Part shown: positions 1 to 64,000 of the stretch, one piece after another
Layout of the letters: each line of letters starts with the position of its first letter
Numbering within the stretch: the stretch's first letter is position 1
Assembly: GCA_946699065.1 (NCBI GenBank)
Contig: CAMPDV010000018.1
Coordinates: 1,546,825 to 1,610,824, forward strand
Source of the DNA: Loxodes magnus
Taxonomy: Eukaryota > Ciliophora > Karyorelictea > Loxodida > Loxodidae
Direction: 5' to 3'
DNA: 64,000 nt
The notes under the pieces: model-generated
Told to the model about the DNA's origin: nothing
The model's input: only the letters and a program-made list of their open reading frames with translations
Databases searched by the model: none
Translations under genes and position numbers: made by a program

Positions 1-324
1 AAATTAGATTAAAAAGTTGATTTTAGAATGCATTATACCTAATGTCTAAAATAAGGAGTATTTAAAGTTTTAAACGTTTTTGAAATTATTGAAAATTCTT
101 AATTAATTATCGAAAATAGCTTTGATAATTAAGTTAATTAAACAGTTTTAAAATAAAGAAACTGTTTAATTTAATTTAATTTTAAATTAAAGTGCAATTA
201 GAGTTATTACATCGTAAAATTTGACTTAAAAGAAGATATTTTTTAAGATATTATTATATGTAAGATCATCTCCTACAAATCCTGTAGTAATAGCCTGTAA
301 AATCAAGTTTAGTTACAATTCCAA

Positions 325-1629
325 ATGAAGAGATGCAGCAGCAAGAAAAAACCTAAAAAAGAGAAAGCCCTAGGAGAAAGATTGAAAACATTACAAATAT
401 TTCAACACAAAAAAATAGTAAAAAGAAAGAAAGAAATAAATTAAAATTGTAGGGAAAATCAAAAAGGAACTAATAAAAACGATAGTAAGAATTAATAAAC
501 TTTCTTCATTTATGAAGAAGAAATTGAAGGTTAGTACTAATAATAAATATAGGATTAAATCCACCTTTAAGTCGATAGGATTTGCAATGAGTAAAAAAAT
601 ACTTTCTCGACTAACACCTCTCAATCATAATTTGTTCAAGACAAATAGTAATAGAGAGATATAACACAGAAATAAGAGTCTCTTATACAAAATCTAATAT
701 AAGAAGACTTAAAAGCTATTTAAAATACCGAAGCATATCCACATTTTAGATCCTTAAATTTTATATAGAAAATGTGTTAGGATCATATTTATTTTGAATG
801 AGAAGATTCTGCTATTTTAAAATAGCCATTTGACTTATTGATGAATGAAGTAAATGAGATATATATTCCTACCTGGCTACAAATAAAAGAAGTAAACAAT
901 TAAATTTAGATAATTTTCCAAAATGAGACAATAATTGAATATATATTAATTTTGTGAAATTAGATAAAATATTATTAAGTTGAGCCTTCATAAAACCTTA
1001 GAAATTTTATGCTTTTAATGCCGCATATTTAATTATATCATCCTGAAAATTACGTAGATATTTTCGTCAAAGCACAAATTTTCTTTTAGAAATGTGTTGA
1101 TTTGAATTTATAAAATACCGATGAATAAACTTAAGGAAGAAAACCTTTTATCGATTATTTATAAGGATATAGTAAAGCCTAAAAATCTAAAAAGAGTTTT
1201 AAATATGATTTGTATCGAAATGTCTAGAACCTTTTTGATTATGGCTTAGTTTATTGGATTTAAGATCTTAACTATTAATGCTTAAGTAAAATTTATAGGG
1301 TTATAAAAGAAATAAACTCTAACATAGAATCTTAAGAAAGATTTATATCCTCATACAAATAAAAAAATAAAAAAGAAAGACTAAAGTTTAAGAAATGTCA
1401 AATATTATTCCTTTACAAAATTGTAGAATTTTACAATAAATATAGCACGTTAAAGACAATGAGTTTAGAGCAAATAACATAAAAGTATTTGGATATAAAC
1501 TAAAATGCTGCTTTATAGGACAAGAATGCATTTCAAGATTTGAAAATTTTTATTTCGCAATTCAGAAAAAAGAAAAATCTTAAAAAAAGCTCCTCCAAGC
1601 AATAGCAGCAAAAGAACAACAGGCGTTGA
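325..1629 (+). CDS. Unrecognised basic, Gln-rich protein
   Basis: One frame stays open for 434 codons if TAA/TAG are Gln and TGA is Trp, with two internal TGA codons (about 799 and 955), and closes at a TGA. I do not recognise the family. The first ~60 residues are Lys/Arg-rich, possibly a nuclear signal. The rest is mixed helical sequence such as EDLKAIQNTEAYPHFRSLNF and HPENYVDIFVKAQIFFQKCV. The tail is Lys/Ser/Gln-rich. The N-terminus is uncertain: a second frame from an ATG at 258 also looks protein-like and could join this one through a short intron near 455-491. A GT...AG candidate at 536-558 would leave the good downstream frame and is probably not used. It is a soluble protein; no membrane segment is seen. 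Confidence 0.55.
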
Positions 1630-3303
1630 AATCTAACTATTAAACTTTTTATAATTAAGAAATCAAATAATTAATATGGTTTTCGCTAATATAAAATAAA
1701 ATTCCAAAACCTTTAATTAAATGTTTGAATTAAATATTTGATTTTCAATAAGCAATTTTATAAAAAGAAAATGATTAAGAATTAATTATTAAAACTAAAT
1801 TAAAAAGTCCCTGTTTCAGAATATTTTCATTGAAATTTATTAACTTTTCAACTTTTATAATATTCTCATAATTGAATTAAAATAAAGTTATATATTTATA
1901 GAAAGTTACATTTTTTAAATAAAATTTAATCAATTTTAAAAGATAATTATGCAAATAGATTTTTATAGTTTAATGATGAATAAATGTTTTATGTGTCTTT
2001 ATATTTAATTATATCAAGCATAATCTTTTTTATTATTTTAATGATTTAAGTTTTATAGTTATAAAAGAATTGAAACTCAAATGTTGGATTTAAAAATGAA
2101 CATAATTAAAAAATCCTTTAGTTATCTGAACTTATTTCTTTATAGAAGATGAAATACATTTAAGCTAATATTCCAGAAATAATTCTCTTAAATATTTTGT
2201 ATAGTTATATTCAAATAATTGATTTTTTTAAGATACATAAATATAAAAATAGTTAATTAATATCCAGAAAATCAAAATTTAATAATTATATTGAGTTTAT
2301 TCTTCTTAGTAAATGATTATTTAACTAATATATTGTAGTTATTAAATAATAAAATTATATACAATATTAATTATAAATTTACAACAATTCAGAGAACATT
2401 TAGTACATTCTTCATTTAATATTGTTATTTTTTAGTGAGATATTTAGCTTACTAAATTCGATAGTGAGAAGCTACCAAATATCTTTTTTCGTTTGAAATA
2501 TATTTTAAATTAAATTAAATTTAACTATATTCTAGCAGGATTTACTACTAGGTGCTATTAAAATAAAAAGATGTAAATAATGATATTAGAAGATCTAAAT
2601 ATTTATATACTAATAAAAACAGCTAAATATCTACTTTTTTATAATGAGATTTATTCTATTTCTACTTAAAAGATTAAATATTTATAAGCTCTACTTTATA
2701 TAAATATTTATATTTTATTTAATAATTGAAAGAACCAAATACTCAAATATTTATTACTTAAACAGTATAAAAAAGTAAAATTTTTGAAAGCTAATTAAAA
2801 TTATAAATAGCTTTTGCATATATACATAAAAAATGTGATTGTATAATTAAAAAAAACAAAGAGATAAAATAAATAAAAATTGGTAGTTATTTATTTAGTA
2901 ATCAGATAATTAATTTTTATTTAGAAATAAATTTACTTAAAAGGTATTTTAGTTAGTTGTAAATATGCTTAAGCAACTTTATATTTTTATAAATAATATT
3001 AATATTTTCAATTAAATATAATAATTAATAAGCTATTAGAAGGAGCTTTGTTAGCTTTATGCACAATTTATTTAATTATTTATATTAATTTCTTTTTAGA
3101 AGCTTTAAAAACTTAAATTTTTATTGTTTATAGAATATTCTTAAGAAATGAATAAACTGCAAATTTGAAGGACAAGAAATTTGAAAGGAAAATGATAATG
3201 TTTCTTAAAAAGATAATTTGATAAAGATTAAAGTTAAAATTGAATTAAAAATAGAAAAGAGAAAATATCTTTAACTTGTTCTTAATTTAAATAATTAAGT
3301 TTA
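1630..3303. other. AT-rich intergenic stretch
   Basis: Nearly pure A/T with poly-A and poly-T runs and no conserved protein pattern in any frame. I see no RNA gene. Confidence 0.5.
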
Positions 3304-3741
3304 ATGAAGGAGAAGGTTTATAAGAATCAAACTCATTAAATCTTAAGACTGAAGAAATAGTTTAAAAAGTACAAAAAAAGCTTGGAGGATGAAGAATAAA
3401 AAAACTAACCTGATCAGGATGTTTCAAATTAAAAAAAGGAATAGCAAGAGGCAACGGAAACTTAAAATAATAAAGATCAAATTGAGCAGAATCAAACTCA
3501 AAATCAAAAAAAGTCAAAACCAATGAAATACTTACATGCATATAGAGAGTAATAGAAAAAACAATATCAGTAGTAATAAATAAAAGAAGAAAAAAATATA
3601 TAGTGGAAGCAAATTCAAGAGAAAAAGAAAAAGATAAACAAAATGTTTAACCTTGACAAAGGAAAAAATCAAAAGACTACTCTTATTCTTAAAAACATAA
3701 TGATGAAGTTAGACAAGGAAAAGAAAATATTTTAAATTTGA
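3304..3741 (+). CDS. Small basic protein, possibly Fyv7/TAP26-like rRNA-processing factor
   Basis: A 145-residue frame from ATG 3304 to TGA 3739-3741, with no internal TGA and no intron needed. It is very rich in Lys, Gln and Glu. The order of features recalls the Fyv7/TAP26 (CCDC59) family of nucleolar pre-rRNA processing proteins. It has a basic N-terminal helix (HQILRLKKQFKKYKKSLEDE), a middle segment KPMKYLHAYREQQKK, then a long charged helix. It ends with a KGKNQKTTLILKNIMMKLDK segment, like the Lys/Gly/Gln-rich end of Fyv7 that precedes a final hydrophobic helix. This is inferred from pattern only; low-complexity basic sequence can imitate it. That it is coding is better supported than its identity. 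Confidence 0.5.
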
Positions 3742-5041
3742 TTAAATCTAATTAATTACACATTTAATTGAATAAAAAGAGCAAAACAAAAAATTAAGCA
3801 ATTACCTTTCATTATTTAAGCAAATCAAAGCTAAAATTTATTATTATAAAATTTATACTTTTTTAAAGAAGATTTGTAGCAATTTTAGTTGACTATGAAA
3901 TAAATTTAAAGAATTAGAAAATAATATGAATAGTATAAAATTTAAAAATAATAATTGTATATAAATTGAGCAAAATTTATATAATTAAAATAAGAGTAAA
4001 AAATAATAAAATGAGGGAAAAATAAATTTATAAATATCTTTTGCTCTAAAATAATCAGATTACTATATTTTTTAAGAGATTAAGAAATTTAAGAATTGCA
4101 ACCAAAAATAATAATAATCATTATTTAATTATTAGAAAATTAGTAAACATTGCTTTTTATACTTTTATATCATTTTTGACTTAGTTGGATAAAAGTTATT
4201 AGATAAAATAAATCTAAAAAATTAAAAAATTAGTAATTTTCTGGATAATTTAAGATAAATGAATTTTAGATTAAAAATAAGTTATAGACTAATAAAGAAT
4301 TCATTCTAAAACTCTATCATACACTATATTCCTTAATCTTTTTAATAAACTATAACCTGTGTATTTATTATTTTGGTACTGAATCATTTTATTGTTTATT
4401 TAAATTAAAAGTGTCTAATAAGTCATATAAAAAATTTAATTTTATAACATTTTAATTGAAATAATTTATAATAATTTTAGCAATAAGCAATACAAACTAA
4501 TTGCTAGATTTAAATACAAATCACTCATAACTCTAAAAAGAAATTGAAAGAAAAGATCTAAAATATGAAATAACTATTTAAATAATTTAAGATGAATCTA
4601 TATAATGCAACATTTTTATTACTCTGGTAGTAATTTTTTTTTCTTAATTATAGTTTGAATAATTTAATCAATTTATTAAATCATTTCAAGTCTGTCTGTA
4701 GTTATAACATTCAAATATTTTATAAATAGTCAATACCTTTACCTTAATTCGTTTTTTTTAAGTAAGGATAAATATATTGCTATCGATATGGAAAGTGTTG
4801 ATGAAAGCAAATAATATTAAGTATGTACTATTTTTAAGTTGGTGACTCTAAAAGAGAACGAATGAATTAAGCTTCCTTATAAGAAGGTAACAATACAATC
4901 CATAAGTATACAAAAGAATAATTTTATAAATTGACTATATTGCAAAGATTTTGCTTTTATTGCCTTAACTAGTATGCTGCTTAACTATTAAGCAGATAAG
5001 AATTCTTAATAAGATAAAGTATTTAAACCAAATAAAGTATT
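3742..5041. other. AT-rich intergenic stretch
   Basis: No convincing gene. A slightly less AT-rich patch lies at about 4780-4900, but I could not fit a tRNA or a box C/D RNA to it. Confidence 0.45.
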
Positions 5042-5687
<646 letters not shown>

Positions 5688-7283
5688 TATCTTTATTAGA
5701 TTTCAAAAGCTCTTTAGTAAATTAAAACGTACAATTTAACTAATTCAATCTGCTATATTACTACAAATATCTATAACTACTTCTCTAATTTCTCTCTTAA
5801 GTTAAAGGTAAGTAATCTTAGATAGGCAGTTTCTTAAAAGGAGATTAGAAATAAAAATAGCAAGGAATAAAAAGGATTTACTAGTATATTCAGTACAGCA
5901 ATAGTATCTGAAGGGTATAATTGTTTAATAACATATTGTATAAATTATAAAGAGCTAAGCATAAGTTAATACTACCATACCAAACATTTTTTAAAATCCT
6001 GCAAAAGAAATTTAATTAGCTGTATGAAAAAGCTATAAAGTTGTGAATAAGTTATAAATATGATGCTAACTATATTGCAAAATTGGTCAAAGATATATTA
6101 AATGGGTTCATTTATTTATTATAAACCTTCTGTTGTTTAAAGCTTTACATAAACTTTAAAATAAATTTCGAGGTCTCCTTTGTAAATATTTTAGCAATAA
6201 ATCTAGTTAAAGTAAGCATATAAATAAGAATATTTATCTATTATATATTAAAATAACTATGATCTATAATATTATAAGGAACTAGTTTTAAGTATAATTG
6301 AAGTTATATGATATTAAATAATAGTAAATACTTAGATTAAAATACTTAAATTATTGACTATTGATAAATAACCCAATCAAATAAATAAAGAATTAATTAG
6401 CTTAATAGAAGTATACTATGCAATCTTTGCTATCTAATTTATTTATAGTTCCATATATTCCAAATTTCATTAATAAAGGATTTTTAATTATTTTAGGAAT
6501 AATAAAGCTTAGGTAAATATAGGCTTTATTAATTAAAGCTAGAAAGTTATACAAATTAAACTGTAAATTTAAATGTACTAGTGACTAATTAAATTTGTTA
6601 GGCAAGAATAAGTTAAAGAATGTTATCTTTTTTATATCCTTTTTCATAGCAAAAAAAATTATTAATTCTCTATAATTATAAAAGTAGTTAAAACCTAGTT
6701 TTTAAGATCCATTGTTGAATATTAATCTTTATAAATATTAATCCAATAGAAGATTTATTTAAAATAAGCTATATAGAAAAAGCAGGATATAATAGTTATT
6801 TAATAGGATTCAAAATAAATAAAAGGGTTAATAAACTAGCATTATAGAAAAATCTAGAAAAATACCTTTAATTAATTTTTATTCTACTTCAATAAGCTAT
6901 TTTTACTCAAATTTAAATTACTCTTTTTTATTAATAATTGTTGTCAACATGTACTAAGAAAATAGAATTAATTGATCATAAGTTTCATTAGCATACTAAA
7001 AATAGATTTTTATGAGTAAAAGCATATATATTAAATCTACATGATTGCCATATAAGTTAAATAGGCAAAATTAAAATATATAAATATCTCTATTTATTTA
7101 ATATAGTTATTCATAAGAGAACATTAAAGATAGTTAAGAACAATCTAAATACTTTTTTATGAGATTATCTTATTAGTAGTTTGCTAGAAGTTCAAATATT
7201 TAAATACTTGTAGAAATGGTTATGATTAGGAGGAAAGATAGAGAATATGAGTTATTAATTAAAGTTTAAATAAATTAGTCTTT
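5688..7283. other. Intergenic; includes stop-free sequence downstream of ALG7
   Basis: AT-rich. The ALG7 frame continues into this stretch without a TGA until 6812-6810, but the translation loses all family resemblance at 7284. I read this as 3' untranslated and intergenic DNA. Confidence 0.5.
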
Positions 7284-8487
7284 TTAAGAATTGTAGAAAA
7301 ATGTGCTAACGTAGTACCTAATAAAGAAGGCTAAACCAGTGCAAAAAAACTGAAGTAATAAAATACCTGAAAAAGAATTAAGAAGTTTGCTAAATCTTTT
7401 TCATTTTTCTTTCCAAATAGAGCAAGCATTACATTGATCAACGTCCAATGTTCTTTTACCGGTTTTAATAAATAAGTGTCTTTGTCCAATTAAGGTTGTC
7501 TATGTCTTGGACAGGGAATTATTTTTAATAGCTAAGGTAAACTGATTAGAAAATTTAAAATCTAAGGAATAAGCATTAACAGTAGTGTTTTACTGAAATG
7601 TCCCAAAATTCCAACTGCTGCTATTGTCATCCCAGCAAAATAGCAGTATGTATCTCCAACAAAAACTTAAGCTGGATGCTAGTTATACCATAATAAAGAT
7701 AAACTTGTAAGTAGAAAAGGTATCATTATGGTTATTGAGAATAAATGTTAAAGAACTATTTGAGATGAGATGGAGAGATGTATTTCTATTATGTTGTGTA
7801 AAATTATTCCTACTGCTATAACACAAGATTGGCCTACTTCAAGTCCATTAATTCCTGCATAAATGTTTATAGCATTAGATGTAAAAATAGCCAGTAGCCA
7901 CATATAAATTAAATAAACGAATCCAAGCTCAACAGTATCTCCAAATAATGCTACTAAAGGTTTTGGAACTACTACTTAAGTAAGGCCTGTATACCCACTC
8001 AGTATCGGCAAAGCAGCAAATGCAGGCAAAATTAATTTATATCTCCATCTTAAATCTAAAACATCATCTGAAAAGCCAAGCAATGCCATAAAGCAGCTCG
8101 AAAGCATAATTGCATTATAGCTAGTTTGAATTAACTAATTTCATTATGAGTTTTACTTATCTTAAAATTGGCTTTAAGTAAACCACATTAATATCATTTA
8201 ATTGGTAATTAGGCAAATGATGAAACATGTTGAGGGAACAATACCCAATGCTTCTGGTCTATATAAACATATTACATTTCATCAGTTCTATCAGGTTTAT
8301 GCAAATCTTTACCTTTCAGACCTCTTTTTTTGGTCCATTCTTTGACAGTAGGTATTAACTTACTAGAACAAACACTAAAAAATAAACCAGTAACAAGTCC
8401 AATAGCTATAATGTATTTATACTTCAAGAAGTAAGCTAAACTCAATATGAGGAGTGAAGGAACTGCTATTATTCCAAAAGATCTCAT
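7284..8487 (-). CDS. ALG7: UDP-GlcNAc:dolichyl-phosphate GlcNAc-1-phosphate transferase
   Basis: First enzyme of dolichol-linked N-glycan assembly (DPAGT1 in animals), a multi-pass ER membrane protein; 389 residues against about 408 in human. Family motifs in order: [20 protein letters not shown] near the N-terminus, [70 protein letters not shown] and the C-terminal [13 protein letters not shown]. Two 17-nt introns are needed: 8259-8275, which restores DEIPEALG, and 7350-7366, which restores the last helix. One in-frame TGA lies in a loop and would be Trp. Start at the first ATG, upstream of the first membrane helix. Termination is notable: the conserved C-terminus is followed at once by TAA (7286-7284), with more TAA codons close by, and no in-frame TGA occurs for 158 codons. 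I therefore place the stop at TAA; this is inference. Confidence 0.93.
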
Positions 8488-10416
8488 TATTTTATTTATT
8501 TTTATTAAATAAAAAATCTAATTTATTGCATTTCAATCATCACCCTTACAAAAGCATATTGTGTTATAGCAAAAACTTCTTTATTTATTAAATTAAGTTA
8601 TAATTGCTTTAAGCAAATATTTTCAGCAATCTATGCATATCATTTAATGAACCTTAATCTAAAATTTCATTCGTACCCATATAAAGGTTGGTACAAACTC
8701 TAAAATGTATAAATGATAAATTAATTTAAGACTTAGCTATAAAGCTGATAATCTTATAGATAGAATAGAGACACTTTAAGAGTTAATTAAATCCCATTAG
8801 CAATGTATTTGAGTAAATTACTTTAAGTAAGGATTATAAATTTATTTTTATATAGTTTAAAGATCGAAAAATTTGCCAAATAAAAGCATTAAGCTACGTA
8901 AATTACTAATAGAATTGTAGAAGACATTAGAATTATTTTTATATTAAGGTAATTGGCTATGATTGTTTAATATTAATAAATCCTAAAAATCTTGTAACTC
9001 TATATAGCCAGATTAGAAATTATAAATAAAATTAGCGATATTTAACTTACTAAAAGATTATTATACTACATTTAAGCCAGAAAAAAATTTCTATTAAATA
9101 AAAATTAGGCTGAAGCTAATTTTAAAGCCTTACTTTAGATCACACAAGCAAATAGCATTTGATAAAAGTTAATATTATATCATTTTTTAAAATAAATAAA
9201 ACTAAAATTTATTCAAACAATGCTAGTTTAAATTCAAAACCATAAAAATTTATACCTTAAGGAGTAAGCTATTTAGGACTTGTTTCTAAAAGAAGATACC
9301 TTACATGGGATTTAATTTATAAAAATAAATAAATATAATAGATAAAATATTTAACCTATTAACTAGAAAAATAAAATAGAGCTTCTATCAATCAACAAAA
9401 ATGCTTATATAGTTTATTTTAATAACTATTTTCATTTTATTTCTTTAATTACTATTTTAAAATTATTTTGCTATTAAACTTATTTTAAAATAGAAGGATA
9501 AAATCATAAATATGTATCATTAGAACAAAAAAGACTAAATTTCTTAATAATATTAAATAGATTTTATATAAAGGATAAAATTAATCATAGAGATATGTGA
9601 TCTTACAAGTTACATTTTAATGAGGTTTATATATGTATAAATTTATATAGTTATTTATCTTAATATATTTTAACTCTTTGAGTTACAGTTTTATTCATGA
9701 TATTAAACCAAATATATATCTGAAGATTTTAATTTTAATATAATATATTGTGTTTATGGTTACTTTTTGAACTAAAATCTTGCAAATATAGATGTAGTTG
9801 CTTTCTAATATTGTAAAATAATTAAGATAATACGAAATTACATTTTATATTATTATCCTTATAGGTGAGATTTAATACCTCATAAATAATCATATTTTTG
9901 CTCATAGCTTTAAAAAATTTTATATTTTAACATTTTAATTTAGATATCCTTGGATGATATAGTTGTAAAATAACTTTAATACTAATAAATCTAATATTTA
10001 ATAGTTTTGCTGTACTTTTTTTATTATTTATCTAAACATCCTAAGTTATTCGATGAGCCAAAGTTTATATAGATCTTTTCCTTTCCCTTATATAACTTAG
10101 TTTTCTTTGATATTTATATTTAAAAAGCATTATCATATGAATTTTTTATCATCTTATCATTACTCTAGCTCAAGGAACAATTAGTTAGTTTACAAACTTT
10201 TAAAGTTGACTCAGAAAATAAGGCGATCTTCTAAAATAATAGGACTCGCTATGATTGTACTCTCGATTAAGCAGCAATAAGTTATTAAATTTATTAGCTA
10301 TATTAAAAAATTTTGTATTCTGGTAGATAAATAACTAGTATGAAGCTCTATTTTAACCTTATCTTCTACTAATTTATTTTTTTCCAAATCTTAAGAATAT
10401 AGAAATTAATTTTTTT
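8488..10416. other. AT-rich intergenic stretch
   Basis: No protein pattern, RNA gene or repeat family recognised between the head of ALG7 and the end of the TTLL-like gene. Confidence 0.5.
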
Positions 10417-12204
10417 TCAAAGATCTGAATTAAGAAATTTTTATTTGAATTGAAAATTGATTAATAGTTCTAAGATAGTAATATACAAACAAAGAGCTTT
10501 ATTTTAAATAAATTAGATTATAAACTAAAAATTTTAATTTTAAAGGACTATCTTTTCAGCACATTCTTTACTTATTATATTTCCAAACTTCTTAATTAAG
10601 TCAAATTATTCTCTTTCATCATATACTATTTAAAAATCACTTTTTTAAATATAGGAATCTAAGTCTCCTCCATAATTAATTAAATATTCTATCTCTATTA
10701 ACTAAGTTATCAAATTTTCTTGAATAGTTCCTTTAGTATTAAATATCTCCATGCTTAATGAATTAGTTCCTTCTATTAATCATAATTTCAATTTTTTGTC
10801 AATCATTAAACTCATTTCAAATAGTTCAAATACTCCTGGTAGCTTTAATAAATAATTTTTAGCCATTAAAGCTAAATGTAATTATATTTTTCTAACTTGC
10901 TACTATAATTGACTCTAATATCCTTACTTTGATGATATTAATCCAAAGGATTGAAGTTATTAATAGAAGTTTTCAAGAGTTATAAACTGCTAATTAAAAT
11001 CAAGATTATTTTAGTTTTAATTTAGATTACTCACGTTTTCACTACCTTCTAATACTTATTTTTTAAGAAAGCCGTCGAAAGATAATATTAGCATAGGTTC
11101 CATTCTAGCAATAGCAAAATACATTTTCAACTCATATTTTTCATTTAATACTAGTAAAGGATCTTATAGTTACTTTTGAATAAGTATTTCTAATTTTTCA
11201 TCACAAATTTTTTCTCGTTAATATCGTTTTAATAAATAGCTAAGATAATCTAAATTCTAGATTTGACTCTTCTAGAAATTTTGGACTTCCTATTTATTTT
11301 TATAAATTCATTTATCTTAACTATCTTTGCTCGATTTCTCTAAAAAAGTTCTGCATTAATCTTCATTAGACAAATCATATGATTCTAAAAGGAAATCATT
11401 GGCATCTAAACAATTTCCGATTTTGCTATACTTAAGCAGACCTTAATAAGTTCATCTTATATTACTCAATATCTTATTACCTGGTATATGGTTATACATT
11501 TGGCTTTTGCATAAGAAATGCTTATTAATTTGATGATATTTATGTCAGTCTGGAGTAATTGTAAAAAACATCTAAATATCTATTCTCAAATTAGAAAAAG
11601 TTATACTTGAAGAGTCCTTAAACGAAATATTTTTATGGGCATCAACTCCTATCTTCTCTATAATAGATCTCTATTAACTTACTAATTAAAGATCTGTAAA
11701 TATAATTTTCTGATTTTCTTGGGCTTTTTAACTTTCACTATTTCCTTATTATTTTGATTTTTGATATTTTTCAACCTTTTAGCAATAAAAATCTTCATTA
11801 ATTATAGTCTGATGAATTCTAGAAAAATCAAGAGAATTTAGATACTAATCTTGTCTCTATTCGTTGGTTAATAGATTCTATAATTGCCATTCCTTGCTTT
11901 AAGACTTGTTTCTATAAACTAAATCTTTATATTACTGCATGACAACCGAATCTGCATTCTATTATTAAGCTTAGGAAATTTTCCCACTAAAGAAGCCAGA
12001 TCTAAATAAAATTCCTTACTTTTACTAGTCTAACTACTAAACACTATATAAGTCATTATTCAAGATAGTTTTTTAATGGTTCACAGTCTGGAAAGCATAA
12101 ATTATTCATACTAACTAAAGAAGTAGAAGAACAAGTAATCAGACAATAGTTTTGCAAAATAAAGAGACTTGCTTAATTTTATTCATTTTCTATTGTTTAA
12201 TCAT
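10417..12204 (-). CDS. Tubulin-tyrosine-ligase-like (TTLL) family protein, membrane-anchored
   Basis: 595 residues, uninterrupted from ATG 12204 to TGA 10419-10417. TTLL enzymes add Glu, Gly or Tyr to tubulin tails. Family marks in order: TPDWHKYHQINKHFLCKSQ then YNHIPGNKILSNIRWTYQGL (the vNHfPg motif), LESYDLSNEDQCRTFLEKS (like PxxYxLxx), KWIYKNKQE at the WIxKP position, EILIQKQLQDPLLVLNEKYE then LKMYFAIARMEP (like QkYIxxPlLixgrKFDlR), and LMIDKKLKLWLIEGTNSLSM (like DxxlkpWLiEvN). Six Trp are TGA, several of them family-conserved. It is divergent: the WIxKP Pro is lost, and the final Asn box reads EGTN instead of EVN, so activity is uncertain. The first ~40 residues hold a hydrophobic run (KTIVWLLVLLLLQLVWIIYA), a signal anchor unusual for a cytosolic tubulin ligase; some TTLL15-type proteins have one. 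Another ATG lies 12 nt upstream in frame. Confidence 0.75.
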
Positions 12205-12402
12205 TTCAAATTACATTTAGAGGATTTCTTTCTCAATTTACTCAATTTTAGATTTTTAGAGTAAATGAAATCCTTATTTATTTAAAGGTTCATTAAATGA
12301 TAGTTTGATTGTAAAAATAAGTTGCGTTTAGAGCAAAGAAATCATAAATAAGCAAGCAAATAGAATTAATCTTAAAATAATCGTAGAATTAAGATCGCAT
12401 TT

Positions 12403-13356
12403 TCAAAGCTAATCAATTCTTCTTGGCTATTCGCTAACTACACTTTTAGCTGATTTATTTCTATTCATTTGTGTTTAAGAAGTTTTTGCTCTTGAATGGT
12501 AAATTGAAGGAAGTTCATTATTTCCGAAGTCACTAAATGATCGGTATGAGCCAGGTCCTGGTGTATCTTTTACTAAATTATAAAAGTTTAATTACCTTCG
12601 CTCATTATTGATTTCTTTACTCCAGATCCAAATGTACGAACCAAGCTGTTTTTGTAACTGGAAAGGAAATATTAACCTTTATCATTTAAGTCGATTTTTG
12701 GACTATATTATCCTGGACCCGGTAAATCTTTTGCCCATCTACCTATATATTGTAAAATTAAGTTTACTTTACTCGGCAAATCTTGCAGATCTAGGAGGAT
12801 TTCATGTTGCAGCCTTTGAACTATTATACTTGCTATAAAAGTATTTTCCATTACTATCAATTTCTATCTTTGGCTTATAAGTCCCAGGTCCAGGGGATTT
12901 TAGAGCTGTGTTTGTTATTTCCTCTACATTTGCTGTTCTCGGCCTCAAAGTGTATTTTTTTCCGTCAGAACCAAATGAAGCATTTTTATAATAAGTTCCA
13001 GGTCCTGGGGTAGTTTTATCTGGCAGAAAATGTCCTTATACTAAAACTTTAACAGCATCTCTTGAAACACCAAAAGTCCATTAAGGAGTATAGCTCTTCC
13101 CTTTATTGAAATCAGTTGGTTATTCATAAGTATTTGGAGCAGGTACACCAACACCCTTTCATTTTGTAAAATCTGATCTTGTTCCATATCCCATTCCAGC
13201 AGCACGACGTTCCATAGAGGATGGAATTTCGTATGAAACTTTTTCGTGAACTAACTTTTTTGCAAATGAAAATCTATCTGATTTGGAAAACGACCAGCAT
13301 TGTTTTGCGGTGGAATTATTGATTGGCGAATTTAGAACTTAATTGACAACTGACAT
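12403..13356 (-). CDS. SHIPPO/ODF3-type (CIMAP) axonemal protein
   Basis: 301 residues with the PGPGxY repeats of the ODF3/SHIPPO (CIMAP) family, proteins bound to ciliary and flagellar microtubules. Repeats visible: GVPAPNTYEQ, PGPGTYYKNASFG, PGPGTYKPKIEID, PGPGQYSPKIDLN and PGPGSYRSFSDFG, plus an early GMGYGTRSDFTKWKG block. Two introns, 25 nt (12743-12767) and 23 nt (12573-12595), must be removed; both removals restore a PGPG repeat, which confirms them. Internal TGA codons read as Trp in DFTKWKG and AATWNPPRS. The start is the first ATG. The gene ends at TGA 12405-12403, 199 nt upstream of the TTLL-like start on the same strand, so two microtubule-related genes are neighbours. Confidence 0.93.
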
Positions 13357-16265
13357 TTATTTCTACTAACTTGAACCAATAAAATTTATATAACTTACTT
13401 TCAAATAAATGGTTAACACTCTAATTTAAATAAAGCAATAGACAACAATTATAGCAAGTCCTCTTTATAGTACCTATAAGTCGAAATCCTTCAAGTAATA
13501 CTAAAAAAGTGTTGATTAAGAATATCATTTAATTCCCTGATTTAAGTTTATCTTAAAATATATATAAAACTAAAGTAGTTCTAAGTAACGGATGTATCAA
13601 TTCATAATTATAAGAATGTCATCTTATTAATTAATTCATATCAATTATTACATTTAAAGTATCTGTTTCCTTAATTTATCAAACTATAACTGACTTTTAT
13701 TTCAGATTTCTTTGTTTAATTTACTAATTATTTTGCTTATGCATAGCATATTCTTAAATTGAGCACAATCATTTAATCTTTCAAACTAGTTTAATCCTAT
13801 ATTCATATAAAATATATTTAAAACTTTGATTAACATACAGGTGAATAAAGAAGAGTTAATTAGTGATAAATAAGAATAATGATAAATATAGAAACTAAGC
13901 ATTAATATTTGTATATTGTTTCTTCATTTTATTACTTTTTCTTTATTCCTTATTTACTCTTTTATTTCTTTATGTGTATTTCTTTCTTCCTTTTTTACTC
14001 TCTACTTCATAGTATAGTTTAGTTTAGATCTGATTTTTTTATTTAAAAATAATTTTGGTTTAAGTGAAAGTAAATAAATAAGCTGTTGATTTATCTAATC
14101 AAAGAGATAATTAAATTACTTGCACCTAATTCTTAGTTTTAATAAGCAGAGTTTGCTAAATAATACCTAATAAATTCACAATGAGTAGCTTTGTACGTAA
14201 GACTTTGGCTATTTATTTTAATTCTTGCTTTTTTATTTTTTTATTTCATTTAATTAAATTTTTTATCTTTAAAGCTCTATAAAAGAAATTTGGCTAATTG
14301 CAATTTTACCTTTATAAACTATAAATAAAAACTTTTTAAAGAAAAGCTAGCTTTATGCTGATGCGTATTTCATAAGCTTAAATTTATTAATTTTAACTTA
14401 TTAAATATAAGATTCAATTATTAGTAGCTGCTTTCTTTGAAAATGAAGCATATGTTTCATACTATTTATTAAAGCTTTATTATTTGTAAAATTATTATTC
14501 TAGTGTATATCAAAGAATTTTCTTAATCGTATTTCTTATTAGTCAAACACTCACGCTTTTTACATTGAAGATAAAGTTATTAAAATAAAAAGTTAAAGAG
14601 TAATCATTTTAGAATCAAATACTTGTCTACCTTTAAGTTGATAAAATCGAAATTAAAATAATAGCAAACTAAATTTTTGCAAAAAGATGCTATCTTTAGT
14701 TAAACTATATTTGAAATTTAGAATAAAGTATAATCAACAATATTCTCCTTACTATGCTAGTTCAAACTGTATAATTGTAATTTTAACTTAACTAAGATAA
14801 AAAGTTTAAAAGTATATATATTTATCAAAGTTCTTACAGATATATAAATTAAAAAGTCTATTTTCCTGTGAGAATATCTTATTTTTCTTTTAGCTAAACT
14901 ATTATTATATCTGCTTTTTTATCTAGCTCTTATTAGAGGCAAAACGATATTATTCTCACACATTTTGAAGAGTAAAATTATTAAACAATTTGATTTTTTC
15001 CAAGAATTTAGATTTATAAATTTGATGTAAAGTACAAGTCACCACAAATTTAGTTATTGCCAAATAGATGCTGTTAAATTCTAAAACTTTTCTTATTCTA
15101 ATTTAAATATTATTATAATATTATTTTTTAAGAAAGCTATCCTATAAATTTTACTTATATTTTTCAGGCTCACTAATATCTCTAATTTCTATCATTAACA
15201 TTTTAAAAAGGTTTTGATTAAATAATCAAATGTTTCAACAAATAAAATATAGTTATATCTTTTAGGTAATTTATTTAAAATTATAAATGATTACACTCTA
15301 TTTATTTCATTTTTTGCTAAAATCTATTACTTATTTAATTTAATTACTTTAAAGCAAAAATTTTTAGAATATCTTTAATATTTGGAATTATTTGACTTAC
15401 GATTATTCTTATAGAATTAACTATAGAAAAGATCTAAATTCAAGGTTCGTTTTGTATTTTTAGATTAGTTAATTTTTTTTAATTTTAACTTCATTAAAGA
15501 AATATATAATACACTTTGAAACTTGTAGGTTGGTTGAAATTAGTTTATCTTTTGTCTAAGAAGGAATAATTTTTATATCTCTTATTATTAATTTACCTAA
15601 CTATTCATTTCTTGAGAAATGAATAGTTAAATAAAATTAAGTTCATACCTATTTAAATTATCCTTATAAACCTAAATCAAATTTACGTTATTAACCGTAA
15701 CTTAACTATATAATAGTTATTTACTTAATGAGAGAGGAATCAAGAATGCTTTAAATGGATAGGTTATAAATATCTTTCTTCTTGTCTATCAACTTTTCTC
15801 TTATTTTTTAACACTAATTAAAGTATTTTAAGCTGAATTATCCTATTACTTTCCAAAAATTTATTTTATATTTACATATCAAGTTACTAAAATTAGAGTA
15901 ACTAAGTAAAGGACTGATATATAATATTGAGTAATAAATTGATAAAATAACTGAAAATAGTTAGACTAAAGCTTACTTTTATTATTAATTTTAAAATGCT
16001 TAATGTAGAAATACCTTAATTTTACATATAAGGCTATTACTATTTATTCTTTATTTTTTATAGTAGAATTTGCTAAAAAGGAAATTATATAGTTTTGTAA
16101 GGTACATTAACATGAACATTAATAAAAGAAATGAAATTCAGGTTGTTAGTTGAAAATGAAAACGAGGAAAGAAAGATAACTAGAAAAGATGGGTAAATAA
16201 TTACTAGAATAATTAAAGGTTAAATTACTTGGATTAATTTGTTCTATAAAATTTGTAAGGTTCTA
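13357..16265. other. Long AT-rich intergenic stretch
   Basis: No gene recognised. The only marked structure is the inverted repeat at 15598-15629, listed separately. Confidence 0.5.
15598..15629. repeat. Perfect 15-bp inverted repeat (hairpin)
   Basis: TAACTATTCATTTCT and its exact complement are separated by two bases (TG). It lies about 640 bp beyond the 3' end of the TLC-domain gene and is not next to any coding end. It could be a hairpin in a transcript or simple AT-rich palindrome drift. Confidence 0.8.
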
Positions 16266-17126
16266 TCAAAATATTACTACTCCGTTTATAACTATTTCTA
16301 AGTTCCATCCCCAATAATATGTTCTTGCTATATACACGAAAGTCCAGCATATAGAAGACATTACGACTACAAATGTTATTTTATGATTTAGTCATCATTA
16401 ACAAAATTTGTGCATAAATACCATTATCTTTCCTAAACCTTAAAAGCGGTCAAAAATTCCCTCAAAAACCATGAGAAGTCACCACTAACTAGCTAACCAA
16501 ATTCCCCAAGCACTGAACCATAAAAATTTCGAAACAGGTCTTGTTGATATGATTGTATTTCATGCTACGTGTGTACAAAATACAGATCTTGTAGGGATGT
16601 ATAAGACAGCAAAAATGTATTCATTGTATTTATAAAGATTTGTAGATTGCATCTACCATTCTTAAAGTATTGTCCTAAAAAGATAAAAAATATTAGCACT
16701 TTCTGCCATAACCATTCCATTAGTAAAACAAGATCCCTCTTCACCATTTAGACATTAAGCAAAACCACCAATAGTAACACTCAAATGATGTAAGCGCATT
16801 CATAAATCATTTTGTTGAGTAGCTTCAGTATAAGTAAAGTCATATAAATAGTATCCAGCACAAAACGACAAAATTAAATAATGATTCCATTTGTGACTTG
16901 TATTATACTGAATTCCCTTGTCAATAAACACCCAATTATAAAAAGCGACGCTAAATGCCAGAACAGCATGTATTTAAGAAACATAAAGAGCATAGATGAC
17001 GTGAAACTTTTTTTTAGATACTCCTTCAGGAACAGTTAAGAATAATTTTAAAATTAAATGAACCATTCACCAGAAAGTACTCCACAATATCATTAATTCA
17101 AGTGCTATTCATGGTTTGTCAATCAT
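16266..17126 (-). CDS. TLC-domain multi-pass membrane protein
   Basis: 286 residues with no intron: start at 17126 and TGA at 16268-16266 are exactly in frame. It looks like the TLC (TRAM/LAG1/CLN8) fold. There are about six to seven hydrophobic segments, a KKFHVIYALYVSQIHAVLAF helix, GYYLYDFTYTEATQQNDLW and the family-typical histidine pair in MRLHHLSVTIGGF. Later come NGMVMAESANIFYLFRTIL, IPTRSVFCTHVAW and a final CWTFVYIARTYYWGWNLEI helix. Members act in sphingolipid or other lipid metabolism, or as ER and plasma-membrane lipid sensors; which applies cannot be told. Seven internal TGA codons fall at Trp-plausible, mostly membrane positions (for example FWWMVHL and QWWLL), among the densest use of TGA=Trp in the window. 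Termination is read at TGA followed by TAG, but it could be later. Confidence 0.8.
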
Positions 17127-18784
17127 TTTGAGAAGAATTATAATTTAAAAATTCTATTTATCTTTAAATTATTTTTAATTTATATCTATTTTAATTACTC
17201 TACTTCCTTATCCTTAAATTAACTTTTAGAAAATATCTTTATTTCTGACAAAATAAATAAAAAATAGGAGTGAATGATTATTCTATCTTAGTCCTGCCTT
17301 TTTCTGGTAATGGTAATGCATTAGAGAATGTTCCTTTTTGCTTAGTTTTTAAATAAAGTGTAAATGATTCTTATTTTAATAAAATTGTTACTTTTTTACA
17401 ACTTTATTTCATTCCTTTAAATAAACGAAAAAACTTTTTGGCTATGTATGTTACTTAATATTTTAAAATAAAAAAAGCGAGAAATTAACTTTGAGAAATA
17501 AAAAGAAAAAAGCAAAACATAATAAGATAAAATAGCCTTAATAGATATAAACTGAATAAAGATATAGCAAGAAATATATCTAAACATTTATAGATCATTT
17601 TAAGAATACGTGACCAATTAAATTTATATATTTTGTTGTATGTTACTGTTTACAATTTAATTTAGTTCTACGGAATAAAATAGTTTGTAATAATATTTAA
17701 TTACTTGCAAGTACTTTAGTAAGTTATAAAAGCAAATTTATAACAAAATGAATAGAAGGATAATTATAGAAAGAATTAGAATAAATAGTTTAGATTTTAA
17801 TTCATATAATAAATAGTCTTTTAGTATTTTTAATTTTAATAGCAACTTAATATAATAGAGTTATGATTTAATTCGTGAAACTTTTTTTTAAAGATATTAG
17901 TATTCAACATAAAAAGTAAGAATCTTCAGTATTATTTGCATTTTTCCCTAGTTCAATGAATTTTTTGTCTTCATAATAAAATTAGGACTAAATATATTTA
18001 TTTAAGAGTAAGATTGATAATTTCATCGATTTAGAATTGATTTAAGAAAAGCAATATAAAGAAGTTATTATTATATATAATGAATATCTGTATTTTTCTA
18101 GATTGATTTAATAGTTATTTAGGATATAAAATAAATGTAAATAAGTAATGGGGTTCTGAATTAGGTAAAAAACTATCTAAATAACTTTATATTTATTTAA
18201 AACTATCAGTACATATCACTATTTTTATATCATTTTGTATGCACAAGGATATGAGATATTTTTGGTGCTTTTAGAAAGATTTTTTTGTGTTAATTATAAA
18301 TATAAGCTTAAGAAATCTAGTTTAAAGACATAAGCTTAAAAAGAAATTAAATCTTCTAAATAAGTTCATTATTTATAGTTTCTTTAGAATTTAAAAATGA
18401 TTGTATTTTGATACTTCAGTTTATTTAGTAAAGACAAATAATAGGTAATTTAACTTTAAAAATCTCTAGGAAATATTAATTTCGTAAAAGTTTTCTCAAT
18501 TTGATTTAAGATATTTCTAGCCTTAAATAATTTGGAATTCACTAAAAGCAAATTTTTTTAAATTTATCTTAAATAGATAATTTTACTAAGATTAGCTGAG
18601 TAAACCTTTATATCTTATATTTTTTACTAGATATTTTTTGTATTATCTTGATAAACAAATTAATAACTATTTAATCATAATAATCTTGCTATAACTTAAT
18701 TGAATTTAGAAATTCCCTTTTTTTAATTTAGAAATGTTTAAGCTAAGATAAAGATGTAAAAAGTAATTTGTTGATATTTCTAAA
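17127..18784. other. AT-rich intergenic stretch
   Basis: Nothing recognised beyond A/T-rich sequence between the TLC and C2 genes. Confidence 0.5.
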
Positions 18785-19456
18785 TCAGACGATCATTGGA
18801 GGAACATAAACCGAACTTGTAGCGATTTCTTACTTTTATTTCTAATTTGGTTTCAGAAAGATTTTCTTGGCTTCCTCTTTTTCTTCGATAGACTCTATGT
18901 TTTCAATCTTCTGAATTTAATTTTCGATGCAGGTAAATTCTAAAATGTTATTTTAATCAACAAATTTGGTTTCCTATTATAAATTATTTTAAACTTGCTA
19001 CTAAATCTGAATACTTGGAATTACTTATATTTAATTAGGGTAAACAATCCCTTGCTACGAACAAACCTGTCCAGGAAAGAAATTTATTACTAAGCCAATA
19101 TTTCCAATTTACTTCCCTCTATAGTAAAGATCATAAAAATCTTGCATCTTTCCAACTATAAAAGCTTCTGAGATGTTGATATCTCCTATTCCTATTAATT
19201 CATTGGCTCTAATCCTATGATGATTGTAAACATGTACAATTATTATGTTACTACATAAATCTTTTATTTCAAAATCGAATACATTGCCTCACTAAGGTGA
19301 AAGACCTCCTTTTTGATGCACGTGAGTTTTTCTAGATTAATTTCCTATTGTGATAGTTGCAAAAGGTGACATGGTTTTTATAAGACTTACATCTCTAATT
19401 AGCATAGCAGAGCGAACTGTGACTGTCAGTTATCCCTAACACTATTGATGTTACAT
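18785..19456 (-). CDS. C2-domain protein
   Basis: 223 residues, start 19456, TGA 18787-18785, no intron. Residues about 8-125 form a single C2 domain: GQLTVTVRSAMLIRD (strand 1), SPFATITIGNQSRKTHV, SPQWGNVFDFEI (the NPxWNExFxF motif, with Trp encoded by TGA), NIIIVHVYNHHRI, ELIGIGDINISEAF and YRGKQIGNIGLVINF. C2 domains bind membranes, often with calcium. I see few of the usual Asp ligands in the loops, so calcium binding is doubtful. The second half is a Gln-rich linker and an acidic helix (IENIESIEEKEEAKK), ending in VYVPPMIV. Proteins of this layout, C2 plus a disordered tail, are common in ciliates and often cortical, but I cannot assign a role. Confidence 0.88.
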
Positions 19457-20286
19457 TTTTATTTTTTAGCAAAATAAACTTTAATGAAAACTTATGAATA
19501 GTAAGCTAATGCTTTCATAGAGCATTCTTTAATAAAGCTATTAAAGTTGCTATAATATTTATCATCTCTATCTTTATACAACAGTAAAATAAAACTTTTA
19601 GTTTAGTATTTATTTTACATGCCATTCTTAAATTGCTTAAGTGATATCTAAAGTTATTAACTAGAAAGGTACCTTCTTAATAAGAGCAAATCCTAAATCC
19701 GATTTAGTTGATGTGACTTAAGTTTTGCTTTAAATAAATAAAATTAATAAGCTTACCCATTGTTTATATAATAAATTAACTAAAAATAGCAAAAAATTAG
19801 TTTTAACACTTTCTAAAGTTTTGGTTTATTTATAGACTTAAAGATTCAAGACTTAAAAAAGCATTTTTAAATTTAAAAATATAAAAAGATTAAGTTTAAA
19901 CTTAAATTAAACTTATAAAATACTACTATTTTAATTATATTAAAATACTAAAAAGATTAAGAACATTCATCTATTATATTAATTTAAAGCTAGAAAAATG
20001 ATGCTAAAATTTAAAAATTTTAATTAAATTAAAATTAATAAATTAATAATATCTCCGTTGTTTATAAAATATATGGATTCAACTTAATTAATATTCTATT
20101 TTTATTTTATTAATATATTAGTTTATTTTTGCTAAAATTTCCTTATTTTTTTTATATTCAAACTAAAATATTAATTCCATTGCCATTTGATTTTATTAAG
20201 GGCATACTTTGTATTCTAAGTTATTTTTATCAAAGATAAATATTAATATTAATATTAATATTAATAAAATAATGCTTGCATTTATA
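19457..20286. other. AT-rich intergenic stretch
   Basis: No gene recognised; contains the short TTAATA microsatellite listed below. Confidence 0.5.
20241..20266. repeat. (TTAATA)n microsatellite
   Basis: About four tandem copies of a six-base unit TATTAA. Simple repeat with no evident function. Confidence 0.85.
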
Positions 20287-20760
20287 ATGGAATTTCAACC
20301 CTATTTTCAATGATTTTTTTTGGAGTGTAATGAAAAAGTTTAAATATCTACCCATTATTTTAGATCTTGTCCAATCCTCTTTATGATAAGCTTTTCCCTG
20401 TCAATATTGTTATCTTTATTCATTTAAATTTTTCCAAGTTTATGGAGAAAACTTTTCTTATTTCTTCCTAATATTTCTTAGAATTATCTTTTTCTTTAAA
20501 TGGAGTTTACAATATAGAAGGCCTTATAATTGTACATTTTCCCTATGATAATCAAATTGTATCGTTATTTTCGATAATTTATTTCTTATCCCTTGTTGTT
20601 ATTAATGATGAGGCTATATTGTTATGTCCTAAAAATACTCTTAAAGAGCCCACTCAGAAGATACCATGTCTTCATATAAAATAACTTTTCAAGTACTTAT
20701 TTTTAATGTTTAGCTTCATGAGTAAAAAAATTTCACAAGATACTTATGGCAAGAAGATTT
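20287..20760. other. Coding-like sequence, strand and frame unresolved
   Basis: Base composition is less extreme than in the neighbouring gaps. On the minus strand one frame gives a balanced sequence (for example LGHNNIASSLITTRDKK, then TIWLSQGKCTIIRPS). The other two minus frames also look plausible. On the plus strand a frame beginning at ATG 20287 stays open to 22155 if TGA is Trp, but reads like the antisense of a Lys/Glu/Asn-rich protein (very rich in Phe, Leu and Ile). With no usable stop codons I cannot choose. No family recognised. Confidence 0.3.
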
Positions 20761-21599
20761 AAATTTCGGGAATGGAAAAAGCTTAAAAGACGAGAAAAGA
20801 ACAATAACTATTTAAAAATGTTGAGATCAAGATAAGGTTTAAAAATTATAAATATCCTTATAATTATAATTAAAGAAGAATTCTTTCCATTAAAGGTGTT
20901 AATAAACTCTTCTAGTTTCGAATTTAATTATTATAATTTCCGGATTTTTAGCACTAAATTTGAATGATAAAAACTTTTAACTCCTTTTGTATTGCTATTT
21001 AGTCAAGATGCAATACTATAATTATATCTTCTTCCTTTTTTTATTTTGAATCAGAATATTTTATATTTTTATAATATCAAAATTTTAACATTATATTTAG
21101 TGATATTTTTTACTGCTTAATTATCTAATATATTTGTAATTTTACGACTTTAACTTCTTAAACTATGAGTTAGATTGTTAATTGATTTAAGTTCAAGTTT
21201 CAAAAGATATTTAAATTGTTTTTAAGACATAAATCTTGAGTTAATTAGGCTTTTATAAAATTTTCCTTAAATCTTTTGCTATCCTTTTTTTAAATAATTT
21301 ATCTCTTGTTGCAAGTTTAATACCACTTTAATTAAATGCACAGAACGAAGTTTTCGAGTTGTAAAGACCTTATATATTTCTAAATAAAAAACTTTCTAGG
21401 CCTGTTTATGATATTTTTCTTCGAAATAAAAGATGCACTTTGCATGTAAGCTTTTTTCTTTGACAATCGCTTATTCCATTTGTTCTTATTTCTTGGAACT
21501 TAGAATAATATTTTCGTATCCTTTAAGAAATTTTTTAAAATTATCTATTAATATTATAAGTTATTAAGTATACTCACTCTGAAGAATTATTATTTCTTA

Positions 21600-22155
21600 C
21601 CTGTTCATACCGATAACTTGGTATGAAGTCAATTAGTTAATGGAATAATGGCATGAAGAAGTTAGATTTAAGTTTCATGAGTCCTAACTTTAGTCGAAAT
21701 CTCACTGCTCATGTATTTACTTGAAAAAGTGGACACCTACTTTGAAAAGGTAAATTAATTAATGCTCGGGTGGTAAATATGGTAATACCTCATAAACTAG
21801 CTTATATGGAATAGCAGTAGATAATGAAAAGGTGCAAGCCCAAGATCTATTTTAAATAATTAATATGGAAAACAAAAATTATAAGGCAAGGAAAAAATAC
21901 AGACTTTATCTCGAGAAATAAAGAATAAAGGACTTATAATTTACTATCCTAAAATATAAGAAGCTTGCTAAAAAATTCAGTGAAATTAATTAATTTTTAA
22001 TTCTTATGAAAGAAAATCGGAAGAAGATTTAGATCTCTTTCTTAGAATCGTTCTGGTTTAGGCAATTCAGGTTTTTTTACTAGCCTTTCTTAAAAGTTAA
22101 ATTAATAATTTTTCTAGCAAAGAAGGGTATTATTAAGCCTTATTTTCATTTTTGA
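21600..22155 (+). CDS. Possible protein-coding region with a Sel1-like repeat
   Basis: A GC-richer island in AT-rich DNA. One plus-strand frame has no TGA from about 21590 to its end at TGA 22153-22155 and gives protein-like sequence, including YGIAVDNEKVQAQDLFQII and KARKKYRLYLEKQRIKDLQF. If a 28-nt GT...AG stretch (GTAAATATGG...AACTAG, about 21769-21796) is removed, an upstream frame joins it as LEKVDTYFEKVNQLMLGC then LYGIAVDNEKVQAQDLF. That resembles a Sel1/TPR-type helical repeat. Exon structure, start and function are unresolved. Confidence 0.3.
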
Positions 22156-25100
22156 TATAAATATAAAAAATTACTAGAATTAATATATTTATTATATTAA
22201 TTATTACAATATCTTTAATTTATATTACTATTTATATTAATATAAATATTCTTTTAATCATATATGTTAATGATATTTCTATTCTTATTACTATAAAAAT
22301 AATTACAATAATAATAGTTATTAATAGAGCAAGTTTACTAGTGTTGTTAATATTGCTAAATTATTATTATTTATTTTTTATAAAAATTGTTATTTCTATT
22401 ATTGTCTTTTATTCCATATTTTTTAATTTATTGGTATTTATCTTATTATTATGTTATAATAATGACTATTTTTAATTGTTTAATAATGATAATAATTATA
22501 ATTATTAATATTAGATATATTGGTATATTTATTGCTATATTCAGTTTATTTATATTTTATTATTTTGGTTCTTTTTATTGGTTTCACAGGGAAATAAATT
22601 TAGTATAATCTATATACTTATAAATTATAAGCATCTAAAGTTTAGTTTGCTTAAAATTTAAAATTTCATTCCTTAAAAATTCTTAAAGTTAATATTAACA
22701 ATTTGCGAGAAAGTAGAAATTATAGAATTAAAATTTAATATATTTTCTCTAATTAATTTTAATCTTTATTTTTTATTATTTTAAGCTTATTTTCCTTCAT
22801 TTATTTATAAAAATTCTGATTATCTATCTATTATTTTAGCTCTTAAAATGATAAAATATCAGGATATAAAATAAGATTATAAGCAAATAATCTTTGTGTA
22901 AAATATAAAACTTTTCCTTTAATTAAATCTTTGATATATGAATTTCAGAATGATTAAGAATCTATATATAGTTTAGGCTATCTAATAACATTAATTTATT
23001 TCTGATTAAACTCTTTTTTAATTAATAATATTTTTTTAAACCCTATTCATACTATCTATATCCTTTATTTCATTTTTCATTATATTTTTATTTAAATTAT
23101 GAATTTATCTAAGACTTTATAATTTAAAGAAAGTCCCTATATCAAGTGTTTTCTCTTAATTTTTTATTTATAGACATTACTATGCAAAATTTTTCTAATT
23201 ATTGAATTAAATATTATATTTATTTATATACTCCTATTATATCTATAACTTATTAGTGATAATTTAGTTAGATGTTAACAATATTTCGTATCTTTCTATT
23301 TATATTTTAATTAACTTTTGTAGTATTAAACAAAACTGAAGATATATAACTTTTTTATCGGACTAATTTTAATGTTGCTTATTTTAAGCTTTTAATATAG
23401 GATCTTCTTATAGATATTTTGTTGGATTGAGCTTATTATTTATATTTTATTTATAATTAAGGAATTTATTTTAATAAGTTTACTATTTATATATCACTTC
23501 ATTTACAGTTAATTGCCCATTATATAACTTAATGCTTTTTCTAATATAAATTTTTTTCTTAATATAATTTTATAATTTTTGCTGTTTCTTAAACTAAGGA
23601 ATTTTTACTATTACTGAAATTTATTAGGGGTTTCAATACTATAACTAAATGATTCTATCTATTTAGATTTTTTTTGCAGCAATTAGTCTTCAGATAGTGA
23701 TCTTATTTATTGAACTATGATCGAAGTATTTATCTTAAGAATTAATAATTTAATTTCTTCAGAACTCTAGTGCATTCTTGCAAAATCGTGATTTGAAAAT
23801 ATTCTATATTTAAAGACAAAATTATAGGTTAAATTATTCAATTCAAAGTTATTTTCTCTTTATTGCTTTATAAAGATTTTAATAGAATTATTAGTATTTA
23901 TTAATCTGTTTTATATTTAGGTTTTGGCAAGCAAAAAAGCTAGATTTTGCAATTAAAAACATCGCGTTTATTCATGTTTTCATCAAATCAATTACAGTCA
24001 CATTACTATATTTATTTCATTTTTATTCGATCATCTTCACAATTTTCAAACAAAGATTCCAAGTCTGATTTACTAACTAAAAACATTAATTATAGGTTAT
24101 AATCAATTATGTATTTAATTAAAAAAATTTAAGCTATATGGATATAAATTAAAGCTATACGAGGTTGTAATCTTAACTGAAGAAAGAATTAAAATAAGTT
24201 AAGTATTATTCTATTCTTAAAGGTTAAACTAGATATTTCAGAATAAACTTTAAGTATATGAGTAATTAAAAATTTCGAAAGCAATGGAATATCTCAAAAA
24301 GTTTAAAGTTTTTAAAATAGCAAATATAGTTTAGTGCTAGTGCTAGAAATAAATAAATCTTTTAATATAACTTTATGATTATTTTATCCTTTTTAGAAAT
24401 GAGTATATATATAATCTATTTAGTTTATTTGCACTTTCATTCACTAGCTTTAAATAAACTTTATTTTGGTTTGGAAACTTTTTCTTCTTCTTTCATAGCT
24501 TAATATGTATTTACTCAAATTTTGGTATCATTTAGATCTTTAAATTAATTTAAAAAAATAATAGCTATTTCATAAGCCAATTATTTTGCATAAAATTTAT
24601 GATTTATTTAAACTTTATCTATATTCATTTTATCTTACCTTTTTATTTAATAAGGATCAGTCATGAAAAAATATTAAAAATAATAGTAAAAATTATTATT
24701 TATTTCTATAATCAAATTTTAATAAAGAGGTAAAAATCATTAACTCAGTATTTACGTAAATTTATTTTTATTTTAATGAAGATACTAAATTAAGAAATTA
24801 ATGGTATAATACAAAACCTGACAGGTTAACTAGTTATAAATTGCTTAAAGCTGTATTTAAATAATTTTAGAATCTAAAATAATTTCAATCATATGCCAGA
24901 TCTATAAAATTTAAAGAATTTACATAAAAATAATATTTAACTTTAATAGTGAAGTTATCTTACTTAGTGAATATTGAATTTTTGCTACTTTCGTTTATTA
25001 AATAAAAATAAAAATTTTTTTAATTTTAGAAAATGGTTAAAATAAAGCATTTGGTATTTATATCAGTAGATTTTTTAGTTAATGAAACTCTTTAATTTAA

Positions 25101-25463
25101 TTTGACTTCTCAAAAAGATTATTATTTATAAGTCATTAAGAAAATAAATATTTAGGGTATTCCAATAAAATATTTTTAAATAGGCATATTTTGGTGGTAC
25201 TTTGCTAACTATGGTTTTTAATATTTTTAATTGCTCTTTTGTCTTGTTTTTTGTTGCTTAATCTTTAATTTTTATAAAATATGAGAGAGCTTATTAATAT
25301 AATTATAATTATTTAATTTCTTAACCAAAAATAAACAAAAGATATTTGATTGCTTTTTATTATGAGTTCAAAATATGATATTTAAGATTTATTGATAATT
25401 TGACATATTAGATAACATTGATATAATGAATAAATTCTAGTAAGTTCATTTCATATTACAATA
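22156..25463. other. Very AT-rich gene desert
   Basis: About 3.3 kb of almost pure A/T with many simple runs (for example the ATT-rich tract at 22150-22560). Reading frames here give only Phe/Ile/Leu/Tyr/Asn-rich noise. I see no gene. Confidence 0.55.
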
Positions 25464-26576
25464 TCAAACTTTAACTCTCTATTAATCAAATTCATTGTTT
25501 TCATTCTACATCATTTTTTAATTGTTTGACGGAGTCTTAATTTTTCTTCCTTCTTACCAAACACCTTCCTTTACTTCTCCTTATGCATTACTATAAATTC
25601 CTTTCCCATGCTGCTTTCCATTATACCACATACCTTTATAACATTTTCCATCAGGCCATCTAAATTCTCCATATCCTTATTTTTTGTCATCTTCATAGTC
25701 ACCAATATAAACTCTACCATCTTGCCATGTAAACTTTCCTTTTCCATGCATTTTATTATTTTTTCAATCTCCTTCATATCTACGGTTATCCGTTCATAAG
25801 TAAGTTCCATATCCATGAATATTATTTTCAAAAAAATCTCCTTAATAAGTACTTCCATCTGACCATTAAAATTTTCCTTTACCTTGCTTCTTTCCTTCGG
25901 AATATTCTCCTTCATATTCAGCACCATCTGGCCATGCTTCTTTCCCTTTACCATGATATTTATCATCTTTCCAATCTCCTACATATTTAGCTCCATTAAC
26001 ATGAATGTAAATTCCATATCCGTTTGCCTTGTCATTTTTCCACTGTCCCTCATAAACATCGCCATCAGCATGTATAAGCCTTCCTAATCCCTCAGCTTTA
26101 TCATTTTATCAATAACCTTCATATTTGCTTCCATCAATTCAGACTTAAGTACCTCTTCCATGTCTTGTACCATTAGCCGCCCAACTTCCAGAATATATTG
26201 CTCCATTATCTAATTCAATTGAGGGTTTTTCTTCAGTTTAGACATTATCCTAAGGAAGTGAATAAGAATCCCAATTAAAACTTCCCATTTTAATTTCAGC
26301 AGCTTTAGTAGCTTCATTTTAATAATTTTAAAGCTTTAAGCTTTAATTTTTTTAGTTGTAGTGATTATTCTTTACATTATTAGATTTTTCAGACTAAAAG
26401 TTCTTCTTAGCTATGAAAGCTCTAACCAGTGATTACACTAATAAATTTTTCTCTTCTTCCTCATTATTATTGGCTTATAGTTTCTTAGTATTATTAATTT
26501 ATTTTTCATTATTAATCTGTTCTATCTTCATCTCTAGTTTTGAGTCTTCTCTCAAGCAACTACAATTAGAACCCAT
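25464..26576 (-). CDS. Lipid-anchored MORN-repeat protein with IQ-like motif
   Basis: 370 residues, single exon, start 26576, TGA 25466-25464 in frame. The N-terminus MGSNCSCL has Gly2 for myristoylation and Cys5/Cys7 for palmitoylation, so membrane anchoring is likely. A charged helical region follows with an IQ-like motif ([14 protein letters not shown]), a possible calmodulin site. The second half is about nine MORN repeats: YSGSW, YEGYW, YEGQW, YVGDW, YEGEY, YQGDF, YEGDW, YIGDY, YKGMW. Four TGA codons fall on strictly MORN-conserved Trp positions, for example YEGDW and YEGYW, among the strongest proof in this window that TGA is Trp. MORN proteins link membranes to the cytoskeleton; ciliates have many at the cortex and basal bodies. 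A TAA 20 codons before the TGA is an alternative stop. Confidence 0.93.
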
Positions 26577-27145
26577 TATTATATAAGAAAAAAGTTAAAT
26601 AATTTAAAGGTAAGTAGTACGAATTTTAAAGAATTTAATTTAAGATTCATTTTATAGCTTCAAGTATTTAAACTGTATAGGCCCTATAATTTGTATCTAT
26701 TGTAAAATATCTATATATATGCTACTAAATAATGTTTTATATTAGTTTTATTGCTACTAATTATACTTATCATGTCCTTATTATTACACTAACTAATTAT
26801 TTACTTAGTTTCTTGCTTTAGAAAATAGATATTTTTATATTTTTTATTAAAGATTCTTGTTTCTTTAAAAAATTAGCTTTATTATGCTCAAAATCTTTTT
26901 ATAATGTATCTCTCAACCTTCTTTCCATTTTTAAAGGGTGCTTATTAATTTAAATTTGATTAGCATTCCTAATCCTGTAAAAAAGGGAAAATATATTGAT
27001 TGGATATTAAAGATAATCCAATTAAATTTTTAGATCCTTAATTTTGTTAAGATTTAAGAGAACTTTTTTACTTGTTCTTGATAATTTTTATATCCAAAAT
27101 AGTTTTTTAATCATTTATTTAATAAAAGTAACTCTTACTAATCTA
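26577..27145. other. Intergenic stretch downstream of the transposase
   Basis: AT-rich. I looked here for a terminal inverted repeat matching the far side of the transposase gene and saw none by eye. Confidence 0.45.
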
Positions 27146-28489
27146 TCAATCAATATCATAGAGTTTCTCTTTTTCCATGTTAATCTCTGGTTCTCTATCT
27201 TCAAGCATTTTATCTTCTGTTTTTAAAGGATCTTAGGCCTCACTCATTATTTTGCACATAGCTTTAAACGTACTAATAAACTCAAAGCTTTTATTATCTT
27301 TTAGTTATCTAAACTATCTTCGTCAGCAAAATTCGTGTAGATAATTTTGCAAATCACTGCAAGTACGATTAACTCTCTTAATATCAAATTTTGCCCAAAG
27401 CCACGAAATTTCAATATTTTGAGTATAAATTTCTCTGTTATTAGGATCAACAAAATGTCGTGAGTGGTCTACAGTGTAATGTGGATATCCTAAATCTTCA
27501 AGTCCATTATAGGCAGCTCACTAATCCGAAATAATGGTAGTTCCAACTTCGCAAGTCTTTTGAATTATAGGAATTAAAGTCTTAGCATTCCTGGTTGCTA
27601 CTACTTCCATATATGTTATTCTTGATTCTCTTTCATAAAGTCCAAATACCCAGGTACATCTTCCAGCTCCAGGCATTACAATTTTTTTCTTTAAGAAATT
27701 GGTTTCATCAATTTCTACTGTTCCTTTAAATTTTTGGAAGCTCCCAGTTCAATGTTTAGAAATTTAGCCTCTCATTCTTGTGGTTAATTTTCTTACTGGT
27801 TCTCTGCTACATCCTAAAATATAAGCGATATCGGTATCTCTTTATCGTATTGTCCACAAAATTAGAAGGAGAAGTAGCTTATCTAACGTAAAATTAGTTC
27901 CATCAAATATAGTAAAATCTCTCAGTCCTTAAATGCATCCGCAAGTCTTGCATCTATATAGAAAACTATCAGGGCCAATTTAGCCAATTTAAAGGCTCAT
28001 CATACTGTATTCATTAGTTTAAGATAGATTATGTATCTCACCTATACTTAATTAAGGCAAATTTGTGTTACATCTATTGCATGGTCTCTTATAAGGAAAA
28101 AGTTTGCATCTTAACAGAAAATTTAGCGATAACATTTCTTCCTTGCATATATCAAAAAGATTATCTGGTAATTAAGTCTTCTAAAGATATTCAGTTAACT
28201 CTTATCCATATAACTAATAGAAATCTTTACTAATACTGGCAATTGAAGCTAACTACATCCCAATAAACTCCCTTCGGTATTTCAAAATCTCCTATTATTG
28301 TTTTTATATTTGAGCTTAAGTTTCTTCCAATATCCTTTAAAGTTCATTATTCTTTTGTTCCTTTTCTTAAGATTCAGCAAGCATTAGCTTGTTTTAATTT
28401 TTTAATATAATGAATTATTCTATCTAGCTTTTGCAAGGCGTGCACTAAAAGGCATGTTGATGCCAATTATGACATTCTTCTTACCACAT
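27146..28489 (-). CDS. IS1595/Merlin-type (ISXO2-like) DDE transposase
   Basis: 447 residues, single uninterrupted frame from 28489 to TGA 27148-27146. N-terminus: a short Cys/His segment (CHNWHQHAFQCTPC) and a Gln-rich coiled coil. Middle: a zinc ribbon (PCNRCN ... YRCKTCGC) followed by a helix-turn-helix region, DTDIAYILGCSREPVRKLTT, as in IS1595/IS1016 and eukaryotic Merlin elements. C-terminus: the ISXO2-like catalytic domain. It has VEIDETNF (first Asp), GRCTWVFGLYER, EVVATRNAKTLIPII, SDQWAAYNGLEDLGYPHYTV (second Asp, with Trp as TGA), DHSRHFVDPNNREIYT and QNIEISWLWAKF (third acidic residue). The frame is intact and all catalytic residues are present. It is therefore either a recent or active element or a domesticated gene; ciliates use domesticated transposases in genome rearrangement. 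No flanking inverted repeats were seen. Confidence 0.9.
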
Positions 28490-29300
28490 TTTTAAAAGTT
28501 AAATGCTCTCTAAACTGTAAAATATAAAATATGCTTAATAAAGAAGTACCCTTATTTATAAATCTAGCATCCTTTAAATAAGCATCTATTTACCTTCACC
28601 ACTTCTTGTTAAGAAATTAAGAATGTATGCTGGTGTATATTTCTTATGCAGAACAAGCATTTTCTATAGAAGGAAAGATATAAATTTATATGAAAACTGC
28701 AATTAAAAGATGAATATAATACTAAAAATAAAACTTAGATTCTATTATTAACAAAATAAACTATCAAGGTATACTATCCCTAAGCTACTAACGGATTGCT
28801 TATGTTCTTAACACTGCTACATCAGTATTTATAGAACATTCTAAAATGCTAAAAGTATTTCTTTAAGTTATCTAGATTAGCTATTATTTATAATCATCTT
28901 TTAAATATTTAAATTTAGATATGCTTTAGATATTTAACTAATTAGAAATATAGAATTTTCAAAAGCATTCAACTTAACTTATTCTAAAGGAAGTTAGGCT
29001 ATCTAGCAAAAATAGAATAATCTAAAGAGCTATATTAAGGTATTATTTAAAAATCATTCTTAATCAACAGTAAGCATTATATTAAGCTAGCTTATCTAAA
29101 TATCATATTTTATGCAAAAGCTAAAATCTCATAATTAAAGTTAATAAGTTTAAGACTAATAAGTACAAATTATAGTAGACAGATGTTTTACCTAAATGAA
29201 GGTAAAAACATTGCCTCAAGCATAGAGGAATTAGACTTAAGAAGCAATATTGCAAACTTATTTAGATTTTCCATTTAAAGATAATTAATTACAGAGACAC
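28490..29300. other. AT-rich intergenic stretch
   Basis: Lies between the transposase start and the 3' end of the next gene. The upstream frame can be read through TAA codons to a TGA at 29105-29103, but the product is not protein-like. No transposon end recognised. Confidence 0.45.
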
Positions 29301-30376
29301 TTAATTACAGTAGGTAAAACTCCTGCTAATTTTGACGCTTGCATCTGACTAAAATGATATTTTGAGTCTTGGACTATAATCAATTTCTTCTACATCTACA
29401 ACAAATGAAGTCATTTTATTTCTTCCTCTTATTTAAACTATGTTAAGAAACAGATAAGTAGGGAGCTGTTCTAAGAAAAAATAATAGACGATAATATAAA
29501 AAGCCCTTCATAATATGAAAAAACAACTTACGCTAGTATTTCACTGGTATTTCTAATGTCCTAACCTAGATCGAATACATATAACGAAGTCAAAGTACCA
29601 GCTGCTCGCATAGAAATAAAAGTAACTCCTATTACTATCAAAATAATTAATTTCTTTACAAAAATTTTATTATTAAAAAGGTCTTGCTCTAGTTACTTTA
29701 CCTTTATAATGGTAGATATGCCTACTACCATAAAGAATGCAAGTATCGATACTTCTGTATAAAACAAAGTCAAAATAGATTTTCTATAATTAATCTAAAA
29801 TTACTTGAAATGATACATTTATTCATCGTTAATGTTGCTTTGCTTTTCGATGGTTTTAACAGTAAGTCCCTTTTCTTAAATCCTTAACTAGTTATTTATT
29901 TGACTTAAGTGATAAATTATAGTATAAACTGCATAAAGATACAAGCTTGCAAAGATCACTATTATTAGTCATTTCAGCATCTTTTAATTTTATTTTTAAT
30001 TTACTGAAAATTCGCAACACATTTCTATCCAAAAGTAGGACAACTCAACCAACGAAAGAATTCAAATAAGTCTAGACAGAAATTCAATTATTAAGTAAAC
30101 ATCAACTTAAAGCTTTATAATAGGATCTAAAAAAAATGCGATTCTAACTATAAAATAGATAAACTTACAAATACAAAAAATAGCAATCGTTACATGGAAT
30201 ATTATCATTCTAGCAGCCTCCACTTCCTTTATCTGAGATAGAATTCTTAGAATGACTACAAGCACGAAAAATGAATAAAGTAAAGCTAAGGCAATAAATA
30301 CTATTTAAGAAGGATTGTCTTAATCATCTTTGAATTATAATTAACCTTCTGTCTTAATATTTTACTCACTGTTCAT
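29301..30376 (-). CDS. Seven-helix membrane protein, THH1/TOM1/TOM3-like (copy 1)
   Basis: 342 residues after removing introns of 21 nt (30148-30168) and 26 nt (29506-29531). About seven hydrophobic helices: IVFIALALLYSFFVLVVILR, RMIIFHVTIAIFCI, FLDPIIK, LSLVELSYFWIEMC, KWLIIVIFASLYLYAVYTII, YTEVSILAFFMVVGIS, KKLIILIVIGVTFISMR and AAFYIIVYYFFLEQLPTYLF. The last helix, with E-x-L/I-P before the cytosolic tail, resembles plant THH1/TOM1/TOM3 proteins; this family call is tentative. A close relative lies at 33722-34717 with the same intron position, which is how the 21-nt intron was recognised. Both proteins end with matching tails (here SRSFTYCN) followed directly by TAA (29303-29301). Beyond this the two no longer align, so TAA is read as the stop. 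Confidence 0.85.
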
Positions 30377-31667
30377 TTTAAGTGTTTTTAATTATAAAAT
30401 TTGTTATATTTTATTATTAATTGAAATCAATAGTCCATTTGCTTTTGTACATATTACTATCTAAATTATTATCATAAATAACATAATCAATATGTATTGT
30501 TAGTGATCTGATAGTAGAATTAAGAAAAGTAGAAAACTATATAGTTAGTAGTTAATGGAAATGCCAATAAGCGAAAATTATGATATTTATAGTATAAAAT
30601 ATTAGTTATGAAGTATATCTTATACTCTTAATAAACTACCAATATTCATTTATCATACAAAGCTATAATTAATAAAGCTACTTGTTACTGCTAGCAAATA
30701 TATCCATATTTCTTACCTGTTCTTATTATAATGCAACTTAGCTTTATCTTATACATTTGCTAATACTTCTTGTCTATCTATTTATTATCCTAATTTGTTT
30801 CTTTTGTAAGGAAAATTTTTTGTTAATAAATCTTCATAAAAGTTTGAGATACATAGAAGAAAAATTTTAAGGTTTAAATAAATAAATTAGTATGTAAAGA
30901 TTAAAATAGCCATAGTAGAAGATTATAGCTTATTATATAGCAAGATTAGATAAAGGAAGATTATAGTATAATACTTTATAAAGGTATTTAAATAATAAAA
31001 CTAAGGAAAAGGAATTATTAATATAAGTTAAATGGTAGCTCCTTATAAAATAGCGATAAGTAGTATGGAATAGCCAAAGTAGGTATTGCTAAATACTCTA
31101 GTACTTGCCTTATTACTAAAATAAGCTATAATATTAAATCTATTATATATCTATATTGATTAGGAACTCTTATAACCTCATTTAAATCTATATTATATAT
31201 TCATTGCTTACAGATGAAGAGTAACTTAAACCATATTGTACCAATTCACATACTATTGCACTTTTTAGCTTTAAACACTGCGAATGTATAAAAATGTAAA
31301 TAATTGAAAAAAAGATATACTTTAGTAAAATAAACAGCTGAGCATGAATATTAGTTGATTGACTTTATTATTAAACTTTATAAATAGAACATATATATAG
31401 CTCTAGAACCTTCAAATAACTTATTTTAAGCTATATTAAACTCTAATAGTATAACTGCATATTTAGAAATGAAAGGAAAACATTTAAGAGTTAAGAAATA
31501 ACTCTTTATTAAGCCTTGTCTAAGAATCTTTGCTATAAGCTTATTGGTTTATTATATCTCCTTAGTTTTTAAGCCAATTTGCTATTTTTATGTATTTAAA
31601 CATTGCTGTAATAAGTTATATATATGGCTAGTTACTCTCTAATTGAATATCTATTTAAGTTTCAAAA
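30377..31667. other. AT-rich intergenic stretch
   Basis: Divergent promoter region between the minus-strand membrane protein and the plus-strand enkurin gene. No specific site recognised. Confidence 0.45.
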
Positions 31668-32631
31668 ATGAATTTGGATAAAACAATAAGAAGAAATTCT
31701 AAAAATGGATAGATTTATGTATTATGTTTAAAAAGAGAAGAGAACGGAGATATAGCATGTACTTAATCCTATTTAAGATAAAGGAGGATTAAATAAGAAA
31801 GGTACTTCAATATAGAATCATGCTAAAAATAATTACGCTAAAATTAAGGAAATTGAAGAAATTAATAGGAATAAATAAGTCACTCCTTAGCCAGGCTCTC
31901 CTAAACTTTTCAAAATGAAAAATTTTTCAAATGTTAAGTCTTTATTCTATAAGAGTTATTCTAACACTCCTAGATTTTCTCTAGCTAATAGTTGTGATAA
32001 TTAGAAACAGATAGATGAAGCAGAAACAATTGATTAATTCTTAAGTTATGAAAAGGAACTTTAATCAAATATTTAAAGTTAATCCATTAAAGAAAGCACT
32101 TAAAGTGAAAATATAATAGCTGAGTAAGAGGAAGAAAAACTAATCTTGCAAAACCAATAAGTAGCATAAAACAATAATTAAGAAACTATATAGAACGATA
32201 ATACAAATTAGCCTTAAGAAGATGAAGTTATTGTTAATTTATAATATGTTTAATCTATTAAAAAACTGAAAGAATTTCAAAACATATAGGGAAAAAAACT
32301 TTAATCTTAAAACCTAAAACTTAATTAAGATTTAAAGAAAAACCAACTTAAGATTGATCTTCAAAAGGAAATTAAAACGAGAGCTCCTGCTGGATCATGA
32401 TAAATAAGTGAAGAGGAGAGAAAGGAAATCTTAGATTTACTGTCTTAAAGTAATTTTATTTACTCTTTAAATTTAGAAAAGCTTGACACTATAAAAGCAC
32501 TAGAAAAATTGCCAATATAAACTTAAAATCCTTCTCTTTTAAGAAGGAAATAGGAATATGAAATTGAATTGCAAGAAAATGAAAATGCTACAAAAATTTT
32601 TAGCAAAGCATATATCTATGTAAAAGACTGA
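31668..32631 (+). CDS. ENKUR: Enkurin-domain protein
   Basis: 314 residues after removing one 19-nt intron (31759-31777). The C-terminal ~100 residues are an enkurin domain. It opens with RAPAGSWQISEEERKEILDL, like the PPGxRxLxEEER signature. Then come LEKLDTIKALEKLPIQTQ, SLLRRKQEYEIELQENENAT and KIFSKAYIYVKD, like the family's LExkLxeIExaIxxFSrxkVyV ending. The frame stops at TGA right after this conserved end. The N-terminal part begins GQIYVLCLKREENGDIAYKG, as enkurins do near their start, and the centre is a Gln/Asn/Glu-rich linker. Enkurin is a microtubule inner protein of cilia. The gene sits between two paralogous membrane-protein genes on the opposite strand; no link in function is evident. 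Confidence 0.88.
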
Positions 32632-33721
32632 TTTATTTTAACTAAAATAATGCTATTTATGATCATAAAAAACATTAAAAACAAATAATTTTATACTTCA
32701 CTATATACTATAAAGTCTTTCACTAACAATTTAGATTAAATATAATAGCTATTATTATATCTAAAACGTTTAAACCTATTATTTTTATAAGATTAGTTAC
32801 AATATTCATTATACTATTTTTAAGAAACGAATCGTATATAATGATATCTTTGCTAAGTTAATAAAAGCAAATGCTTTAGATTATTTTAGTTTAAATAGTT
32901 AAGGTAGAGATTAGAAATGCCTGCTAACTAAAGTACTTAGTTTCTATGACCTGGGTATTTTTAATAAATTACCATTTTATTTATATTCAGATTGCTTTCT
33001 TAATATGAATTAGTCTATTTATTTAGTTATGATTAGTTTATTTTAATTATTATAGATAAAAATGCTTTGAATCTTTTAAGTAATTTAATAGTACCTTTTT
33101 AATATTAGCTAGTATCTCACTTAGTTTAAAACTGAAAGGAATATTAATTATACAAGCTAAAGTTAAATGCCAGCAGTAGAATAAATATATGCTAGTTAAT
33201 TAAATAATTTGGAATTAAGAGAAGTAGCTGTTATAATTCAGATTATTAAATAGCTCCTTTATTTAAGATATTCTTATAATAAATGCTTTCATGTAGGTTT
33301 TTAAAACTCTCTATATATCATCTAATAGAAAATAGACAGCTTAAAAATAAATAGAAGGATAAATATCCATAATTTAAAAGCTTATATAGTTGCTTTATCC
33401 TTTTAAATAATGCTAGATTTGATTAATACGTAAAATAAGCAGATTAAGCAACTAAATAAGTTATCCTATTTATAAGTATATTTAATCAATAATGCTAGTT
33501 GCTTTCTACTTTAAGTTATTCAGCTTGCAAATTGAAAGAATGCAATAAAAATTATAATCGATATAATTACTACTACTTTTTATAATTGTAGTTATTAGCT
33601 TAGCAATCTAAAAGATTTTCTAAAAAGACTAGTTATGTAACTTAGAGGAGAACTTTTAATATGGTTAAAGCAGACAAAGTAGAGAATATTCTTTTAATTT
33701 GAAAACAAAATAATAAGCATT
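32632..33721. other. AT-rich intergenic stretch
   Basis: Convergent 3' ends of the enkurin gene and membrane-protein copy 2. Nothing else recognised. Confidence 0.45.
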
Positions 33722-34717
33722 TTAACAGGTAAACTTCTAGGAAGGAAGCGAAGAATTTAATATAGAGGAACTAATATCGTCTACTTCTATATCACTCGTC
33801 CATGCAACTTATTTGCTTTAATCTTTAATGTTTATAATTATTATGAAAATGATACTTGGCAGCAACTCGAATATTAATCAAAAGAGCAAATAAAACACAG
33901 CTCTAAATTAAGAAAATACCCATAAAATTCGCTAATTGATTCAAGTTTATCTCCAACATTAAAAAAGAGCACAGTGGAAATGGATAAAAAGGCTCTGAAA
34001 AATATTACAAATATTCCTATACACAAAATAACTAGAATACGCTATGTAAAGCGTACAGTATTCATCTATTTGGATAACTTGGTTAGTTCCTTAAAAGTTC
34101 AAATTCCTATTATTAAAAAAGCTAAAGAAATGAATATCTCATTAATGAACAAAATTAAAAGGATTATTCTATATCATCAACTTACTTTATGATTCTTCAT
34201 TAGTTTACTATACTATGAGTGTTTATCATTTCAGCTGTGTAGTAGAATCAGAAGCTTAGAATAACAGCTTAAAATAATAGCGATATTATTCCAAGTCCAT
34301 ATTTTACTTTATTTCTTTTTTTCATGAGACTAATGGAAAAGTCTGTACATAATTCAATTCAAAAATAGGATAATAAACCAATCGAAAATTGCCAACAAAA
34401 TAATGGAAACAGTAGCAAGAATCAGTATAGAGGTAAGGAATAAGATATTAAAGGATCTAAGAAAAAGCAAATCCTTACTAGATATGATAAATAAACTTAC
34501 ATGCCGAAAACAACAGCAAAGACGAATAAAAAATCAGAATTCTCTTTTCTTTTTTATTTACAGAAAATAGTTTATAAACAATTGCTAATCAATAGGCAGA
34601 GTATAAGAGTGCACAAATTATATAAACAATTCTACCTGGGCATGACAAATCATCCTTAGCAAGTCCATCTTAATCACTTACAGGGCTATTCTATTTATTA
34701 AAGCAATAGAACTTCAT
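33722..34717 (-). CDS. Seven-helix membrane protein, THH1/TOM1/TOM3-like (copy 2)
   Basis: 312 residues after removing introns of 23 nt (34478-34500), 17 nt (34169-34185) and 17 nt (33903-33919). Paralogue of the gene at 29301-30376. Matching blocks are GRIVYIICALLYSAYWLAIV, RILIFYSSLLLFSAC, RICFFLDPLI against RIAFFLDPII, LLSYFWIELCTDFS against LSYFWIEMCCEFS, LINEIFISLAFLIIGIWTF read as helix five (Trp as TGA), ILVILCIGIFVIFFRAFLS, and AVFYLLFWLIFELLPSIIF against the other copy's last helix. The first intron sits at the same place in both genes although its length differs (23 against 21 nt). The acidic tail SDIEVDDIS matches VVDVEEIDYS. It ends LPSQKFTC then TAA (33724-33722), aligned with the end of copy 1. 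The plus-strand frame at 33974-34192 is antisense to this gene. Confidence 0.85.
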
Positions 34718-37700
34718 TTTAAATATATTTACACTCAATAAAGCTAAATTTAATTATCTATTATACCAATATTTGATATTATTACAAAGAAACTATAAAA
34801 ATACTTATCTTAGTAAAGAGGTTGTTTCATCTTATAACATCAAAAATAAAAATAGCAAGTGCTAATAAACTAAATATATACTGATTATTTAGCTTTATAA
34901 GGCTGAGTTAAACAAATGTATATAAAAAGTAAATGTTTCAAAATCTTGACTAATCTAATTAAACTTCTTTAATTATCAATCCATAATTGTATGTTTATAG
35001 ATAGCTATTTCTAAATAATAAGAGACACTATGTAGTTCTTTTACTTTAGAGAAAAAGTATGATAATCATTAGTAAGTAATTCTTTTTTATCCTTTAAAGA
35101 AATTTGTCTTTAGTTTAAGATATTAATATCCATCTGAAGAGTTAAAATGCTACTATTGTGATAGAAAAAAAAATGTACTACTAAACTTGCATAGAGATTA
35201 GATAATGAAGATTGAAATGAGGTTTATATCTCTTAAACAATAATTAAAAGTTAAACTATATCGTTATAATCAATATAGCTTATTAAAAGCATTAAAATGT
35301 ATACATTAGATATATACTATCTCTATTAATTATTAAAAATTAAGCTTGCTATAACTTTAAAATAATATACTATTTTAGAAATTAAAAAATTAATAACTAA
35401 AATTTTGTTTAAAAAGGAAAATACTTATAGGATACTATTTTTTCATTCTAAATAAAAAAAATAGAGATTTTTAATAAATTGCCAAGAGAAAACAAAATTA
35501 AACTTATCATTGGTTATGATATTGGCTAGTCTTTTAGACAAATTTGCTAATTTTAATAATAAAATTTCATACAAAGAAAATAAAATGGAAACAGGAAATG
35601 AAAATAATAAGAGAAAATCATGATGCATGATGTTAAAATATTTAAGCTATAAAATAAACAAATAAAAAGGTAAAAACTAAGTAAAAAAGATAATAAATAT
35701 AAAAATTTTGAGCTTTTTTAAATACTAATTTAAATGAAGAATATATCTCTTAATTAGAAAGAATCTATTTTATTAAATTTCAGCTTAATTATATTCAAAG
35801 AACAATTTTATATACTTTAATTTTCATTTTAAAATAACTTTCTTATATTTCATTTAAAAAAGAACATTTTATTTTCTGTAAGAGTAGCAATAAATAATTT
35901 TATTACTCTATTATTTTCAAAATGCCATCATTTATTTTTATATCTCATTTTCTGAAATGCTAGTTTATATTTTATTTCCCATTGAATAATTTTAGAAAAA
36001 CCAGAAATAGAATCTTTTTATAATATAATTTATTTTTCTCAAAATTAAGGACTTTTTGATATTTCAGAAAAAAAGAATCTAGAAATCCTTAAAGATAGCA
36101 GTAAAATAATAGTTTAATTTTATATAAACAATTTAATATAGAATTTTATTACTTGGCTTAAATATCGATAAATTATTACAAATCTAAAATTTAATTTTAG
36201 CTTAAAAGGTAATTTCATTAAAGTATGAGAGTAAAAAATATTAGGATGGATATTATTATACTCTTCTTTATAAATCCTTTAGTGCTTCTAAATTTTCTTC
36301 ATGAAATAATATCATTTGTATTATTTTACCTTTAAATCATTTAATCCTTTTTATTTTTATCATGTTTAAATGTTAATCAACAGTATTTGAATAATTTTTT
36401 TGGTAATTAGCATTATCATTACTTTCATTTCTTTAAAGTGCTTTGTTTACATATGAAATTAGATTTTATATTTGTTTATTTGATTCTTTTATTTATATTC
36501 TATAAGATAGTAAGCATTAGACCTTAGTTTCTTTCGAAAGTATCTAAACCTTTTCATTAATTATTCTATTTAGATTAATCTAGACATAAAGTTAATTTTA
36601 CATTCCTAAATGTTTAATTTTAGCTAATTAAGTTCAGCCGCGTCTTCCTTTATTTATCTTCTCTGTGTTGTTATCAAATCAAATCAACTAAACATAAAAG
36701 GTTTTTATAACTGTGTTTGCAGGCAAAATTTTAGCTACAAGTTATTATAATCTTGTTTTTTTTACTGAATAGCATGTCATTGTTAATACTTAATTCATAA
36801 GTACTGAGATTATTTTCATCTACTAAAAATTTTAAAATTCTTAATTCTTGAGATATATTTTATGCATTATTTTACTCAAATCTTTGCATTCCGCATAAAT
36901 CTTCTTTAAAAGTTAACAAAAGGATTTTAAATTTTAAGCTTAGATAGGGTGTTATAGGTTGTTCAAATCTTAAGGATTTCTTGTTTCTTTCTTTGATATG
37001 AATTAACTTTTATAATGATGCTATTTGAAGTCAAAAAAACGAAAGAAATGCGCTTCTAGATATTATATATTTATTAAACTCATACCTTTAAATATTAAAT
37101 CTAAAAAGAGTTAGTAAACCTTTAATTTCTATTTTTGATTATCTTTCATAAGTTTATCAGATATTAGTTAGCTTTTGAGAAAATAGTTTCCAATTAATTA
37201 ATAAAAGACATCTTAATAAAAATTATTAGCAAAAATACTTTACCTTATTACCAACTCACTATCCTTATCTTAATCAAATTATCTAATCTTTTTTATAGTT
37301 GTAATTTATCTTTTTGAATTAAAAGCATTAACTACAAATTGGATAGAATATTATAAATAGTTACATCAATGCTATAATTTAAAGAAGCTTACATCCAAAT
37401 TTGAAATTAAATTGCTTGAAATAAAAGAAAATAATTAGTTAAAGAAACTTTTAATCTTAAGCGTCTATTATTATAACCTCATAATTATAGAAATTGCTAA
37501 AGAAGCCAAATATTAAATTTATTGCAAGGAAGATAAAAGATATTAATTAAAGAAGTTTTACCTTTATACTCAATAATGAAAGGTCTATTCCAAACTTACC
37601 ATAATCAATTTTAACATGTGAATATATCAATTAATATCAATAATTATAAATGAAAAGGAAATTTTATTTTTATTCTATTTAGCAAAACTAGAAAAATAAC

Positions 37701-38214
37701 TATAAAAAAGACAATAAAATTAATTATAAATAAACTTTTAAGAATAAGGTAATAATATACTTAAGCAAAAAAACAACTTTAATAAATATAATAAAAGACA
37801 TTCACATACCCTATTATTGAATTTACATATAAAAAGAAATAAAATAAGAAAACTGTATTGTATAAATGTGACTTTAATAAAGTTGATATTAAATAATATA
37901 TAGTAGCTGATTCAAACTTGGTTAAGCGCAGCGCAAAAATTTAAAGGCACATTTAAAATCCTTTTATTCCTTAGATAAAGCTTTAATTATAAGAACTTTC
38001 TCAAAAGGTTAAACTTTATTACTTATCTATAGAAAATGCTCAAAATGTATATTTATCTTCTTAATATAATGTTATATCTGTAAAATTCTAATGAGAATAA
38101 ATATAAAAGCATATAAAGATATAAAAATTATAGTATAATAACTAAGGACTATAAATAATTAGCAATTTATAATGAAAGCATAGTATTTATAGTGATTATA
38201 ACTGAATAATATAA
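34718..38214. other. Long AT-rich intergenic stretch
   Basis: About 3.5 kb without a recognisable gene. Composition is uniform; a few slightly richer patches (36630-36770, 37915-37960) hold no readable pattern. Confidence 0.5.
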
Positions 38215-39120
38215 ATGGATAAAAGAGATATAATCCTAATCTACAGATTCGTAAATAACACCAAATCTAAAAAATGTAAAGGAAATTTAGCCTATAAAGA
38301 AATTATCTAAGCCATTTAGTTAAATTAAGAGTATTAAATATGTGGAAGCATTTAAGATGAAATATTTCTAATCAATGACGAATTATCTTGGAGTAATTTT
38401 ATATAAAAAGTATAAGATAAATAGATAATTTTGTTTGTAGATATCACTAAAGTCTTATAAGTAAATTATAAAAATGAGAAGTATCAAATAAAAAGTTGTC
38501 CAGAATTGGAAGAATTTATGAGAATACTTAAGATTTAAGCAAAAGTTCCAGAAAATGAAAAAATCAGTTTGAGATATTAATACTGCTATAAAAAAGTAAT
38601 ATATATTTAAGATATTGAAAACTAAATGATATGAGAGAAATTCATTTTATAAAGCGGCTACAAAGTCTATTCTTTATGGATTGATAATGTATTTCCTTCA
38701 GAAAGTATTTTTAATAGTAGAAATACTATTTAAGCTTCTTGAACAAATACTAGTCAAACTTCAATTAATTCGGATATAAATTAAAAAATATAAGAATAGT
38801 AATAATAGGGTTAATAAAACTAATCAATAAACATAGTCCCTATCTCATAACAAAATTAACCTTAAAATATGCTCAACATATAAAACTCTAATACTTAGCA
38901 ACATGTTTCAAATGAATAGATATCCAATCATCTTTCTAACTAACTTTAAGATATTAGCTTAAATTAAGAAAATTAATCAGGCTTTTTATCAATAACTGAA
39001 ATTCCTTAAAGTACTGAAAATCAGCAAAAAGATTAGGAATAAAGTAGTACACAAAATAAAGGAAGCCATTATTTAAAAGAATCAAATAATACTTTTACTA
39101 GATAGAAAAAGTAAGAATGA
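38215..39120 (+). CDS. Unrecognised protein with Q/N-rich C-terminal half
   Basis: 301 residues, no intron, ATG 38215 to TGA 39118-39120 in frame, two internal TGA codons. The N-terminal ~190 residues are a mixed alpha/beta sequence. It contains DIILIYRFVNNTKSKKCKGN, then EIFLINDELSWSNFIQKV and a second similar half, KISLRYQYCYKKVIYIQDIE, then FILQSGYKVYSLWIDNV. The layout hints at one or two PB1-like ubiquitin folds, but key residues are not clear enough to claim this. From about residue 190 the protein is dominated by Gln, Asn and Ser (QEQQQQGQQNQ and similar), a prion-like disordered tail encoded mostly by TAA and TAG. No membrane segment. Function unknown. Confidence 0.75.
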
Positions 39121-42006
39121 CTCTTAAATAAATTTATAAAACAATTTTTTTAACTTTTGCTAATTAATTTACTTTTAACTTTTTTATCTAATTTATTATA
39201 TTTTAGTTGCATATAAATTTTTTTCTAGGTTTAGTTATTTCTCTTAAAAGGTGTATTGCAACTCTTTTTCGATGTAAAAATTCTTGGTTTCCTAATTTAA
39301 AAGTTATACTTTTGCTTAAAAAGGCTATATAACATTTTTATCAAACATATTCGCAGATATTTGACTGTTCTAAAAGTTTTTTCATTGATTATTTATTTAT
39401 TTTGTTATTTGTATTAAAATAGAATTTTCTATTTGTCTCATGAATAAAACTGGTTAGGAGGGAATATGAATATCAAATAATTAATGCTATCTTATTTATC
39501 TCTTAAAGATCATAAACATTTGTATTTTTTATATAAAAAGCTTTTAAGTTAGTATTGCTAAGCTCTATTTAATCATCAGCTTTTAGTTGAAATTAATTAA
39601 AAAATGAGTCTTAATAAATCAAACTTTTTTAATGATAATCAAGAGAAGTGATAATTAGTTCAAATGTATAATTCTCTTAAGCACATATAAACGAACTATT
39701 TTTGGAAAATATACGTCCTTAATAATAATTTCATACTTTTAAAAATTATAAATATAACTATTGAAGTAAAGTGAGTACTCGAAAACAATCAATAGATGAA
39801 CTATAATAAAATAAAATAAAATAAATTTAGTTTATTTGATTTGTAGGAATGATATATGCAAAAAATAAATAAATAAAGCTATTTTACTTTCAATTTATTC
39901 TTTTTTATTTTTAATTTGCATTTATTAAACTTATTTATAAGAGTAGAGTTCTTTCTTCAATTTTAAATAGTTTTTTGTCTATATTAAATTTACTCAAATA
40001 TTTTTAGAAAAGAAGAGTTAAAAGGATATTAATAGATTCATTTTAAAAAATTTTGAAATTGAATTAAAAAACAATAAAATAATCTAAATTTGATTTTAAA
40101 AACAGATATGAACTTACCTTCTTTAATCTAAAAGACATTCTTCAAATGTTTTATATTAAATTGAAGATATTGAGTAAGTTAAATCGGTATGTCTATTTAT
40201 AGTTTACATAAACTTATATTTATAAAATATTTATGAGTTTTTATATCCCTATCTTAATTTTTACTTTTACCAGATGGTGAAAAAAATAATGATATTACTA
40301 TGATTACTCAAAAATATAATAATTGTGAAATAAATTATTCATATACTTTAGATATCTTATAACATTCTAGTTTTTTAAGATTTTGAATCATTTTATATAT
40401 TATTTAAAATTTTCTCTAAAATTAGAATCGATTTTACGCTTATAAATAAACTAGATCAATTAATTTTGAGTTAGATTTTTCAAATATTATAGATAAACAT
40501 GAATCTTCTTATTATCCTATTTTTTATTCAGATGATGATTTAATTTGCTATGTACAATTTAATTTGTAAATAATAGAACAATAGCAGATTTAATTTAAAT
40601 TCCTTAAATAATTATTTTGAAAATTCTGTTTAATTTATCAATTATACTAATGTGATAAAATACTAAGGCCTTATATTCGGTTTTCGTTATGATGCTTTAA
40701 GATTTATAAAAAATTAAAAAATCATTTTATTAAATTAGACATTGGATAATCTTACAACCTAGAAATAATAAATAATTTATTTTTATTCAATCTTTTGCTA
40801 TTTTCATTTTCTAAATTAAACCTTATTCTCCTATAATAACTCAAATTTCTTATTCTTCAATTCTATATTTTAATTTTGCTTCTATCTTTAATCATTTTTC
40901 TCTAAAATTTTCCTTTCATTATTTAGTTAATAGCCATTTACAATTTTTATTTATTAGTTAATTTAACTTTTTAATGTTAATTTTTTCACACTGATCCTAG
41001 CAGTGTATTGCAATTAATAATTTGGTATAATCCCTATAATTAGATTAAAAGTGAATTTAATAAGTCAACTATTTGTTTAAATTAGCAATCTTAAAGCAAA
41101 ATAATTAGAACTTTAAATAATTTCCCTTTAATATTACTAGTTTCTAGCTATTCTACATTCCTTTTCGATTTAAACATAGATCTCATTTAATTTAAGTTAT
41201 AGAATCATTTAGCATTAGTAATTATTAGTAAAGCTTATATTTAAGTTAACTTCACTAAGCATTTAATAACTATGAGAAATCTAATTATCAATATTCATTA
41301 CGAACTATTCATTTTTACTTTATTTCATACTTATACTTTATAAATGCTAGTCTCTAGAACTATCTTCAAATTAAATCTATGAGGGACATTAAATAGAATT
41401 TAACTCCAGTTTGTATATATAAGTATAGAAATCAAATAAAATGGTTCTGTATATTATAATAATAGGTATTATCTTATCATTTATAAGTTATCTGTCTCCT
41501 TAAATTATTCGCTTTATCTAATGTGTGCTATATTATATAACTAAAGCTAAATTAAATTAATTATCTATACGCTAAACTTTAATAAAGCAAATTGATAAGA
41601 AAATTGTTTAGATTTAAAGAAAATAGTCACTTGGTTAATAAGAATACAATCAAATCTAAAGAATCTAAGAGTTATTAAGCATTCAAAGCTTTATCTCTTT
41701 CAAACTAATAATAACACTTTCTATCTTATTCAAAATATATTAAAGGATATAATCAATTTAAGAGTTTATCTATCAGCTAGCATCAAGTAAGTAAAATATA
41801 AAAGCTTTAATAATTTAATTTAATTAATGAGATTACTTATTTATATCTAATTTGAAGATAAACCATCTTTGATTTTCACCGTTACAGCTAAAATTGTAGA
41901 ATTTAGCTTTTATTTAGAATATGATAACTTAGATTATGCTTAAATTAAATAAATATCTTTAACATTATTATAAATTATGTGTTTGTATATTTCATTTGGT
42001 AATGCT
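39121..42006. other. Long AT-rich intergenic stretch
   Basis: No gene recognised. A small CACTG/CAGTG inverted repeat near 40990-41006 is the only local structure noted. Confidence 0.5.
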
Positions 42007-42363
42007 ATGAGTAAGTTTAAAGTTGCTTTTTAGTCAACCAATAACTTTGAGTTAGCTAAAAAAAGGCAAATGGATTATAAATAGAAATCAATTAAATATA
42101 AAGTGACTGATTTTATTAGATCGCAAACTATTAAAATCCTAGGTCTTTTAAGAAGTAAGTAGAACTCTTTCAAATTTCCTTTATAGCAAAAGCTAAATAA
42201 ATTCCGCTTAAAGACGGATTTTTTAAATTAAAATTAAAGGATAAAGTTTATATAGGTAATCCAATCTATTTAGCAAAAGTTGATAATTGAAAAGTAAAAG
42301 TAATAATTATAGTAAGGTGGCCAGAATTATAGTGTTGGATGGTATGAAGTAAAGAAATTTTAA
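42007..42363 (+). CDS. Possible small basic protein or 5' extension of the next gene
   Basis: Frame from ATG 42007 gives 118 residues rich in Lys, Gln and Arg (for example NFELAKKRQMDYKQKSIKYK), ending NYSVGWYEVKKF before TAA. It is in the same frame as the next ATG at 42406. If TAA is Gln there, it would become a 133-residue extension of that protein. The linker between them looks non-coding, so I favour a separate short gene or untranslated sequence. A 33-nt GT...AG segment inside could also be an intron. Confidence 0.3.
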
Positions 42364-42405
42364 TTATTTAATAGCTTTATTTTTCATAATTTCCAAATCT
42401 TAAAA

Positions 42406-43424
42406 ATGGATCAAGAAAGGAAGAAAATATACTCTTACATTTTAGCAATATTTATGGCTACATGCTTGCTTTCTGTTTTATATAGATTTTAAGGTGGAAT
42501 ATCTAGGTTTACAGATTCAAAAGAATCTGAAACTGCTTTAAATAAGACAAGTGGAAAAAATCATTAAGATAACTAAGATAAAAATAAGAATAAAAATGAA
42601 CAAGAAACTCAAAACCAATAGCAGCAATCTAATAATGTAAGTTACTTTAATTTTAGGACCAAAATAATACAAACAATAATGGATCTTCACTTAGATATTT
42701 ACAAGAAGAAGAAGATTGAAGCGATATTAACATTCTTAAAAATAGTAAAGGTTAGCCTGGAATGTGATTAGCGTCAAAATTATATGAAGATACTTAGTCA
42801 AATCTTATAAGCTTTTTAAATATTAGCAGTGGAAGTTTTTCAATATCGTTTCAATAAATCGAATAAAATACAATCGATAAATAGTCTAACCTTATTATAT
42901 CTATTGATTTTATTAATGATCAAACAGGAAAAATAACATATACATAAAAAGCAGTTTTGATGTCATTATTCAGAAAATAATAAAATTAATCTGAGGTAAG
43001 TCAAGCTAAAACTGAAATCTGAATAGGATTTAAGAAAAGCTTTATGAAATTTATTAAAGAGAGCGATAATAAGGAATAAAATTAAGACTGTGAAATAGAA
43101 GGAGATTTAGTTTTATTGAATTAGAAGTTCAATTAAATGTTCATAAAATCAGATGCTTGCAATTTCAAAATGCATTTTAAGTTTTGGATGAATTGATGAA
43201 ATTTTGAAAATGAAATTAGAAATGATTTAACATTTACTATTATATAAAATTATATTAAATATACTGCTTCTTAAATCAAAGTCTTAGAAGATAAAGCATC
43301 TCACTATTTAACTTCAAAACAAGTAAAGTCATATCAAACTATTTATTTTGCTAAATGGTTGTAAATGATATTAGAAAGCTAGTAATAGTATATTTAATTG
43401 TTTTAAAGTTTTATTTTGAGATGA
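42406..43424 (+). CDS. Single-pass (type II) membrane protein, family unknown
   Basis: 332 residues after removing one 20-nt intron (42637-42656); TGA 43422-43424. Residues 9-25 (YSYILAIFMATCLLSVLY) form a signal anchor after a short basic start MDQERKKI. A Lys/Asn/Gln-rich spacer follows, then a larger domain with alternating hydrophobic strands. Examples are SFLNISSGSFSISFQQIEQN, SNLIISIDFINDQTGKITYT, EIEGDLVLLNQKFNQMFIKS and CNFKMHFKFW, suggesting a beta-rich lumenal or extracellular domain. Four internal TGA codons read as Trp (DWSD, GMWLAS, EIWIGF and a NWW pair). I do not recognise the family. It is convergent with the coiled-coil gene, whose end is only 30 bp away. Confidence 0.75.
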
Positions 43425-43454
43425 GATAAAATAAAAGTTATAAGCAATAAAAAA

Positions 43455-45527
43455 TCAGTTAAGATATTTAATTTTGTCAAGTTCTGACTATAGCAAATCA
43501 ACTTGATCTATCTTATCATTTAGTTGATATCTAAGGTTTTCTATTAAAGCATCTTTTACTACCAAATCTTCTTTCTAAATTTAATAAAATTTACTATTTG
43601 TTAGATTTATTTTGTTGAATTTCTCTTTATTGTTTGTAATTCATCAAGAACTTGATCAAACTTTTAGCATTTTTCGCATTATTTGTTTTATAATTTTGAA
43701 TTTTCTTTTTACAGAAGCAAAATTTATCCTTACAGCTTAATATTTTCTTGTTTTATTGATTCTATTTGTTGATTGCTTTGTTTTTCACTTTCAAAACTTT
43801 ATTTTTTATTTTTTTCAATTTCTTGTCTTAATTTCTGATTTTCGGTTTAGACTATTTAAAGTTCTTCTTCTTACAATTATTTCAAATTACTAATAGCTTC
43901 TTGAAGCTCTTAAGCGTTATTAATTTCAGATTATATTTTTTCTAGATAATTCTATTTTTAATCTTCCCAGTCTCTTATGTCGTTTTCATGCTGAGATTTA
44001 AGTTAATTTAATTCAAGTTAATAATCTAAATTTTACTACTAAGTTTCTTGTTAGACGTTTATTTCTTACAACTTAGATTCAATTTGGTGTCTCTATAGTA
44101 AATAATTACCTTCTTTCTTTCTTAAATTAACTCTGTTTAAAGATCTGATATCAATTATTCCAAATTTTTTTCCTTAAAAAGTAAATCTTTTTCTTAGTTT
44201 TCATTCTAAAATTATTGAGCTTAAAGGTTATTTTAGCTCAATTAAATATTGCTTTATTATTAGTACTATGTTGTCATTTACTGATACTCAGATGCTAGTG
44301 TAGGAGTTTTACTTTCTGTATATTATTAATTTATCATAGAATTTTATGGAGTTTTTGTTTTTGATTTACTTCTCTTTTTTTGATCTATAGCTGCATATGA
44401 ACCTCTTAAAGCAGAATTTTATAAAAAATTTTGATTTTGTTAGACTAATCAATTTTACATATTCTATGAGATTTAAAATTTTTAAGTCTAAGATTTTTAC
44501 TAGAAGAACTGTTCTTTTTAATTATTGAGTCTTGGTGTTGCAGACTGAACTGTATACTCTTAATTCTATTAATCAAGTAATTCAGCACTAATCTATATAA
44601 AAAAGTTACTTCATTTTGATTTTAACTTCGCTTTTATTCACTTTAAATTGATTAATCAGATTAATTCGTATCATTTTCTGAATTTTGCTACTAACCTTCA
44701 CTCTATTTTTCTTGCTTTTGTTGCGAAGTTTTTTGACCTTCCAAACAGCTTTTACCATTATTGCTTTCTGCTTTAGCCTTAAATGAAGTATAATTCTGTG
44801 ATAGATTTCTTCCTCTAGAATTTGGAGTTCTAATTCCTGTTTAAATTATATTTGAAAAGGTGCTTTTTTTAATTTTTGTTTATTAAGCAAATAAAGGTTT
44901 CTATTTTACAGTTTATTTTTGCTAAATTTACTGTTAATTTCCTTTTTCAGGATAAGATTCCTGAGATTCTTATTGAGATAAGGTATCTATTTAATTTTCT
45001 TTTCTTTTTTATTCATTATTTTAAGTTTTCTGCATAGCTTTCTACTAACTTTTAGGTATTTCCTAATCTTCATCAATAAATTATTATTACTATTTGCTTA
45101 CTTGATTAGCTTGCTATTTTTTATGCTGATTTGGATTTGGCTTATATAATAAAGATTTTTTATTAAACTGACTAAACTTTTATTGGTCTTAAGTATTTTA
45201 ATCTAATAAATTATTTTGTTCTTTACTCTTTTAAACTAGTTACTCTTTATTTTTGTCTTATTAATCATAGCCATGTTGCTTTTATTCTTCCCCTTGCTAT
45301 AAGCAATATTCTTTCTAAATCTTTTACTCTAACATTACAAAGGAATCTATCTTTTAGAGATCTTGCTAATTTGCTTCATTTAAGTAAATCTGAATATGTT
45401 CTGCTTAAGAATTATTGAATGCTGGACTTTATTATTACATTCTTTAATCACTCAAGTTTTACTCTTAATCATTGGAAAGATCAGCTTAATTAAATTTTTC
45501 ATCTTCTTCGTACTCAAAATCGGACAT
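43455..45527 (-). CDS. Gln-rich coiled-coil protein
   Basis: 672 residues after removing three introns: 17 nt (44593-44609), 17 nt (44093-44109) and 20 nt (43575-43594). Start MSDFEYEEDEKFNQ at 45527, TGA 43457-43455. The N-terminal ~400 residues are acidic then Gln/Ser/Lys-rich and probably disordered. The last ~250 are a long coiled coil, for example EKNLEQLISDLQTELIQERK, then LQEAISNLKQLQEEELQIVQ, ending ENLRYQLNDKIDQVDLLQSE. One Cys pair (CEKCQKF) interrupts the coil. Such proteins are typical of centrosomes, basal bodies and transport fibres; no specific family is recognised. Gln is encoded mainly by TAA and TAG. Confidence 0.85.
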
Positions 45528-46584
45528 TTTAAATAATAAATATAAACAAATGCGACTCATTTAAAATTTGCTGACTTACAAAGCTTAATCTAATATTGCT
45601 TTATAGGTTCTATTTTAAACAGAGGTATAATAATCAATAGACTAGTCTTATGAATAGAGTTAATTACAGTTAATTATAATTAAATTATTAACTATTTAGT
45701 AACTTCTAGAGATAAAATCACTTGATAGCATAACCAAGTTTTAAGATTCTTTTATTAAGTTGGCTTTTATATTTAAGCTACTGCAATTATTATCTTATAC
45801 ATTGTGTTCTCCTTCTTATTAATATTGATTTAGTATTAATATTAATAGATGATACTCTCTATAGAACTATAAAGAAATTCTTTTGAGATTTCAACTTTAT
45901 TCAGATGTTATATTGCTAGCTTACTTCTATATCTTTCTACTCTAGCTAGATAAGTTTCTTTATTTTATTCTTATTGGCTAATTTAAATTTGCTTTATTAA
46001 ATACAATTCTTTTCCTTTTAAAATGACCAAAGAAACTAAACTGAATAGATTTATGCAAATAAATTAGAAAGTAGCAGCTAATTTCTTGTCTAAATATAAG
46101 CTAATAATATTAGCCAATTTGACTATCATTAGCTATGCTTTTGCTATTCATAAATCGTTTGATTTTACACTTTTGTAATTTAAATAACTTACTTTCATTA
46201 ATTTAATGCTATTATATCCTTTTTTACATCAAAATCATTATTTTAATAAGCTTAGTTAATTATATTATAGGTATCATTAGTTGCTATTATAAGCTTATAA
46301 TTTAAAATATTGCTAGTTTAGTAGGATCAATATACGAATCTTTATGAGATACCATATTAAAAACCCTTAGAATTTAAATATAATTTAGTAATATTTTGGA
46401 ACTTTCAATTTCAAATAACTACTAGAAGACTGCTAACTAAATGCATCAAAAGGTATATTTAAATATAATATAAAACTAAAGCAGTTATGATTTAGTAATT
46501 AACTAAGCAGGGTATATTCAAGCATAATTAATAAATTTAAGGATAAATAAAATTAAATTTAATAAAGTTAGTGTAATCATTTCT
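45528..46584. other. AT-rich intergenic stretch
   Basis: Holds a short TTAATATTGA...TATTAATATTAAT palindromic patch near 45816-45850. No gene recognised. Confidence 0.45.
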
Positions 46585-48477
46585 TCATTGGAATTCAAAA
46601 TTAAATCCACCAAAATTTTGGTCTTCTTTCTTATTCTACTATTAGTTAAATTGTTAGTTGAAATCAAAATTGAATCCTTCTTACTATTAGCCTGCATTTT
46701 AAACTCCTTATTCTTGAAATTGATTTTAAGCGTTAAAATTAAAGTCGAAGCCTTATTACTATTTTACTTCTTACTAATTTTAATTCTAGGTAAAATTAAA
46801 ATCAAACCCTGTGTTTATGATTTCTTATGCAGGATTTGTTGATTAATTTTAGTCAAAACCAAAATCGAAACCTGAAGGCTGTGGAGTTTCATCCTTTGAA
46901 TTTTATATTGGAGAAGAAACATTAAATTTCATTTTAGGTAATTCTTTTACTTAAATGTTTAATTTGTTTGACTGCTAACTTTAAGTAACTTCTGATATTA
47001 GCATTTCTTCCTTATCCTATTATAAGTTTTTGTTTTGCTCTTATCTTTCTTATTTTCATTTTTACTTTATAAGTTCCTTTTCTCTTTCTTATTACTATTA
47101 TAGATTTTGGTTATTTTGTAAATTATGCTATTGTTCTTATTAAACCTTCTTTTCTGGATTATAAGTTGCCTTATTCTCTTATTGTGGTTCCAAATTTTTT
47201 TATCCTTTTTATTATTATTTTTAAAACTATTAAGCTTATTATTGCATTCTAGCCAGGTCTTAGGTTTCTTGTTAAAGGTAATTTTGATAAGTTTCAACCA
47301 TTTATAAATAATCAGCTTTAGCTTGAAAATAATCCAATTAAGTTTACACAATTGAGTTTTAGTTTTAGCATCTTTATTCTAATATAGCTTGTAAATTAGC
47401 GCTTTCCTTAAGAAAATCATCATGTGTCCTACATAGGTTTTACTTATTTTTGAGAAAGATATTAAAGTTAGAGTTTATTTTTTCCTTTTGTTCTTCAATG
47501 AATTTAATGATAACATAGTTCCTTTCTAGCATTTGATTTATTTCTTTTTAATTGTCTTTAAATGTTTGCTATAAATTTTAGATATAACTATTGTCTACTT
47601 ATTCAGTGTTGCTTACTACTTATTATAGTTTGACTGATTCTTACTAAATATTCTTCTATTGTTCTAGTAAATCTTATGTTTACCTTTCTATTTTCTGTTG
47701 CTATTACTAGAAGCCAACTGAAGTCTAGAATTTGTTTTCATCAAGATTTTAGTTGAATGGCTATTAACTAGGCACTTGAGTTTGAAAATTCATATTTAAG
47801 TTGAAAGCATCAAAGCCTGGTTGTAAGTTTGTATTTTAAGGTACTGGTAATTGTTCACTTACACTATCAATTAGTTCTTAAGGAATAAAGCTTGGAACTT
47901 CAATTTTTTTAGACTAATAATTATAGATAATGTGCATTATCATCAGGAACTGCTATTTATTTAGATATCCTAGACCATCTTAATCTACTAGTTACCATAT
48001 CTATCCTAATATCTTAGTGTCTATTTTACGTTTTAAAAATATCTCTTTGCAAGCCAATCCTGTAATAGTTACTTAATCCTTTGAATTAGTCTTGAATATA
48101 TTTTCATACTATTCTCTTAGCTGTTTTGATAATACCCAATTTTACTTATTGGACTGCTGCAATAGTACAGTGAAATTTCCAAAATTAGGTAATGGAGTTT
48201 ACATTAGTAAGTTTTGATTTGAAATAACTTAATTGTTTTAGGCTAATGAAATTAATTTCAAGGTAATACAAAATCTTTAGAAATCTAAATCTGGTTCATC
48301 ATTTGGACAACTGAGTTCCCATATAGTTGCTAACCGTTGCTTATTTAACCTAGAAGTTTATAAAAAGCCAAAGAGACTCTATCCTGAAACTTTATTACTA
48401 TTTGAAGTATCTAATTTTTAAAAATAGAACTTATATGCATGCAGCTCTTAATCAGAAAGATTTAAATTGTTGGACAT
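46585..48477 (-). CDS. Eps15-like EH-domain endocytic protein
   Basis: 630 residues, no intron, start 48477, TGA 46587-46585. Two EH domains. The first (about 8-95) has FYFQKLDTSNSNKVSGQSLF, RLNKQRLATIWELSC and DLDFQRFCITLKLISLAQN. The second (about 120-200) has YENIFKTNSKDQVTITGLAC, TKILGQIWQLVDQDGLGYLN and KQQFLMIMHIIYN, with the EH-typical Trp after L/I. EH domains bind NPF peptides in clathrin-mediated endocytosis. A Gln-rich coiled coil follows (about 270-500). The C-terminus carries repeated aromatic-acidic boxes, GFDFGFD, GFDFNF, GFDFNF and GFNFDF, resembling the FxDxF/DPF adaptor-ear motifs in which Eps15 is rich. Order and domains match Eps15/Pan1-type scaffolds. Only one TGA is Trp (KQKWKQE). 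The domain assignment is secure. Confidence 0.9.
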
Positions 48478-49107
48478 ATTTATCCTTTATATAGTTCATT
48501 AGAAAATATAGAAGCTTATATATGAAAAATACCTTTAGATAAATACCTTCTATTAATACTATTCAAATACTTAACTTCCATTCTTATTTATATCTTTCTT
48601 CTTATTATTGGAGTTATACTTATATTTAGTATCCTTACAGTTCAAATGCTAATTAAGCTAAACTATATAATAACTAATCTTTGCTTATCGTCATTTAGTC
48701 AAGAACTATTCCATCTTATTTAAAGCTTATTTCTTTTATACCTCTTTTAACTTAGCTAGTTCTTATTTAAGCAAATCTGATAACTTTTAATTTAAAGGCT
48801 AAACATGATTAAAATTACTTGAATAAGAGTATTTAAATAAAGAGCATAAATTGGATAAATGAATCAAACCTATAAGAGACTTAGAATAGTTAGAAAGGTA
48901 GAAGAATTTATAAATTTAGATAGCTAAAAGACTATTCATTTAGGAATGTAATTTTATATAATCAATATCAGTGCTATGAATATTTATGCTTTCTTTGTAC
49001 ATAAATCAAATATTTAAGGTTGATGGTTAAACTGAAAAGATATAATGGAAATAGGAGTTCTATAATTTTTAACTAGTTTAAATAAATTTTAATTATAGTA
49101 ATAGAAA
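48478..49107. other. Intergenic stretch
   Basis: Between the EH-protein start and the IQ-protein stop. The IQ frame can be read on through TAA to a TGA at 49008-49006, but the sequence there is not protein-like. Confidence 0.45.
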
Positions 49108-51949
49108 TTAAAACTCAAGTCTGTTTCAATCATATTCTTCACTGCATAAATAGGTAAAGTGACTTTTAAGCAATTCTAAAGTATCCTTTAATTTAAAAAA
49201 TTTACCGGATAAATTTCTTCTGAGTAATCTCTTATAAAATTAGAAGTTAAAGTCATCGTAGGGATATTAGTTTTGGTTCTTTGTTGAAGAAGTTTCTTCA
49301 AATCTAGTATAATATAAAATATAATTACCTGTATAATTTTGCAAAATTTGTTTAGTTTATTCTTGAAGAGAAGATAATTAAGTCTCTTTATAAATTTCAG
49401 GAATATTATAAACTGATTATTTAAATAAACTTACGTCCAAATTCATCTGGAGGTTCTTATTGCATTTGAAGAAGTTGCTATTTTTTTTCTTAAAATAGTT
49501 TTTATTGCTCTTGTTAAGTTTATTAATCATTCTCGGTTTTCGTGTTCTACTCACTATTTTCTATCTATAATTCCTTTTTTTGATCTTTTTCTTCTGTTTT
49601 ATTCTGTTCTGGCTTCTTCTTTTTTATTATTTTTGATTTAGACAAAGATTTTTTTTTCTATCCTGAACTTTGAATTGCTTCTTATATATTATCTAGTGAA
49701 GTTTGGAGGTCTTTGCCTGTTTTTTCGTGTTATTGCTGTTCTTCTGGTAAAATTTTGCCTACACTAGCATTCAATTATACTTTTGATTTTCTTATGCTCG
49801 TCAATCTTTTTCCCTTTTACTTTTCAATTTATTTTTCTTTTTCTTTTTCATCAACAATTTTATTTTGATCAACAGGATCGCTATTTTAATTAGTTGGTGA
49901 TAAATCTTACCCTTCTTCTTTTTTTCCCCAACAATTAGTTTTACCTTTAACATTTTTAAAATCAAGTTTTAGAGGCTAAACCGCTTGAGATTTTCTTCTT
50001 AAAAATGGTTTTATTGTTAATTATTTTTCAGGCTACTAATTTCCATCTTTTTATTCCTCCTCTATTGGCTCAGGTAAATTTGACTGATTGGTGTCATTTC
50101 TTTCAGGACTTAAAGAAGTGTTTATTTTAGCTGAAAAGCCAATTTCTGCTTTTTCATCTGAATTTATTAATTTTGAGTTACTAATCCCTTCTTTAGCAAC
50201 TCACTTTTTATTTGTTGCTGGTTTTGGTGGATTGTATTTATTTTTCCTTTTCAGAAACTCAAACTTATGTTGAGGCTTTGTGCTCTCCTACATTGATTAA
50301 TCTAATTCTGGATTATTAGTCTCTTCTGCTAAAGTTCCTTATTCCTATAGAGTTTGCTCCAACTTCTACTCAAATTCTTTTGTTGATTCATGCACAACTT
50401 CTTCCTCTTTTTCTTTTTCCTTTTTTTTTGCTTTGTTATTTTATTTAAGTTCAAGAACCCATTACCCAGTTTGAAAAAGTGTTTGAAATAGATTGATAAA
50501 CTTCTATCTGGTTTGTTATAATTAATCCTACAACTTATTAAAAAGCTGCTTGGCCGCTTCAGTTTATTCTCCTTTTAGTTCTTCATGTAAAATTAGCATA
50601 TCTTTTATTTATATTTTTTTGTTTTAAATTTACTTTGTCTTTAAAACCTTTCTAACCTTTCATCCTTTTAACAAAGCCTATCTTAAATCTCTATGTCTTT
50701 TCTTTTGTTTCATTTCTGGTAAGTAAATTTTTTGAACATTTCATCTCCTTCAGTTTCTTTATATCATTATTACACAATGATTTATAAACTAGTTTAAGAG
50801 CTTAGCATTCTCTTTATTTCTTCTCTTAATAAAGCACCTAAAAGCTGCTTGTATTCGATTAACTGCAAAGGAATCTTTTATTTTTTTGGCTATATGTTCA
50901 AGTTACTCTTTAATTTAAATTTCTTTCTCATATTAAATAAAATTTCTCATCATGTTTCGCTGAGCAACTCCTCTTCATATCTTTTGAATATAAATAGCAG
51001 CTTCTTGCTTTTTTTATCTTAATATCTCTCTCTCTTTTGCTACTTACTTGATTTATTCAATTTCCTATTTTTTCTTTTCATCTTTCATCTTTTGCAATTC
51101 TTATCTCTTTTGCTCTGCTTTTTGTTTTAGTTCTTAAAGATTTTATACGTCCATAATCTTTCTACTACCTATTTGTAAGTTTTGGCTTTTACTTACAGAT
51201 GTAGTTTCTGTCTTTGCTAAAAAATCTTCATAAGAATAATAAATACTTATACTTTAGTTTAACGGATTTTTATGAACATTAGTCTTACTTGTGAGTTCAG
51301 GACTTTACTGTATTTATATCTATTAGGCTTGTTTCTGGATTTTAACCTATTAAACAGTGTTTATTTATTTTTTTGTTTCTTACTATTCTATAACTGTTTA
51401 AGGTAATTATTACTTCTACATTTCGCTTTCAGTTTGCTTTTAAATTGATTCTTGGCTTTCCTAAACTTATTTATCTTCAATGGAAACTTATTTTTCTTCT
51501 TTTTTTTCCTCTATTTGACTTTGGTCCTATTAATTTATTTCTTTAATTTCTTATACTTCTGAAACATTTTGCAATTAATCTTAACTTGGAACTTTTTACA
51601 TATAGGAGCTTGTCTCTTCAATAGAAAGTTCCGTAATTCTGTCGTTAAAAGTTTCATTTGGTTATTCTACTTCTTGACTTTCCTCAATTTTCTGATTTTA
51701 TTCCTAGTCGATAACTGTAATAGGATCTTAAAAAGTGCTTTCATTGTGCATATTTTCCTCCTAAGACTATTATAAGAGGTTTGATCCATCTAATACTGAA
51801 TCTGCTTCAAACTGATCTTATTTTACAGTCTCATTTTAATCAATAGCTGAAATATCAATACTTGTTTCGAAAAATCTCTTTGCTTCTTTTCTTTCCTCAT
51901 ATTCAGGAGATTGTAATTGAGAGTTCTTTTCTTAATTTTTCTTTTCCAT
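49108..51949 (-). CDS. Large IQ-motif protein, Glu/Gln/Lys-rich
   Basis: 924 residues after removing introns of 22 nt (49413-49434), 25 nt (49304-49328) and 20 nt (49186-49205), all near the 3' end. The first ~300 residues are acidic and Gln-rich, then a Lys/Glu coiled coil. Three IQ calmodulin-binding motifs follow: AIYIQKIWRGVAQRNMMRNF (about 320-338), VNRIQAAFRCFIKRRNK (about 360-378) and VIMIQRNWRRWNVQK (about 395-410). The Trp residues in the first and third are TGA. A basic region and a charged, Pro-poor tail with RKNKYNPPKPATNKKWVAKE follow. The last exons give EFGLYNIPEIYKETQLSSLQ, TNIPTMTLTSNFIRDYSEEI and LELLKSHFTYLCSEEYDWNR. I place the end at TAA 49110-49108; the next in-frame TGA is 34 codons further. 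Likely a cytoskeletal calmodulin-binding protein; no family named. Confidence 0.85.
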
Positions 51950-54900
51950 TAAAATAGTAAAAATTAAAGTAAAAAGTATTAATTAAACAATTAATAACTA
52001 TAACTTCATAATCATTCATTTTACTCTTAATCTCGCTTTACTAATATCAGGGCATTATATGCATTTACTAGTAGAAGAATTGCAATAAAGAGAAACTTAA
52101 AATGCTATTTGTATGATACTATTTAAATGAATTACCAAAGAATAGTTATATCATTAGCTACATTTATTATGCTTCCTTACTAAGCTAAAGGTAACATTTA
52201 CTTATATCTCTTAGTCTTTAGCTTAGTTTACTATTATAATTAAAGCTTTTTAATCTGTTTTAATCTAGTTTAATTTATTTATTTTGCATCTCTGAGTTGT
52301 ATTAGATAAAAGCAAGCTATTCCATTAAAATAATATATTCTAAAGTCAGAATCAAATATGTATTCTTAGTAACTATCAAAGCTAAAATTCAAAAATTAGA
52401 AGTAAATATTCTAGCTTATTGGTTTATAACCTAATGAGAAGACTCTTTTTAAATATTATATTCTTATATTTAGCAAATAATCAAACTTTAAAGCTTAATA
52501 TTAAATATTATAAGTCCGTTATTACAAATAGAGTGTAGTTTAATAGAAAGCCTTCACAAAGTAGCGTTATATATGAACTATTAATTTTTAAATAATTAAT
52601 AAAAAATATTTAGAAGCTGGAATTAAGATAATATTTTAGGAACTAATATGTAAACATATTGAAAGCACTAGTTATCGTCTGGGATCATATAATAGAAGTA
52701 AGTGCAAACAAACAACAATTATACTAAAGGCAGGAGTAAATATAGCTAGCTAGAAAGAATTTATACGATTTAGTTGTAAGATAAGTTAATGTAATAAAAT
52801 ATATAATTTATTATCTTATTTGAGAGCTATCTTTTATTTCTTTTATTAATTTTTATTAATTTTAAACTTAAAATGAAATAGTAGGAATAGGAAGTTTATT
52901 TAACCTTAAATTAAGAAATAAAATTTATTATTTTTAGTTTTTTATAAATTATTAAAATTAAAAATAATTGTCAGAAGAAAAGAAGTATGAGAATAATAAC
53001 GATTGAATAAAGCCAAAAGGTATAATGCATGATAAACTTAAATTTCATAGACTGATGTATTGTCTTGATTTATAATTTATTAGATATTATGGAAATATAA
53101 AATTTCGATATTCTTAAAAATATATTATTTTATAAATTGAATGGTTTATTTTTGAGGAAATTAATGATAAAAAGATTTTAATAAAAAGTTTGCTAGCTTT
53201 TATCGTTAAAGTTCAAGTTTAAGAAATTTGCATACATTAATTAAAATTTTACTAAAAATTCGAGTAGAAGTAAATTATTAATTAGATAAAACCAGTTTTT
53301 CTATAATTTTATAATATAGATATAATCAAAGAACGAAAATAGTGCAGCTTATAATTAGTAAAAAGTGAAAAAATTAAATTTACATCAAATGAGAGGAATT
53401 TTAGTAAGAAGATTGGTAGAAATTCAAGAAAACAAAAAAATTAAAAATATAAATAATTTTTAGTAATATTAAAAATATTTAAATCTTTTACTTAAAGTTG
53501 AGCTTAAGAGTGAGACAATACAAAAAAATAAAAAAATGATTATAATATGAATATTCTAATAAATGCTTAAAATTTATTCAAATTCTAACTTTTAAATTTA
53601 TTTATATAATGATTATTACACTTTTAAAAAAGATTTTTATGGATATAAGCAATAATTTTATTTTACTATTTCTTTACAAATGATAGAAAAAATCTTTTTA
53701 TTAGTTGTTTTTTATAAAAAATAATTAAGTTTATTTTAATATGCAAGGCATCTTATTTCTTTGAGGAATTAATAATTTTTCACTAAATGCATATTAAATT
53801 TATCTATTAGTAATAAAAAATTATGTAAAATTTTGTTAGCTATTTATTTGAGTTTTTTAATTGACTATTTTCTCAAAGTATATCATATCTAATATTAAAT
53901 ATTTTGTTTATTAATAGAGATTCATTAACCTTAAAACTCAGTTCTCCTTTTTTATATATAACTTAAGCTTCATAGAATATTTCTTTTAAATCTATTTCTT
54001 AATTTTTAATATTAGTTTTAGAATTTAATTTTATAGATTTATAAAAGCTTAATCAATCAAGATTTTCACTTTCAAAGTTCAATTATTTAAATAAATTAAT
54101 TTATACGTAGTATCATTCATCAATTTTGTTTTATTTCTTGATTAAAGATTTATTTTACTTTTACAATTAATTGATTTTCTATCATTAACTCAAATTAAGA
54201 GTTAATTTTTATTTTTTTCATTTTATGAAAGTATTTAGCTTTATTTTTTGAGGACATTTAAATTTTATTTTAGCTATTCATTTGCATAATTTTTTCGCAG
54301 TTGTATTTAAGAACCAATTAAGAAGATTTGTTATTATTAAAAAAAAGCAATCTAAAGTTAAATTAGATAAGTTTTACTATTTTAATACAAAACAGGTTTT
54401 ATTATATTTCGATAACTAAAATTGTAATATCTGAATTAAAGTATGAAATAGATGTATTGTATCATGCTTAATATAAAAAATAATTTGAACTTATTGTAAT
54501 ATACAAAAATTTTCATTTGTTATAATTTAGTTTTTAGTAATTTAAGAACTGACAAATTTTCAATTTTTAGTAAATTTTATAAAGAAAGCTTAAGACTTTA
54601 GTTATTATATAATTAGTTTCTATTCTTAAATTATTGAATTTAATTTAGAATTGCCAAATTAAAAATAACTATGAACTGAAATTTTACGTCTAAGCTCTTT
54701 AGTAAAAATTATTAACGTTTTTAATGAGTTGTTTGATTTTCAAAATGATCGTTATTTAAATAATTTTTTTCTAAATTTTTTATTTTTTTAATTATTTGAT
54801 TGCATAATAATTATTAGTTAAAGTGATATAAAAAAAATTAATAAGAATTTATGCCTATTCACTTGATTTTTAAATTTAATCTTATGTTTCTTAAATTGTT

Positions 54901-55640
54901 AAAACTTATTAAGATAAAGACTTTTGAGAATTTAAATTTTTTTTAATTTTCGTTGTTATAGAAATAACTAAGTATGTTGTTTTATGTATTTATTATTAAT
55001 AAAATAATTATAAATTTTAATCTTAAATAGCTTCAATAGATTCATATTAAGGTTTTTGTATTTTTTTAGTTAAATTCTTATATATTTTTGCATTAATAGA
55101 ATAAAATTATTAATACTTTCATAAATTTAGTATTAAGAGTTCATCTATTTACTTGTACTGCTTGAAAAATAAAAAAATAATTAATAATCTTGTTCTAAAA
55201 TTATTTAATTTTAGGTATTTGCTTAGAAATTTTATAGCAATTATTAATAAATTTAGTTTTTAATTTAGTTCTATTTAAAAAAAAGATCGATTTAATAAAT
55301 TATTTGATTAAATGACTAAATAAACGTAGATTGTAAAATTCTTTTTAAATATTTATTTTCATTTATTTATAAATTTAAGTAATTAAGCATTTAAAATGTT
55401 CTACAATTTATTTAAGTTTTATTATTTTAAAGGTATTCAAACAACTGTAAATAATTTTATTGTATATTAATTAAGGTCTAGAATGGACTAGCTTCCATTG
55501 TTCGAAAAAGGATAATAAAGTCTAATTATTAATTTAAATAATGAATCTATTTCGTTTATTTTCATTTTCTTTAATATCCGTTTTTTAAGTGTTTAAGTTA
55601 TTCATAGTATATATAGCTAAGTTTTATTTTATTTTTATAA
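51950..55640. other. Very AT-rich gene desert
   Basis: About 3.7 kb with long A/T runs. No protein or RNA gene recognised. It forms the upstream region of the kinase-WD40 gene on its right and of the IQ gene on its left, so promoters must lie within it, but no motif stands out. Confidence 0.55.
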
Positions 55641-58107
55641 ATGGAATCAGGCTTCGATTAAGATTTCATAATTTAGCGAGAGTATTTAGAAAAAGGAGAA
55701 CCAATTGCTAGTGGAGGTTTTGGGACTGTGTATAAAGGAAAATGGTTAGAGACCATTGATGTTGCGATTAAATAGTTATTTATATAGAATCCAACCATAG
55801 ATATCAATTAAGATTTCTAAAAAGAATTAGCAGTTTTGAAGAAATTACGTAATCCTAATGTTATAATGTTGTATGGTTATTGTAATTAACCTCTTAGTTT
55901 AGTGATGGAATTGATGGTTCAATCTTTATTTTAGTTCCTGCACAATAATAATGAGATACCATGGTTACTAAGATATTAGATCAGTTTAAACATAGTAACT
56001 GGCTTATAGTACATACACATGTAGGAAATAATTCACCGTGATTTAAAAAGCAACAACATTTTATTGGATAACAAAAATATGGCTAAGATATCTGATTTGG
56101 GATTGGCCAAAATTAAGAATAAGTCAAAGTAATTTAATACAAATACGAAAGTAGGCACGATATGTTGGATGGCGCCTGAGTTGTTGTAGATATAGCCTCA
56201 ATATAGTAAAAAATCTGACATTTATGCGTTGGGAATGGTTTTTTGAGAGATAGCTTCGTAGAAGATTCCTTTTGAGGAAACTTTAGAGCTAGTCATCATG
56301 TCATTGGTAACGAGTGGAAAGAGAGAGAAAATGCCAGTTGACTGTCCCTAGTAATATACTTAGATAATAAATGGATGCTGGGCTTAGGAGGTTTAGAATA
56401 GGCTTGAAATCGACTAGATCAAGAAGATGATGTTGGAGTGTATCAAGAGCTAGAAGTAGAGTTATTAATAAAATTAGCCTAGCCCCCAGCAACCTTAAAA
56501 ATCGTTATAAAATACACTACAGTAGTAGTAAATCAGGTAATAAGTTCCGATGGTTGTGTCTTAATAATAGATCGAAAAAATTCAAACTTAAAATTTAACA
56601 AATCTCTCGATTTTAACCTTTGACAATTTGCTATAGTTCTTAAATCAGATAAAAGGAGAGAATGTTAATTTATTAACGATAAAGCAAGGTCCTTTAAATC
56701 AAACTAGATTAACTGATTAGGTTTAAATTCTGTTACAATTATCATAAGTGGCAGATTAATAAATACATTAAAAGCTGAGTTAGATAACATAGTTATGTAA
56801 ATCTCAATAAGGAGTTACATAAGTTGCTTCCAATGTCTTAACAATGCTTAATTTTATGAACTTCGCGTTCAACAATCAAAACCTCTAAAATCTTGACTTA
56901 TCTAACTCTGATTTATCGGACACCACTTTCACCAACTGTAACTTCTCCAACTCAAATCTAACATCAACCAACCTAAGAAACTCCAAATTCATCAACTGTG
57001 ATATCTCCAACACCAATCTAACCTCAATCATTACGGAACACCCAAACATGTTCACTGGACACTCTGATCGTGTCACTTCAGTTGCCATCTCACCTAACTC
57101 TAACCTAATAGTCTCTGGATCACGTGACAACACTCTTAGACTCTACAACATAGCTGAAGGTACCTGTAAGACCATGAGTGGTCACACTTATTATGTATCA
57201 TCAGTGGCTATATCCAGTGATGCCAACTTAATCCTTTCTGGCTCTTATGACAAAACTTTAAGACTCTACAACATAGCTGAAGGTACCTGTAAGACCATGA
57301 GTGGTCACACACATTATGTATGATCTGTGGCTATATCCAGTGATTCAGAGTTTATCGTATCGGGAAGTCATGATACTACTCTTAGACTTTACAATATCAA
57401 GACAGGTACCTGTAAGACCATGAGTGGTCACAAAGATTCTGTATATGCTGTGGCTATATCCAGTGATTCAGAGTTCATCGTATCGGGAAGTTATGATAAG
57501 ACGGTGAGACTATGGGACGTCAAGACAGGTACCTGTAAGACCATGAGTGGTCACACTAATTCTGTATTATCTGTGGCTATATCAAGTGATTCCACTTAAA
57601 TCATATCTGGATCTTATGACAAAACTATTCGTTTATGGAACTCTCGAACTCTGTCTTGTACAAGGGTCTTATCGGGACACACCTCTGAAGTCTATTCGGT
57701 AATATTCTCAAACAACAACAAGTATATCTTATCTGGATCTTCTGACAAGACAATAAGAATATGAAATATCTTTAATGGATAGTGTGAATGTGTACTTATG
57801 GGTCATACAGACACTGTGGGTAGTTTATCATTATCAAGGGACAACAATTGGTTAGTATCAAGTAATGGAAGTTTCTGATATAATCCAAATAAATCGGAAG
57901 ACTACAACATTCGAAGATGGAACATAGGAAGGTTATTGAATGGAGAATAAACAACTAACTAATAATAGGTAAGTTCAAATTTATCACACCACATTTATAT
58001 AGACTGACTGGAATAAAGTATATGATGACTATGGATTGCGATTTTAGAATTGCGTAATGACTAATACTATAATGAGTGCCGAGGACAAGTAGAGATACAT
58101 CAAGTGA
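55641..58107 (+). CDS. Protein kinase with pentapeptide repeats and WD40 repeats
   Basis: 810 residues after removing one 34-nt intron (57969-58002); stop TGA 58105-58107. Residues about 15-265 are a TKL-type kinase. It has ASGGFGTVYKG (Gly loop), VAIKQL (Lys44), HRDLKSNNILL (about 132), SDLGLAKI (DLG in place of DFG), VGTICWMAPELL and SDIYALGMVFWEIAS, with Trp202 as TGA. All catalytic residues are present, so activity is likely. A Gln-rich linker follows. Then comes a run of pentapeptide repeats (about 417-465): LDLSNSDLSDTTFTNCNFSN, SNLTSTNLRNSKFINCDISN and TNLTS. About seven WD40 repeats (469-763) follow, for example GSYDKTVRLWDVKTGTCKTM. Four WD repeats are nearly identical at the DNA level. 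Codons in the pentapeptide/WD part end in C more often than in the kinase part. Internal TGA codons fall on WD-conserved Trp (HTHYVWSVA, TIRIWNIFNG). The tail TDWNKVYDDYGLRFQNCVMT follows the intron. Confidence 0.93.
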
Positions 58108-58309
58108 TCTATTTGATTTTAAACTATTTAAACTATTTAATTTTACATTTAAGAATATTAAAATTGTTAAGTCTTTATTATTATTGCTTAAGTTCTTCTC
58201 TTTATTATTATTATAAGTAAAGTTAAAAAAGTGTTAAAGTTCTTAATTTTTCCTAAGTCTTTTTTGAACTTAGTTATTTTTATTATTATTTGTTTAATTA
58301 AATTTTAAA

Positions 58310-58790
58310 ATTAAGTGTTAGAGAAATTTTAAATTTTCTAGTGTTAGAAAAATTTTTGAGTTACGTACTAGAGCAACTATAGTTTAATTTCCAAGTGTTA
58401 AGAAAATTTTTCGAGCTATTTATTAAAGTTAAAAAATTTAAATTTTCTAGTGTTACGAAATTTTTTTGAGTTACGTACACGAGCTAAAAATTCTAAATTT
58501 TTCTAGTGGTAGAAAAATTTTCTAAGTATGCACTAGAGTAAAATATATTTCAGGAAAATTTTTTTGAACTCAGCCAAGTGTTAGGAAAATTTTTGAGTTA
58601 CGCGTCAGGAAAATTTTTTTTAGAAGTATGAACTCAGCTAAATAATTTAAATTTTCAAGTGTTAGGAAAATTTTTGAGTTATGTACTAGAGCTAAAAATT
58701 TTTTAATTTTATATTATAGTCTTAGTAATTTTTTTGAGTTGCGTGATAGTGCAAAGTTTTTTTTTTTATTTGTTATAAAATTTAATTACG
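58310..58790. repeat. Degenerate ~60-bp tandem repeats
   Basis: Seven or so diverged copies of a unit around AAGTGTTAGGAAAATTTTTG followed by AGTTACGTACTAGAGCTAA, in the 3' region of the kinase-WD40 gene. No coding sense. Unit boundaries and length vary. Confidence 0.75.
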
Positions 58791-58895
58791 TTTGTTATTA
58801 TTTTTAAGTTGCACAATATAATTTTCCGATAGGAAAAATGTAGAATACTGCATTTAATATGCAGCAGATTAAATTAGCATGAGTTAGAAGCCCTG

Positions 58896-59071
58896 AAATC
58901 GTGAAAAACGTCAAAGCCTTTTTTTGCTCAGCGTTTTACACTATAGGGCTGAGTTGGGACGGAACAAGCTGGGGGATTTCGGGATAAGTCGAAGGTCAGA
59001 AAGGAATAAAATTTTTTAAAAAAAAGTTTTAAAGTATAAAAGGGTTTTTGAAAAAAAATGGGAATAAAAAA
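58896..59071 (+). repeat. Direct repeat, copy 1
   Basis: About 175 bp beginning AAATCGTGAAAAACG, passing TTTTTGCTCAGCGTTTTACACT and ACGGAACAAGCTGGGGGAT, and ending in an AAAAGTTTTAAAGTATAAAAGG tract. It matches the segment at 59410-59581 at most positions. GC-richer than its surroundings in its middle part. Could be a duplicated promoter-like or non-coding element. Confidence 0.8.
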
Positions 59072-59088
59072 TTTGCGACTATTTTTTT

Positions 59089-59300
59089 GATTTTGGTTTT
59101 GTTTTTTTTTGATATTGGTTTTGAATTTTTTTTTATTTTGGTTTTGAAAAATTTTGATTTTGCTTTTGAAAATTTTGATATTGGTTTTGAAATTTTTCGA
59201 TTTTGGATTTGAAAACCTTTGATTTTGGTTTTGAAAAATTTTGATTTTGGTTTTGGTTTTGGTTTTGGTTTTGGTTTTGCAAGTTTTTGTTTTTTTTGAT
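59089..59300. repeat. (TTTTGG)n and related TTTTGATTTTGG repeats
   Basis: A low-complexity tract built from TTTTGATTTTGG and TTTTGAAAATTT units, with five to six uninterrupted TTTTGG copies around 59235-59275. It lies between the two direct repeat copies. It resembles G-strand telomeric sequence only loosely; see the rejected items. Confidence 0.85.
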
Positions 59301-59409
59301 TTGAAAATTTTCGATTTTGGTGCATGACAAAAATTTTAAGAATTGGGTTTTGGTATTTTTTTTGATTTTTAGAGCTTAATGAAAGGCGATTAAGTGTATT
59401 TAAAGCATT

Positions 59410-59581
59410 AAATCGTGAAAAATTTAATTTTGTTTTTTTGCTCAGCTTTTTACACTGCAAGACTTTTTTCGAACGGAACAAACTGGGGGAAATCGGGATA
59501 GATAAAGGTTATAAAGGAAAAAATTTCCAAAAAAAAGTTTAAAAATATAAAAGGTTTTTGAGAAAAAATGGGATCAAAAAA
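59410..59581 (+). repeat. Direct repeat, copy 2
   Basis: Second copy of the 58896-59071 element, with shared blocks AAATCGTGAAAAA, TTTTTTTGCTCAGC, TTTTACACTG, CGGAACAAACTGGGGGA, ATCGGGATA, then AAAGTTTAAAAATATAAAAGG and TTTTTGAGAAAAAATGGGAT. Offset between copies is about 514 bp. Confidence 0.8.
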
Positions 59582-59867
59582 GATGAAGGATATAATTTTT
59601 GATTTTGGATTGTGCTAATTTTATTTGAATTGGGTTGTGATAATTTTTTTGATTTTTGGGTAATGAAATATTTTGATTTTTTGAGTTAATAAAAGAAGAA
59701 AAAAGATTTTGAAAAAAAAAAAAAATAATCTACTAAGAAGAAATATTTCAAAAATAATGATAAAATGAATAAAATAAAAATATGCTAAGAAAAGTAAGAA
59801 ATGATAATTAAAAATATGGTAGGAGCAGAGATTGACCTTCTGAATCATACTTTCTTGTTTTATGGCT

Positions 59868-60085
59868 AGGAACTAGTTCCTTTCCTGAAGTGAGAAAGTC
59901 CCTGGTCAAAGTCAACCTTTGCAAGGGAACGCCTTCTTCTTAATTATCCACTCCTGGTAGGGGCTTGAAGCTTGGCTGCCAATAGCGATGGAGCTCCCTG
60001 GCAGCTGATTTTCGAATGAAACAGGATATCCACGAATCCAATGAAGGCAGCGTTGGGATCGTAAACTACAAGAACTTACAGTCCG
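59868..60085 (+). ncRNA. GC-rich hairpin-forming island, candidate structured RNA
   Basis: About 220 bp of near-balanced base composition inside extreme A/T, without a convincing reading frame. It is dense in self-complementary segments: AGGAACTAGTTCCT (59868-59881), TCCCT..CAAAG/CTTTG..AGGGA (59899-59928), GCTGCCA/TGGCAGC (59975-59981 with 59999-60005, enclosing GGAGCTCC) and GGATATCC. The segment GAGAAAGTCCCTGG (59892-59905) resembles the CR-I core of RNase P/MRP RNAs (GGAAAGTCC). Downstream GAAACAGGATATCCACG and TCCAATGAAGGCAGCG loosely recall CR-IV and CR-V in the right order. The strand is assumed from this. I can neither fold nor search it, so an RNase P/MRP identity is only a suggestion. 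Confidence 0.35.
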
Positions 60086-60299
60086 AAATACATAGAGCTT
60101 AAAAATAGATTAAAAGAAAAGTAAAAATAAAGTTTTTTGGAAAATGAAGAATAGCAAAACAAGAAGTAAAAGAAACGTTATTATTAAAAATACATAAGAT
60201 AATAAAAAAAACAAGTAAAAAAATTAGAACGATCTCATAGTGAAATAAAGAAAAAAAAATGAAGTGTTGCAAAAATAAGATGATCTGAGATATTACATA

Positions 60300-63200
60300 A
60301 GTAAAGAAGTAAAGCAAAAAAGAATATAGAATTTAAGTTTTAGGAAGTAAGCTTTGAGATAAAAGATAAGTAAGTATTTTGAAAAGTGAAGAAGTAAATT
60401 AAGAAAAAAAGATAGAATTTCAGTTTTAAGGAGTATGCTTTGAGAAGTAATAAGAACTTTTGAAGTGAAGAAGTAAAGTAAGAAAAGAAGATAGAATTTA
60501 AGTTTTAAGGAATATGTTTTTAAATATAAAGAAGTTATAAATATCTAAAAAAGTGCTGAAGTAAAGTAGAAAAGAAAATAGAACTTAAGTTTTAAGGAAT
60601 ATGTTTTTAAATATAAAGAAGTTATAAATATCTAAAAAAGTGAAGAAGTAAAGTAGAAAAGAAGATAGAAATTCAGTTTTAAAGAATAAGCTTTGAGATA
60701 AAAGAGAAGTAAGTATATTGAAAAGTGAAGAAGTAAAGTAAGAAAAGAAGATAGAATTTCAGTTTTAAAGAGTATGCTTTGAGAAGTAATAAGTATTTAG
60801 AAAAGTGAAGAAGTAAAGTAAGAAAAGAAGATAGTTTTCAGTTTTAAGGAGTATGCTTTGAGAAGTAATAAGTATTTAGAAAAGTGAAGAAGTAAAGTAA
60901 GAAAAGAAGATAGAGTTTCAGTTTTAAGTAGTATGCTTTGAGAAGTAAAAAGTATTTAGAAAAGTGAAGAAGAAAAGTAAGAAAAGAAGATAGAGTTTCA
61001 GTTTTAAGGAGTATGCTTTGAGAAGTAATAAGTATTTAGAAAAGTGAAGAAGTAAAGTAAGAAAAGAAGATAGTTTTCAGTTTTAAGGAGTATGCTTTGA
61101 GAAGTAATAAGTATTTAGAAAAGTGAAGAAGTAAAGTAAGAAAAGAAGATAGAGTTTCAGTTTTATTGAGTATTTTAGATAAAAGAAGATGTAAGAATTA
61201 GAAAAGTGAAGAAGTAAAGTAAGAAAAGAAGATAGAGTTTCAGTTTTAAGGAGTATCCTTCGAGAAGTAATAAGTATTTAGGAAAGTGAAGAAGTAAAGT
61301 AAGAAAAGAAGATAGTTTTCAGTTTTAAGGAGTATGCTTTGAGATAAAAGAAGTATTTTGAAAAGTGAGGAAATAAAGCAAGAAAAGAAGAAAGAGTTTC
61401 AGTTTAAAGGAGTATGCTTTGAGAAGTAATAAGTATTTAGAAAAGTGAAGAAGTAAAGTAAGAAAAGAAGATAGATTTTCAGTTTAAAGAAGTATGCTTT
61501 GAGAAGTAAAAAGTATTTAGAAAAGTGAAGAAGTAAAGTAAGAAAAGAAGATAGTTTTCAGTTTTAAGGAGTATGCTTTGAGAAGTAATAAGTATTTAGA
61601 AAAGTGAAGAAGTAAAGTAAGAAAAGAAGAAAGAGTTTCAGTTTTAAGGAGTATGCTTTGAGAAGTAATAAGTATTTAGAAAAGTGAAGAAGTAAAGTAA
61701 GAAAAGAAGATAGTTTTCAGTTTTAAGGAGTATGCTTAGAGAAGTAATAAGTATTTAGAAAAGTGAAGAAGTAAAGTAAGAAAAGAAGATAGAATTTCAG
61801 TTTTAAGGAGTATCCTTCGAGAAGTAATAAGTATTTAGGAAAGTGAAGAAGTAAAGTAAGAAAAGAAGATAGTTTTCAGTTTTAAGGAGTATGCTTTGAG
61901 AAGTAATAAGTATTTAGAAAAGTGAAGAAGTAAAGTAAGAAAAGAAGATAGAGTTTCAGTTTTATTGAGTATTTTAGATAAAAGAAGATGTAAGAATTAT
62001 AAAAGTGAAGAAGTAAAGTAAGAAAAGAAGATAGTTTTCAGTTTTAAGGAGTATGCTTTGAGATGCAATAAGTATTTTAAAAAGTGAAGAAGTAAAGTAA
62101 GAAAAGAAGATAGAGTTTCAGTTTTAAGGAGTATTCTTTAAGAAGTAATAAGTATTTAGAAAAGTGAAGAAGTAAAGTAAGAAAAGAAGATAGTTTTCAG
62201 TTTAAAGGAATATGCTTAGAGAAGTAATAAGTATTCAGAAAAGTGAAGAAGTAAAGCAAGAAAAGAAGATAGTTTTCAGTTTTAAGTAGTATGCTTTGAG
62301 AAGTAATAAGTATTTTGAAAAGTGAAGAAGTAAAGTAAGAAAAGAAGATAGAATTTCAGTTTTAAGGAGTATGCTTTGAGAAGTAATAAGTATTTAAAAA
62401 AGTGAAGAAGTAAAGTAAGAAAAGAAGATAGTTTTCAGTTTTAAGGAGTATGCTTAGAGAAGTAATAAGTATTTAGGAAAGTGAAGAAGTAAAGTAAGAA
62501 AAGAATATAGAGTTTCAGTTTTAAGGAGTATCCTTCGAGAAGTAATAAGTATTTAGAAAAGTGAAGAAGTAAAGTAAGAAAAGAAGATAGAGTTTCAGTT
62601 TTAAGTAGTATGCTTTGAGAAGTAAAAAGTATTTAGAAAAGTGAAGAAGAAAAGTAAGAAAAGAAGATGGAATTTCAGTTTTAAGTAGTAAGCTTTGAGA
62701 AGTAAAAAGTATTTAGAAAAGTGAAGAAGTAAAGTAAGAAAAGAAGATAGTTTTCAGTTTTAAGGAGTATGCTTTGAGAAGTAAAAAGTATTTAGAAAAG
62801 TGAAGAAGAAAAGTAAGAAAAGAAGATAGTTTTCAGTTTTAAGGAGTATGCTTTGAGAAGTAATAAGTATTTAGGAAAGTGAAGAAGTAAAGTAAGAAAA
62901 GAAGATAGTTTTCAGTTTTAAGGAGTATGCTTTGAGAAGTAAAAAGTATTTAGAAAAGTGAAGAAGAAAAGTAAGAAAAGAAGATAGAGTTTCAGTTTTA
63001 AGTAGTATGCTTTGAGAAGTAAAAAGTATTTAGAAAAGTGAAGAAGAAAAGTAAGAAAAGAAGATAGAGTTTCAGTTTTAAGTAGTATGCTTTGAGAAGT
63101 AATAAGTATTTAGGAAAGTGAAGAAGTAAAGTAAGAAAAGAAGATAGTTTTCAGTTTTAAGGAGTATGCTTTGAGAAGTAAAAAGTATTTAGAAAAGTGA

Positions 63201-64000
63201 AGAAGAAAAGTAAGAAAAGAAGATAGTTTTCAGTTTTAAGGAGTATGCTTTGAGAAGTAATAAGTATTTAGGAAAGTGAAGAAGTAAAGTAAGAAAAGAA
63301 GATAGTTTTTTCAGTTTTAAGTTTTAAGGAGTATGCTTTGAGAAGTAAAGAAGTATTTAGAAAAGTGAAGAAGAAAAGTAAGAAAAGAAGATAGAGTTTC
63401 AGTTTTAAGGAGTATGCTTTGAGAAGTAATAAGTATTTAGAAAAGTGAAGAAGTAAAGTAAGAAAAGAAGATAGTTTTCAGTTTTAAGGAGTATGCTTTG
63501 AGAAGTAAAAAGTATTTAGAAAAGTGAAGAAGAAAAGTAAGAAAAGAAGATAGAGTTTCAGTTTTAAGGAGTATGCTTTGAGAAGTAAAAAGTATTTAGA
63601 AAAGTGAAGAAGAAAAGTAAGAAAAGAAGATAGAGTTTCAGTTTTAAGTAGTATGCTTTGAGAAGTAATAAGTATTTAGAAAAGTGAAGAAGTAAAGTAA
63701 GAAAAGAAGATAGTTTTCAGTTTTAAGGAGTATGCTTTGAGAAGTAAAAAGTATTTAGAAAAGTGAAGAAGTAAAGTAAGAAAAGAAGATAGTTTTCAGT
63801 TTTAAGGAGTATGCTTTGAGAAGTAATAAGTATTTAGAAAAGTGAAGAAGTAAAGTAAGAAAAGAAGATAGTTTTCAGTTTTAAGGAGTATGCTTAGAGA
63901 AGTAATAAGTATTTAGAAAAGTGAAGAAGTAAAGTAAGAAAAGAAGATAGAATTTCAGTTTTAAGGAGTATGCTTCGAGAAGTAATAAGTATTTAGGAAA
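60300..64000. repeat. 79/80-bp satellite array running off the window
   Basis: About 45 tandem copies of a purine-rich unit: CAGTTTTAAGGAGTATGCTT then TGAGAAGTAATAAGTATTTA, GAAAAGTGAAGAAGTAAAGT and AAGAAAAGAAGATAGTTTT. Units alternate between GATAGTTTTCAG (79 bp) and GATAGAGTTTCAG (80 bp) forms. Divergence is low inside the array and higher at its left edge (60300-60560). Variants such as AGTAATAAG/AGTAAAAAG recur in several non-adjacent units, pointing to higher-order duplication (for example the TTTTATTGAGTATTTTAGATAAAAG variant at 61162 and 61960). Because 79 is not a multiple of three, no repeat protein is encoded. The array continues past base 64000. Confidence 0.95.

Follow-up and report, generated by a model that had tools for sequence, protein, structure and literature searches.

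The 64,000-nucleotide stretch of contig CAMPDV010000018.1 analyzed here (the window) almost certainly comes from the somatic genome of Loxodes magnus, a karyorelict ciliate, and is translated with the ambiguous code of this group. Judged from sequence, all three standard stop codons are sense codons here, with UGA read as Trp and both UAA and UAG as Gln. UGA also terminates, and UAA appears to do so: we think it likely that L. magnus has two ambiguous stops, UGA (Trp or stop) and UAA (Gln or stop, the latter use in about one in eight of the sampled genes), with UAG as Gln only, a code that lies between NCBI tables 27 and 28. The code of this genome has already been described, as table 27, and the finding is to this extent a known one. 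Because the 2022 abstract of Seah and colleagues reportedly states that UAA may serve as the stop in a small minority of karyorelict transcripts, we regard our result on UAA as a confirmation with numbers and not as a discovery. What is added here is that the stop set was checked by protein anchors, for which no transcripts are needed.

An earlier note on this DNA had proposed that TGA encodes Trp in many unrelated genes, and a six-frame search of the window, with TGA marked apart from TGG, bears this out: all ten of the motifs that it quoted are present, each with TGA at the Trp. Domains were checked with Pfam after all three stops had been written as X, so that no codon meaning was assumed, and MORN, kinase, WD40, C2, TTL, IS1595-type transposase and Ras domains were recovered in the claimed frames. 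On the minus strand, the C2 domain (Pfam E 2e-8) has TGA at SPQWGNVF (19289..19291), and a TTL-like protein has it at LWLIEG (10780..10782), with a Pfam TTL match in the same frame (E 2e-6) that stops short of the motif. On the same strand, TGA occurs at IQKIWRG (50975..50977) and twice, by motif search, in IQRNWRRW (50741..50752); "IQ motif" is the name given by the earlier note, and no Pfam match was found in the IQKIWRG stretch at E 0.01. The transposase, also on the minus strand (window 27000-28600), is IS1595/ISXO2-like (DDE_Tnp_IS1595, PF12762, E 5e-15); TGA stands at its SDQWAAY (27518..27520), and a second one at HEFCWRR. On the plus strand (window ~55500-58200), a WD40 propeller lies in the same long frame as a protein kinase domain, and the WD40 part contains a 123-base tandem repeat. 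Within the kinase domain as delimited by Pfam, TGA is found at GMVFWEIAS (56244..56246), and within the WD40 repeats at HYVWSVA (57321..57323), where the column is mixed, and at RIWNIFNG (57762..57764, by motif search and Pfam). The window ends in a tandem array (60299-64000) with strong strand asymmetry, whose unit is either 79 bases, in ~42 copies from 60617, or alternatively 159 bases, from 60299.

The MORN-repeat gene (25464..26531, minus strand; Pfam MORN E 5e-41 with all stops as X) spans 355 codons under the all-sense reading, from an M at 26531 to an end TGA at 25466-25464, and holds 17 TAA, 4 TAG and 4 internal TGA codons in frame. Two of these TGAs, at YEGYW (26109..26111, starting from 26111 on this strand) and at YEGDW (25764..25766, from 25766), lie opposite W in alignments to solved MORN proteins, again with stops as X. 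The other two, at 26139..26141 (from 26141) and 25794..25796 (from 25796), fall in a mixed Trp/aromatic column of the repeat and lie opposite Y, F or L. Among the protein's own repeats, the YxGxW column has TGA in two, TGG in five and Y or F in three, and the second TGA-bearing column has TGA in two, TGG in four, H in two and N in one; both are TGG-rich and neither is pure. The earlier placing of TGA in Trp-rich MORN columns stands, but to call these positions invariant overstated the case for MORN and WD40, where columns are mixed. Statistical support for TGA as Trp comes from Ras genes.

The window's Rab6 gene (minus strand; Ras by Pfam E 4e-54, stops as X) does write the Gln of WDTAGQE with a stop-type codon (5472..5474), as had been claimed; its C-terminus, GCCK and then a stop TGA (5042..5056, same strand), is in a frame different from that of the domain, which points to an intron between them. 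We aligned this gene with 68 loci from the same genome, found by searching the L. magnus assembly of 705,730,643 bases, with stops as X throughout (n = 69); the 136 kinase matches in the genome were left out of the codon counts. The Trp of WDTAGQE is written TGG in 38 of the 69 genes and TGA in 25 (other codons, 6), and the second Trp column holds 33 TGG, 29 TGA and 7 others. The Gln of DTAGQE is TAA in 43 genes, TAG in 17, CAA in 5, CAG in 3 and ATG in 1. When TGA codons are classified by the majority residue of their Ras column, 54 fall on W, 9 on F, 2 on K and 1 on L, and TGA is absent from the 27 columns conserved at 85% or more for other residues (1838 sense cells). The same 27 columns hold 7 TAA and 4 TAG codons, nine of these 11 in a single column where Arg predominates and the remaining two in a Glu column. 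The earlier note had named TGA codons at random family columns as evidence that would speak against its reading; in the Ras alignment their placement is not random.

The pattern extends to the gene that we take, from its motifs, to be that of the release factor eRF1. It is present as two closely similar genes about 35 kb apart on one contig (L040 and L041 on C196), which contain in-frame TAA and TAG; the Gln of GGQ is TAA, and NIKS and C-x3-F are kept. The positions written TAA or TAG here are Gln columns in other eukaryotes. With the Ras columns, the ten motifs and eRF1 taken together, the proposal that all three stops serve as sense codons is well supported. One could still regard frames with internal stops as pseudogenes or assembly errors: the genome is repeat-rich according to the L. 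magnus paper, and some copies in large families may be dead. But across the 69 Ras-family genes TGA clusters in columns where Trp predominates, and the conserved Gln is in most cases spelled TAA or TAG; the eRF1-like gene itself carries in-frame TAA and TAG, so we give this explanation practically no credence.

Which codons terminate was addressed at gene ends whose position is fixed by the protein. Rab-type proteins end at, or a few residues past, their prenylated cysteines. We used these cysteines as anchors in the Ras family, and the conserved last residues of histones and of LC8-type dynein light chains; if the protein end is fixed in this way, the next stop-type codon should be the real stop. 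For the Ras family, 60 + 60 loci fetched among the 150 matches listed, together with 8 earlier loci and the window's gene, gave 129 genes, of which 58 had an in-frame CC or CxC motif and 71 did not. Ten ends, three of them TAA, were settled by eye (L056, L158, L136, L152, L118, L119, L125, L133, L005 and L102), the motif of L133 being false (internal), and ten CCK-TGA ends lying in a different frame were added, so that 77 were used in total and 52 were not. We used 20 of the 31 histone matches. Of 21 dynein light chain loci 20 were fetched; one was left out as unanchored (L212), and two of those kept look like one gene copied (L209 and L210).

The first stop-type codon at the resulting 116 anchored ends is TGA in 96, TAA in 17 and TAG in 3. 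The share of TAA differs by family: 14 of 77 in Ras (60 TGA, 3 TAG with TGA close behind), 2 of 20 in histones (18 TGA) and 1 of 19 in dynein light chains (18 TGA). In no case is TAG alone at an anchored end (0/116), since the three TAG-first ends (L001, L002 and L055) have TGA at the next codon or two codons later; L001 and L002 end CCK-TAG-TGA, and many of their relatives end CCK-TGA. Among the 17 TAA ends, three (L111, L167 and L202) have a backup TGA no more than five codons further on and 14 do not; past these 14 there are at least 15 codons before a TGA, or none in the fetched stretch. UAA thus appears to act as a stop in a minority of genes, and the stop set would consist mainly of UGA, probably with UAA in a minority, and without UAG on its own.

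The L. magnus paper has karyorelicts using table 27, with UGA as the sole stop and also Trp, and UAA and UAG as Gln. Taken exactly, this would make each terminal TAA a Gln codon followed by a C-terminal extension to the next TGA. Part of our own data would suit such a reading: the only TAA among dynein light chains (L202) is followed two codons later by TGA, all 18 others end in TGA and none of the 19 has a TAA end without TGA close behind, and where a stop-type codon directly follows CCK it is TAA in only 1 of 31 cases. We nevertheless hold it to be unlikely, because 14 of the 17 TAA ends have no such TGA to run into and because extensions past TAA would bury the prenylation cysteines. Close relatives, moreover, have TGA at the same place where TAA is found: L158 (CNVL-TAA) next to L136 (CNVL-TGA) and L152 (CNLL-TGA), L118 (CCK-TAA) next to L119 and L125 (both CCK-TGA), and the histones L167 and L170 (HLTDM-TAA) next to L168 (QLTDV-TGA). 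Mean G+C drops from 0.31 to 0.18 across TAA (16 ends), much as it does across TGA (0.32 to 0.20, 68 ends). Amino-acid identity among Ras relatives falls across TAA from 0.47 to 0.24 (8 TAA-TAA pairs, which are non-independent), across the stops of mixed TAA/TGA pairs from 0.43 to 0.22 (n = 27, with shared genes) and across those of TGA-TGA pairs from 0.47 to 0.23 (n = 55, with shared genes), that is, to the level of random downstream pairs (0.23, SD 0.06). In the predicted proteins, conservation ends at terminal TAAs as it does at TGA. Amino acids were compared in place of nucleotides since random AT-rich flanks align at 0.66 nucleotide identity, which makes a nucleotide-level comparison of paralogues across the stop uninformative. 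We also considered a short intron (GT..AG, 16-25 nt) spanning the terminal TAA; it is possible at 4 of 16 TAA ends versus 19 of 48 TGA ends, without enrichment.

The presence of both TAA and TGA at anchored ends, together with TAG coming first at three of them, could instead suggest the Condylostoma code, in which all three codons are stops. The earlier note had offered both codes: the sense meanings that we find fit the karyorelict table 27, but table 28 fares poorly against 116 ends without one in UAG alone. The TGA found at once or two codons after TAG in all three TAG-first ends also speaks against UAG as a stop, as does the L. magnus paper, which reports depletion ahead of stops for UGA and UAA but not for UAG. 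We consider table 28 very improbable for this genome. The reading that we prefer, UGA as main stop and UAA as a minority one, bears on that published depletion. The Cell 2016 paper argues that a codon still able to terminate grows rare right before stops. The depletion of in-frame UAA reported for L. magnus agrees with this rule, and so do our TAA ends; if UAA stops a minority of genes, the depletion would follow from the rule proposed for Condylostoma. In genes ending in TGA we counted 4 TAA, 11 TAG, 9 CAA and 3 CAG among the last ten codons (710 in all), 25, 25, 30 and 5 among the ten codons before them (710), and 43, 32, 34 and 10 further upstream (1378). The TAA share of Gln codons thereby goes from 43/119 to 25/85 to 4/27 toward the end. 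A depletion specific to TAA is weak in these counts, since Gln codons of every spelling thin out near gene ends; the absence of upstream TGA in the Ras set is partly built in, because motifs after TGA were rejected.

As for the tRNAs that could read these codons, ARAGORN found none in the window, and Rfam gave no match there above its gathering score. In the genome, tRNA-Trp(CCA) genes occur in tandem arrays, with at least 48 copies on contig C67 (among the matches listed) and more on C148; the array units measure ~188 and ~241 bases (C67, C148; L182-L184). All five copies taken from these two contigs have four of the five anticodon-stem pairs, the outermost pair, 27-43, being broken (A.C or T.C). 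Three of three copies on contig C110 (L185-L187) keep all five anticodon-stem pairs; their T arms are imperfect, and they are perhaps decayed copies. One pattern for a tRNA-Trp with UCA anticodon had no match at 0 mismatches, and the best 100 of its 126 near matches were all CCA. A 2026 paper states that UGA readthrough in Blastocrithidia and Condylostoma is increased by a tRNA-Trp with a 4-bp anticodon stem; it adds that such a tRNA was identified in Loxodes, for which it credits an eLife critique. A 2025 paper has it in Loxodes as well, and it is also reported for Blepharisma. The 4-bp-stem tRNA-Trp(CCA) of L. magnus is likely the reader of UGA, and would be charged and decode accordingly.

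A pattern for tRNAs with UUA or CUA anticodon had 359 matches at up to 2 mismatches, all of them UUA among the matches listed. Seven fetched copies fold as tRNAs, and in five of these every arm position is paired; in one array (C214, L191) the unit is ~275 bases. One pattern for a Gln tRNA with CUA anticodon had no match at 0 mismatches; its 352 near matches were UUA among the matches listed. A search with the whole tRNA family was uninformative, as all 30 loci cut from its 63 matches have tRNA-Lys at the match. The earlier note had suggested looking for a tRNA-Trp able to read UGA and for two Gln tRNAs, with UUA and CUA anticodons. UUA-anticodon tRNAs are indeed present, and so is the 4-bp-stem tRNA-Trp(CCA), but the single patterns for UCA-Trp and CUA-Gln gave no match at 0 mismatches.

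We suggest the following scheme. Within genes, UGA would be translated as Trp and UAA and UAG as Gln, as the conserved columns indicate. The 4-bp-stem tRNA-Trp(CCA) may decode internal UGA, and the UUA-anticodon tRNAs are candidate readers of the Gln codons, provided that they are charged with Gln. UGA would be the main stop, UAA would end a minority of genes by the same route, and no end in UAG alone was seen among the anchored genes. The switch between sense and stop may lie in the context of the mRNA 3' end, by analogy with what has been published for Condylostoma. If this is true, gene models built with UGA as the only stop overrun the real ends of UAA-ended genes, and need to be shortened there.

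Compared with the 4-bp-stem tRNA-Trp(CCA) mechanism of Blastocrithidia and Condylostoma, L. magnus has the same broken 27-43 pair, in 5/5 copies of C67 and C148; it differs in that the position is occupied by A.C or T.C and in the three C110 copies with five pairs. A UCA version gave no exact match to the single pattern used. According to the Cell 2016 paper, Condylostoma and the karyorelict Parduczia use all 64 codons as sense, with stops read by context. With the table 28 code of Condylostoma magnum, our genome shares the use of all three stops as sense codons and, apparently, of both UGA and UAA at the ends of genes, and it departs from that code at UAG, which ends none of the 116 anchored genes alone. 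With table 27, the code of L. magnus itself and of Parduczia, it shares UAA and UAG as Gln and UGA as Trp or stop. The exclusive use of UGA as stop that defines this table is, on sequence evidence, where the anchored ends diverge from it: UAA comes first at 17 of 116, and 14 of these are without a TGA within five codons.
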